Notes under the pieces: generated by a model | Told to the model about the DNA's origin: nothing | The model's database searches: none | Seen by the model: only the letters and a program-made list of their open reading frames with translations | Part shown: piece after piece, positions 1 through 35,427 of the stretch | Position numbering within the stretch: the first letter of the stretch is position 1 | Layout of the letters: each line of letters begins with the position of its first letter | Assembly: GCA_021776465.1 (NCBI GenBank) | Contig: JAJFFU010000050.1 | Coordinates: 1-35,427 of the forward strand | Reading direction: 5' to 3' | Length of the DNA stretch: 35,427 nucleotides | Source: Parvularculaceae bacterium | GTDB lineage: Bacteria; Pseudomonadota; Alphaproteobacteria; Caulobacterales; Parvularculaceae | Translations under genes and position numbers: made by a program

Positions 1-98
1 ACGGTTACGGTTACGGTAACGGTAACGGTGAGGGTTCAAGTAACGGTTCCGGGCACGGTTCGGGTGACGGTGACGGTAACGGTAACGGTTCGGGTGAC
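1..98 (+). repeat. Degenerate hexamer repeat (GGTNNC), copy 1
   Basis: About 16 uninterrupted hexamers of the form GGTNNC run from the window edge. The last two positions vary mostly among TAC, AAC, GAC and TCN, so the DNA repeat and the (Gly-X)n protein repeat are the same thing. The array is truncated by the edge and is a plausible place for an assembly break. Confidence 0.85.
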
Positions 99-104
99 TG
101 TTAA
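1..104 (+). CDS. 3' end of a (Gly-X)n repeat protein gene, cut by the window edge
   Basis: The frame with codons starting at position 3 is open from the edge to TAA at 102-104. It reads Gly alternating with Tyr, Asn, Ser, Asp, Glu or His and ends in Asp-Cys. It is a paralogue of the gene at 443-697: both have the GGT-NNC hexamer pattern, and both stop codons are followed by a nearly identical stretch (TTAATYTTAAATAAAAAA). The N-terminus lies outside the window. The function is unknown. A low-complexity, acidic and aromatic Gly-rich chain would be largely disordered. The next gene begins 25 bases downstream on the same strand. Confidence 0.7.
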   Translation, partial: GYGYGNGNGEGSSNGSGHGSGDGDGNGNGSGDC

Positions 105-129
105 TCTTAAATAAAAAAGGAAAAACACA

Positions 130-453
130 ATGAAATATTATGAAGACACAATTAATTCAACATCAAATAACCCATATATCGGTATGCGTGTATTAGTTAG
201 AACATTTAGTGCGGGTGTTCATATTGGAACCCTGGTAAGTGCAAATGGTGGAGAGTGTGAGTTAAAAGATGCGCTTAGATTATGGAAATGGGAAGATGGC
301 GGCTTGTCACTTTCTGCAATTGCGACAAATGGCGTGGTAAAAGCACGCTTGAATAAAACACCTAAAATCTATTTAACAAATGCAATCGAATATATTCCCA
401 TTACTTCAAAATCCGATGAATCCTTCGCAAAATGGATTGAAGATGATGAATAA
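130..453 (+). CDS. DUF6948-type phage protein
   Basis: This 107-residue protein has a core that matches my recollection of the DUF6948 family of small phage proteins: a VLVRTFSAGVHIGTLV start (about residues 21-36), an ALRLWKWEDGGLSLSAIA middle (48-65), and a NAIEYIPIT strand near the C-terminus. No biochemical function is known to me. An AAGGA ribosome site lies about 9 bases before the ATG. The gene sits between two (Gly-X)n repeat genes, and its stop overlaps the start of the second (ATG at 443), so the two are probably translated together. Family assignment is from pattern recognition only. Confidence 0.75.
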   Translation: MKYYEDTINSTSNNPYIGMRVLVRTFSAGVHIGTLVSANGGECELKDALRLWKWEDGGLSLSAIATNGVVKARLNKTPKIYLTNAIEYIPITSKSDESFAKWIEDDE

Positions 454-697
454 CCATCATATCAACGAAATTGTAATAAGAAGTTACAGTTCGGGTAACG
501 GTGACGGTGACGGTTCCGGTTACAGTGACGGTGATGGTGACGGTTACGGTTCAGGTGACGGTTACGGTTACGGTTACGGTTACGGTTCGGGTTACGGTTT
601 CGGTGACGGTTCCAGTTACGGTTACGGTTACGGTTCTGGTTCCGGTGACGGTGACGGTTCCGGTGACGGTTACGGTGCGGGTTACGGTGACTCTTAA
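443..697 (+). CDS. (Gly-X)n repeat protein
   Basis: The start is ATG 443 (or 446), inside the last codons of the DUF6948 gene, giving about 84 residues. The first 16 residues are ordinary sequence rich in Asn, His and Ile. From about residue 17 to the end Gly alternates with Asp, Tyr, Ser, Asn or Phe, with no Lys or Arg in the repeat. An in-frame ATG at 380 is possible but would lie inside the upstream gene. There is no signal peptide, membrane segment or recognisable domain. The repeat is acidic and aromatic. The function is unknown; a flexible or phase-separating role is conceivable but unsupported. Confidence 0.7.
   Translation: MMNNHHINEIVIRSYSSGNGDGDGSGYSDGDGDGYGSGDGYGYGYGYGSGYGFGDGSSYGYGYGSGSGDGDGSGDGYGAGYGDS
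490..694 (+). repeat. Degenerate hexamer repeat (GGTNNC), copy 2
   Basis: Around 34 hexamers of GGTNNC run without a break through the coding part of the (Gly-X)n gene. Because the unit is 6 bases, several other frames on both strands also stay open here, giving Thr-Val and Arg-Asn repeats. I treat those as shadows. Internal units such as GGTTAC repeat exactly several times in a row (about 557-587), so slippage or recombination could change array length. Confidence 0.9.
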
Positions 698-703
698 TTT
701 TAA

Positions 704-733
704 ATAAAAAAACCCCGAGGAGGACACTCGGGG
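704..733 (-). terminator. Leftward intrinsic terminator inside the early region
   Basis: A perfect 7-bp stem (CCCCGAG at 713-719, CTCGGGG at 727-733) has a 7-base loop. On the minus strand the stem is followed by a run of seven T then ATTT, a textbook intrinsic terminator. On the plus strand no T run follows. Since no minus-strand gene lies just to the right, it may stop antisense transcripts before the repeat genes. The hairpin resembles the one at 4157-4192, including GAGGAC in the loop region. Confidence 0.75.
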
Positions 734-765
734 CCAATCGACACTATTAACTAAGGGATACGTAT

Positions 766-969
766 ATGAAAAATACACTTACAACTTTATCACAAGATTA
801 TGACGAATACATCCATTTTGTAGATGATACAAACACGATGAACTACCCAACTTCTGTGCATTGCATGTTTTGTGGTGGCAATCACGAAGGCTCATGGTGT
901 ATGGCAATTGATGATATGCCAACGTTAGCACAAGATGCACTATCTATGGAGAACTGGGACCAATGCTAA
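766..969 (+). CDS. Small zinc-knuckle-like protein, unknown function
   Basis: This 67-residue acidic protein carries Cys-X2-Cys-X3-His-X4-Cys at residues 33-45 (CMFCGGNHEGSWC). That is close to, but one residue shorter than, the CCHC zinc-knuckle spacing. Metal binding is inferred. An AAGG ribosome site lies in a leader (ATTAACTAAGGGA, about 746-758) that is repeated before the gene at 34886. The last codons overlap the start of the exonuclease gene, so it is probably the first gene of the recombination operon. Confidence 0.65.
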   Translation: MKNTLTTLSQDYDEYIHFVDDTNTMNYPTSVHCMFCGGNHEGSWCMAIDDMPTLAQDALSMENWDQC

Positions 970-1802
970 CAGATGAACAACATACAGCGCGCTCACAAGG
1001 GGTGGGCGCGTCTGAAGTATCAGCTCTATGGGGCATACATCCTTACATGACTGCGTATCAATTATGGGCGGTCAAAACGGGTCAAATTGAGAAACCTGAT
1101 CTATCTGACAATGAGTTTGTCTGGTGGGGTCATGCAATGGAAGAACCAATCGCACAATGGTATATGAAAGAAACTGGGAAAGAACTCATTGTTCCACATG
1201 GAACGTACTTTTGTAAAAAAGAGCCACGTTTACTATGCCATCCTGATCGCGTAGTTCTTGGACAGCCAAGGTTAGTTGAGATAAAAACTGCTCAATATAA
1301 TCCTGATAAATGGGGTGCAGAATCTAGTGACGAGGCACCGTATGAATATATATTGCAATGCCAAGCACAGATGGCATGCGCACCAGCGGCAACTGCCGTA
1401 GATTTAGTAGTCATGTTTAGAAATGTATTTAAGTGCCAGATTTATACGATCAAACGTGATGATGCGCTTATTAAAACAATCATTGATAAAGTTCGTGACT
1501 TCTGGGAGGTGAATGTAGAAGGAAAAATCGCTCCTGAATTGCAAAACATGGACGATGTAAAAATGTATTATCCGTCAAATACAAAAGATGATTGCATCGA
1601 GGCTGATCAAACTATTTTATCTTCACTAGAAGTTTTAGAAGAAGCTAAAAAGTTAGAAAAAGATTTGAAGCAAACAAAGGCAACTCATCAGAAAATCATC
1701 TGTGAAAAAATTGGACAGCATAGTGGTGTAAAACATGAAGATTACATTCTAGCTACTTGGAAAGCCGATAAAAATGGTAAACGAACTTTGAGGATTAAGT
1801 GA
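963..1802 (+). CDS. YqaJ-type viral recombinase / exonuclease
   Basis: This 279-residue protein has the fold signature of lambda-Exo/YqaJ 5'-3' exonucleases of the PD-(D/E)XK superfamily. Seen: GVGASEVSALWG (14-25), WWGHAMEEPIAQWY (54-67), HPDRV with the expected catalytic Asp95, VEIKT with Glu106 and Lys108, and the QxQ motif at 132-134. It should resect double-stranded ends to expose a 3' strand for the RecT/Bet protein encoded two genes downstream. The start ATG overlaps the stop of the upstream gene (ATGCTAA), and the stop TGA overlaps the next start. An operon-internal pairing of exonuclease and annealing protein is the standard phage recombination module. Confidence 0.93.
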   Translation: MLTDEQHTARSQGVGASEVSALWGIHPYMTAYQLWAVKTGQIEKPDLSDNEFVWWGHAMEEPIAQWYMKETGKELIVPHGTYFCKKEPRLLCHPDRVVLGQPRLVEIKTAQYNPDKWGAESSDEAPYEYILQCQAQMACAPAATAVDLVVMFRNVFKCQIYTIKRDDALIKTIIDKVRDFWEVNVEGKIAPELQNMDDVKMYYPSNTKDDCIEADQTILSSLEVLEEAKKLEKDLKQTKATHQKIICEKIGQHSGVKHEDYILATWKADKNGKRTLRIK

Positions 1803-2224
1803 TGGATAGGTTTAAGTTTCGCGCATGGGACAAACATAACGAATGTTGGGTTAAAGATTTAATGATGGATGATGAAGGTAAGTTTTGTGAATGGCTAGGA
1901 AGTGAAGGAGGTTATGAAAATGAAAATGAGTTTGATTTAAGGGTGAGTTATCAATTTTCAGATAATTATGTAATCCAACAATGCACGGGTCTCAAGGACA
2001 AAAATGGTGAGTTGATATTTGAGGGTGATATTGTCGGCGCACCTAACTACATTAAAACGGAAACTATAACGATAGAAATAAAATGGGATGAAATTATTCC
2101 ATGTTGTTGTGGAGGGGAAGGCGTGGGATTTGATTTCGAACTAATTTATAGACAAAAAGATAAATGGGAAATTATCGGAAACATCTTCGAAAACCCAGAA
2201 TTATTGGAGCAAGTAAATGAATGA
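1802..2224 (+). CDS. YopX family protein, copy 1
   Basis: The 140-residue YopX-family protein has the N-terminal RFKFRAWDK, the central YVIQQCTGLKDKNG and IFEGDI, and the C-terminal WEIIGNIFENPELL. YopX proteins are common in phages, and I know of no assigned biochemical role. The ATG at 1802 forms a TGATG overlap with the exonuclease stop; a GTG at 1799 is an alternative. A paralogue lies on the opposite strand at 28084-28494. The 3' end overlaps the start of the RecT/Bet gene. Confidence 0.88.
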   Translation: MDRFKFRAWDKHNECWVKDLMMDDEGKFCEWLGSEGGYENENEFDLRVSYQFSDNYVIQQCTGLKDKNGELIFEGDIVGAPNYIKTETITIEIKWDEIIPCCCGGEGVGFDFELIYRQKDKWEIIGNIFENPELLEQVNE

Positions 2225-3068
2225 ATTACAAATGACAGAAAAAAATGGTACGTGGGTATGGAATGACCAAAAACAATTAGAAATAATTAAAAACATGTAC
2301 GCACCTACGGCCAATGATGGAGAGTTTAATACTTTTATACAAATTGGTAAGGCTACGGGTTTAAATCCCTTCCTGCGTGAAATATGGCTCGTTAAATACG
2401 GTTCTAATCCTGCTCAAATATTTATTGGGCGTGACGGTTACCGTAAGTCAATTGGTGGAAATGCAAATTACTTGTCACATGTTGTCGATGCAGTCTATGA
2501 AAATGATGAGTTTTGGGTTGATAATCAAACAGGCTCCGTTAATCACAAATACAATTTAAAAGATAGAGGTAAAATCATGGGTGCTTATTGTTGTGTTTAT
2601 ATGAAAACAGCGCCTCGTCCCTTTTATGTATTTGTTGATTTTAAAGAATACAACCTAGGTCAGAGTTTATGGAAGACTAAGCCTGCCACCATGATTAAAA
2701 AGGTAGCTGAATGTCAAGCAATTCGCATGGCAATCCCCGCGGAAACTAACGGTACATATGGCCCAGAAGAAATGGAAAAACCAGCGCTTAATACTTCAGT
2801 TCATAATGACAAACTTGGTGTTAAAGCTGTGAAAGAGAAGATAAAAAGACTAGAAGATGGAGTTATTATTGATAAACCTGCCAGAAACACGGATCAAGAA
2901 GATATTTTGACTGAAATAGAAAATGCGAAAACTACTGAAGACTTAGAGTTAATTGGGAAAAAAATAAAAGATTTAGAAATACATAGTGAAATACGCGCCT
3001 TCTTCGCCATAGCATACAAAGCAAAACTAAACAAACTGAGAGAGGAAAATGAAACCAAGGAAGAGTAA
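2217..3068 (+). CDS. bet: RecT/Bet-type single-strand annealing protein
   Basis: This 283-residue protein matches the RecT/Red-beta family: TFIQIGKATGLNPFLREIW (about 39-57), IFIGRDGYRK (about 68-77), a Trp-Lys-Pro region and MIKKVAECQAIRMAIP (about 160-175). The C-terminal third is charged and helical. It should bind single-stranded DNA made by the neighbouring YqaJ-type nuclease and promote annealing and strand invasion. GGAG lies about 9 bases before ATG 2217, which overlaps the YopX stop. The stop lies inside the next small gene. The symbol follows the phage Bet naming; recT would be equally apt. Confidence 0.92.
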   Translation: MNELQMTEKNGTWVWNDQKQLEIIKNMYAPTANDGEFNTFIQIGKATGLNPFLREIWLVKYGSNPAQIFIGRDGYRKSIGGNANYLSHVVDAVYENDEFWVDNQTGSVNHKYNLKDRGKIMGAYCCVYMKTAPRPFYVFVDFKEYNLGQSLWKTKPATMIKKVAECQAIRMAIPAETNGTYGPEEMEKPALNTSVHNDKLGVKAVKEKIKRLEDGVIIDKPARNTDQEDILTEIENAKTTEDLELIGKKIKDLEIHSEIRAFFAIAYKAKLNKLREENETKEE

Positions 3069-3201
3069 ATACACATGTTCAAACTGTGAGCAAAACACCG
3101 AGCAAATGGCAAACCCAGTTTGGTCGGCTAAAGAGAAATCATATTTTTGCAACTTGGAATGCTTTGTAGAACATAAACAAAATAAGGAGGAAGACAACTA
3201 A
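3049..3201 (+). CDS. Small zinc-finger protein (50 aa)
   Basis: ATG 3049, with GAGAGGAAA just before it, opens a 50-residue frame overlapping the end of the RecT/Bet gene. It contains Cys-X2-Cys (CSNC, residues 10-13) and Cys-X3-Cys (CNLEC, 34-38). The second half resembles the FC..C pattern of TRASH/MYM-like fingers. Zinc binding is inferred; the target is unknown. The end carries a strong ribosome site (AAGGAGGAAG) that serves the next gene, whose ATG directly follows the TAA. Confidence 0.6.
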   Translation: MKPRKSKYTCSNCEQNTEQMANPVWSAKEKSYFCNLECFVEHKQNKEEDN

Positions 3202-3411
3202 ATGCTATGGATAGCGGCAATATTAATATTTTGGGGCTTAATGCTTTTTAATAACGAAAACAAAACTAAACCTAAAACAAACCAGGAGAAAAGAAGTGTC
3301 CAACCAACCACCAAACGAAAGACAAGAAAACGCACAAGACCCAGAAGCGCCAAAACAAATAACCCCCGAGGAAGCAGCGCAATTGACAGACCTGTGCAGC
3401 AAACAGGCTGA
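3202..3411 (+). CDS. Small membrane-anchored basic protein, overlapping the next gene
   Basis: This frame starts right after the previous stop, 8 bases from a near-perfect SD (AAGGAGGAAG, 3184-3193). Residues 1-16 are hydrophobic (MLWIAAILIFWGLMLF), a probable single membrane helix. The remaining 53 residues are Lys/Arg/Thr-rich. The last 116 bases overlap a different frame that starts at GTG 3296 and looks like a better protein. The strong SD argues that the N-terminal part is translated; the tail may be constrained mainly by the overlapping gene. Function unknown. Confidence 0.5.
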   Translation: MLWIAAILIFWGLMLFNNENKTKPKTNQEKRSVQPTTKRKTRKRTRPRSAKTNNPRGSSAIDRPVQQTG

Positions 3412-3643
3412 TCAGTTTCTTCAACATATCAGGCCATTTTTTGCAACACGAGAAGAAGAATTTGGCACGCAGTGGGCAATAGAAAACTATATTCGCATGG
3501 CATTACTTCCCGGCATCTATGTGATGAGACAATCTCTTTCGGATGAGGCAATCAAAGAAATGATGCCATTATTAGAGAAAATGATAATGAGTTTTGAAAT
3601 TGTAATTGATGAAGAAAAAAAGGAAGAAAATAATGAAGTTTGA
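3296..3643 (+). CDS. Hypothetical protein in the recombination operon (115 aa)
   Basis: GTG is the start, with AGGAG at 3283-3287 at good spacing. The first 30 residues are polar and Pro/Gln/Glu-rich; the rest looks helical, with a Gln/Phe/Arg-rich middle and an acidic Lys/Glu tail. I do not recognise a family. It overlaps the membrane ORF upstream by 116 bases and the SSB-like gene downstream by 11, so it belongs to the same transcription unit. A recombination or replication accessory role is only inferred from position. Confidence 0.7.
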   Translation: MSNQPPNERQENAQDPEAPKQITPEEAAQLTDLCSKQADQFLQHIRPFFATREEEFGTQWAIENYIRMALLPGIYVMRQSLSDEAIKEMMPLLEKMIMSFEIVIDEEKKEENNEV

Positions 3644-4094
3644 TAATACGGAAAAACCTTCTCCAACATATGCAGTATTTGATGAGGGCGTATATGAATT
3701 TTTAGTTTTAGATGCACAAGAACAAATTTCTAAAACTGGAAATGACATGATGAAATTAAAATTAGAATTTAAGAACGCTAATAATGAAATTTCTACTGTC
3801 TTTGATTATTTGGTCGCACCTTATCCTAAAAAGATAGCTGCATTTTCTCAGACTACAAATTTATTAGATAAATATGAGGCTGGAGAATTAACACCGACAG
3901 ATTGCATGAATAAAAAAGGTTATGCGTTACTTGAAATTCAAGAATATGAATATGAAAAATTCAATATTGAAACGCAAGAAATGGAGAAATTAAAAGGTAA
4001 GAATAATAAAGTTAAATTCTATAAACCTGCTCCAGAAAAAAAGGAAGAAGTTCAGGCCAGGGATGAATTAATTGATGATGACGTCCCATTTTGA
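3633..4094 (+). CDS. Single-stranded DNA-binding-like protein (DUF669 type)
   Basis: This 153-residue protein starts at ATG 3633 with AGGAAG before it; a longer in-frame start at 3606 would add only a Lys-rich run out of the previous gene. The body has beta-rich features (GVYEFLVLDAQEQISKTGND, then MMKLKLEF) like DUF669 and OB-fold phage proteins. The last residues, DELIDDDVPF, copy the acidic SSB tail that recruits partner proteins through its terminal Phe. It most likely coats single-stranded DNA made by the nuclease and helicase of this phage. It is the last sizeable gene of the recombination operon. Confidence 0.78.
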   Translation: MKFDNTEKPSPTYAVFDEGVYEFLVLDAQEQISKTGNDMMKLKLEFKNANNEISTVFDYLVAPYPKKIAAFSQTTNLLDKYEAGELTPTDCMNKKGYALLEIQEYEYEKFNIETQEMEKLKGKNNKVKFYKPAPEKKEEVQARDELIDDDVPF

Positions 4095-4101
4095 GGTAAC
4101 C

Positions 4102-4155
4102 ATGGTTGTTTTTTTATTAGTATTAATAGTTATAATTTTGCTGGGTAGCAAATAA
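4102..4155 (+). CDS. 17-residue hydrophobic microprotein
   Basis: ATG 4102 follows a GAGGTAA ribosome site (4093-4099) by a few bases. The frame encodes MVVFLLVLIVIILLGSK, a single hydrophobic helix with a Lys at the end. It sits between the SSB-like gene and the convergent terminator. Such a peptide would insert in the membrane if made. It could also be a chance frame in T-rich DNA; the SD makes translation plausible. Confidence 0.4.
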   Translation: MVVFLLVLIVIILLGSK

Positions 4156-4156
4156 T

Positions 4157-4192
4157 AAAAAACCCCTCCGAGGACGCACATTCGGAGGGGTT
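4157..4192 (-). terminator. Strong terminator at the convergent junction
   Basis: A 9-bp perfect stem (4163-4171 with 4182-4190) has a 10-base loop. Reading leftward it is followed by TTTTTTATT, so it ends the morphogenesis transcript. Reading rightward only TT follows, although A/T pairing extends the stem, so weak bidirectional action on the recombination operon is possible. It separates the plus-strand operon from the minus-strand structural genes. Confidence 0.9.
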
Positions 4193-4198
4193 AAACTG

Positions 4199-4501
4199 TT
4201 ACTTCTTTTTATGCTCTCTACGCAATTTCTTATTGGCTTTTTCACCACCTAAAATTTCATCACGTTTCTTTTTGCTTTTGCCTTTTAGCGCACGACGCTG
4301 AGCAGGGCTACGATCCATAGCTTTTTTCATGCCACGAGATTCATCTTTGCGGTCTTTTTCATCTTGTTTTTTGCGATGATCATCAGCTTTATCCATTAAC
4401 TTGCAAGCTTTCTCATGATGCTTAAGGAATTCTCGATGCAGTTTATCAGCCTTTTTCAAAACCTCATCGACTTTTTTACGAGCTTCTCTTTCTTTAGACA
4501 T
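4199..4501 (-). CDS. Lys-rich coiled-coil hypothetical protein
   Basis: This 100-residue, very basic protein is almost entirely Lys, Arg, Glu, Asp and Ala, with a heptad-like first half (residues 1-60) and a basic tail ending in HKKK. I recognise no domain. It is the last gene of the leftward structural operon, directly before the terminator. Its charge would suit nucleic-acid contact or a packaged internal protein, but that is a guess. Confidence 0.75.
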   Translation of the reverse strand: MSKEREARKKVDEVLKKADKLHREFLKHHEKACKLMDKADDHRKKQDEKDRKDESRGMKKAMDRSPAQRRALKGKSKKKRDEILGGEKANKKLRREHKKK

Positions 4502-4536
4502 TTCAATTTTCCTATTATTAACGTTAATAATTGGTT

Positions 4537-4791
4537 CTAAGAACCATAACCTTCATCGCCGCGTTTGGCAGAATCTGGAACCTGTTTTAATTCTAAGTTG
4601 GCAGGAGGCGTATATTGCGATACACCATCATAAACAATAACTTCACAAATTGTACCAGCTGGTTTATTGACGGTTTGAATATCCGGAGTGTAGTGGGTAT
4701 ATGTACCGCCTTCGCCATCATCTTTTTCTGATGAAATCCAACTTTCAATAAGCATATCCTTAGATTCTGTTGTAACTAATGCCCATTTCAT
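4537..4791 (-). CDS. Hypothetical protein next to the fibre genes (84 aa)
   Basis: The 84 residues begin MKWALVTTESKDMLIESWIS and end in an acidic Gly/Tyr-containing tail. No family is recognised. It follows the Gly-rich fibre gene by 9 bases on the same strand and lies in the late operon. A minor tail or chaperone role is possible from position only. Confidence 0.7.
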   Translation of the reverse strand: MKWALVTTESKDMLIESWISSEKDDGEGGTYTHYTPDIQTVNKPAGTICEVIVYDGVSQYTPPANLELKQVPDSAKRGDEGYGS

Positions 4792-4800
4792 AAATTACCC

Positions 4801-5835
4801 CTATTGACTTAAAAATTCGGTAACCACAATATAGCCCGCGCCGCCCGCAACACCTGCTAGATTTCCAGCCGAAGTAGAAGTAGATAAGCCAGATGCGCCT
4901 TGACCAGAATTTGCCTCACCTGCAACACCCGTAGTTGCAGAAGAAGATGCAACAGTATTTGGAGCTGCTAAATAGGTTCCACCACCTTGAGAGGTGCAAA
5001 ACTCACCAGAATTACTGGTCTTCATTCCCGGAAGAGCATCACCACCTTTTCTAGTAATTTGTCCGGTCCCCACTGTGCCACCTGCGCCACCTGCGGCTCC
5101 CACACGAGCAGTACCACTTGTCGCCGATCCTGCTGCTCCTCCTTGACCACCGTTAGCTGTTACTAACAAGCCAAAACTGGAAGCACCGCCAGCAGAGCCA
5201 GGATTAGCCCCAGCAGCACCACCCGCTCCTACTGCACCAATTGTGACAGTTTGACTAGCACCAATAGTAGCTCCAGTTAATAAGCTTCTAGCATAGGCAC
5301 CACCACCGCCTCCTCCGGATTGCGAAGATTGGGAGCCACCCGTAGTAGGCGTCCCACCAGAACCACCGCCTGCACCAATCACTTCTACAATTGCGTACTC
5401 TAGGCCAGCAGGTGCCGTGTAAACTCCACTGGTGGTAAATTCCTGTCTGGTTACTTGTACAATTGCATTATTGCTATTTGCGGATAATGTTCCCGTAACT
5501 GATAATGATGTACCGCTAGCAGCACCAATATTTGGTGTAACAAATGTGGGTGAGGTTGCAAAAACCGCAGCACCGGTACCTGTTTCATCAGTTAAAGCAG
5601 CAGCTAAATTAGCGCTTGAAGGAGTTCCTAAAAATGTAGCTACATTTGCCCCTAACCCACTCACACCAGTAGAAATAGGTAAACCTGTACAACTTGTTAA
5701 AGTTCCAGATGAGGGAGTTCCTAATGCAGGAGTAGTCAAACTAGCATTTGTAATAGTAGGGGATGTATCACCTACAAATTGCCCACTTCCTGTAGAACCG
5801 TTTAATTGAACATTCAGTGCATTAGCATTCGCCAT
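4801..5835 (-). CDS. Tail fibre protein with glycine-rich C-terminal domain
   Basis: 344 residues. The N-terminal half holds low-complexity Gly/Thr/Ser/Pro fibre repeats (ALGTPSSGTL, then LGTPSSANLAAAL), typical of trimeric phage fibres. The second half starts with FTTSGVYTAPAGLEYAIVEV, the usual opening of the phage glycine-rich domain, followed by runs such as GGGGGGAYA and GAAGGAGG. In known fibres such Gly-rich sandwiches form receptor-binding tips. It is one of several fibre-like genes in tandem and starts 9 bases after the stop of the next one upstream. Confidence 0.85.
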   Translation of the reverse strand: MANANALNVQLNGSTGSGQFVGDTSPTITNASLTTPALGTPSSGTLTSCTGLPISTGVSGLGANVATFLGTPSSANLAAALTDETGTGAAVFATSPTFVTPNIGAASGTSLSVTGTLSANSNNAIVQVTRQEFTTSGVYTAPAGLEYAIVEVIGAGGGSGGTPTTGGSQSSQSGGGGGGAYARSLLTGATIGASQTVTIGAVGAGGAAGANPGSAGGASSFGLLVTANGGQGGAAGSATSGTARVGAAGGAGGTVGTGQITRKGGDALPGMKTSNSGEFCTSQGGGTYLAAPNTVASSSATTGVAGEANSGQGASGLSTSTSAGNLAGVAGGAGYIVVTEFLSQ

Positions 5836-5844
5836 AATAATTTC

Positions 5845-6582
5845 CTATACCGTAGTTAATGGACCTTGTGGTGCGCCTAATGCAGTCCATGTAGTATTTG
5901 CAACCGTACAAATTAATGTAAGGGAATCATACTGATTTTGAGAAGACACAGAACCACCAATACCGACCGCAGTAGAATTTGCACCGATATGAATTTGTTG
6001 GGATGCTGCTTGTGAAATAGTCCAGCCACCTGCACCTTTACCAATGACCTCAAGTTTATCACCCAATACCGCAGTTGCTGGCAATGCCAGTGTTACTAGC
6101 GCTGCATTATTAGCGATATAACCATTGTTCGGTAGCATTGGTTGAGAGGTGCCAGTAACTTCAGTCCAAGGGAAAGCAATACCTGTGGCATTTACTGTAA
6201 TAGAGCCTGCCCCATTTACAACTGTGATACCAGAACCGGCAGTTAAAGTCGCTAGTTGTGGCACACCACCACTATTACCAACAATTAATTCACCATTGTT
6301 CATCGCCCCATAGGCAGGAATCCAAACCGCAGTTGACGATGTGCCAGTTGTTTTACACAACCAGAGCACGTCATTGGTCGTATCATTTAGCAATTGATTT
6401 TTAGTACCAGCAACAGATCCATTAGGATCACCCGCATTTTCTAAAACAACATTATCAGAAATTCTATTAGAAATTTGTTGCACGGTTTCCTGTACTGAAA
6501 CACCACCTTGAATTGCATATAAAATATCTGCGTTTGTGGCCGACGCAACCGTGGGTAATTCTGATACTTTTTCATTCGCCAT
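5845..6582 (-). CDS. Tail fibre-like structural protein
   Basis: This 245-residue protein opens with MANEKVSELPTVASATNADI and VQETVQQIS. That start (attachment-type N-terminus followed by short repeats) is frequent in phage fibre proteins. The middle carries SGSITVNA-like beta repeats, and the C-terminal part looks like a small beta domain with ALPATAVLGDKLEVIGKG. It lies between a tail-assembly-type gene and the Gly-rich fibre in the late operon. It could be a side fibre or a fibre adaptor. Confidence 0.75.
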   Translation of the reverse strand: MANEKVSELPTVASATNADILYAIQGGVSVQETVQQISNRISDNVVLENAGDPNGSVAGTKNQLLNDTTNDVLWLCKTTGTSSTAVWIPAYGAMNNGELIVGNSGGVPQLATLTAGSGITVVNGAGSITVNATGIAFPWTEVTGTSQPMLPNNGYIANNAALVTLALPATAVLGDKLEVIGKGAGGWTISQAASQQIHIGANSTAVGIGGSVSSQNQYDSLTLICTVANTTWTALGAPQGPLTTV

Positions 6583-6610
6583 AACTACATCCTTGTAGTG
6601 TTTTATTAAC

Positions 6611-7039
6611 CTAATTTAAACAATCAGGATGATAATTTCTTAAATCATTTAGATCCGCAGGAAGATTTAAAGTAATATCACGTAATTCTTGTTTTTTAGC
6701 AGTAATTTCTGCTTGTGCTGTTACATCACCTTGCTCCAAAGCAATTAGAAATTGAACATCTAACTCTTTAAGCTTTGGGATTCTTAAATAACGAAGTTTA
6801 TCTTTTTTTATTTCAACAGCTTTTGTAAAATCAATATCAACCGTTTGTGTAGGAAGATCATCAGTCCATGCCTCACGAAAATATCTATCGGTTGGAAATT
6901 CATTATCTTCAATTTCACGGTGCGAAACATATCCATCAACTGCTAAAGCATCTCGTAATAATAATTCAGGAGTGCACTCTAATCCCGGTATAATAATTGA
7001 AACGCCACCGTCTGTTCTTTTAACTGCTATTTTTCTCAT
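6611..7039 (-). CDS. Tail fibre assembly / chaperone-like protein
   Basis: Starting at ATG 7039 (ATGA overlap with the fibre gene stop) gives 142 residues. The pattern is YFREAWTDD (about 50-58), then VDIDFTKAVEIKKDKLR, VQFLIALEQGD and a Lys/Gln helix. This is the arrangement seen in small phage tail-assembly proteins that follow fibre genes. The longer frame to 7069 would lie inside the upstream gene and lacks a better ribosome site. Role inferred: folding or attachment of the adjacent fibre. Confidence 0.7.
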   Translation of the reverse strand: MRKIAVKRTDGGVSIIIPGLECTPELLLRDALAVDGYVSHREIEDNEFPTDRYFREAWTDDLPTQTVDIDFTKAVEIKKDKLRYLRIPKLKELDVQFLIALEQGDVTAQAEITAKKQELRDITLNLPADLNDLRNYHPDCLN

Positions 7040-8010
7040 GGTAAATCTCCAAATGCTGCATATCCACAAAGCGCGGTATCGATTGGGCTTCCTAAGTCAT
7101 CAAACGTAGCAATTTCTACAAAAGAAGTAGAAGTATTAATTACAACGGTATTACCAATAGCATTATTAACTTGCATTACAGTCACACAATAATCCGCATT
7201 TAAAGAATTAGTAAAATTCACTCTATGATTTCCCACTCCGTTATCTGTTACCGATGATGCATTATAATTACTATCTAAAGCTGGGATTCCGCCTGACGTA
7301 GAAACAACGGCCCAGGATTTTGACGCACTTAGATGAAATTGTTGTCTTCCAGGTGAAACATAAGTTGTAGTAGAGGTGCCAGTTTCTTGGTCAGCCTGTG
7401 TTGCAGCCACGAGGCTAGATGGTGGTATATCTTGCATAGTTGGCAACGATCCAGCACCATTAGAAGTAAGTACCTGTCCAGAAGTTCCAAGTGATGCAAT
7501 AGATTGAAAGGCACCAGTTGTTGTAGTTCCTCCACATAAGACGCCATAGGCAGTAGCAGAAGTAAGCCCTGTACCACCTACACTCACTCCAATAGTACTC
7601 GCACTCCAAGTACCTGCCGTTAATGTACCAACACCTGTGATGCCAGTATATGAACCAGAAATTCTAGCCGATGGTAATGTCCCACTAGAAATGTTGGAAG
7701 CATCTGTGGTATCTGTGGTTGCAGAGGCCGAAAATGGAGAACCACCTGTTGCCGTCACTGTTATCGCACCGGTATTCGCTAAAGTCGCATCCCCAGACAT
7801 GGCCACGGCGGTCGCCACATTAGAGCCGTTACCTACAAAAATATTGGTGTCAGCCAAAGTTGAAGTTGTAAATTGCGCTGCTAAGGAAGAATAGGCGAAT
7901 GCAAAATCATCCGTAGCCCCATAGGGAGATCTTCCTAAATATAAAATATCGTTCGCGTTAAATGTCGTTGTTGGATTAGCTAAAAATATTTGATGAATAT
8001 TGGCCGACAT
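7036..8010 (-). CDS. Tail fibre protein
   Basis: 324 residues. An N-terminal region (MSANIHQIFLANPTTTFNAN, DILYLGRSP) is followed by long Ser/Thr/Gly-rich fibre repeats (about 60-190: SGTLPSARISGSYTGITGVG, then VGTLTAGTWSASTIGVSVGG). A distinct C-terminal domain (about 215-324) contains FTNSLNADYCVTVMQVNN and resembles the head domains of phage fibres. It probably takes part in host recognition. A downstream assembly-type gene is coupled to it by an ATGA overlap. Confidence 0.85.
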   Translation of the reverse strand: MSANIHQIFLANPTTTFNANDILYLGRSPYGATDDFAFAYSSLAAQFTTSTLADTNIFVGNGSNVATAVAMSGDATLANTGAITVTATGGSPFSASATTDTTDASNISSGTLPSARISGSYTGITGVGTLTAGTWSASTIGVSVGGTGLTSATAYGVLCGGTTTTGAFQSIASLGTSGQVLTSNGAGSLPTMQDIPPSSLVAATQADQETGTSTTTYVSPGRQQFHLSASKSWAVVSTSGGIPALDSNYNASSVTDNGVGNHRVNFTNSLNADYCVTVMQVNNAIGNTVVINTSTSFVEIATFDDLGSPIDTALCGYAAFGDLP

Positions 8011-8023
8011 TTTTTATCCTTAA

Positions 8024-8203
8024 TTATAAAAGTGAGAACTTGCTAGAATCTAAAAGCAAGAAATCTGTTCCGTCCAGTAAGTCAAAATCTCCAGAAACTG
8101 GCGGATAAGGGGCGCCTTGTTCAACATTTCTTTGCTTGAAAACTGAGTCTGTTGAAACATTAAAATTCACGCCAAAATGAAAATCTTTATCATTCGATCT
8201 CAT
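8024..8203 (-). CDS. Small hypothetical virion-operon protein (59 aa)
   Basis: The frame starts at ATG 8203, which overlaps the stop of the upstream gene as TAATG. It encodes 59 residues beginning MRSNDKDFHFGVNFNV and ending in DLLDGTDFLLLDSSKFSLL. No family is recognised. The translational overlap and intact frame support a real gene of the fibre cluster. Confidence 0.65.
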   Translation of the reverse strand: MRSNDKDFHFGVNFNVSTDSVFKQRNVEQGAPYPPVSGDFDLLDGTDFLLLDSSKFSLL

Positions 8204-8583
8204 TAACCACCTTCCTGAGGAGCCACATAAAATTCAACAACAACCTCAGCTGTAGCATTGTTAGTTATTAAGCTGATAGATTTTTGATTATCTTGATTAT
8301 CTTTTGAATCTACTAATCGAGCGCCTGGATTTAATGTGCTAGTTGTAGATGCAAATGTAGCACCAGCAGGAACGGCAGCAGTAGCACCGGTGAAATCTAC
8401 AAAAATATTAGTGCCGGGTTGAGTAGCAAAGGCAACAATCCATTTTTCGTGATTTAGTGGGATATTAATGGAATCAGCCCCACCATTTACTAAAGTAGCA
8501 CTATAGAGCAATTCTGCTGGTTGAGGGGCATAGGCAACATAACCTTGATTATCACGCCCAAAATGTAATTCTTTCTCTGCCAT
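8203..8583 (-). CDS. Hypothetical virion-associated beta protein (126 aa)
   Basis: The sequence alternates short beta-like stretches (YSATLVNGGADSINIPLNHE, WIVAFATQPGTNIFVDF) and ends with VVVEFYVAPQEGG. That look is common for small decoration or tail proteins, but I cannot name the family. It lies between the long 716-residue fibre and the short 59-residue gene, coupled to the latter by TAATG. Confidence 0.7.
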   Translation of the reverse strand: MAEKELHFGRDNQGYVAYAPQPAELLYSATLVNGGADSINIPLNHEKWIVAFATQPGTNIFVDFTGATAAVPAGATFASTTSTLNPGARLVDSKDNQDNQKSISLITNNATAEVVVEFYVAPQEGG

Positions 8584-8641
8584 GGTTCACATCCTTGTGA
8601 TTTTAGCCATCCTAGCTGTTTATATTGTATACCAAATATCA

Positions 8642-10792
8642 TTAAAGCTTAATAAATACATTCGTAAATGAAGTAGGCTGCGTAATATTATGGGGCAAAC
8701 TATCACCAGTATCATCCGTTTCCGGGCTCGCCCAAATTATAGTATTAGAAGCACCACCACCTCCAGGAACACTACTCCCAGTGGTATAAAGTAAATTGCC
8801 CGAAGGAGATGTAATATCATGTTTATGCGCGGCCAATTCACCAATCGACAAAACATGTTCATTCGTACCATAATACGCGCCAAGTGCTGATCGAACTGAA
8901 AATGTACCCGATCCTGCATCTAAAATAGGTAAATAATAACCATTTAAAGCGTCCTCTAAACCAACTGCCAAACGAATATTGGTTGTCGATAAACTTGCAG
9001 AGCTTACATAATAAACTTTTCCTGCAATAAATCCGGCTGGTAATGTACCGGCCGTGGTTAAATTTACTGGTGTTCCAGCTTTTAAGGTAGTAGCTGAAGA
9101 TAATGTTAAATCATAATCAGTATTAACTATGGAATGCGTTCCCGATCCAGTTGACGTTAAACTAACCGAATTAACACCTGAAACAGCATCAGCGCGAGTT
9201 ATTGCTACTTCAATAGTTGTACCAGATAATCCAGCACTACTGACATAATATGTAAAATTAGGTATTAATGGACTAGGCAATGTGACAGTAGTGCTAAATT
9301 GAATAGGATCACCTGCAACAAATGAAGTCGAAGACCCTAAAGCTATCGTTTTTGTAGGAGTACCGGTAACGGTTACGGTCACTGGAGTTACGGAAACTGT
9401 AAAATTTACGGAACTTGTAAAGTCAGGATTTAATCCTGCTAATACTCGTCCTAAATTTTGTGTTAACTGTAGGACACGATTATTCGTATAATCCTCTTTA
9501 GCACTCGTTCCTCGGACAGCAACAGGGTTCGCATCAATAGGCGCCCAAAGTTGTAACACATGATCCCATAATAATTTATAAAGTGGCCATGTACGAAATC
9601 CACGAATATCAGCAGCAGAATTTGGAGAACCAATTGTTTTATTATTGGCAGCGATCCAACCTAAATTAACTGTATTTAATGTTTGTCTGAAATCACCAGT
9701 CCTTGGTGAGTTGATGACAGGATCAATCTGGTCGTAAGTTACAAAATCAGTGGTAGGAACTTCATCACCTAAATAAACTGATGGAATCGCCAAATCAATA
9801 TCAAAATCTAACGCACTTGGTAATTCAATTCTAATATAATATGCGGAATCACCTGTTAAAGATTCTGGAATATTTATGGTAGACGGAAATTTAAAACTGA
9901 ACACTGAGCGCGTCCAATTAGTTGACATCGTATCTACAGTTCCAATTGTAGTTTCCTTTGATGTTCCTGGATCAGTACCATAAAATCTTACTAATTTTAC
10001 TGTAAAACTGTTATTAACATTAGTTGATGCTTCCCTAGACCAAATAGTAAATGTAGCATCTACATTGTCTAAAGTTCTTAAATGTAAAGATATAGGAATT
10101 TGATACCATTTTACGTCACTATCTAAGGATGTATTACATAAATGATTCAAATAAATTTCAGGTCTAATTGCGGATTTAAATTCATCTGCGCCAAATGAAA
10201 ACTTTTTGAATGTTATTTGGTCATCACCACCTGGAATATCTTTTTGAAATCTAATATCTGGTTGGTGAAAACCATCATGTTGACTCGGACATACAACCAA
10301 ATCTAGATCATTTGTGGCCTGAATAGTTTCTCCACCACCAGTAGGATAGGTTTGTGAAATATTATTCCAAAATCTACCATTTACTATTAAATTTTGATAT
10401 GTAGGAACTTCAGATTCTTGTCTTTGTTGAGTAGAAAAAGGGAAATTTTGAACTGTAAATTGTCGCTGGCCTTCAGAATCATCAACCGTTATATAATAAG
10501 CTTCACTATCAGATGCATTTTCTTCATCAAAGGGATAATAAAAAGGAATTACATTATTACCATTATCATCAACAATCGTACCAATTGCACTTAAAACTAA
10601 AGGATTTGGTAATTTTTTAAATTCGTAGGCACCAAAAGTTCCATCAAGGTAATACCAATTTTTTAAAATTTGACGATCATTATCTTTATATAATGTAACA
10701 ACACCAGCCGACAAAGCTTCACCTGTATCTTTGCTTACAAAGTAATTTTGAAGAATATATCCCTGTACTAAATTTGATTCTACTATCGCCAT
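8642..10792 (-). CDS. Large tail fibre / adhesin protein (716 aa)
   Basis: 716 residues. The N-terminus (about 1-125) looks like a virion attachment domain: LVQGYILQNYFVSKDTGEAL, SAGVVTLYKDNDRQ, VPFYYPFD-like stretches. Residues about 130-350 resemble a carbohydrate-binding-like beta domain. Two related beta repeats then follow (about 480-560 and 565-630), each with YYVSS and a Thr/Ile/Ala-Asp-Ala signature. The C-terminus has GELAAHKHDI and LPHNITQPTSFTNVFIKL, like phage tail-collar and short-fibre tips. It is probably the main receptor-binding fibre. The same beta repeat occurs in the gp10-like protein. Confidence 0.85.
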   Translation of the reverse strand: MAIVESNLVQGYILQNYFVSKDTGEALSAGVVTLYKDNDRQILKNWYYLDGTFGAYEFKKLPNPLVLSAIGTIVDDNGNNVIPFYYPFDEENASDSEAYYITVDDSEGQRQFTVQNFPFSTQQRQESEVPTYQNLIVNGRFWNNISQTYPTGGGETIQATNDLDLVVCPSQHDGFHQPDIRFQKDIPGGDDQITFKKFSFGADEFKSAIRPEIYLNHLCNTSLDSDVKWYQIPISLHLRTLDNVDATFTIWSREASTNVNNSFTVKLVRFYGTDPGTSKETTIGTVDTMSTNWTRSVFSFKFPSTINIPESLTGDSAYYIRIELPSALDFDIDLAIPSVYLGDEVPTTDFVTYDQIDPVINSPRTGDFRQTLNTVNLGWIAANNKTIGSPNSAADIRGFRTWPLYKLLWDHVLQLWAPIDANPVAVRGTSAKEDYTNNRVLQLTQNLGRVLAGLNPDFTSSVNFTVSVTPVTVTVTGTPTKTIALGSSTSFVAGDPIQFSTTVTLPSPLIPNFTYYVSSAGLSGTTIEVAITRADAVSGVNSVSLTSTGSGTHSIVNTDYDLTLSSATTLKAGTPVNLTTAGTLPAGFIAGKVYYVSSASLSTTNIRLAVGLEDALNGYYLPILDAGSGTFSVRSALGAYYGTNEHVLSIGELAAHKHDITSPSGNLLYTTGSSVPGGGGASNTIIWASPETDDTGDSLPHNITQPTSFTNVFIKL

Positions 10793-10808
10793 TTTGTCTT
10801 CCTTGACA

Positions 10809-10832
10809 AATTACTTATTTATTTATTTATTT
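10809..10832. repeat. ATTT tetranucleotide microsatellite at a gene junction
   Basis: About four tandem copies of TTAT/TTTA span the stop of the 518-residue protein gene. In the minus direction the run reads AAATAAATAAATAAATAAG, so each repeat supplies further stop codons. It could allow slippage but would not alter either protein much. Possibly just a low-complexity spacer before the fibre start. Confidence 0.7.
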
Positions 10833-12367
10833 CTTTGTAAATCATTCATTAATGCTAATTGTATTGGTTTGGATAAAAAAGCACCCGTCCCAATTAAATT
10901 AGAATGTTTATTTATGATATGTTGTAATGCTGCATTCAATCCGCTTAGTCTGCTTCTATCGTCTCTAGGAATTCCAGATGCTTCTCGCATTCTCATATAT
11001 TCTTGTTGAGGCACTGTATATTCTTCCCCCAGAGATTCCTTGGGAGTAAATTTGCCTTTTATTTTTCCAGATTTTAATAATTTCATAAATGCTTGTGGAG
11101 TAATATCTTGAGACTCAGTATGACCCAACCCTATGCTTTCTAATTCAGGTTGATTACCAAAAAATCTTTTAAATTGAGAAAAATTATGATCAGCTAAAGA
11201 CCAATTATCGGCATCTTCAGGAGAACCAAATTTAGAGACTCCAGGAGAAATAATATTATCTTTTAATTCTGTTCTTAACTGACTTATTACGGCATCTTTA
11301 TCTGGGACTCCAGTTTTCGCTTTTGTTAATGCACGTAATACTTTTCCTCCATTGGTCGCCGTGGGATTTTTAGCAAATTCTAATAACTTATTTTTTGCCC
11401 ACCCATCTTTAAAATGAGGGCTATTTAAGAAAGTATCCAGATTTTCAGGATTCAATTTACTAAATACATCTTCTGTAAAATTAGGTTGTAATTGGTCGTA
11501 TGCTTCTTGCATGTCAGACGATAGAGCTTTTTTTGCGCTTCCTACCGATTGTAAATAATCAGCAGCTTCTTCAGGAGAATGAATTTTACCAAATGCAGCT
11601 TTTAAATTAGGAGTTTTTTCTCCTATAAGATTGGTATCTTTCATGCTACTTAAGACTTTATATGCTTTTTTAGCTTCATTCATTAAGCTTTGGCCATAAT
11701 CAGACAAATTATCGAATGAAGAATGAAAAACTTTTCCTAGGGAACGCTGCAATAGAGAGGGAAATAAATCACCAGCCATCGAAGAGATAGTAGCCCCAAC
11801 CCCACCTGATATAGGATGATCGGGGTGTACGGCTGCTCCTACAGCAGCTTGTCCTCCAGCTCGAGATAAAATTTGTGAAATTAAATTTCCTCCTTCTAAT
11901 GGAGACGCTAAAGCTCCACCCATCGCAAATTGTGTAGCTGGTCGAGTGATGGCACCTACAAAACGCGCACCAGGCGTTTGAGCAACTCCAATTTCTCCGG
12001 GAATATTTGCCTTTAAAGCCGGTTGCATTTCTTGTAATGCTTGATTCCGAATCTTAGCAAATTGGGGTGATACCGATTGAGATAAACCTGGCATTCCCTG
12101 AGAACGCATTTTTTCCCCCAAACCTTCAATGCCGGTAGCAACATCTTGAGCACCAGATCCAATATTTGCAATGGCCGATTTACCCAAATTTTCAGCAGTT
12201 GGCCAAAATCCATGAGGAAGAGGAATTTGAGATTGTTGTTGTAATCTCTGAATGATCTCCGGATCAGTGACTACATTTTGTTTTTTTGGAGTTCGTGATT
12301 GCATGGATTGGTATTGTGCATTTAAGCGGGCAATTACATCCGGATCTCTTACTACATTTCTGCTCAT
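10823..12367 (-). CDS. Putative internal virion / DNA ejection protein (514 aa)
   Basis: The start at ATG 12367 overlaps the upstream stop as ATGA; a longer start at 12379 is less likely. The N-terminus has a duplicated motif, RNVVRDPDVIARLNAQ and QNVVTDPEIIQRLQQQ. A Gly/Ala-rich amphipathic stretch follows (about 140-200: GGALASPLEGGNLISQIL, then GGVGATISSMAGDLF), and the rest is a long helical region. This make-up and its position after the tail hub and two other Gly/Ala/Gln-rich proteins match ejection proteins that leave the virion and help cross the envelope (P22 gp7/gp16/gp20-like in role). No sequence match to them is claimed. Confidence 0.65.
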   Translation of the reverse strand: MSRNVVRDPDVIARLNAQYQSMQSRTPKKQNVVTDPEIIQRLQQQSQIPLPHGFWPTAENLGKSAIANIGSGAQDVATGIEGLGEKMRSQGMPGLSQSVSPQFAKIRNQALQEMQPALKANIPGEIGVAQTPGARFVGAITRPATQFAMGGALASPLEGGNLISQILSRAGGQAAVGAAVHPDHPISGGVGATISSMAGDLFPSLLQRSLGKVFHSSFDNLSDYGQSLMNEAKKAYKVLSSMKDTNLIGEKTPNLKAAFGKIHSPEEAADYLQSVGSAKKALSSDMQEAYDQLQPNFTEDVFSKLNPENLDTFLNSPHFKDGWAKNKLLEFAKNPTATNGGKVLRALTKAKTGVPDKDAVISQLRTELKDNIISPGVSKFGSPEDADNWSLADHNFSQFKRFFGNQPELESIGLGHTESQDITPQAFMKLLKSGKIKGKFTPKESLGEEYTVPQQEYMRMREASGIPRDDRSRLSGLNAALQHIINKHSNLIGTGAFLSKPIQLALMNDLQRNK

Positions 12368-12771
12368 TCTTGCACCCATCCTTCAGCAGTATGAATATAT
12401 TTTATTCCGGTTTTCGGATCCATAATTGATGAACCCGTACCTGATTCACCAGTGGATTGTCCAAATATATTAGGATATTTATGTTGTAACAACGCCATAA
12501 TTAATCTATATGGTCCACCTGTTTGGGTTTGTGCAGCAGTAATTGCAGACATATGTCGCGCTCTATACTGCTCTTCTTGAGCTTTCGCTAATGCTTGTTG
12601 AAGAGCAGTATGTAATTGCTGCGGCAAAAATCCTGTTTCAATACCAGATTGCTGCGCTTCTTGTTGCCCTAACAAGCCTTTTTGAATATCGCCAAAACTT
12701 CTTATACCAGCCTGAATCGGACTTAACAATCTAGGATCCATTGCATTTAAATTTGGACTTGGTATTCTCAC
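12364..12771 (-). CDS. Putative minor virion / ejection protein (135 aa)
   Basis: 135 residues, helical and Gln/Ala-rich in the middle (LPQQLHTALQQALAKAQEEQ, about 49-68), with a C-terminal segment MDPKTGIKYIHTAEGWVQE. The first residues (MRIPSPNLNAMDPRLLSPIQ) look extended. It lies between two putative ejection proteins; its stop overlaps the next start as ATGA. Role from context only. Confidence 0.6.
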   Translation of the reverse strand: MRIPSPNLNAMDPRLLSPIQAGIRSFGDIQKGLLGQQEAQQSGIETGFLPQQLHTALQQALAKAQEEQYRARHMSAITAAQTQTGGPYRLIMALLQHKYPNIFGQSTGESGTGSSIMDPKTGIKYIHTAEGWVQE

Positions 12772-12780
12772 TTCAACCTC

Positions 12781-13587
12781 CTATATTTGGCTTCCTATGC
12801 CACCACCTAAACTAGCACCTTCAAATGCTCCCGCAGGGCCTCCAGCCATAAATCCTAATGCACCGCCTCCCAAGGTTCCCAATAATCCTCCTATGCCCCC
12901 GGATTGCTGCGCTTGTTGTGCTTGTTGTTCTTGAGCTTCTTGGGCTTGTGCCATCAATTGAGAAGCAATTACATTCGCCATATTAGTAGAACCTTGCAGT
13001 CCCATACCAGCCATTTGCTGCATACCACCCAGTCCTTGACCCATCATTCCTCTGGCCTGATTTAACCAGTTATAATAATCTTGCTGACCTAATCCTGTTG
13101 CCACTCTCTGGGCCTGCTGTTGAGCCTCCGGAGAACCTGCCATTCCGCCCGCCGCTGCTTGATTTCCAGCGGCTTGCATGGCTTGATTCATAGCGAAATT
13201 AAATCCAGGAGATTCATGAAACTGACCACCTAGTCTATTCATCATTTCACCAGGGTGAGACATTAATTGTTGATACTCAGATCCTAAAGGTCCTAAGGCT
13301 TGTTGACCTGCTTGCATATAGGGCTTCATATAAGGAGAAATTTGACCAGGTAAATCTTTCAAATATTGGCCAGGATCTTGTGAATCACCACCTCCAAACA
13401 TAGAACCTAATAAGCCGCCAATTGCACCACCTAATCCCATTTCAGGCATCAATCCTAATCCTTGACCTGAACCCATGCCAGAATCATAAGGCGATACACC
13501 CATAGTTCCACCAGCTTCAGGTGTTAAATAAGATTTTAACCCACTAGGAGTTATATCTGCGCGCATTTGACTTGAATATCGGGACAT
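12781..13587 (-). CDS. Putative DNA ejection / transfer protein (268 aa)
   Basis: 268 residues dominated by Gly, Ala, Gln and Met. Glycine-zipper-like segments occur at both ends (GGAIGGLLGSMFGGG at about 53-67; GGIGGLLGTLGGGALGFMAG at about 231-250). The middle has SPGFNFAMNQAMQAAGNQAA and RVATGLGQQDYYNWLNQ. The SPGF..A..QA...GN.AA..G pattern is one I associate with phage DNA transfer/ejection proteins. It probably forms part of a trans-envelope channel. Adjacent genes are of similar composition. Confidence 0.7.
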   Translation of the reverse strand: MSRYSSQMRADITPSGLKSYLTPEAGGTMGVSPYDSGMGSGQGLGLMPEMGLGGAIGGLLGSMFGGGDSQDPGQYLKDLPGQISPYMKPYMQAGQQALGPLGSEYQQLMSHPGEMMNRLGGQFHESPGFNFAMNQAMQAAGNQAAAGGMAGSPEAQQQAQRVATGLGQQDYYNWLNQARGMMGQGLGGMQQMAGMGLQGSTNMANVIASQLMAQAQEAQEQQAQQAQQSGGIGGLLGTLGGGALGFMAGGPAGAFEGASLGGGIGSQI

Positions 13588-13597
13588 AACTCAATCC

Positions 13598-14017
13598 TTA
13601 AGTTATTGTAAATGTTTTCCAGTCGGGATCAGTTCCAACTGGAGTTGTAGTAGTTCCCAAAATTTTAGAATTTGGATCACCTTTTACCTCAAATTCTATT
13701 ACAAATATTTTAGGTACTTCATTGTCTATATCATAAACTATTCTACCACTAATATTTGGTGTTGTTGGATTCGTATCGCTTAATTTTTTACCAATTAAAT
13801 TAGTATAAATTTGCTTAATATCATCTAAATCAGACTCAGCCACAAGTGGTAAACTAAATCCTTCATTAGAAAATGTACGTTGTAAATTCTGATAAAGGTT
13901 AGACAACGAAAGATGCCAAGCTTCAGTCATACTGCCATCTTTATGCGCAATATTAACTCCTCTCGGAAAATCCGGAAAGATAGATTGTCTTAATTTACCC
14001 AATATAGTTTGAGCCAT
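13598..14017 (-). CDS. Hypothetical tail protein (139 aa)
   Basis: 139 residues with MAQTILGKLRQSIFPDFPRG at the N-terminus, a helical middle and a beta-rich C-terminal part ending DPDWKTFTIT. I recognise no domain. It lies directly after the gp10-like tail hub gene, so a head-completion or tail role is likely from position. Confidence 0.65.
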   Translation of the reverse strand: MAQTILGKLRQSIFPDFPRGVNIAHKDGSMTEAWHLSLSNLYQNLQRTFSNEGFSLPLVAESDLDDIKQIYTNLIGKKLSDTNPTTPNISGRIVYDIDNEVPKIFVIEFEVKGDPNSKILGTTTTPVGTDPDWKTFTIT

Positions 14018-14021
14018 CTTC

Positions 14022-16046
14022 TTACCTTAAATTTACAACACCATTTTCAGCCACTACCGCACCTACATTCCAAAAATTAAATTGAAATACTACGTCATTG
14101 CCCATTCCACAATTCCACCAAATAAGTTTATTTTTCCGCTTACCAACCGGATTTAAGTCATATGGGAAATTAGAGCTAAAGGTAGAACCGCCATCATAAG
14201 AAACAGATAAATCAACACGAGGGGTGACTGGAACAATATTATCTTGCTGGCTAATTAAAAATGCTGGATCAGTTGATACTTCCACGTCACCAATTACCAA
14301 ATTACCATCTTCTGTATTCCAAAAATTCCCATTTTCAAATAAAAGAAAAGGTTCCAGAATATATTGCTCAGTTAGTAATTTATCGCCGTCCTCAGTCGTT
14401 AAGAATATGGGGCCATGGTTTTGATAAATATAATCTGATTCGCCAGTTTCAATCGTAAAACTAACATCATTAACAATAAAATAATCTTGCGATGGTAGCC
14501 TGGCATTAGCCGTATATCGAATACGTGGCACTTCATTTGTGATTAATTCGTTTTCATCGTTTGTGTCTTCATAAGTATTAAAGACAGTATCAAAGATATA
14601 TAAATTGGCTCTGTTTCGACTGACAGAAAAATATTGATTTTGATACCACACTACGTGGCCCATAATATAATAATTTAAGCGCTCATCCGTGGCATTAAAT
14701 ATTCTATTACGTGTTAAATCGAATACATATGAAAAGTTATCAGTATAGAAATTCAAATGGTAAAACAAATGACCGTTCTTTCTGAATATAAACCCTTGGG
14801 AATCTTCAGGGTTATTAATTTCAGATAACTGAAAATCTATACCATCCGTGGTAATTTTCTTAGATTCAGGCCCACCAGTTGTGTACATCACAATAGGGCC
14901 AGATTTTTCATTCTGTCCAAGCCAAACTACAATGTCATCCAGAACTGCAACCGTCGCAGGACTCACACACCCATAATCAATAGAGCTCTGGTTTTGACGT
15001 TGGTAAGGAAATAATTGATTGCCGGTATCAAACCAAAATTCAGTTACAGCTTTACCCATAACCAAAATCATATTCCCGCGTGAAGGAAATCTTGTCACCG
15101 CTTGAATAATATCTGATTTAGATTCTAGTAATCCCACATGTTGCGCATCAGACGGCCAAACAAAACCATTATTTTGTCCCGATAAACGCCATGTATTTTG
15201 TCCAGGAGGATCATAAAACAAATCGTCTTTAGCTGCTGCGATAAAATATGTATCGTGAAATGTTATAAATCCAGGCGTGAAATCAGTATAAATTTCTTGA
15301 AAAAATCCAAAGCTCTCAACCGAAACAGTGCCCACAGCATCCACTGAAATTACGCCACTAACACCATTGGCGGCATCTGCTCTCGTATTGGCAATCTCAA
15401 TTGTAGTTGTATTACCCGTAGGATTACTAAAATTAGCTACGTAGTATTTTATGCCTTCTGATAAGGTAGCAGGAGGACTACTACCAAATGCTACGGTAGG
15501 CAATGTGCCACCATTCGCATGAAATTCTATAGGTTCACCAATAGCAAAGTTTAACTTAGTAGAAAAATTAAAGGCTTTATTATTAGAAGAAAAATTAGTC
15601 GTAAAATTAAAATTACCGGCAGATAGAGTTTCATCATATAAATATAATTTAGTGTTATCTGAAATTAAAATCTGAGGCTTGTTGTTTTCTGCAAAATAAA
15701 CGATACCTTGATCAGTATCTAATTCACCAATTTTTACTACTTGGTGGGTTTGAATTTCTCGAGTTTCATGATTGTAATTTAATTCAATTCTATAAACATT
15801 TTTATCAAAAACCGCAAACATGCGATCTAATCTTACGCTTTGATATAAACCTCGACCACGTTCTTCATTCTCAAATATAGTATTAGGTAGACCAACTTTG
15901 TAGCCAGGATAGGGCACCAACCAATTATCTGAGATCGTCATATTGTAGGTGCGCTCAGTGCTCTGTTTGGAATAAATACCAAACACACTTGAACCTACTA
16001 TATTTAAAGGCAATTGCTTGAAATTTGTGCCTCTGGAAAATCCCAT
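14022..16046 (-). CDS. P22 gp10-like packaged DNA stabilisation / tail hub protein
   Basis: The 674-residue protein shows the central hallmark of the gp10 family: ESKSDIIQAVTRFPSRGNMI, ending in ILVMGKAVTEFWFDTGNQLF, a Tyr-Gly-Cys turn (SIDYGCVSPATVAVLDD), then VVWLGQNEKSGP and a Gly-rich strand with KITTDGIDFQLSEI. In P22 this protein closes the portal channel after packaging and binds fibres. Oddity: residues about 145-245 hold a beta insertion (IGEPIEFHANGGTLP, YYVANF, ANTRADAANGV) that matches the repeats of the 716-residue fibre. An AAGGAAGG site precedes the ATG. The upstream neighbour is an HNH gene wedged between this and the gp4-like gene. Confidence 0.85.
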   Translation of the reverse strand: MGFSRGTNFKQLPLNIVGSSVFGIYSKQSTERTYNMTISDNWLVPYPGYKVGLPNTIFENEERGRGLYQSVRLDRMFAVFDKNVYRIELNYNHETREIQTHQVVKIGELDTDQGIVYFAENNKPQILISDNTKLYLYDETLSAGNFNFTTNFSSNNKAFNFSTKLNFAIGEPIEFHANGGTLPTVAFGSSPPATLSEGIKYYVANFSNPTGNTTTIEIANTRADAANGVSGVISVDAVGTVSVESFGFFQEIYTDFTPGFITFHDTYFIAAAKDDLFYDPPGQNTWRLSGQNNGFVWPSDAQHVGLLESKSDIIQAVTRFPSRGNMILVMGKAVTEFWFDTGNQLFPYQRQNQSSIDYGCVSPATVAVLDDIVVWLGQNEKSGPIVMYTTGGPESKKITTDGIDFQLSEINNPEDSQGFIFRKNGHLFYHLNFYTDNFSYVFDLTRNRIFNATDERLNYYIMGHVVWYQNQYFSVSRNRANLYIFDTVFNTYEDTNDENELITNEVPRIRYTANARLPSQDYFIVNDVSFTIETGESDYIYQNHGPIFLTTEDGDKLLTEQYILEPFLLFENGNFWNTEDGNLVIGDVEVSTDPAFLISQQDNIVPVTPRVDLSVSYDGGSTFSSNFPYDLNPVGKRKNKLIWWNCGMGNDVVFQFNFWNVGAVVAENGVVNLR

Positions 16047-16079
16047 ATAACCTTCCTTGGTTGTGGGTTATGTTTTTAT

Positions 16080-16649
16080 TTAATCACATTTGTGCGACTT
16101 GAGATATTCAATTGCACATTCTAATAATTCTATATTGTCTTTAAATTTTCCAATTCCCGTATTGCAAGAATGACATAGGAGTGCACGAATCTTTCCAGTA
16201 GTATGACAATGATCTATACACAATCGGCAGATTTCTCCATCTCGCCTAGACTTTCTAGTTTCAGGTTTATTGCAAATTGCGCATAAATTATTTTGGTTAG
16301 TCTTTAGATTTTCAAATTGTTCTAAAGAACAGCCTAGTTTTCTAAGAGACTCTGAAATACTATTTTTTCGCCAATTCTTTTTTCGTTGATTAGCCTCATA
16401 AGTTAAATATTTTTCCGGATTTTTTTTTCTATCATTTCTTTGCCACTCATTTCTTTTTCCTGGATTATTTTCACGCCATTTTTTAGAGTATTCCACTTTA
16501 TACTCCATATTTTTTTCGTTCCAGCGTTTATCTTTTTCCTTTTTGCATAATCGACATCTTAAAGTATATCCAGATTTGGCTGATTTATTATTTTCCTTAA
16601 TAATATTTTCTAATTCTAATACTCCATGTTTCTTACAAGTTTTTTCCAT
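16080..16649 (-). CDS. HNH / endonuclease VII-like free-standing endonuclease
   Basis: The start is ATG 16649 with AAGGAG seven bases before it, giving 189 residues; a longer frame to 16679 lacks this. The C-terminal third has CAIC (123-126), IDHCHTTGKIRALLCHSCN (about 145-163) and GIGKFKDN, the zinc-bound beta-beta-alpha metal fold of recombination endonuclease VII and homing HNH enzymes. The N-terminal 110 residues are Lys/Arg/Asn-rich, with a further CRLC pair near residue 32. It has its own promoter and interrupts the conserved order between tail genes, as expected for a selfish homing endonuclease; Holliday-junction resolution is the alternative. Confidence 0.88.
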   Translation of the reverse strand: MEKTCKKHGVLELENIIKENNKSAKSGYTLRCRLCKKEKDKRWNEKNMEYKVEYSKKWRENNPGKRNEWQRNDRKKNPEKYLTYEANQRKKNWRKNSISESLRKLGCSLEQFENLKTNQNNLCAICNKPETRKSRRDGEICRLCIDHCHTTGKIRALLCHSCNTGIGKFKDNIELLECAIEYLKSHKCD

Positions 16650-16678
16650 TTTTAGCTCCTTATGTTTAAAGAAGCTCA

Positions 16679-16707
16679 ATATTAAGGGTTTAACCTGCTA
16701 GTGTCAA
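16679..16707 (-). promoter_or_regulatory. Consensus sigma70 promoter for the HNH gene
   Basis: On the minus strand TTGACA (16702-16707), a 17-bp spacer and TAATAT (16679-16684) make a near-perfect promoter in the short gap before the HNH gene. The predicted start near 16672 is about 23 bases before the ATG. This lets the gene be expressed independently of late transcription. Confidence 0.8.
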
Positions 16708-16717
16708 GGCCTCCAAC

Positions 16718-17425
16718 CTATGGTCTCCACCCCTTACCAAGGTTGACGTCCCCCCAACTAAACCCGCCTCCGCCTCTAGCAAGAATAGTCTGCTTTTTAG
16801 CAGACAAATCAGGAGGAGTAACGTACATAAGCTTGCGCTGATATTGCTTAAGAATTAGATCAGACTGAGGATTAAACTCTACACCAAATTCTGAGCACAT
16901 ATATTGGGCTAAGGCATACCTGAGATATTCGATATAGGACCGGTCATATATGGTTTCCATATCAGTATCTAAGTCAACGTCTGTTAAAAAGAACTTACCG
17001 AAAATCTTGATAGGAAACTCGCCCTCTGGCAAGAAGTACATATATAGATCACCGCCATTACGCTTACGATTAAACGTATAACTAAATGGTAATGAACTAA
17101 TGTTATCTACCCGTGCTGACCCAAAGTAATTACGTTGTGTGACATATTCCATTGGATAACGAACGACATCTAAGTTAAATGTCACGCTTTCAATAGCGGC
17201 ACAGTGTTCAATAAAATACTTTTCTTGACCGGGAGTGGTTACAAGGGTTTCATCGTATTCGTAGTAGGGAACTAATTCGGTTTCAATTTGTTTGAAGTCT
17301 AAAAGCGCATTAAGCATATTTAGACCGTCAGTAATTTGGTCACCTGTAACGGTTTGCAGATTTCTAGCGACAATTCCAGATAGATACCAGGCTCGCGTTA
17401 TCAGGGTCTGAGCTAACATCGTCAT
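16718..17425 (-). CDS. P22 gp4-like tail accessory / head-completion protein
   Basis: 235 residues, with a GGAGG site eight bases before ATG 17425. The N-terminal helices (AQTLITRAWYLSGIVAR, ITDGLNMLNALLDFKQIETE) and the C-terminal pattern IEYLRYALAQYMCSEFGVEF with DLILKQYQRKL match the gp4-like connector proteins that bind below the portal ring. The role is to extend the neck and receive the gp10-like hub. It is separated from that hub gene by the HNH insertion. Family placement is by pattern and gene order. Confidence 0.8.
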   Translation of the reverse strand: MTMLAQTLITRAWYLSGIVARNLQTVTGDQITDGLNMLNALLDFKQIETELVPYYEYDETLVTTPGQEKYFIEHCAAIESVTFNLDVVRYPMEYVTQRNYFGSARVDNISSLPFSYTFNRKRNGGDLYMYFLPEGEFPIKIFGKFFLTDVDLDTDMETIYDRSYIEYLRYALAQYMCSEFGVEFNPQSDLILKQYQRKLMYVTPPDLSAKKQTILARGGGGFSWGDVNLGKGWRP

Positions 17426-17447
17426 AAGACGCCCTCCCTGGCTAATG

Positions 17448-17473
17448 AAGGGCCACCATCCGTAGCGGCCCTT
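17448..17473 (-). other. Intercistronic hairpin, gp4-like gene leader
   Basis: A 7-bp perfect stem (AAGGGCC at 17448-17454 with GGCCCTT at 17467-17473) has a 12-base loop in the gap between two late genes. Only TT follows in the direction of transcription, so it is not a convincing terminator. It may protect or process mRNA. Confidence 0.6.
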
Positions 17474-17483
17474 ATGCTATAGA

Positions 17484-18275
17484 TTAAACAGCAAATTTAT
17501 AACCTAGAACACCAAGATCGTAAGCGCCAGCACTTACTTTGGCTTCAATGGTCGGTACACCAGTATCAAGACCAACAGGACATTCGAAATTAACAAATGT
17601 ATCAGCGGTTCCAGTTGCTACTGTCGCTACTACTTGAATAGTATCACCACTACCACCGAATCTTTTTGCATTAAAAGTATCCGCGGCAGCATTTGCAGCA
17701 AAATCCAATAAGAACATACCAATAGCATCTGCTTGAGGTGGGATTGCTTCAGATACGTCAGTATCGTTATATGAAGTATTAACACCAGAAGCCGCAACTA
17801 TGATTCTCAAATCATAAGTCCAAGTTCTTAAGTTACCACTTCCAGTCATAACACCTTTAAGGAAATCAGATGTACCATCACTAGCCATCCAACCTAGCAA
17901 CCGATAGGAATCATATCCTAAAGGCATTAAAGGTTGAGAGTTAGTAGCTAGTGTAAGAATACCAGCAGTTTCTTTATAACCTTGAGAGTCTGAAATTAGA
18001 TAAACAGCATATAAGGTACTTGCTGCTAAAGAACCTGTATCCAAACCATTTACACCGTTTACTGTAGCATCTACCACTAAAGGCGCTGCTTCAGTTTGGT
18101 TTTCAGCATTAGGAAACGCCGCACCTAAAACCATATCAACATTGTTATCTGCATCACGACACATACCAGCAGAAATATCCACTTTGCTATCTGGTGTCGT
18201 TGCATTATTAGAAAGTTTTAATCCATACATCGCCAAAGGAGGCAAATTGATGATTGATTCAACTTGATTAGCCAT
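17484..18275 (-). CDS. Putative capsid decoration / head protein (263 aa)
   Basis: 263 residues, Ala/Thr/Asp-rich, with beta-type segments such as VDMVLGAAFPNAEN, LAASTLYAVYLISDSQGYKE and YRLLGWMASDG. I cannot name the family, but similar sequences often follow coat genes in podoviruses. It lies directly downstream of the coat gene, separated by a stable UUCG hairpin. A decoration or head-fibre role is inferred. Confidence 0.7.
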   Translation of the reverse strand: MANQVESIINLPPLAMYGLKLSNNATTPDSKVDISAGMCRDADNNVDMVLGAAFPNAENQTEAAPLVVDATVNGVNGLDTGSLAASTLYAVYLISDSQGYKETAGILTLATNSQPLMPLGYDSYRLLGWMASDGTSDFLKGVMTGSGNLRTWTYDLRIIVAASGVNTSYNDTDVSEAIPPQADAIGMFLLDFAANAAADTFNAKRFGGSGDTIQVVATVATGTADTFVNFECPVGLDTGVPTIEAKVSAGAYDLGVLGYKFAV

Positions 18276-18298
18276 ATTTATAACCTCGTTATTTTATA

Positions 18299-18314
18299 GC
18301 GCTCCGAAGAGCGC
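18299..18314 (-). other. UUCG tetraloop hairpin after the coat gene
   Basis: On the minus strand GCGCTC-TTCG-GAGCGC forms an extra-stable C(UUCG)G tetraloop hairpin. No T run follows, so it is not a terminator. It sits between the coat stop and the next ribosome site and may stabilise the coat message 3' end. Confidence 0.7.
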
Positions 18315-18327
18315 ATATCATTAATTG

Positions 18328-19644
18328 TTAGCCTTGAGACAATGGTACCAAAATACGCATTGAGTATTCAGGAACAATAACAGAACCATGAACCTCATCA
18401 TAAATCATACCAGTTTGGTTTTGCCCGAAGAGTGAACCATAGGTCAAACGCAATGAAGCACCAGTATCTGGATCATGCTCATTAGCAGTATCATATGGTT
18501 TTTGTTCTGGCAAACGAGGCATCGCTACATAGAATGCTTCTCCACCTAACACACCACCGCATCGGTGAGATGGGAAGGTAGTCAATTGCATACCAGCAGC
18601 AATAGCATTGTTCAAGTTTTGATCTCTACCACCAGCCCAGTTTAGCGCAGGGAAGAAATTAAGCACTACATTACCTGACCCATCAGCAGCAGCATTCGCA
18701 GTTGCACGAATTTGTACAGGGTTAGCAGAGGGCTCGTGACCAATGAACGTCAAATAACGCATATTTGGCTGACCAGAAACGCCATCAGCAAATTGGAACA
18801 TATCACCAGAGAAAACTGCGTTAGCATCACTAAGAGTGGCACCACTTACAGTCATTTGTGTGACATTTTGACCAGTAGGATCATTTACAGAAACTACTGT
18901 TAATGTTTGACCCAACACGCCTGTGTTACCAGATACGTGAAGAGGCATTAAGTTGGATTGGTAGTATTCAACTGGAGGTGTTCCCCACTCACCGATTTCC
19001 CAAGACATCGCGATGTCATCATTTCGGCGTGGTACGAATTGGTTGATACCGTTACCAACTACGCTAGGAACAACAGTATCAGGTAGATACACTTTCATTC
19101 CTTCAGCTACTGCACCGTAGTTTTTGAACAACATGTGCATTTGAGCAAGTTGGTTGAATGAACTAATTGCAGTTGAACCATTACCAAAGAAACGATAAGG
19201 ACCAGAGAATGTATTCACAGTTTGATCTAATTGTGAAACAACACTGGAATCCCAGTTTTTCGCAACGTTTGCTTCAACACGTGTCGCCAATTCAGCAATG
19301 AAAGACTTACCGAAGACACGCATGTAGTCTTCTTCGCCTTTTTCCAAGTTGAAGATACGTTGTTGAGCGGTTACAGCAAAGGAGCTGTTGTTAGCCTGAT
19401 CGGCAACCAAGTTTTGTACACGCTGTACAGCTGGTTGGAAATCAGCGACCAATCCGGCAGAAGTAACTGCACGAGGTGGTAAATCGAATGTTACAGTTGA
19501 ACCCAAGTTAGCTTCAATCTTATCGAAGTCTTTAAACTTCATATTTGCTGTTGCTAAATGAGCACATAAGTTTTGCAATAATGCCAAACTTGATCGTTGG
19601 TAAGTTTGTACCGTTTGTAAAATATTATTAGGAAAAACAGCCAT
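18328..19644 (-). CDS. Major capsid protein (P22 coat-like)
   Basis: 438 residues. The N-terminal helices and EANLGSTVTFDLPPRAVTS lead into a central beta region (AVQRVQNLVADQANNSSFAV, then MKVYLPDTVVPSVVGNG). Near the C-terminus are LSQG and a segment TGASLRLTYGSLFGQNQTGM. Length, position after the scaffold and before gp4/gp10-like genes, and a TVVSVNDPTG-type inserted domain fit P22-type HK97-fold coats. It carries its own leader hairpin and a G-rich ribosome site (GGGGGCCAGG). Exact family membership needs a profile search. Confidence 0.85.
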   Translation of the reverse strand: MAVFPNNILQTVQTYQRSSLALLQNLCAHLATANMKFKDFDKIEANLGSTVTFDLPPRAVTSAGLVADFQPAVQRVQNLVADQANNSSFAVTAQQRIFNLEKGEEDYMRVFGKSFIAELATRVEANVAKNWDSSVVSQLDQTVNTFSGPYRFFGNGSTAISSFNQLAQMHMLFKNYGAVAEGMKVYLPDTVVPSVVGNGINQFVPRRNDDIAMSWEIGEWGTPPVEYYQSNLMPLHVSGNTGVLGQTLTVVSVNDPTGQNVTQMTVSGATLSDANAVFSGDMFQFADGVSGQPNMRYLTFIGHEPSANPVQIRATANAAADGSGNVVLNFFPALNWAGGRDQNLNNAIAAGMQLTTFPSHRCGGVLGGEAFYVAMPRLPEQKPYDTANEHDPDTGASLRLTYGSLFGQNQTGMIYDEVHGSVIVPEYSMRILVPLSQG

Positions 19645-19654
19645 CCTGGCCCCC

Positions 19655-19672
19655 TTAATGAATAATCATTAA
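19655..19672 (-). other. Hairpin just upstream of the coat ribosome site
   Basis: TTAATGA and TCATTAA (7 bp) flank a 4-base loop, ending about 10 bases from the coat ATG. It borders the ribosome site, so it may affect translation or mark a processed 5' end. It is AT-rich and only moderately stable. Confidence 0.5.
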
Positions 19673-19703
19673 AACCAAGGATAATGTTGCCGACCTGAGA
19701 AAA

Positions 19704-20492
19704 TTAAGTTCTGTATTTAGCTTTTAGTTCTCTCATGCTTGGCACTTGCCCACTATCCGTACCTGTAGTAGAAGGTCGCAATTGGGACAATGGTTCATTT
19801 GGCAGTCTTACTCTCGTAGCATCTTCATTTTGTTTTATTGAAGCTGCTAACCTTTGGGCCTGTTTAATCGCATCGTTTGGCGACATATAACTCAAACTTT
19901 CCAGTTGAGCCATTTTGAATCTGTCCTTCCCTAACTCATATAAAACATCCGCAGAGTTTTCTATGTGCTCAGCTAAAAGCTGAACGGTGTTAGGAAATCT
20001 TCCAAACTCAATATCACCGGTGACTTGATCAAAGTCTTCATACTTCTCTTTACCTGCTTCAATTTTACTCAGAAACTTATTCACAATTCCTTGTGCTTGT
20101 TCCTGCTGACTTTTTTGAAGATTCTCTTGCTCCCAAGCTTCACGTTGTCGGCGAGATTCTTCCGCCACAATTTGACGTATCTGATCATTGTTAGATTGGT
20201 AAGTATTTTGATAATTCTGGCCATTCTCTCCCTGATTGGTCTGAGTTTGGTTAAAATTATCCCCATACTTTTTCTGAGCATATTCAGGCTGTTCTGTACG
20301 TAATCTACGATCTCGTTCCACAGCTTCTGTTTTTGCTCGTTTAACAATGTCATTTACATCGCCTTGAGTAAATGTTTTTTCACTAACTACATCAGAAGAG
20401 GGAGTGGGTGTACTCACTTCCGCCGACGGAGTTAACACAGGTGTTGATGAAGACACATCTTGACCCGAGTTCATTCCAGTTGAACTATCCAT
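19704..20492 (-). CDS. Scaffolding protein
   Basis: 262 residues, highly charged and helical. A disordered Ser/Thr/Pro-rich N-terminus (1-40) is followed by a Gln/Asn/Glu-rich coiled-coil zone (about 80-140) and a region EKYEDFDQVTGDIEFGRFP, then TVQLLAEHIENSADVLYELG and MSPNDAIKQAQRLAASIKQN. The short C-terminal MRELKAKYRT helix is basic, as in scaffolds that contact the coat protein. It lies directly before the coat gene in transcription order. The role is to direct procapsid assembly and then leave. Confidence 0.85.
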   Translation of the reverse strand: MDSSTGMNSGQDVSSSTPVLTPSAEVSTPTPSSDVVSEKTFTQGDVNDIVKRAKTEAVERDRRLRTEQPEYAQKKYGDNFNQTQTNQGENGQNYQNTYQSNNDQIRQIVAEESRRQREAWEQENLQKSQQEQAQGIVNKFLSKIEAGKEKYEDFDQVTGDIEFGRFPNTVQLLAEHIENSADVLYELGKDRFKMAQLESLSYMSPNDAIKQAQRLAASIKQNEDATRVRLPNEPLSQLRPSTTGTDSGQVPSMRELKAKYRT

Positions 20493-20702
20493 AATTGCTT
20501 CCTTGCTATTAACCCCGCAACGGTAAATGGCATTATTGCCGCCCTACATAACGTCTAGGTCCCGTACTATTTCCGCGTAACCGTAATTTCCTCTATTAAC
20601 GCAAGAGTCTCGGTACTTCCATTTCAACCATCCTGGCTTAAATGTTTTATAAGTACATTTGAGATTTTATTATACACATTTTTGATGTCAATAAAAATCA
20701 TT
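20493..20702 (-). promoter_or_regulatory. Long leader with candidate promoter for the scaffold-coat unit
   Basis: This 210-base gap has no credible gene. On the minus strand TATAAT (20669-20674) lies 17 bases from TTTTTA (20692-20697), a weak -35. A TTGACA at 20686-20691 is only 11 bases away and so wrongly spaced. From there an about 170-base leader runs to the scaffold ATG, with a short GGCA/TGCC hairpin near 20530 and an 11-codon frame of doubtful value. Confidence 0.4.
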
Positions 20703-20726
20703 AAAAAAGCCTCAATTAAGAGGCTT
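20703..20726 (-). terminator. Intrinsic terminator after the 326-residue protein gene
   Basis: AAGCCTC (20707-20713) and GAGGCTT (20720-20726) pair around a 6-base loop. On the minus strand T residues follow the stem (TTTTTTAA). It should end or reduce transcription between the portal-side genes and the scaffold-coat unit, so that the latter uses its own promoter. Confidence 0.75.
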
Positions 20727-20751
20727 TGAGTAAATAATATACTACATACTA

Positions 20752-21732
20752 TTAAGATAATTGATGTAGAAGTCCGCTGATGACAATATCACCGGCAGTA
20801 TAGTCAGCAGATCCGCCCTGATACTGGACAATTAAATTTTCACCAGAAACTGTCGGTGTTCCAATCCCTGCCGTTACAGGAAATGGTAACGCAGTATCAC
20901 CCCATCGCGCATTAGGTAAAGATTGAAGATTGGCAGCTGGTATAATTGAATATATACTCGTTCCATCAGTAAATTGAAGGTTACGATCCCCACCACCACC
21001 ACTGAAATCTGTGCCATCCGAACTGATATTCAATTCTAATATTTCAAAAGTGACACCTACTCCCGCAGTCACCAGGGTATTAAATCCACCTGCAATCAAA
21101 TCATCCCAACTAGCAGTTACTCGGAATGCTTGAAGATCAGAAGCAAGACCCGCAGATTTGTCAGAAACTTGGATGTATAGATTTGATGAAACGACGGGTG
21201 AAGGTAAATGAAAAGTAGTATTTGCTTCGATTGGATCCACTAAAACTGTAGCTACTGCTTGGTTAGTATTTTCAGAACATTCAATCTCAGCGCGACCTTT
21301 ATCGGTACCACTTGGGTATAGAATATATTTACCTTGAGTGCCATCAAGACCCGCTTGGAAACTACCAGCATTAATCGCAATAGCAGGATCATCTTTGATA
21401 ACACCATCAGTGGAAGCATATACCGCTACATGATCAACGCTAACAGGAAGCTCTACGTTTCCTTCTGATAGGTCTTGTTCTAAAGTAATAACGCCGTTGT
21501 TAATTTGAACTTTTAATACTGCCAAATCACCAGCATTATCATCAGTTTCACTGGCATTATATTTAACATGGATTTCATCTTCGGGACTTAGATCATAACC
21601 TTGAAGATCTGAAAACTTTAAATAACCAGCAGCTGTGATGGTTGTCAAGTCATCAGTTACTTTCATCATTTTAAGATTAGGAGTCACGCCCGTATTAGCA
21701 GCAATAGGGAGGGGTAATTGTAATATAGCCAT
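20752..21732 (-). CDS. Virion-associated protein of the head module (326 aa)
   Basis: 326 residues, acidic and beta-rich. The N-terminal stretch KVTDDLTTITAAGYLKFSDL resembles a start motif (DTLATVTAAGYL-like) that I associate with several podovirus virion proteins. The rest has beta repeats (GVITLEQDLSEG, VELPVSVDHVAVYASTDGV) and an acidic Gly-rich turn (SGGGGDRN). AAAGGA precedes the ATG. It lies between portal-linked small genes and the scaffold, and a head or head-fibre role is inferred. Confidence 0.65.
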   Translation of the reverse strand: MAILQLPLPIAANTGVTPNLKMMKVTDDLTTITAAGYLKFSDLQGYDLSPEDEIHVKYNASETDDNAGDLAVLKVQINNGVITLEQDLSEGNVELPVSVDHVAVYASTDGVIKDDPAIAINAGSFQAGLDGTQGKYILYPSGTDKGRAEIECSENTNQAVATVLVDPIEANTTFHLPSPVVSSNLYIQVSDKSAGLASDLQAFRVTASWDDLIAGGFNTLVTAGVGVTFEILELNISSDGTDFSGGGGDRNLQFTDGTSIYSIIPAANLQSLPNARWGDTALPFPVTAGIGTPTVSGENLIVQYQGGSADYTAGDIVISGLLHQLS

Positions 21733-21765
21733 TTAATTTATTCCTTTAAATTATGGTAATTTATT

Positions 21766-21933
21766 TTAGTAGCCGCCTTCAGGACGAGGATTCATTTTTT
21801 TGCTCCAGTCACCTTTAGATGTCCACTTCATTTTACCGCTATGACCTGCAACATCTTTTCTGTCTTCTTTTTTTTGAAGAACTCTTTCAATGCCACGATC
21901 TCTAAGATGGTCGTTGTTTTTATGTTTAGCCAT
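21766..21933 (-). CDS. Small basic hypothetical protein (55 aa)
   Basis: The frame encodes 55 residues starting MAKHKNNDHLRDRGIERVLQ and ending SKKMNPRPEGGY, with a Gly-His-Ser-Gly turn in the middle. An AAGGAGGGG site precedes the ATG. It is strongly basic and lacks membrane segments. Unrecognised; small basic proteins of this size often lie near phage portal genes. Confidence 0.65.
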   Translation of the reverse strand: MAKHKNNDHLRDRGIERVLQKKEDRKDVAGHSGKMKWTSKGDWSKKMNPRPEGGY

Positions 21934-21998
21934 TTTTCCCCTCCTTGGGATTTATTTATAATTAGTAATTTTGACAAAAATTTGTTAATAGGGAAAGC

Positions 21999-22412
21999 TC
22001 AACGTTTTCTAAGCTTGGATAACGTTTTTGCGAGATCAGCCCGTCTCTCTGTTTTTTCTCCAAATTTCCCAGATGCAGCTTTTTTAATAAATGATTTCTT
22101 AATCTTACCGGTTTGTTTATCATAGCCGCCGTGTTCTTTAGCAGTGCGTGTTAAACTTCCTTTATGTTTGACCGCACCTTGGATCCAATCTTTAGCCATT
22201 TTAGGTTTCCTTTTCCAATTTATTCTATCTTTTAAAATCCACCAACTAATATATGTACATAGTGTAGCATTAACCACATGCCAAATTATCATTAAATTCG
22301 GACTATTCTTTACATATTCCCAGTCGCCTATATCCATAATTTGGATAAAATCATAAATCAGAAATGCTACGGCGCCATCTATAAAATTAGTCTTTACGCT
22401 TGTAGGCTTCAT
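21999..22412 (-). CDS. Membrane protein fused to a small basic phage domain
   Basis: From ATG 22412 the frame gives 137 residues. Residues about 11-30 and 41-63 are hydrophobic and probably span the membrane. The last 66 residues start MAKDWIQGAVKHKGSLTRTA and look like a small stand-alone phage protein often seen near portals, with a Lys/Arg-rich tail. That methionine (ATG 22199) has AAAGGAAA before it and could be a real internal start. So the region may be one fusion gene, or two in-frame products from nested starts. A TTG at 22454 is a weaker upstream start. Confidence 0.6.
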   Translation of the reverse strand: MKPTSVKTNFIDGAVAFLIYDFIQIMDIGDWEYVKNSPNLMIIWHVVNATLCTYISWWILKDRINWKRKPKMAKDWIQGAVKHKGSLTRTAKEHGGYDKQTGKIKKSFIKKAASGKFGEKTERRADLAKTLSKLRKR

Positions 22413-22524
22413 TATAAACTTCAGAAATAACTTCTTTAGAGTTTTGATCGCCAATCACACCTCTTACATTAGCTTCAAGTTGCCTTTCCGACCATCCATA
22501 ATGCTTTTTAATATCAGCCATTTT
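22387..22524 (-). CDS. Small hypothetical protein downstream of the portal (45 aa)
   Basis: From ATG 22524 (ATGGCTGA overlap with the previous stop) the frame encodes MADIKKHYGWSERQLEANVR and a Glu/Lys tail. An alternative ATG at 22599, with AAAGGA before it, would add 25 basic residues lying out of frame over the Gln-rich gene. The start choice is uncertain. No family recognised. Confidence 0.5.
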   Translation of the reverse strand, partial: KMADIKKHYGWSERQLEANVRGVIGDQNSKEVISEVYNEAYKRKD

Positions 22525-22717
22525 GTCGTTTTTGATGTTGTACATGCTGACTTTGCTCTTGCTGCGCATTACGTTGGGTACTCTGCGTCGTGTTGTCATT
22601 TTGTCTATTCCTTTGTTCAAAAAAACCAAAACTTGCTCGTAAATATTCTAAACTCATGCCAACAGTACGTTGTTGTTTAGATTGTTCGTTGTACGCGTTT
22701 AAATTGCCATCAAACAT
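22514..22717 (-). CDS. Gln/Asn-rich small protein coupled to the portal gene
   Basis: The ATG at 22717 overlaps the portal stop as TAATG, so it is probably translated by the same ribosomes. It has 67 residues; the first 33 are ordinary (MFDGNLNAYNEQSKQQRTVG, SLEYLRASFGFF) and the rest is very rich in Gln, Asn and Arg. Unrecognised. A head-joining or portal-linked role is only suggested by coupling. Confidence 0.6.
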   Translation of the reverse strand: MFDGNLNAYNEQSKQQRTVGMSLEYLRASFGFFEQRNRQNDNTTQSTQRNAQQEQSQHVQHQKRQNG

Positions 22718-24786
22718 TATATCTCTTCTATTATGTCTTTAGATTTTTGCTGAATGCCGCTTTGAGTAATCATATGCTTTGTCATTTTTTCATGATGATC
22801 CAATGCAGCCTTAGTTACTTCAGCTTTATCTTTTTTATTGGTTTCTACAATCTTTGCATCAATCTTATTATGCTCTGCTTCTAATTTTAACATGTCTATT
22901 TGATGATCAAGCATCATTTTTTCTCTTTCCATCTGGAGACGCTGTTGCTCAATCTGATTCTTCATGACTGCTGGGTTTTGCTGCATTTCTTCTTGCTGTT
23001 GCTGCATCGCCATTTGTTTTTGCTGTTGCATCTCTTGCAACCAAGAATCAACCATATCTTTTAACTGCTCAACGCCTTTACCTTCCATATTATCCAATAC
23101 GAAATTAAGACCTTTCTCAGAAATGAACTGCGCAAAGAGTTGAGACATGCCCATCATTTCTTTAACCATGGTCAATGTTCGGGATTTCTGAACTTGGAAG
23201 CTAGCACCGGCTTTCACAGATACGCGTAAAGCATTCGTTTCATATTTAAAGGTAGGGTCATTATTCTGGTTTATGGGTAAGTAATAACGCTTACCTTTAT
23301 CGTCAACCATTGGGATGGTACGAGGTGTTACCCAGTACTTAGGAATGAGTTCAACGTAGATTTGGGCTGCTCTTTGAAGTCCATGCATAAAACCGACCAC
23401 ATAAGGCATAGCTGCTGAATTTGACTGTGTAGCTGCCTCAACAACTGCAACTCCTGATAACTGATTTTTGTTGATTCCCAAAGACGCATCGTAAGAACCT
23501 AAAATTTGTTGAATAAGTGAATCTGTGCCCTGAAAGGTGCTAGAAATTTCTGGTGGACACGGAACTTTTGGTACCGATGACCAAGGCGCTGGTATGGGCT
23601 TATCCGGGTCATTATCTAAAAATGCCTTATGAACCAATACATTTTCATGCTGCGGGTTAATCCAAGCTTCCATATATTCGGGTTGATTAGGTAATGCCTC
23701 TTCTGCTACTGCAAACTTATGTTGCACTTCATTCTCAATCGCATTCGCCAGACCAATACCAGCACGGTTTTTCAACCTCTGAGCATCTTTGGCATGGAAG
23801 ACATAGGGTCGTGTCATTTGTCTGACATCGCCATTGTTATTGCCTCGAAGCAAAATTGAATCACCATCTACAAATACAATAGGCAGCATTGTGAAATCAG
23901 TTTCTTCGCACTCTAAAACCATATTCTCAATTAATCGATATCTAACGATATGATCAATCTTAGTTGAGCGCTCACCAACAATAGCTGGGGGCACTGAACT
24001 CATATCATTCCAATTCTCAACCATCTCATCATATGCCGCGCGTGGCATTACTCTGCCATCCCTTACCTGAACAATCTTCATGCGTTTGGGTTTTTTAACA
24101 TAGTAATCAGCAACAATAAGTGTTTCTTTATTGTTATTAATATATGACCAATTGAACCCTTCAAAATCTCGTCTGAATGAAAGTTTAGAAATATCTATTT
24201 TTGGATAGTCATTCTCAAATTCTTCCTTGGTCATTGGGAAAAGCTCAAAGCAATAGTTACCATCACCTTTATGCGCCATGCGAGCTTTAGGATCAAAGCC
24301 ACAAAGCGTTGGGTCAAAAACACGTTCTAAATAGATGTTCTGCTTAAGCGACATAGGTGAATCATAATCAGTGAAAATCTTAATCGCTGAGAATCCACCG
24401 GATAGTAAATCTTTGTAGACTTGATACCGCATATGCTCATTATCATCGTCACTGAGCGCAAAGCGCATGTGCGCTTCAACCATTTCAATAACAGAAGCAC
24501 TTAATGCATCTGCATCTTGCGCACTCACTTCAATTGCAGGTTCAGATTTACTAAATTCACCTAAAAGACGTGAAATGTACGCTTCAAGAATATTAAATTC
24601 TAATTGAGGAAATCCCATGGCTTGCAACATGGTGACATCATCAGTGGTTAGTGAAGATTCGAACACAAAAGATCGAAAATCATTAAATCGTTTATAATTA
24701 TCTTGGAAATAATCATATGAGTTTTTGATGTTTGATTTTATAGATTCGAGTTTGTCCTGGATTCTTTTACCTGGTAAATCTGCCAT
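22717..24786 (-). CDS. Portal protein (P22 type)
   Basis: 689 residues, close to P22 portal length. The N-terminal KSNIKNSYDYFQDNYKRFND, LEFNILEAYISRLLGEFSKS (about 62-81) and IFTDYDSPMS with the ERVFDPTLCGFDPKAR segment are typical of the P22 portal family. A hinge region has SGVAVVEAATQSN and a following PYVVGFMHGLQRAAQIYVEL helix. The last 120 residues form a Gln/Glu/Lys coiled coil, like the long C-terminal barrel of P22. It forms the dodecameric DNA gate and is preceded in the operon by the large terminase. Confidence 0.93.
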   Translation of the reverse strand: MADLPGKRIQDKLESIKSNIKNSYDYFQDNYKRFNDFRSFVFESSLTTDDVTMLQAMGFPQLEFNILEAYISRLLGEFSKSEPAIEVSAQDADALSASVIEMVEAHMRFALSDDDNEHMRYQVYKDLLSGGFSAIKIFTDYDSPMSLKQNIYLERVFDPTLCGFDPKARMAHKGDGNYCFELFPMTKEEFENDYPKIDISKLSFRRDFEGFNWSYINNNKETLIVADYYVKKPKRMKIVQVRDGRVMPRAAYDEMVENWNDMSSVPPAIVGERSTKIDHIVRYRLIENMVLECEETDFTMLPIVFVDGDSILLRGNNNGDVRQMTRPYVFHAKDAQRLKNRAGIGLANAIENEVQHKFAVAEEALPNQPEYMEAWINPQHENVLVHKAFLDNDPDKPIPAPWSSVPKVPCPPEISSTFQGTDSLIQQILGSYDASLGINKNQLSGVAVVEAATQSNSAAMPYVVGFMHGLQRAAQIYVELIPKYWVTPRTIPMVDDKGKRYYLPINQNNDPTFKYETNALRVSVKAGASFQVQKSRTLTMVKEMMGMSQLFAQFISEKGLNFVLDNMEGKGVEQLKDMVDSWLQEMQQQKQMAMQQQQEEMQQNPAVMKNQIEQQRLQMEREKMMLDHQIDMLKLEAEHNKIDAKIVETNKKDKAEVTKAALDHHEKMTKHMITQSGIQQKSKDIIEEI

Positions 24787-24836
24787 GTCACATCCTTGTG
24801 AGGAAAAGCTAAGATAGAAATATTTTGTTTATTTTA

Positions 24837-25007
24837 TCAAGATTTGGTTCTATTTTGACTATTTTGCTCTAATTTTATGACACTTTCACGCAAAGATGCT
24901 ACTTTTTCAAACAAAAGTTCAACTTCTTGGGTTAGTTTATCAATTTTATATGAATAATTATTAACAACGTAAGATTCATAATCCCATCCATGTACATCAT
25001 TTACCAT
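24837..25007 (-). CDS. Small coiled-coil protein between terminase and portal (56 aa)
   Basis: ATG 25007, with AAAAGGAAAG before it, overlaps the last codons of the terminase gene. The 56 residues include a heptad-like region (IDKLTQEVELLFEKVASLRE, about 22-41), so a short coiled coil is likely. Unrecognised. The gap to the portal start (about 50 bases) holds nothing else obvious. Confidence 0.6.
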   Translation of the reverse strand: MVNDVHGWDYESYVVNNYSYKIDKLTQEVELLFEKVASLRESVIKLEQNSQNRTKS

Positions 25008-26535
25008 AAGCTTTCCTTTTCACATAGTCTAAATGTCTAGATTTCATTTGTAATTTATGCGCAAATTCTGAAGTATCTTTAGGCTCTACATGCGTATTAA
25101 TCACAGTTCTGTCAATCAAAGCTAACTTAACTGCATCATATAAACTGTCAGCGATATCGTCGTGTCGATGCGTATCGTTATGAGTAATCTTGCTCATATG
25201 GTCTATACACATCTTGGTATGCTTTCCACCATAAGGCAAAGTTATCAATCTTTTGGCCACATACGGCTGTGCTTCTAAATACCTCGTGGTCTTGCTACCA
25301 GATGCTCTTGTACGAGACACATCCACAATCTTCAAGCTCGGAATGGTCTTGAGCATTGAGCTTAATGTCACACCCGTTGATTTCTTCTCAATGGCCACAA
25401 ATGAAGGTTGTTTCTTATGGCGCAAACATCCTGCATAAAACTCCATAAACTCCGCCTCAAGGTCTTTTGGCTCAACCCTTAATTCCATACAGTCAATCCA
25501 AAACAAGCCGTACATACCCTCTAAATGCGTCCCATTGTACAAAATCTTATGAACACCCCAGAAGCTAAACACAGACGCATCATTGTAGGTTTTGTCGGTT
25601 TCAGCCGTGTCAATTGTTAAGAATGTACACTCAATTTCTGGATGGTCGTCTGTTATTACAAAATCTTCAGTTTTAAAGATACCACCACCAGCAGGGCTTG
25701 GGTTCTGTTGATGTTGAGATGCAAATACATAGGGATTGAACTCAGCCTCTTGAAGTAACCTGTCTTTAGTCCAGATATTAGGGGCGAGTGGATTACCAGC
25801 CTCATCAATAGAGGGCAAGATAACTTTTTTCCAGTCATCACCATCTTTTCCTTCTAACAGAAACGCTGGCAAATCATCTTCGTGCAATCTTTGACCAATA
25901 AATATAATAGGCACATTAGGGCCACGAGGTCTTGTTTTAACAGTCTGGTTATAGTTATCAATCACATGATGCCTACGCGTGTCCGAATGAACCTCATCTG
26001 GCTTGTGAGCATCATCGTAAATTATCCCACCTGAGAATCGTTCTAGGTTAGGCAAACCAGCATCTTGACCGACAATAGAACCTGAGCTACCAAATGCCAT
26101 GACACGACCACCCTGCAATGTTGCAAAGTTACTCTTTGATTTAGATGCAGGGTCAATTGAGATACCAAAAAGCTTTTGATAAGTAGGAATGCTCATAATG
26201 GCTTTAATCTCAGCTGTGTTTTTTTCAGCCAGAGATTGAGAATGCGCGAGATAGAGAAACTTGCAATCAGGATAATGCGTATAACACCAAGCTACGAAAT
26301 AACAGGCCATAGTGGATTTACCGGAGCCAGGAAATACATTTAGAACCAATCTCAACGTATCAAGTGTAAAGACCTTGTTAAGTTCTCGTGCGATAGTGAT
26401 GTAATGGGACTCTCTACCAACAGGCTCTGACAACTCAAACTTACGATTGTTTCTTAGCAAATAGAACACCTGTAGGAACTCTAAGAATGAGCCTTTAAGC
26501 CTATAGCGTTCTGTTTCTCGGTCGTCGTATTGCAT
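24997..26535 (-). CDS. terL: Terminase large subunit
   Basis: 512 residues. The ATPase half has Walker A PGSGKST (residues 69-75), an AHSQSLAEKN adenine-side motif and Walker B IIYDD (171-175), followed by HSDTRRHHVIDNY. The nuclease half has FLTIDTAETDKTYNDASVFS, FVAIEKKSTG and the final RHDDIADSLYDAV acidic motif, giving the Asp/Glu cluster of the RNase H-like fold. It powers DNA packaging and makes the headful or end cuts. The small subunit lies about 3.3 kb away (29801-30193), separated by accessory genes. Confidence 0.95.
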   Translation of the reverse strand: MQYDDRETERYRLKGSFLEFLQVFYLLRNNRKFELSEPVGRESHYITIARELNKVFTLDTLRLVLNVFPGSGKSTMACYFVAWCYTHYPDCKFLYLAHSQSLAEKNTAEIKAIMSIPTYQKLFGISIDPASKSKSNFATLQGGRVMAFGSSGSIVGQDAGLPNLERFSGGIIYDDAHKPDEVHSDTRRHHVIDNYNQTVKTRPRGPNVPIIFIGQRLHEDDLPAFLLEGKDGDDWKKVILPSIDEAGNPLAPNIWTKDRLLQEAEFNPYVFASQHQQNPSPAGGGIFKTEDFVITDDHPEIECTFLTIDTAETDKTYNDASVFSFWGVHKILYNGTHLEGMYGLFWIDCMELRVEPKDLEAEFMEFYAGCLRHKKQPSFVAIEKKSTGVTLSSMLKTIPSLKIVDVSRTRASGSKTTRYLEAQPYVAKRLITLPYGGKHTKMCIDHMSKITHNDTHRHDDIADSLYDAVKLALIDRTVINTHVEPKDTSEFAHKLQMKSRHLDYVKRKAYGK

Positions 26536-26748
26536 TTACTGATTTACTCTTAAATTAATTGTAGGCATCTTGTACGTATATGGTTCGTCATTACACTTGC
26601 AATACAAAGTTATCGTATGGGAGATATATTTATTTGGTTTTGTCATAGATTTAATCTCCTCAATTTCAAAAACTTTCCCACATTCACATTTCAAGGATTC
26701 ACAAAATTTTAGTATAGATTCATCAATTTCTTTTAGATATTTATTCAT
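26536..26748 (-). CDS. Small Cys-rich hypothetical protein (70 aa)
   Basis: 70 residues with CESLKCECG (16-24) and YCKCND (49-54), a likely four-Cys zinc ribbon. The start ATG overlaps the stop of the 24-codon ORF before it (ATGA). It ends directly before the terminase ATG, so it heads the packaging genes. Function unknown. Confidence 0.65.
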   Translation of the reverse strand: MNKYLKEIDESILKFCESLKCECGKVFEIEEIKSMTKPNKYISHTITLYCKCNDEPYTYKMPTINLRVNQ

Positions 26749-26819
26749 TTCGTTGGCCCTTCTGGTTTATCCAACCCAAATCCTTTTCTTTGGGTTTCAA
26801 TTGTTTTTGGGTTAGTCAT
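26745..26819 (-). CDS. 24-residue ORF in a chain of overlapping genes
   Basis: It begins at ATGACTAA, where the stop of the 65-residue gene is nested, and ends at ATGA of the next gene. Its first 13 codons (MTNPKTIETQRKG) nearly repeat the 13-codon ORF at 27016-27057. It probably works mainly to pass ribosomes on, but a peptide could be made. Confidence 0.45.
   Translation of the reverse strand: MTNPKTIETQRKGFGLDKPEGPTK
26779..26819 (-). repeat. Coupling repeat, copy A
   Basis: In the first 40 bases this copy differs at only three positions from copy B (27016-27057). It contains a stop/start overlap (ATGACTAA), a short peptide frame and a purine-rich AAAGAAAAGGAT ribosome site. Confidence 0.8.
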
Positions 26820-27009
26820 TTTTGTCTCTATCATGATTAACAAATGCCTTGTTCGCCCACATACACGCAGTTTCAATATGAGTTAATGCTATTGAAGCTT
26901 CTCTGGATGTATAGAATGAAAGCAACTTAACTGTTTGCGCTAGCATTTCATCCATAAGTTTTATATTTTCTTTGGTGCTTTCTGATAATTCGTTAAAATC
27001 TTTTCTCAT
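26812..27009 (-). CDS. Small helical hypothetical protein (65 aa)
   Basis: 65 residues, charged and helical: MRKDFNELSESTKENIKLMD, then SFYTSREASIALTHIETACM. AAAAGGAT from the repeat element lies about 10 bases before the ATG. The end (Asn-Asp, then TAA) overlaps the next ATG. Unrecognised. Confidence 0.65.
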   Translation of the reverse strand: MRKDFNELSESTKENIKLMDEMLAQTVKLLSFYTSREASIALTHIETACMWANKAFVNHDRDKND

Positions 27010-27015
27010 TGTGTT

Positions 27016-27057
27016 TTATCCTTTTCTTTGTGTCTCAATTGTTTTTGGGCTAGTCAT
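27016..27057 (-). CDS. 13-residue leader-like ORF (coupling repeat, copy B)
   Basis: MTSPKTIETQRKG is followed by TAA. The ATG overlaps the TAG of the 95-residue ORF as ATGACTAG, and the end supplies the ribosome site of the next gene. It is a near copy of the start of the 24-codon ORF at 26745-26819. Confidence 0.4.
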   Translation of the reverse strand: MTSPKTIETQRKG

Positions 27058-27313
27058 TTTCTTCCACTTTTTCAATTGTTCCTATGTAAGCGCTTAAGTA
27101 CTCGTTTATCGCAATATTAAATACATGATCACCGTCTGTAGCCTCAATATAAGGCTCTAAATTTGGAATAGTATGTAATATGCCAGATGTTGGACCACCC
27201 CAGCAGCTATGATTTTCCATCCTAAATCTAACCTTTTCACCATGTTTTAACGCTGCATCTGCTAAAACTTGATTCTTCCATTCAATAGAATTGTGTTCAA
27301 ACTGGTTAGTCAT
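27050..27313 (-). CDS. Hypothetical accessory protein (87 aa)
   Basis: The start ATG 27313 overlaps the upstream TAA as ATGACTAA; an upstream in-frame ATG at 27337 would lie inside that gene. Sequence: MTNQFEHNSIEWKNQVLADA, RFRMENHSCWGG, then an acidic C-terminus. No family recognised. It belongs to the accessory chain between the two terminase genes. Confidence 0.65.
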   Translation of the reverse strand: MTNQFEHNSIEWKNQVLADAALKHGEKVRFRMENHSCWGGPTSGILHTIPNLEPYIEATDGDHVFNIAINEYLSAYIGTIEKVEEND

Positions 27314-27437
27314 TTTTCTCTCGCTTAAATCGCTCACCTACCTGGCACCAATAGCACAGATCAGATATTTTCATACTAAAGTCACCTTTGATGCGTACTC
27401 TAACCTGACCACATTTTTTGCATTTTATTTCAGTCAT
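27306..27437 (-). CDS. 43-residue zinc-finger protein
   Basis: The frame starts at ATG 27437, overlapping the Lar-like stop as ATGA. It contains KCKKCG (5-10) and CYWC (27-30), two Cys-X2-Cys pairs 16 residues apart, as in compact zinc ribbons. It ends KND with an ATGACTAA junction. Target unknown. Confidence 0.6.
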   Translation of the reverse strand: MTEIKCKKCGQVRVRIKGDFSMKISDLCYWCQVGERFKREKND

Positions 27438-27814
27438 GCGCGCTTATTCCATGTTTTGATTGCATTTTCTCGGCCATCACATAAATCGGTACCGGGAGCA
27501 ACACTACATTCATTATTACAGCACCATATTTCCCAAATATCTGAATGAGACGCCGACCCAATATCTCGTTCACAATTAGGTAATTTTCCACAAAATGGGC
27601 AGCCTTTAATCTCTGGTTCTTCTTTTTCTTTTGGTTCTAGTTTGTCTATCATTTGCTTTAACACTTCTATTTCATTACCTTGACACGCAACATCCGTTAG
27701 ATGCATGTTAACCGCATCGATGAGCTCGTTTATTTTATTGTGTTGTTCTCTCGCAATTGAGTATAAATTATCTGAGACGTACCATGTGTGATCATCTAAC
27801 TTTTCAATCTTCAT
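27434..27814 (-). CDS. Lar-like (restriction alleviation family) zinc protein
   Basis: 126 residues. The N-terminal 65 residues are helical and acidic. The C-terminal half has CPFCGKLPNC (71-80), WCCNNEC (97-103) and a final AIKTWNKRA, the layout of the Lar family (phage/prophage restriction alleviation). Rac-prophage Lar relieves type I restriction; many homologues are annotated only by the zinc motif, so anti-restriction is a hypothesis here. It starts divergently from the Ser-rich gene at 27859, 44 bases away, and ends in ATGA overlap with the next zinc gene. Confidence 0.78.
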   Translation of the reverse strand: MKIEKLDDHTWYVSDNLYSIAREQHNKINELIDAVNMHLTDVACQGNEIEVLKQMIDKLEPKEKEEPEIKGCPFCGKLPNCERDIGSASHSDIWEIWCCNNECSVAPGTDLCDGRENAIKTWNKRA

Positions 27815-27858
27815 ATGCTCACTTCCTATGCTATTCTAAAAATAAAAGGAGATTCATC

Positions 27859-28095
27859 ATGGGTCACAAGAAAATAACCATCGAAATGGATAGCTCTAGC
27901 TCGTCAGATACTCCAAATGCTACTCAACGCACAAAGACTCCAATGCCTTCACCTCGTGCTGGTGATGCTGCTTCTTCGTCACCAGTTGCAGATAATAGGA
28001 ACTCGTTTGTAAACAACATAAATATTCAAGAAACCGAAAAAACCGAAGTAAATTGTTGCGAGTCTTTTTGTACATGGTTTAAATCACTTTTTTAA
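27859..28095 (+). CDS. Lone plus-strand Ser-rich protein with a Cys cluster near its end
   Basis: An AAAAGGAG site precedes ATG 27859. The 78 residues start MGHKKITIEMDSSSSSDTPN, continue through Pro/Ser/Ala-rich, probably disordered sequence, and end with VNCCESFCTWFKSLF, a Cys cluster plus an aromatic, amphipathic tail. It is the only plus-strand gene inside about 30 kb of minus-strand genes, with weak promoter-like hexamers upstream (TTCATA/TATTCT, 16 apart). Its 3' end overlaps the YopX stop by 12 bases. No family recognised. It looks like a moron (an added, independently expressed gene). Confidence 0.65.
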   Translation: MGHKKITIEMDSSSSSDTPNATQRTKTPMPSPRAGDAASSSPVADNRNSFVNNINIQETEKTEVNCCESFCTWFKSLF

Positions 28096-28494
28096 TAATT
28101 CGGGATTCTCAAAGATATTTCCGATTATTTCATAATCATAATTTTCATGAAGTGTGAAAGGGCAAGAACCTAGCACCTCAGGGTCTATATCATCTACCCA
28201 CATAATCCCTTCGGACCAATCAATTACAAAAACCGCGGGATCAAACAGTTCGTCATTTCGTTCGCTATGAAGTAAATCCCCCTCAAAAATAAATTCCCCA
28301 TTTTTGTCCTTGAGCCCGGTGCATTGTTGAATGACGTAATTTTCCTGATTTTCTAATGGTAATATATCCCACTCATTTCTGTGATTACGTTGAAGCACAT
28401 TCAACGAGGCATCCATACCTACAAAATAATCAGGCATATCGTGAAAATAGTTGCATTCTTTATCCCAAATTCGAAACTTAAATCTGTCATTCAT
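28084..28494 (-). CDS. YopX family protein, copy 2
   Basis: 136 residues from ATG 28494: RFKFRIWDKE, YVIQQCTGLKDKNGEFIFEG (about 73-92), YEIIGNIFENPELL at the end. These blocks are nearly identical to copy 1 (1802-2224), while the middle parts differ. Two divergent copies on opposite strands imply separate use. The ATG overlaps the stop of the 42-residue membrane ORF. Confidence 0.88.
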   Translation of the reverse strand: MNDRFKFRIWDKECNYFHDMPDYFVGMDASLNVLQRNHRNEWDILPLENQENYVIQQCTGLKDKNGEFIFEGDLLHSERNDELFDPAVFVIDWSEGIMWVDDIDPEVLGSCPFTLHENYDYEIIGNIFENPELLKK

Positions 28495-28615
28495 AACAAG
28501 CCTCATTAACAGTTGAGTTCTTATAAACTTGGGCCATGATGCAAGTATTAGCTACGCAAGCGAACATGCAGATGATAAGCACACCTACAATAAAGATATT
28601 TCTTAAATCATTCAT
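28487..28615 (-). CDS. Small single-span membrane protein (42 aa)
   Basis: MNDLRNIFIVGVLIICMFAC then VANTCIMAQVY: residues 7-28 are a hydrophobic helix with several Cys, and the C-terminus is short and polar. Start and stop both overlap neighbouring frames (AATGA junctions). Membrane location is clear; function is unknown. Confidence 0.6.
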   Translation of the reverse strand: MNDLRNIFIVGVLIICMFACVANTCIMAQVYKNSTVNEACYE

Positions 28616-28742
28616 TATCACGTCCCGTTAAAATCATTTGAATTATTTGCAAATCACTTTTCTCTGGGTATTTCTCTTGTAAATCCTGAGCTATTTCAGT
28701 TTCAAGCAAATCATAGGCTTTAACCCAATCAGGCATTTCCAT
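28608..28742 (-). CDS. Small acidic hypothetical protein (44 aa)
   Basis: ATG 28742, with GAGGG about nine bases before it, lies in the end of the ribbon-helix-helix gene; ATG 28736 is a second choice. The protein is MEMPDWVKAYDLLETEIAQD and a helical tail ending TGRDNE. Possibly a partner or antitoxin-like small protein next to the regulator; no evidence beyond position. Confidence 0.55.
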   Translation of the reverse strand: MEMPDWVKAYDLLETEIAQDLQEKYPEKSDLQIIQMILTGRDNE

Positions 28743-28911
28743 CTTTCGGACCCTCTTTCACTCTTTCGGAAACTTTGTGCAGATAATAATACAGACGCAC
28801 AGATTGCTGAACAATGCTGGCTTTGCTCTCACCAAACTCATCAGCCAAGCTCTCTATCTTGCGCAGGTCTTCTTTTGAAAGGCCTACTGTTAGGCGGTTA
28901 ATTGTTTTCAT
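28729..28911 (-). CDS. Ribbon-helix-helix DNA-binding protein, accessory region
   Basis: 60 residues. NRLTVGLSKEDLRKIESLAD (5-24) gives the beta strand and first helix, and ESKASIVQQSVRLYYYL the second helix of a CopG/Arc-type ribbon-helix-helix dimer. It probably represses a nearby promoter. The palindromes at 29574-29639 upstream of the same gene chain are candidate operators. The start overlaps the stop of the gene before it. Confidence 0.75.
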   Translation of the reverse strand: MKTINRLTVGLSKEDLRKIESLADEFGESKASIVQQSVRLYYYLHKVSERVKEGPKDGNA

Positions 28912-29314
28912 TTTCTTTCGCTAATATATATTGTTCTAGTAAATCAAAAAAATGCTTACCTTTATCGGAGAGCCAGCCAGGAATTGAGCCCCCGTGCTCT
29001 AAAATTTCTAACTCATTTAATTGATACCAAATAAATTGCAATACTTCTTCAGCGTGAGATTTTATATAGAAAATTAATTTTTCTTGAGATTTTTTATAAT
29101 TCTTATAATCATTATCAAATAATTCTTTTTGATATTTTAATAAATGATAAATCAACTCTAAATTAGATTGATTACAACCACATCCACAGTGATTCAAAAC
29201 TGAACAGTTTAATAATTCTTCTAAATCTTCAACATATACACCATCAGGAATTTGATAAGAAGCATAAATATTGTCTTTAAAATTATTCTTTATTTCTTCC
29301 CAGTTATATTCCAT
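28898..29314 (-). CDS. Hypothetical accessory protein (138 aa)
   Basis: From ATG 29314 there are 138 residues: MEYNWEEIKNNFKDNIYASY, a CSVLNHCGCGC cluster at about 36-46, long Lys/Tyr/Glu helices and a GSIPGWLSDKGKHFFDLLEQ segment. An ATG or GTG further up would only add residues from the previous gene's tail. The Cys cluster could bind metal. No family recognised. Confidence 0.65.
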   Translation of the reverse strand: MEYNWEEIKNNFKDNIYASYQIPDGVYVEDLEELLNCSVLNHCGCGCNQSNLELIYHLLKYQKELFDNDYKNYKKSQEKLIFYIKSHAEEVLQFIWYQLNELEILEHGGSIPGWLSDKGKHFFDLLEQYILAKENENN

Positions 29315-29331
29315 CTCAACCCTCCACAAAA

Positions 29332-29547
29332 TCAGCCAAAAATTGCACAAGCTTCGTCTAATGCGATATCAAAATCAAATCTCGCACCAGCTTCATAGAG
29401 TTTGCACAATTTATTAATCAATTTATCTTTTGTGATTTCCAGATTGTATAAGGACGACAAAGCATAATCTGCAGCAAATGTTTCTGCCATTTCTAAATTC
29501 ATTTCGTGATTGATTTTATGTACAAAGTTTTTAAGGCTAAAGTTCAT
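29332..29547 (-). CDS. Small acidic protein, first gene of the accessory chain (71 aa)
   Basis: 71 residues: MNFSLKNFVHKINHEMNLEM, then FAADYALSSLYNLEITKDKL and ALDEACAIFG. It looks wholly helical. It is the promoter-proximal gene downstream of the palindrome cluster at 29574-29639. Unknown function. Confidence 0.65.
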   Translation of the reverse strand: MNFSLKNFVHKINHEMNLEMAETFAADYALSSLYNLEITKDKLINKLCKLYEAGARFDFDIALDEACAIFG

Positions 29548-29573
29548 TTTGTAATCCCATTCATAAGTTAGTG

Positions 29574-29639
29574 TGTTAACACTTTAACAATGTATTAATC
29601 ATATTGCAAGAGAATTAAGAAAGTTTAATAAGGTATTAA
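29574..29639. promoter_or_regulatory. Operator-like palindrome cluster before the accessory gene chain
   Basis: Two perfect inverted repeats: TGTTAA-CACT-TTAACA (29574-29589) and TTAATA-AGG-TATTAA (29625-29639). Between them on the minus strand lies TTGCAA (a possible -35) with a poor -10 near the first palindrome. A repressor site over the promoter of the 29547-to-26745 gene chain is likely. The downstream ribbon-helix-helix gene is one candidate binder. Confidence 0.5.
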
Positions 29640-29660
29640 CTATTAAAGGAAAGGGAGGGT

Positions 29661-29801
29661 TTATTTATCAACAGACTTCTTATCTTCTATAAAACGCCAC
29701 ATATCATCAATGATTAAAAAACAACTCATCAATACAAACATGCAGATATAAGGCAGAAATGCCCCTAGGATTAACAAAAAAATGATTTCTAATACTGACA
29801 T
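29661..29801 (-). CDS. Small membrane protein coupled to small terminase (46 aa)
   Basis: The ATG at 29801 overlaps the small-terminase stop (TGATG). MSVLEIIFLLILGAFLPYIC then MFVLMSCFLII: residues 5-31 are hydrophobic, forming one or two membrane passes, with an acidic/basic tail. Possibly lysis-related, given its closeness to the lysis genes. Unproven. Confidence 0.6.
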   Translation of the reverse strand: MSVLEIIFLLILGAFLPYICMFVLMSCFLIIDDMWRFIEDKKSVDK

Positions 29802-30193
29802 CAATACTCTTTCTTGAAGCTGTCCTCATACGCTTTGCGCGCTTCTCGGACTTCTTTTACTTCTTCAGCAACCAAACCAATATCTTGTTTGACTTCTTTT
29901 TTATCGCTCCATTGAAAACGATTTGTAAAATAAAACTTAGTCAAAAGGCCATTTACATTCTTGTTAGACAGGTTTTCCATCAGCCAACTTTCCCAGTGGG
30001 CCTCACATTTTATCTTAGAAACCCTAAAAGTATCGGAAAAATCCTTATGTACCTTAACCCATTCATAAAATGTGTCTGTACAAATATCTTGACTTGCACA
30101 AAATTGAACCACTGATTTTCCATCACTCATAGCTTTATACAAGAGTTCAGGCATTTCATCAGTATATTTTGTTGGTCTGCCACGTGTAGCCAT
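29801..30193 (-). CDS. terS: Terminase small subunit
   Basis: 130 residues. RGRPTKYTDEMPELLYKAMS (4-23) plus a helix-turn-helix DGKSVVQFCASQDICTDTFY and EWVKVHKDFSDTFRVSK is the typical N-terminal DNA-binding segment of phage small terminases; the C-terminal helices (EVKEVREARKAYEDS) suit ring formation. It recognises phage DNA and stimulates the large subunit. The start overlaps or abuts the zinc-gene stop, and the stop overlaps a membrane ORF. Separation from the large subunit is unusual. Confidence 0.82.
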   Translation of the reverse strand: MATRGRPTKYTDEMPELLYKAMSDGKSVVQFCASQDICTDTFYEWVKVHKDFSDTFRVSKIKCEAHWESWLMENLSNKNVNGLLTKFYFTNRFQWSDKKEVKQDIGLVAEEVKEVREARKAYEDSFKKEY

Positions 30194-30489
30194 TAAGCAG
30201 CTTCTTTTTGTTGGTCATCGTGACGTGTTTCCGCATCTTCGAATTGTTTTTCGGCTTGTTCTTTTGTAAGACCCAAGTCCATTAATTCTTTTATAGCTGA
30301 CTTATACTGAGAGCTTCTTTTATCGATACGTATTTTTTTCTTATGAGGAGTTTGATCTTCTAAATGACCTTTCGTTGTATTTTGATAGATGTAACCATCT
30401 TCACAAGTTGTGCAAGGCCCTTTCATAAAACCACCGATTTCCATCTTCTGTGATCCGTAGCAATTTTGGCAAAGCTGTTTAGATTCCAT
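30193..30489 (-). CDS. Zinc-ribbon protein upstream of small terminase (98 aa)
   Basis: From ATG 30489, with GAGGTG about six bases upstream; GTG 30495 is an alternative. Residues 7-10 (CQNC) and about 26-29 (CTTC) form a DnaJ-like zinc ribbon with Gly-rich turns (MEIGGFMKGPC). The C-terminal 50 residues are charged and helical (IKELMDLGLTKEQAEKQFED). Possibly a small regulator or packaging helper. Unproven. Confidence 0.7.
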   Translation of the reverse strand: MESKQLCQNCYGSQKMEIGGFMKGPCTTCEDGYIYQNTTKGHLEDQTPHKKKIRIDKRSSQYKSAIKELMDLGLTKEQAEKQFEDAETRHDDQQKEAA

Positions 30490-30498
30490 GTGCACCTC

Positions 30499-30540
30499 AA
30501 AAAAAAGGCCCGGCGAGAATGGGAGTTCAACATACCGAGC
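30499..30540 (-). terminator. Hairpin with T run directly after a promoter
   Basis: On the minus strand GCTCGG (30535-30540) pairs with CCGGGC (30508-30513, one G-U), with a 21-base loop that can form an inner ATG/CAT pair, followed by a run of eight T. It ends holin-side transcription, but the predicted start of the promoter at 30547-30574 falls on its first base, so it could also act on a very short RNA or as an attenuator. Confidence 0.6.
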
Positions 30541-30546
30541 ATGTAC

Positions 30547-30574
30547 ATTATAGCATAAAAGTATTTTGATCCAA
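30547..30574 (-). promoter_or_regulatory. Sigma70 promoter (extended -10) upstream of zinc/terS genes
   Basis: Minus-strand TTGGAT (30569-30574), 16-bp spacer, TATAAT (30547-30552) preceded by TGC, an extended -10. The predicted start is near 30540, at the base of the terminator-like hairpin. Genes downstream are the zinc protein and small terminase. Confidence 0.7.
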
Positions 30575-30576
30575 AC

Positions 30577-30813
30577 TTACAATTTCGATTTTATAAACGA
30601 ACCGAGCAGAAATGCGACAGCAGTTGAGCCAACATCCCAGAAAACGAATAAGAAATCCTTAATCCATGGCATATTTGTTTTGTTGAGCAAGCCAAACAGA
30701 ATTAGACCGTTAACCAGAATAATTCCACAGACAACCCATTTGTTATCTTTGTACTCTTCTACGAGCTTTTTAATGGTTGGAATCACTAAATGCTTTATCA
30801 ATCGTCTATCCAT
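30577..30813 (-). CDS. Holin-like small membrane protein
   Basis: 78 residues with two hydrophobic segments (WVVCGIILVNGLILFGLL, about 26-43; FLFVFWDVGSTAVAFLLGSF, about 55-74) and a basic end (IKSKL). AGGAAA precedes the ATG, which overlaps the lysozyme stop by 16 bases. A two-span, small, basic-ended protein next to an endolysin is typical of holins that open the inner membrane. Holins share little sequence, so the call rests on topology and position. Confidence 0.7.
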   Translation of the reverse strand: MDRRLIKHLVIPTIKKLVEEYKDNKWVVCGIILVNGLILFGLLNKTNMPWIKDFLFVFWDVGSTAVAFLLGSFIKSKL

Positions 30814-31244
30814 TTTCCTGTCCTTATCATCTGTGCCAATTCTAGCGCCCTAGAGCCTGTCTGAATGGCGAAACGCGAATCAAGTAGCTCATCAGCAGCC
30901 TTTAGATATCGTTGCTGAGAGAGCGCGTGGTTCATCTTACGGAACTTTTGATATTTTGTCGCACCTAAACAAAATGCCATATCGACTAAGGCGGCTTGAC
31001 GAACAGGATCCAAGACGGCAAACCAGGGGTAATTAATAAACAGGAAATGGGAAATATCGCCAATATCGTTTTGAAGCATGAAATCGATTTCTTCGGGACG
31101 TAAGCCGTTGTCTTCAATATTACGGCCACAGCCAATAGTGAGTTTATTTTTTGTACAGCGATAGGGCTTACGTTTTACGCCCTCGTGCCTTTTTAACATC
31201 TCTTCGATGCATTTGTACGTGTCGTGCGAAAACACTATTCTCAT
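30798..31244 (-). CDS. Endolysin, T4-type lysozyme (GH24)
   Basis: 148 residues from ATG 31244; a GTG at 31235 has the better distance from AAAGG and would drop three residues. The catalytic block is HEGVKRKPYRCTKNKLTIGC: Glu21, Cys30 where T4 lysozyme has Asp20, and Thr36, i.e. the E-X8-(D/C)-X5-T triad. The rest follows the family (DPVRQAALVDMAFCLGATKY, FRKMNHALSQQRY). It cuts peptidoglycan glycan chains. No signal peptide or export segment is seen, so it should need the holin. It overlaps an upstream small zinc gene and the holin. Confidence 0.93.
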   Translation of the reverse strand: MRIVFSHDTYKCIEEMLKRHEGVKRKPYRCTKNKLTIGCGRNIEDNGLRPEEIDFMLQNDIGDISHFLFINYPWFAVLDPVRQAALVDMAFCLGATKYQKFRKMNHALSQQRYLKAADELLDSRFAIQTGSRALELAQMIRTGKWIDD

Positions 31245-31344
31245 CCTTTAACATTTTGCCGCGACAAATATTGCCACATTGACACATAAAATCTTTATTC
31301 TCATTCAATTTGACTGGTTGTTCACAGCAACCGCTAATTAACAT
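31168..31344 (-). CDS. Small Cys-rich protein overlapping the endolysin start
   Basis: From ATG 31344, 58 residues: MLISGCCEQPVKLNENKDF, CQCGNIC (20-26), then a basic tail. The two Cys groups suit a zinc ribbon. LISGC also resembles a lipobox, which would make it an o-spanin-like lipoprotein if translation began further upstream (GTG 31386), but the signal segment would be poor. It overlaps the endolysin by 77 bases in another frame. Confidence 0.45.
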   Translation of the reverse strand: MLISGCCEQPVKLNENKDFMCQCGNICRGKMLKDENSVFARHVQMHRRDVKKARGRKT

Positions 31345-31364
31345 AATTAATCTCTTTAGCGTAT

Positions 31365-31380
31365 TCCCTCCGAAGAGGGA
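31365..31380 (-). other. UUCG tetraloop hairpin before the lysis genes
   Basis: Minus-strand TCCCTC-TTCG-GAGGGA, a second C(UUCG)G hairpin in this genome. No T run follows. It lies 20 bases upstream of ATG 31344; its 3' arm contains GGAGGG, so it could hide a ribosome-like site. Confidence 0.6.
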
Positions 31381-31413
31381 GCACACCGGGATAAATGATG
31401 AAAAGTTACTTTT

Positions 31414-31788
31414 TTAAAATTTCTCATTGTTGAGATATCTTTGAACAAGTTCTCGCGCCTGATCAAATCCATACACAACATCCCCATAATAACCTGCTTC
31501 TTTCATTTGCTCAATAAATGCCAGTTGGCATTGACTAACCCTGCTTAATTTTTTAACAGTTCGCTTCATTTCCAAAAATAAACCATGATAGTGGTCACTA
31601 GGATAAGCCAGGAAATAGTCACTTGCCCCACGTAATAATCCAGCTCGTTTTAAGTTTGCACCTGTTCGGACACTCCGTGCACCTTCGTTCGGGATATGAA
31701 TTAAATACGGGCCAATTTTTTTTTGGAGACGCACCCACTCCACAAAAGCTATACATTCCTGTTGTTCAGTTGGACAAATTTGTTTCAT
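31414..31788 (-). CDS. VRR-NUC domain nuclease
   Basis: 124 residues. HIPNEGARSVRTGANLKRAG, ASDYFLAYP and LFLEMKR give the VRR-NUC core (Asp then Glu-X-Lys, about residues 57, 73 and 75), followed by a helix ending in Gln-rich SQCQLAFIEQMKEAGY. These small PD-(D/E)XK enzymes are common in phages near replication genes and may cut branched DNA. GGAGGAGGG precedes the ATG. The 97-base gap upstream (31789-31885) shows only a doubtful 15-codon frame. Confidence 0.88.
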   Translation of the reverse strand: MKQICPTEQQECIAFVEWVRLQKKIGPYLIHIPNEGARSVRTGANLKRAGLLRGASDYFLAYPSDHYHGLFLEMKRTVKKLSRVSQCQLAFIEQMKEAGYYGDVVYGFDQARELVQRYLNNEKF

Positions 31789-31885
31789 CCCCCACCCTCC
31801 TCCGTGATATTAAATATAATTTACCCCCCTAACCCGCATGGTTCCGTACATTTAAGACGAAACGGCATAGTAGGGGAGTGGTTAG

Positions 31886-32083
31886 TTATTGTTGATTAGC
31901 CTTTTTCATCAGGTAATTTATTTTGTTATCAACCAATAATTTCCAGGTGGACAAAATTTGCTCACGAGTATAAACGCCATCTTTAATCACAGCATTTAAT
32001 TCTTGATGCCACTCATCCATCGTTCCACCATAAATTACACTAAGTTGAGTAATCAAAAAAAATACATCCTTGTTAAAGCTCAT
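31886..32083 (-). CDS. Hypothetical small protein after the helicase (65 aa)
   Basis: ATG 32083 lies eight bases after AAGGTG at the helicase stop; a GTG at 32092 is an alternative. Sequence: MSFNKDVFFLITQLSVIYGG, VIKDGVYTREQILSTWKLL. It looks helical; no family recognised. Replication accessory by position only. Confidence 0.65.
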   Translation of the reverse strand: MSFNKDVFFLITQLSVIYGGTMDEWHQELNAVIKDGVYTREQILSTWKLLVDNKINYLMKKANQQ

Positions 32084-32085
32084 CG

Positions 32086-33033
32086 TTAACACCTTTTTGA
32101 ATATTCAAAATATGGTTTGCAATTGCATCTGCCGTATTTATCAACCATATGGTTATCACTCAATCTTTGAAACTTTTTGCAGAAAGCTAAAAATTTAATG
32201 AAGTTGTCCCCAACATCCCGATTTTTATCACGAATGAGAATCGTGTCTCCCTCATGCAAGGCTGATTCCTCTTTTTTATCTAAAGCTATCCCATTAGCCT
32301 GTTTACCTTGGGCAATAATTTTTAAATCATTTCTGGTCACTGAAATATGATTATCGACCATATTGACCATATTACTCGTTCCGGCTACGTCATAAAGATT
32401 AGGAGGTGTGGTTACACGGATATTACCACAATGCAAATAAGATTCCGGTTTCTTTGGGTGGGCAACTAATATGACATGAACATTTCTAGTTTGAGCAAAA
32501 TTTAACAATTTTTGTACAATCATTTGTTGTTCAGATAGTTTTTCAGACGCATCGTTTAACATCATCAAGTTATCAAAAATGAACAAATCAGGTTTGGCTT
32601 CTTGAAATATCACTTCTGCACTTTCTAATACTTCATTAATTTTGGCTGATCCAAGCAGGTCGTACGTGAAAATCTTTTCATCATAGTAATTACAAAACGC
32701 TGACATACACTCGAATGAACTCTCACCGAGGCCCATTCCATATTGAAAAAATCGATTCCATAGCTTTCCTTGCTTTAGCTCAAAACTGCAAACAAAACTT
32801 TTTATGTTCTTGCTGGCCAAATCTAGCGCAATATGGTTAACAAACGCAGATTTTCCATGACCGGAATAGCCAGAGACAATCGTCATTTCCCCTTTTACAA
32901 GCCAAAACTTTTCATGCAAACTACCCCAAGGTAACACTAAGCCTGTTTGGGACTGCGTTCTAGCTTGCCAGCTTTCCTGTCGCACGTCCCATCCTGATAC
33001 AATGTTATGTTGTAATAACTTATTTCTATTCAT
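32086..33033 (-). CDS. DnaB/Twinkle-type replicative helicase
   Basis: From ATG 33033 (AAAGGA before it), 315 residues; a longer in-frame start would run into the initiator gene. The RecA-like core has Walker A SGYSGHGKSA (about 54-63), SFELKQGK, Walker B-type DLFIFDNLMML (about 150-160), the HPKKPES motif after NVHVILVA (about 185-200) and a DNHISVTRND arm. The typical DnaB N-terminal domain is missing, as in Twinkle-like or DnaB-C-only phage helicases. It should unwind the fork and be loaded by the neighbouring initiator. Confidence 0.88.
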   Translation of the reverse strand: MNRNKLLQHNIVSGWDVRQESWQARTQSQTGLVLPWGSLHEKFWLVKGEMTIVSGYSGHGKSAFVNHIALDLASKNIKSFVCSFELKQGKLWNRFFQYGMGLGESSFECMSAFCNYYDEKIFTYDLLGSAKINEVLESAEVIFQEAKPDLFIFDNLMMLNDASEKLSEQQMIVQKLLNFAQTRNVHVILVAHPKKPESYLHCGNIRVTTPPNLYDVAGTSNMVNMVDNHISVTRNDLKIIAQGKQANGIALDKKEESALHEGDTILIRDKNRDVGDNFIKFLAFCKKFQRLSDNHMVDKYGRCNCKPYFEYSKRC

Positions 33034-33046
33034 TTTATTTCCTTTA

Positions 33047-33817
33047 TTAAATTTCACATATTCTAAAATCATATGAGGACCGTTCTTGTTCATTGATTAA
33101 CTTGTCATATTCTTCCTTAGATGTTTCCCACATTCGGTTATTTAAATAGGTAGTCGCATGTACTGGTCTTTTAGATTTAAAATCTTTTCTTTCTTCCTCT
33201 AGTTTCTTTACATACCATTTAGAACCTTCCAACAAATCAATGAATTCCTGTTTAGATAATTTTTTAAGTTTGGGTAAACACCGATTTCTAACATTGCAGT
33301 CCGGATAAATCTTTTGCCATTCCTTCCAGCGATATAACTCCAAGGATTCTACATTTTCAGATGTTGCCGGTGTAGCTTTAGCGGAATCGGCTATTTTGTC
33401 TTTTTTTTGCTTTGTATTATCTTTTACTTTGTAGTTACTCATATCGGTACCCACCGTAACGGTACCCACCGATTCCATGGTACCCGTCGACACATCGAGC
33501 GGAAGCATATGAATATGGTAATCAGTGATAGTAAAAAAACCATTTTCATCTCTTCCTTGAACGATGGTTAACAATCCTAAATTTTTTAATTCTGTAAAAT
33601 ATTTATCCAATTTATTTTGACCAATTCCAAATTCACCACGAATTTGAGATTTGTGTATTTTCCAATCATCGGGAAGCATTAATAAAGAAATATACAGACC
33701 GCGTAATTCTAAATTTTCGATTAGTTTAATGCTTTCATTCGCACACACTGTGTAACCTTTTGCATCATTTTTAAAACGGGCAAAACCACCAATTTCTGAT
33801 ATTTTTTCTACTGACAT
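33047..33817 (-). CDS. O-like replication initiator with internal iterons
   Basis: 256 residues. The N-terminal about 100 form a winged-helix-like domain (CANESIKLIENLELRGLYIS, IRGEFGIGQNKLDKYFTELK, LGLLTIVQGR). A polar linker follows (about 108-165) whose codons contain three iterons, and the C-terminal region (LYRWKEWQKIYPDCNVRNRC, then SKQEFIDLLEGSKWYVKKLE) is a probable helicase-contact domain. This plan (DNA-binding, ori-encoding linker, helicase-binding) is that of lambda O. The helicase gene follows directly. No family profile was run. Confidence 0.75.
   Translation of the reverse strand: MSVEKISEIGGFARFKNDAKGYTVCANESIKLIENLELRGLYISLLMLPDDWKIHKSQIRGEFGIGQNKLDKYFTELKNLGLLTIVQGRDENGFFTITDYHIHMLPLDVSTGTMESVGTVTVGTDMSNYKVKDNTKQKKDKIADSAKATPATSENVESLELYRWKEWQKIYPDCNVRNRCLPKLKKLSKQEFIDLLEGSKWYVKKLEEERKDFKSKRPVHATTYLNNRMWETSKEEYDKLINEQERSSYDFRICEI
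33445..33489. repeat. Iterons inside the initiator gene, likely replication origin
   Basis: CGGTACCCACCG at 33445-33456 is repeated exactly at 33460-33471, and a third copy with changes (TGGTACCCGTCG) is at 33478-33489. Each unit contains the palindrome GGTACC. The adjoining stretch at about 33390-33444 is very AT-rich and could melt. Position inside the linker of an O-like gene matches lambda-type origins. Confidence 0.7.
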
Positions 33818-33874
33818 AACTTTTCCTTGTTAATTGGACGACATCCATGTAAGTGCCGTCCGTGGCTTGTATGA

Positions 33875-34150
33875 TTATTCAAGTATTAGAAGGCCCTCTA
33901 ACTTGTCGTTCATAAAATCAATTGTAGTATTCATAGTTATAGCTCCGTCCTCTTCTAATTCATCAAGATTGGTAACAAATTCACTAATAGACATACATGC
34001 CAAATCACTCATTTTTTCTATGGATTTATTATTAATTAATATTTTTCGATCATTTTCAGTAGCTTCGGAAGCTAAAATCAAAAGTATTAATTTCCATTCT
34101 GGATGATAATAAGGCGTTTCTAAAAATTGATTAAAAATAGTGGTATTCAT
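33875..34150 (-). CDS. Possible winged-helix protein, first gene of the replication operon (91 aa)
   Basis: 91 residues: PEWKLILLILASEATENDRK, then KMSDLACMSISEFVTNLDEL like a helix-turn-helix, and GAITMNTTIDFMNDKLEGLL like a wing. A GGAG ribosome site (TTGGAGAAG) precedes ATG 34150. It may regulate or help the initiator encoded next. The ribosome-site region is complementary, with one mismatch over 11 bases, to the small RNA encoded at 34274-34340. Confidence 0.6.
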   Translation of the reverse strand: MNTTIFNQFLETPYYHPEWKLILLILASEATENDRKILINNKSIEKMSDLACMSISEFVTNLDELEEDGAITMNTTIDFMNDKLEGLLILE

Positions 34151-34176
34151 TTTTCTTCTCCAATATGTTTATGAAA

Positions 34177-34201
34177 TCGACACAATTTATAGATATGTCG
34201 A
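34177..34201. promoter_or_regulatory. Inverted repeat upstream of the replication operon
   Basis: TCGACA (34177-34182) and TGTCGA (34196-34201) flank 13 AT-rich bases. It lies 27 bases upstream of the 91-residue gene and between it and the small-RNA promoter, so it could be an operator for the leftward transcript. No clear -35/-10 pair was found there. Confidence 0.45.
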
Positions 34202-34239
34202 AATTTTTGGTTTTTTTAACTGCTTTGGAGAAAGGGCTG

Positions 34240-34267
34240 TTGACACGAAAGAAAAGATGTATAATAT
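34240..34267 (+). promoter_or_regulatory. Strong sigma70 promoter for a small RNA
   Basis: TTGACA (34240-34245), 16-bp spacer, TAATAT (34262-34267). Predicted start near 34274. No ORF with a ribosome site follows before the terminator at 34308-34340, so it appears to make a non-coding RNA. Confidence 0.8.
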
Positions 34268-34273
34268 GCTTGT

Positions 34274-34340
34274 CTTTCTGCTCCAGCCTTATCTTAAGCA
34301 GATCGTGCCCCAGTCGAGCGTCAACTCACTGGGGTTTTTT
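34274..34340 (+). ncRNA. Predicted phage small RNA, about 67 nt
   Basis: The unit is bounded by a consensus promoter and an intrinsic terminator and contains no credible coding frame. It folds into two hairpins: TCTGCT (34277-34282) with AGCAGA (34297-34302), loop of 14; then the terminator stem. The 5' part TTTCTGCTCCA (34275-34285) is complementary at 10 of 11 positions to the ribosome-site region of the divergent 91-residue gene. A riboregulator of early or replication genes is inferred. Rfam families such as phage C4-type antisense RNAs were not checked. Confidence 0.65.
34308..34340 (+). terminator. Intrinsic terminator of the small RNA
   Basis: CCCCAGT (34308-34314) pairs perfectly with ACTGGGG (34328-34334), 13-base loop, followed by TTTTTTATT. 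It works in the plus direction only. It also shields the convergent 54-residue gene. Confidence 0.9.
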
Positions 34341-34372
34341 ATTATGAACCTCCGACAAAATAATTCAAGCTA

Positions 34373-34537
34373 TTAATACTGAAGCGTACGACATAACCAC
34401 TTAACCGCATCTTCATACTCAGAATTACTTCCAGATGGTATTTTGTTTTTAAAATGAACATACGTTTTATCCGTATCAGCTGTAGGCCCATAATGACAAA
34501 ACTCTGCAACTTCTTTTTTCCATTCCGCTATATTCAT
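34373..34537 (-). CDS. Small hypothetical protein in the control region (54 aa)
   Basis: ATG 34537, with AAAGGAAT before it, opens a 54-residue frame: MNIAEWKKEVAEFCHYGPTA, then VHFKNKIPSGSNSEYEDAVK and WLCRTLQY. The fold looks helical. Unrecognised. It is divergent from the ribbon-helix-helix gene and shares its upstream region with the palindromes there, so it may be under the same control. Confidence 0.6.
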   Translation of the reverse strand: MNIAEWKKEVAEFCHYGPTADTDKTYVHFKNKIPSGSNSEYEDAVKWLCRTLQY

Positions 34538-34611
34538 CACAAATTCCTTTTAGTTAATACCGCCTCAAATGGACAGTAAATCAATCCTAACCTGAAAAAA
34601 ATAAAAAGTAA

Positions 34612-34652
34612 ATAGCTATATAGTTTGCTATCGTATAGCAATATGGTAATAT
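34612..34652 (+). promoter_or_regulatory. Promoter overlapped by ATAGC-type palindromes (regulator autocontrol)
   Basis: A perfect inverted repeat, TTGCTAT-CGT-ATAGCAA (34625-34641), covers the -35 (TTGCTA, 34625-34630) and spacer of a promoter whose -10 is TAATAT (34647-34652, 16-bp spacing). A further palindrome ATAGCTAT is at 34612-34619. The downstream gene encodes a ribbon-helix-helix protein, which fits self-repression. Confidence 0.7.
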
Positions 34653-34679
34653 GGCATTAGATTTTAACGGAGAACAAAA

Positions 34680-34844
34680 ATGAAGAAAAAAGAAATACAA
34701 GTTTTTACAGCGCGTCTACCCTATGAAACATGGCGTTTATTGAGAATGATGGCTGTTAAAAAAGATCAAACAATGAGTAAAATCATAATTGATATGGTAG
34801 AAAAACAACGAAAAAAATATGATGACGGTCTTGACACTAAGTAA
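34680..34844 (+). CDS. Arc/CopG-type ribbon-helix-helix regulator
   Basis: 54 residues from ATG 34680 (GGAG before it). QVFTARLPYETWRLLRMMAV (7-26) is the strand plus helix A, and QTMSKIIIDMVEKQRKK (about 30-46) helix B of a ribbon-helix-helix dimer, like Arc and Mnt. Such proteins bind short palindromes in tandem. Related palindromes with ATAGC half-sites lie over its own promoter (34612-34641) and across its stop codon within the next promoter (34842-34857). It is therefore a likely switch controlling both this gene and the rightward operon that runs toward the recombination genes. Confidence 0.82.
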   Translation: MKKKEIQVFTARLPYETWRLLRMMAVKKDQTMSKIIIDMVEKQRKKYDDGLDTK

Positions 34845-34858
34845 TAGCATGCTATTAT
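34831..34858 (+). promoter_or_regulatory. Promoter with an operator palindrome in its spacer
   Basis: TTGACA (34831-34836), 16-bp spacer, TATTAT (34853-34858). The perfect palindrome TAATAGCA-TGCTATTA (34842-34857) fills the spacer and -10 and shares its half-site with the palindromes before the regulator gene. It should drive the gene at 34886. Confidence 0.7.
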
Positions 34859-34885
34859 ACTATCATTAACTAAGGGAAATTAACT

Positions 34886-35269
34886 ATGTGGAATTTAGAT
34901 GCGTTTTATCATGAAAATATCAAACCGATTGTGCAAGAAGAATTATATGATTTTTTGGATCTGGGCGGTATTGCTTGTCCTGAATGGTACGATTTGGATG
35001 ATGATGTTCAAGCCGTTTTAGCATCGAAATTATTTATACAAGATTCAGATAATTTAGATGTGTTGGCAGATTTTGATCTGCGCTATGCAATGGGAAATGT
35101 TGTTAAAACAAATTCACGGGAGGACAAAGATGATTTAGCAAATCTACTAACTGGAAAAATAATCAAATATTACAAAGATACTATTACTGAAATTTTAGAA
35201 TATGAATATAAGGAAATTAAGTGTGAATATGACCAAGGACTACGCGAAGACTACGACCAAGAATGTTAA
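34886..35269 (+). CDS. Acidic hypothetical protein, first gene of the rightward operon (127 aa)
   Basis: 127 residues, strongly acidic: MWNLDAFYHENIKPIVQEEL, WYDLDDDVQAVLASKLF, then an acidic helical C-terminus (KDTITEILEYEYKEIK). The leader ATTAACTAAGGGA is the same as before the zinc-knuckle gene at 766. An acidic early protein under regulator control could be a host-takeover or DNA-mimic type protein, but no family is recognised. Confidence 0.7.
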   Translation: MWNLDAFYHENIKPIVQEELYDFLDLGGIACPEWYDLDDDVQAVLASKLFIQDSDNLDVLADFDLRYAMGNVVKTNSREDKDDLANLLTGKIIKYYKDTITEILEYEYKEIKCEYDQGLREDYDQEC

Positions 35270-35393
35270 GAAAATGGCTACTAAGAAACCAAAAGATAAA
35301 AAGCCTAATTTTTTAGCAGATACCATTGCATTTACAACAGCAACGGCGGCTACGGGTGCTTTGACAGCTTATACATATTTTCAATGCAGATAA
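35229..35393 (+). CDS. Small basic protein with a hydrophobic C-terminal segment (54 aa)
   Basis: ATG 35229 is chosen (GTG 35223 and ATG 35202 are in frame), overlapping the previous gene. The first half is Lys/Thr-rich (VKKMATKKPKDKKPNFLADT), and the second half (IAFTTATAATGALTAYTYF) is a possible membrane helix. Unknown. The last 34 bases of the window hold the start of a further short frame that runs off the edge. Confidence 0.5.
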   Translation: MTKDYAKTTTKNVKKMATKKPKDKKPNFLADTIAFTTATAATGALTAYTYFQCR

Positions 35394-35427
35394 AAATGGA
35401 AATAAAAAACAACAAGATAAATAACCA

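What the first reader, a model, noticed from the sequence alone, without database searches (positions are those of the whole stretch)
34240..34340. A complete promoter-to-terminator unit for an unannotated phage small RNA
TTGACA-16-TAATAT is followed about 40 bases after the -10 by a perfect 7-bp hairpin and a T run. No coding frame with a ribosome site fits between, and the RNA has a second internal stem (34277-34302). It lies in the control region between the replication operon and the regulator gene, where phages such as P1/P22 keep antisense immunity RNAs.
Basis: partly seen in the sequence, partly recalled or inferred. Interest (0 to 1): 0.8.

Follow-up and report, generated by a model that had tools for sequence, protein, structure and literature searches.

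The report
Antisense RNA over phage replication leader
A bacterial virus appears to carry a tiny antisense RNA gene opposite the start of its DNA-copying genes, and uncultured relatives have a similar unit beside the gene that starts viral DNA copying, so such viruses may throttle their own replication much as plasmids do.

Summary
Window 34240-34340 is a complete RNA gene: TTGACA-16-TAATAT, two hairpins, six Ts; predicted RNA about 67 nt; no shuffle of 40 gave so strong a unit. An immunity role is not supported. The unit lies opposite the leader of the replication genes (small ORF - [unit, other strand] - g338 - initiator - helicase). Initiators homologous to this one stand beside an equivalent unit in IMG/VR phages. 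A finished pattern scan found 23 places; 22 face an ORF starting 16-28 nt from the -35, and 16 of 18 such proteins scanned match replication-initiation or DnaD-like families. Downstream lie a covarying palindrome arm (0 of 20,000 permutations), a hairpin and a GC-rich hairpin. Rfam has no match at the units scanned. The window copy shares position and anatomy, not sequence: membership inconclusive. Best reading: a countertranscript that limits initiator synthesis, working like plasmid pMV158 RNAII. Transcription, pairing and effect are inferred. New variant of a known kind.

The parts
34240..34267 (+). sigma-70-type promoter TTGACA-16-TAATAT (alternative -10 TATAAT at 34260-34265, spacer 14)
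34247..34278 (.). palindrome centred on the -10: GAAAGAAAAG (34247-34256) / CTTGTCTTTC (34269-34278), 9 of 10 pairs
   Evidence: P 0.021 against shuffled flanks
34274..34340 (+). predicted small RNA, about 67 nt (start inferred as about 7 nt after the -10)
   Evidence: inferred from promoter and terminator; fold
34277..34302 (+). hairpin 1 (TCTGCT...AGCAGA)
34307..34340 (+). intrinsic terminator: 7-bp perfect GC-rich stem, inner 3 bp, six Ts
34219..34301 (.). larger inverted repeat, arms 34219-34239 and 34284-34301 (imperfect), bracketing the promoter
   Evidence: duplex -22.3 kcal/mol; not tested against shuffles
34225..34233 (-). on the minus strand TTTCTCCAA, pairs with 34155-34163, the ribosome-site region of g338 (possible anti-SD)
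34153..34163 (-). ribosome-site region of g338 (minus strand TTGGAGAAGAA)
33875..34150 (-). g338, 91 aa, first gene downstream of the leader; weak match to phrog_4617 replication initiation (E 0.015)
   Evidence: not matched by the initiator HMM
33047..33817 (-). replication initiator (phrog_270, E 8.8e-15), homologous to the initiators next to the other phages' units
32086..33093 (-). DnaB-like helicase / primase-helicase
34373..34540 (-). small ORF (55 aa) upstream of the unit on the replication strand
   Evidence: no family match
34341..34368 (-). candidate sense promoter TTGAAT-16-CATAAT (9/12) that would give a leader crossing the whole RNA gene
   Evidence: such matches are no rarer than chance there

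Best explanation
The unit is the gene of a cis-antisense RNA (countertranscript) of about 67 nt. It is transcribed against the replication genes, across their leader. The RNA would pair with the leader of the mRNA for g338, the initiator and the helicase and lower their synthesis, keeping replication proteins in proportion to phage genome number. Shown by sequence: promoter, two hairpins, terminator, position opposite the leader, initiator homology, and an equivalent unit beside initiators in other phages. Inferred: that it is transcribed, that the sense mRNA crosses it, that they pair, and how repression follows. For the window a translational switch is predicted: with the RNA's target blocked, the g338 ribosome site folds onto an upstream anti-SD (mean unpaired probability 0.32 to 0.06). 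That step is not general: none of 13 core members shows it, so in them duplex formation just upstream of the ribosome site, cleavage or attenuation is likelier.
For: Anatomy. TerL neighbours, fetched without regard to the unit, include L010, L079, L022 and L017 with a strong promoter on the opposite strand, its -35 lying 22-24 nt from the next start codon. A finished pattern scan gave 23 places, 22 facing an ORF of 112-297 aa that starts 16-28 nt from the -35; 16 of 18 proteins scanned match replication-initiation or DnaD-like PHROGs, and the 22 proteins join in one BLASTP cluster at E <= 1e-4 in a database of 22. Palindrome arms pair better with their own partner than with partners from other phages (13 members: -14.85 v -9.48 kcal/mol; 20 distinct: -14.03 v -10.42; 0 of 20,000 permutations each; own better than the row median in 18 of 20). 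21 of 22 RNA bodies fold with z below -1.5 against simple shuffles. The window initiator matches the HMM of those 22 (E 4.4e-17 among the window's frames). The window leader folds strongly (z -5.04), which is partly expected of the complement of a folded RNA.
Against: No expression data. The window RNA does not resemble the family in sequence (16 comparisons; lowest P 0.014, not significant for 16 tests), sits 89 nt rather than 16-28 nt from the next start codon, and lies before g338, not before the initiator. Only 4 of 18 initiator leaders have the strong opposite promoter at 22-28 nt. Two related isolate phages have none of 10/12 or better. The palindrome is not significant alone in 6 of 13 core members nor in L017; own arms are the best in the row for only 4 of 20, and L022 and L017 do no better than swapped arms. 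SD masking: 0 of 13 core members, and L194 is predicted to open. The L010 protein matches only PHROGs of unknown function and the L017 ORF none. The sense promoter is not established.
Confidence: 0.6

Rival explanations
1. The act of transcription, not the RNA, matters: transcription from this promoter opposes or times the replication genes or opens an origin nearby, as proposed for lambda pO; the RNA is a by-product.
For: Position beside an initiator and palindrome on the -10; a review says OOP is no primer but pO matters for lambda replication (PMC12197685, passages). SD masking is not general.
Against: Two hairpins beyond the promoter recur in the other phages, which suggests that the RNA itself is selected.
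Confidence: 0.14
2. OOP- or sar-like developmental RNA that silences a gene other than the replication genes (immunity or lysis-lysogeny choice).
For: Similar size; an Arc-like gene lies nearby (34680-34844; PHROG match weak, E 0.013), as arc does in P22 (recalled).
Against: No gene lies opposite the RNA: it ends 33 bases short of the 34373-34540 ORF, and the other phages' units face initiators.
Confidence: 0.1
3. Trans-acting small RNA on host or other phage messages.
For: Free-standing gene with its own terminator.
Against: Among 44 phage ribosome-site regions g338 ranks 28th by duplex energy, so trans pairing there is not favoured; in other phages the unit is tied to initiators. Higher-ranked phage sites and host targets were not followed.
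Confidence: 0.1
4. Chance promoter and terminator that are not one gene.
For: Single promoter matches of this kind are common.
Against: 0 of 40 shuffles give promoter plus strong terminator; recurrence of such units opposite replication leaders.
Confidence: 0.06

Closest known systems
Plasmid pMV158 antisense RNAII (PMC4485353, passages read)
   Same: Short RNA with its own terminator, transcribed against the replication operon in the gap between a small first gene and the initiator gene, complementary to mRNA immediately upstream of the initiator's translation signals.
   Different: RNAII is 48 nt with one hairpin; the small first gene there encodes the repressor CopG, whereas the 55-aa ORF here is unknown and the Arc-like gene is divergent; the carrier is a tailed phage, not a rolling-circle plasmid.
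RepABC ctRNA, repB-repC gap (PMC3155836, passages read)
   Same: Countertranscript over the initiator leader; alternative leader folds, as predicted for the window.
   Different: There the bound leader forms an intrinsic terminator; the SD switch predicted for the window is absent in the 13 core members. No repABC genes.
Lambda OOP RNA (PMC5869508 and PMC12197685, passages read)
   Same: Phage antisense RNA whose promoter lies at the start of a replication initiator gene and which ends at its own hairpin terminator.
   Different: OOP overlaps the end of cII by 52 bases and silences cII; here no gene lies opposite the RNA. No LexA site was looked for here.
P22 sar RNA (PMC13397905 and PMC12197685, passages read)
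   Same: Small hairpin-rich phage antisense RNA; its place between arc and ant is recalled.
   Different: Its target is antirepressor (ant) mRNA; here the message carries replication genes.
Antisense RNA over the dnaA 5' region of Bacillus subtilis (PMC12112137, start of abstract in listings only)
   Same: Antisense RNA over the untranslated leader of a replication initiator.
   Different: Chromosomal; not compared in sequence.

Membership tests
Phage initiator-leader antisense units found here (L230/L010 type) | Strong promoter on the strand opposite the replication genes, upstream of them | tested here: met
Phage initiator-leader antisense units found here (L230/L010 type) | -35 lies 16-28 nt from the initiator start codon | tested here: not met
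   89 nt from g338; the initiator starts at 33817
Phage initiator-leader antisense units found here (L230/L010 type) | Palindrome centred on the -10 | tested here: met
   9 of 10 pairs, P 0.021
Phage initiator-leader antisense units found here (L230/L010 type) | Hairpin then GC-rich terminator hairpin | tested here: met
Phage initiator-leader antisense units found here (L230/L010 type) | Sequence similarity of the RNA | tested here: not met
Phage initiator-leader antisense units found here (L230/L010 type) | Initiator of the same protein family among the genes controlled | tested here: met
   E 4.4e-17
pMV158 RNAII-type countertranscripts | RNA complementary to the mRNA just upstream of the initiator's start, inhibits its translation | tested here: inconclusive
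   position fits; transcription and inhibition cannot be tested here
RepABC ctRNA | repABC genes | tested here: not met
   no RepA/RepB/RepC match among the control-region proteins scanned
RepABC ctRNA | Leader switch set by the bound RNA | tested here: inconclusive
   SD masking predicted for the window and L017, for 0 of 13 core members
Lambda OOP | Overlaps and silences a cII-type gene | tested here: not met
   no gene opposite the RNA
P22 sar | Target is an antirepressor gene | tested here: not met
   no antirepressor match among the eight control-region proteins scanned
Any Rfam 15 family | Score at or above the curated cut-off | tested here: not met
   window: none; best Spot 42, 15.8 bits against 80

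The most novel reading that the evidence does not exclude
Many uncultured tailed phages share an undescribed family of countertranscript RNA genes placed directly beside the replication initiator, with a covarying palindrome around the RNA's own promoter. It would be a plasmid-style copy-number brake on phage DNA replication. The window carries a diverged copy, upstream of an extra gene.
Probability: 0.5. Interest if true: 0.72.

Novelty: new variant of a known kind. Interest (0 to 1): 0.56.

Why it matters
Countertranscript control of an initiator is classical plasmid biology. The well-known phage antisense RNAs OOP and sar act on cII and antirepressor. A recurring antisense gene tied to phage initiators would mean that tailed phages also meter their initiator by RNA, and it is a compact, testable element. 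I saw no description of it in the listings, which cover open-licence PMC papers only.

Tried and rejected
Immunity or sar-like RNA: rejected for lack of an opposite target gene. Trans pairing to the g338 ribosome site: looked good by eye (11 of 13 bases) but ranks 28 of 44. SD masking as the general mechanism: three of 15 leaders fell by 0.2 or more (window, L017, L194), but that stretch was set by distance from a chosen start and missed the true site in L194, L252 and L273. Measured at the AAGGAA core 0 of 13 core members fall by more than 0.03 and L194 rises by 0.29. I lowered the main odds from 0.62 to 0.60 for this. A 'structured' 310-nt leader in L013: not above shuffles (z -0.46). General scan for promoter, palindrome and hairpin in loci L009-L106 plus the window: 12 distinct hits against 6 in one shuffle, so not specific alone; the window unit is not among them, since that scan demanded 5 of 6 in the -10. 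The loose pattern has no exact match in 299 genomes, the window's own included, and the L230 unit none in phage records. No covariance model was built: alignments A2-A4 do not keep the hairpins in register, and A2 held truncated rows by my coordinate error. The hairpin finder missed about half of the terminators because of a strict frame; terminators were judged from the folds.

Rows dropped: one search shows 18 leaders out of 24 HMM hits (five repeats of other contigs dropped by me; L045 at a contig end); five of the 18 were seeds of that HMM. One search gave 89 distinct hits; 14 face an ORF of at least 200 aa, of which I took 13 as core (L010 standing for the like L009) and left out L310. 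Of 23 places, L252/L289/L347 and L294/L352 have identical arms and L277 is the contig of L035; L350, the one without an ORF, was kept in the permutation test. L194, L289, L347 and L352 were not scanned against PHROGs; L035 was scanned for L277. In four units (L252, L273, L289, L347) the start taken lies 16 nt away; a second ATG lies three codons further in.

Full report
Observation. The window is G000:C195, a 35,427-base contig of an unnamed 3.43-Mb genome, with tailed-phage genes: terminase (24997-26535), portal, capsid, YqaJ exonuclease and RecT, initiator and helicase. In the whole window this is the only promoter of at least 10/12 followed by a terminator hairpin of -15 kcal/mol or better; none of 40 shuffles produced one.

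Surroundings. On the minus strand run an unknown 55-aa ORF (34540-34373), g338 (34150-33875), the initiator (33817-33047) and the helicase (33093-32086). The RNA gene lies on the other strand between the first two. The GC hairpin has no T run on the minus strand, so reading through is possible; a 9/12 minus promoter at 34368-34341 would start a leader that contains the full complement of the RNA, but such matches are no rarer than chance. The leader folds strongly (z -5.04), as the complement of a folded RNA should.

Relatives of the window itself. The 191-base region has no match in the 198 other genomes searched, nor a 1001-base stretch around it in phage records; a 30-base promoter stretch has no exact match in IMG/VR. 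The initiator was not found in the other 61 genomes of its family. TerL found 8 IMG/VR loci; a TerL alignment then gave the best 80 of 242 confirmed IMG/VR relatives and 13 genome contigs.

Equivalent units. In L010 the opposite strand carries TTGACG-16-TATAAT 22 nt from the initiator start, then a hairpin and a terminator. L079 and L022 have the same layout. L017, which also has two small Arc-like ORFs and the exonuclease, has TTGACA-16-TAAAAT 24 nt from the next ORF, whose protein has no PHROG match. Of 18 initiator leaders looked at, 4 have such a promoter at 22-28 nt (L010, L022, L079, L194), so the unit is not universal. Two isolate phages with related initiators have no promoter of 10/12 or better on the opposite strand there.

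The family. A stricter pattern fixes the ribosome-site complement and promoter but nothing downstream of the -10, and ran to the end: 23 places, 22 facing an ORF of 112-297 aa that starts 16-28 nt from the -35. 16 of 18 proteins scanned match replication-initiation or DnaD-like PHROGs (7 of 9, not L332 and L035; L294 weakly; 9 of 9); the 22 proteins form one BLASTP cluster. Because the pattern holds the ribosome-site complement, some excess of ORF starts is built in; the function of the ORFs is not. Downstream of the -10 the units show a second palindrome arm, a hairpin and a GC-rich hairpin. Own arms pair better than swapped arms on average, though they are the best of their row in only 4 of 20. 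21 of 22 RNA bodies fold with z below -1.5. At curated cut-offs Rfam matches none of the units in the loci scanned, which include the 13 core members and L017; L277, L289 and L345-L356 were not scanned.

Does the window belong? Shared: opposite strand, initiator family, palindrome on the -10 (P 0.021), two hairpins of like size. Not shared: sequence, distance to the start codon, the gene next to it. I count membership as inconclusive and likeness of working as probable.

How it likely works. The RNA is complementary to the leader by construction if the leader is transcribed through. The closest working models are pMV158 RNAII and RepABC ctRNA. In the window, blocking the RNA's target lowers the unpaired probability of the g338 ribosome site from 0.32 to 0.06, through pairing of 34225-34233 with 34155-34163. 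In the 13 core members no such fall is predicted and in L194 the site opens, so a common step, if any, is more likely a block just upstream of the ribosome site, cleavage or attenuation. The role of the -10 palindrome is open: in the mRNA it forms a hairpin whose 5' arm is the target of the RNA's 5' end; it could also be a protein site.

Known or new. OOP and sar differ in target. The passages that I saw of a 2025 review of phage small RNAs describe OOP and sar but no RNA against an initiator leader. The searches listed no such phage family; they cover open-licence PMC only.

Noticed in passing
window 34625-34641 and 34842-34857: Palindromes TTGCTATCGTATAGCAA and TAATAGCATGCTATTA upstream of the Arc-like gene (34680-34844) and inside the promoter of the next genes (34831-34858); possible operators of the Arc-like protein (by eye).
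   Followed up: no
window 34177-34201: Palindrome TCGACA-N13-TGTCGA between the RNA gene and g338; looks like an operator (by eye).
   Followed up: no
L189, L221, L029, L092, near replication genes: Hairpin GGGCTGGATGCCC or close variants, in L189 and L221 next to a palindrome but without a strong promoter; may be decayed or different forms of the same unit.
   Followed up: partly
L024, L026, L029, L037, L080, L089 initiator leaders: A different shared leader ending in a TATAATT-type motif before the start codon (by eye).
   Followed up: no
L009 19263-19336: Match to Rfam int-alpA RNA (38.2 bits, cut-off 35.8) in a contig that also carries the antisense unit.
   Followed up: no
L103, L104, L105: The phage terminase sits on contigs labelled Saccharibacteria, Thermoplasmata (a 5.2-Mb record) and Nitrosotalea; perhaps mis-binned phage DNA.
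   Followed up: no
window 16080-16679: ORF rich in Cys/His pairs that looks like an HNH endonuclease inside the structural genes (by eye, not searched).
   Followed up: no
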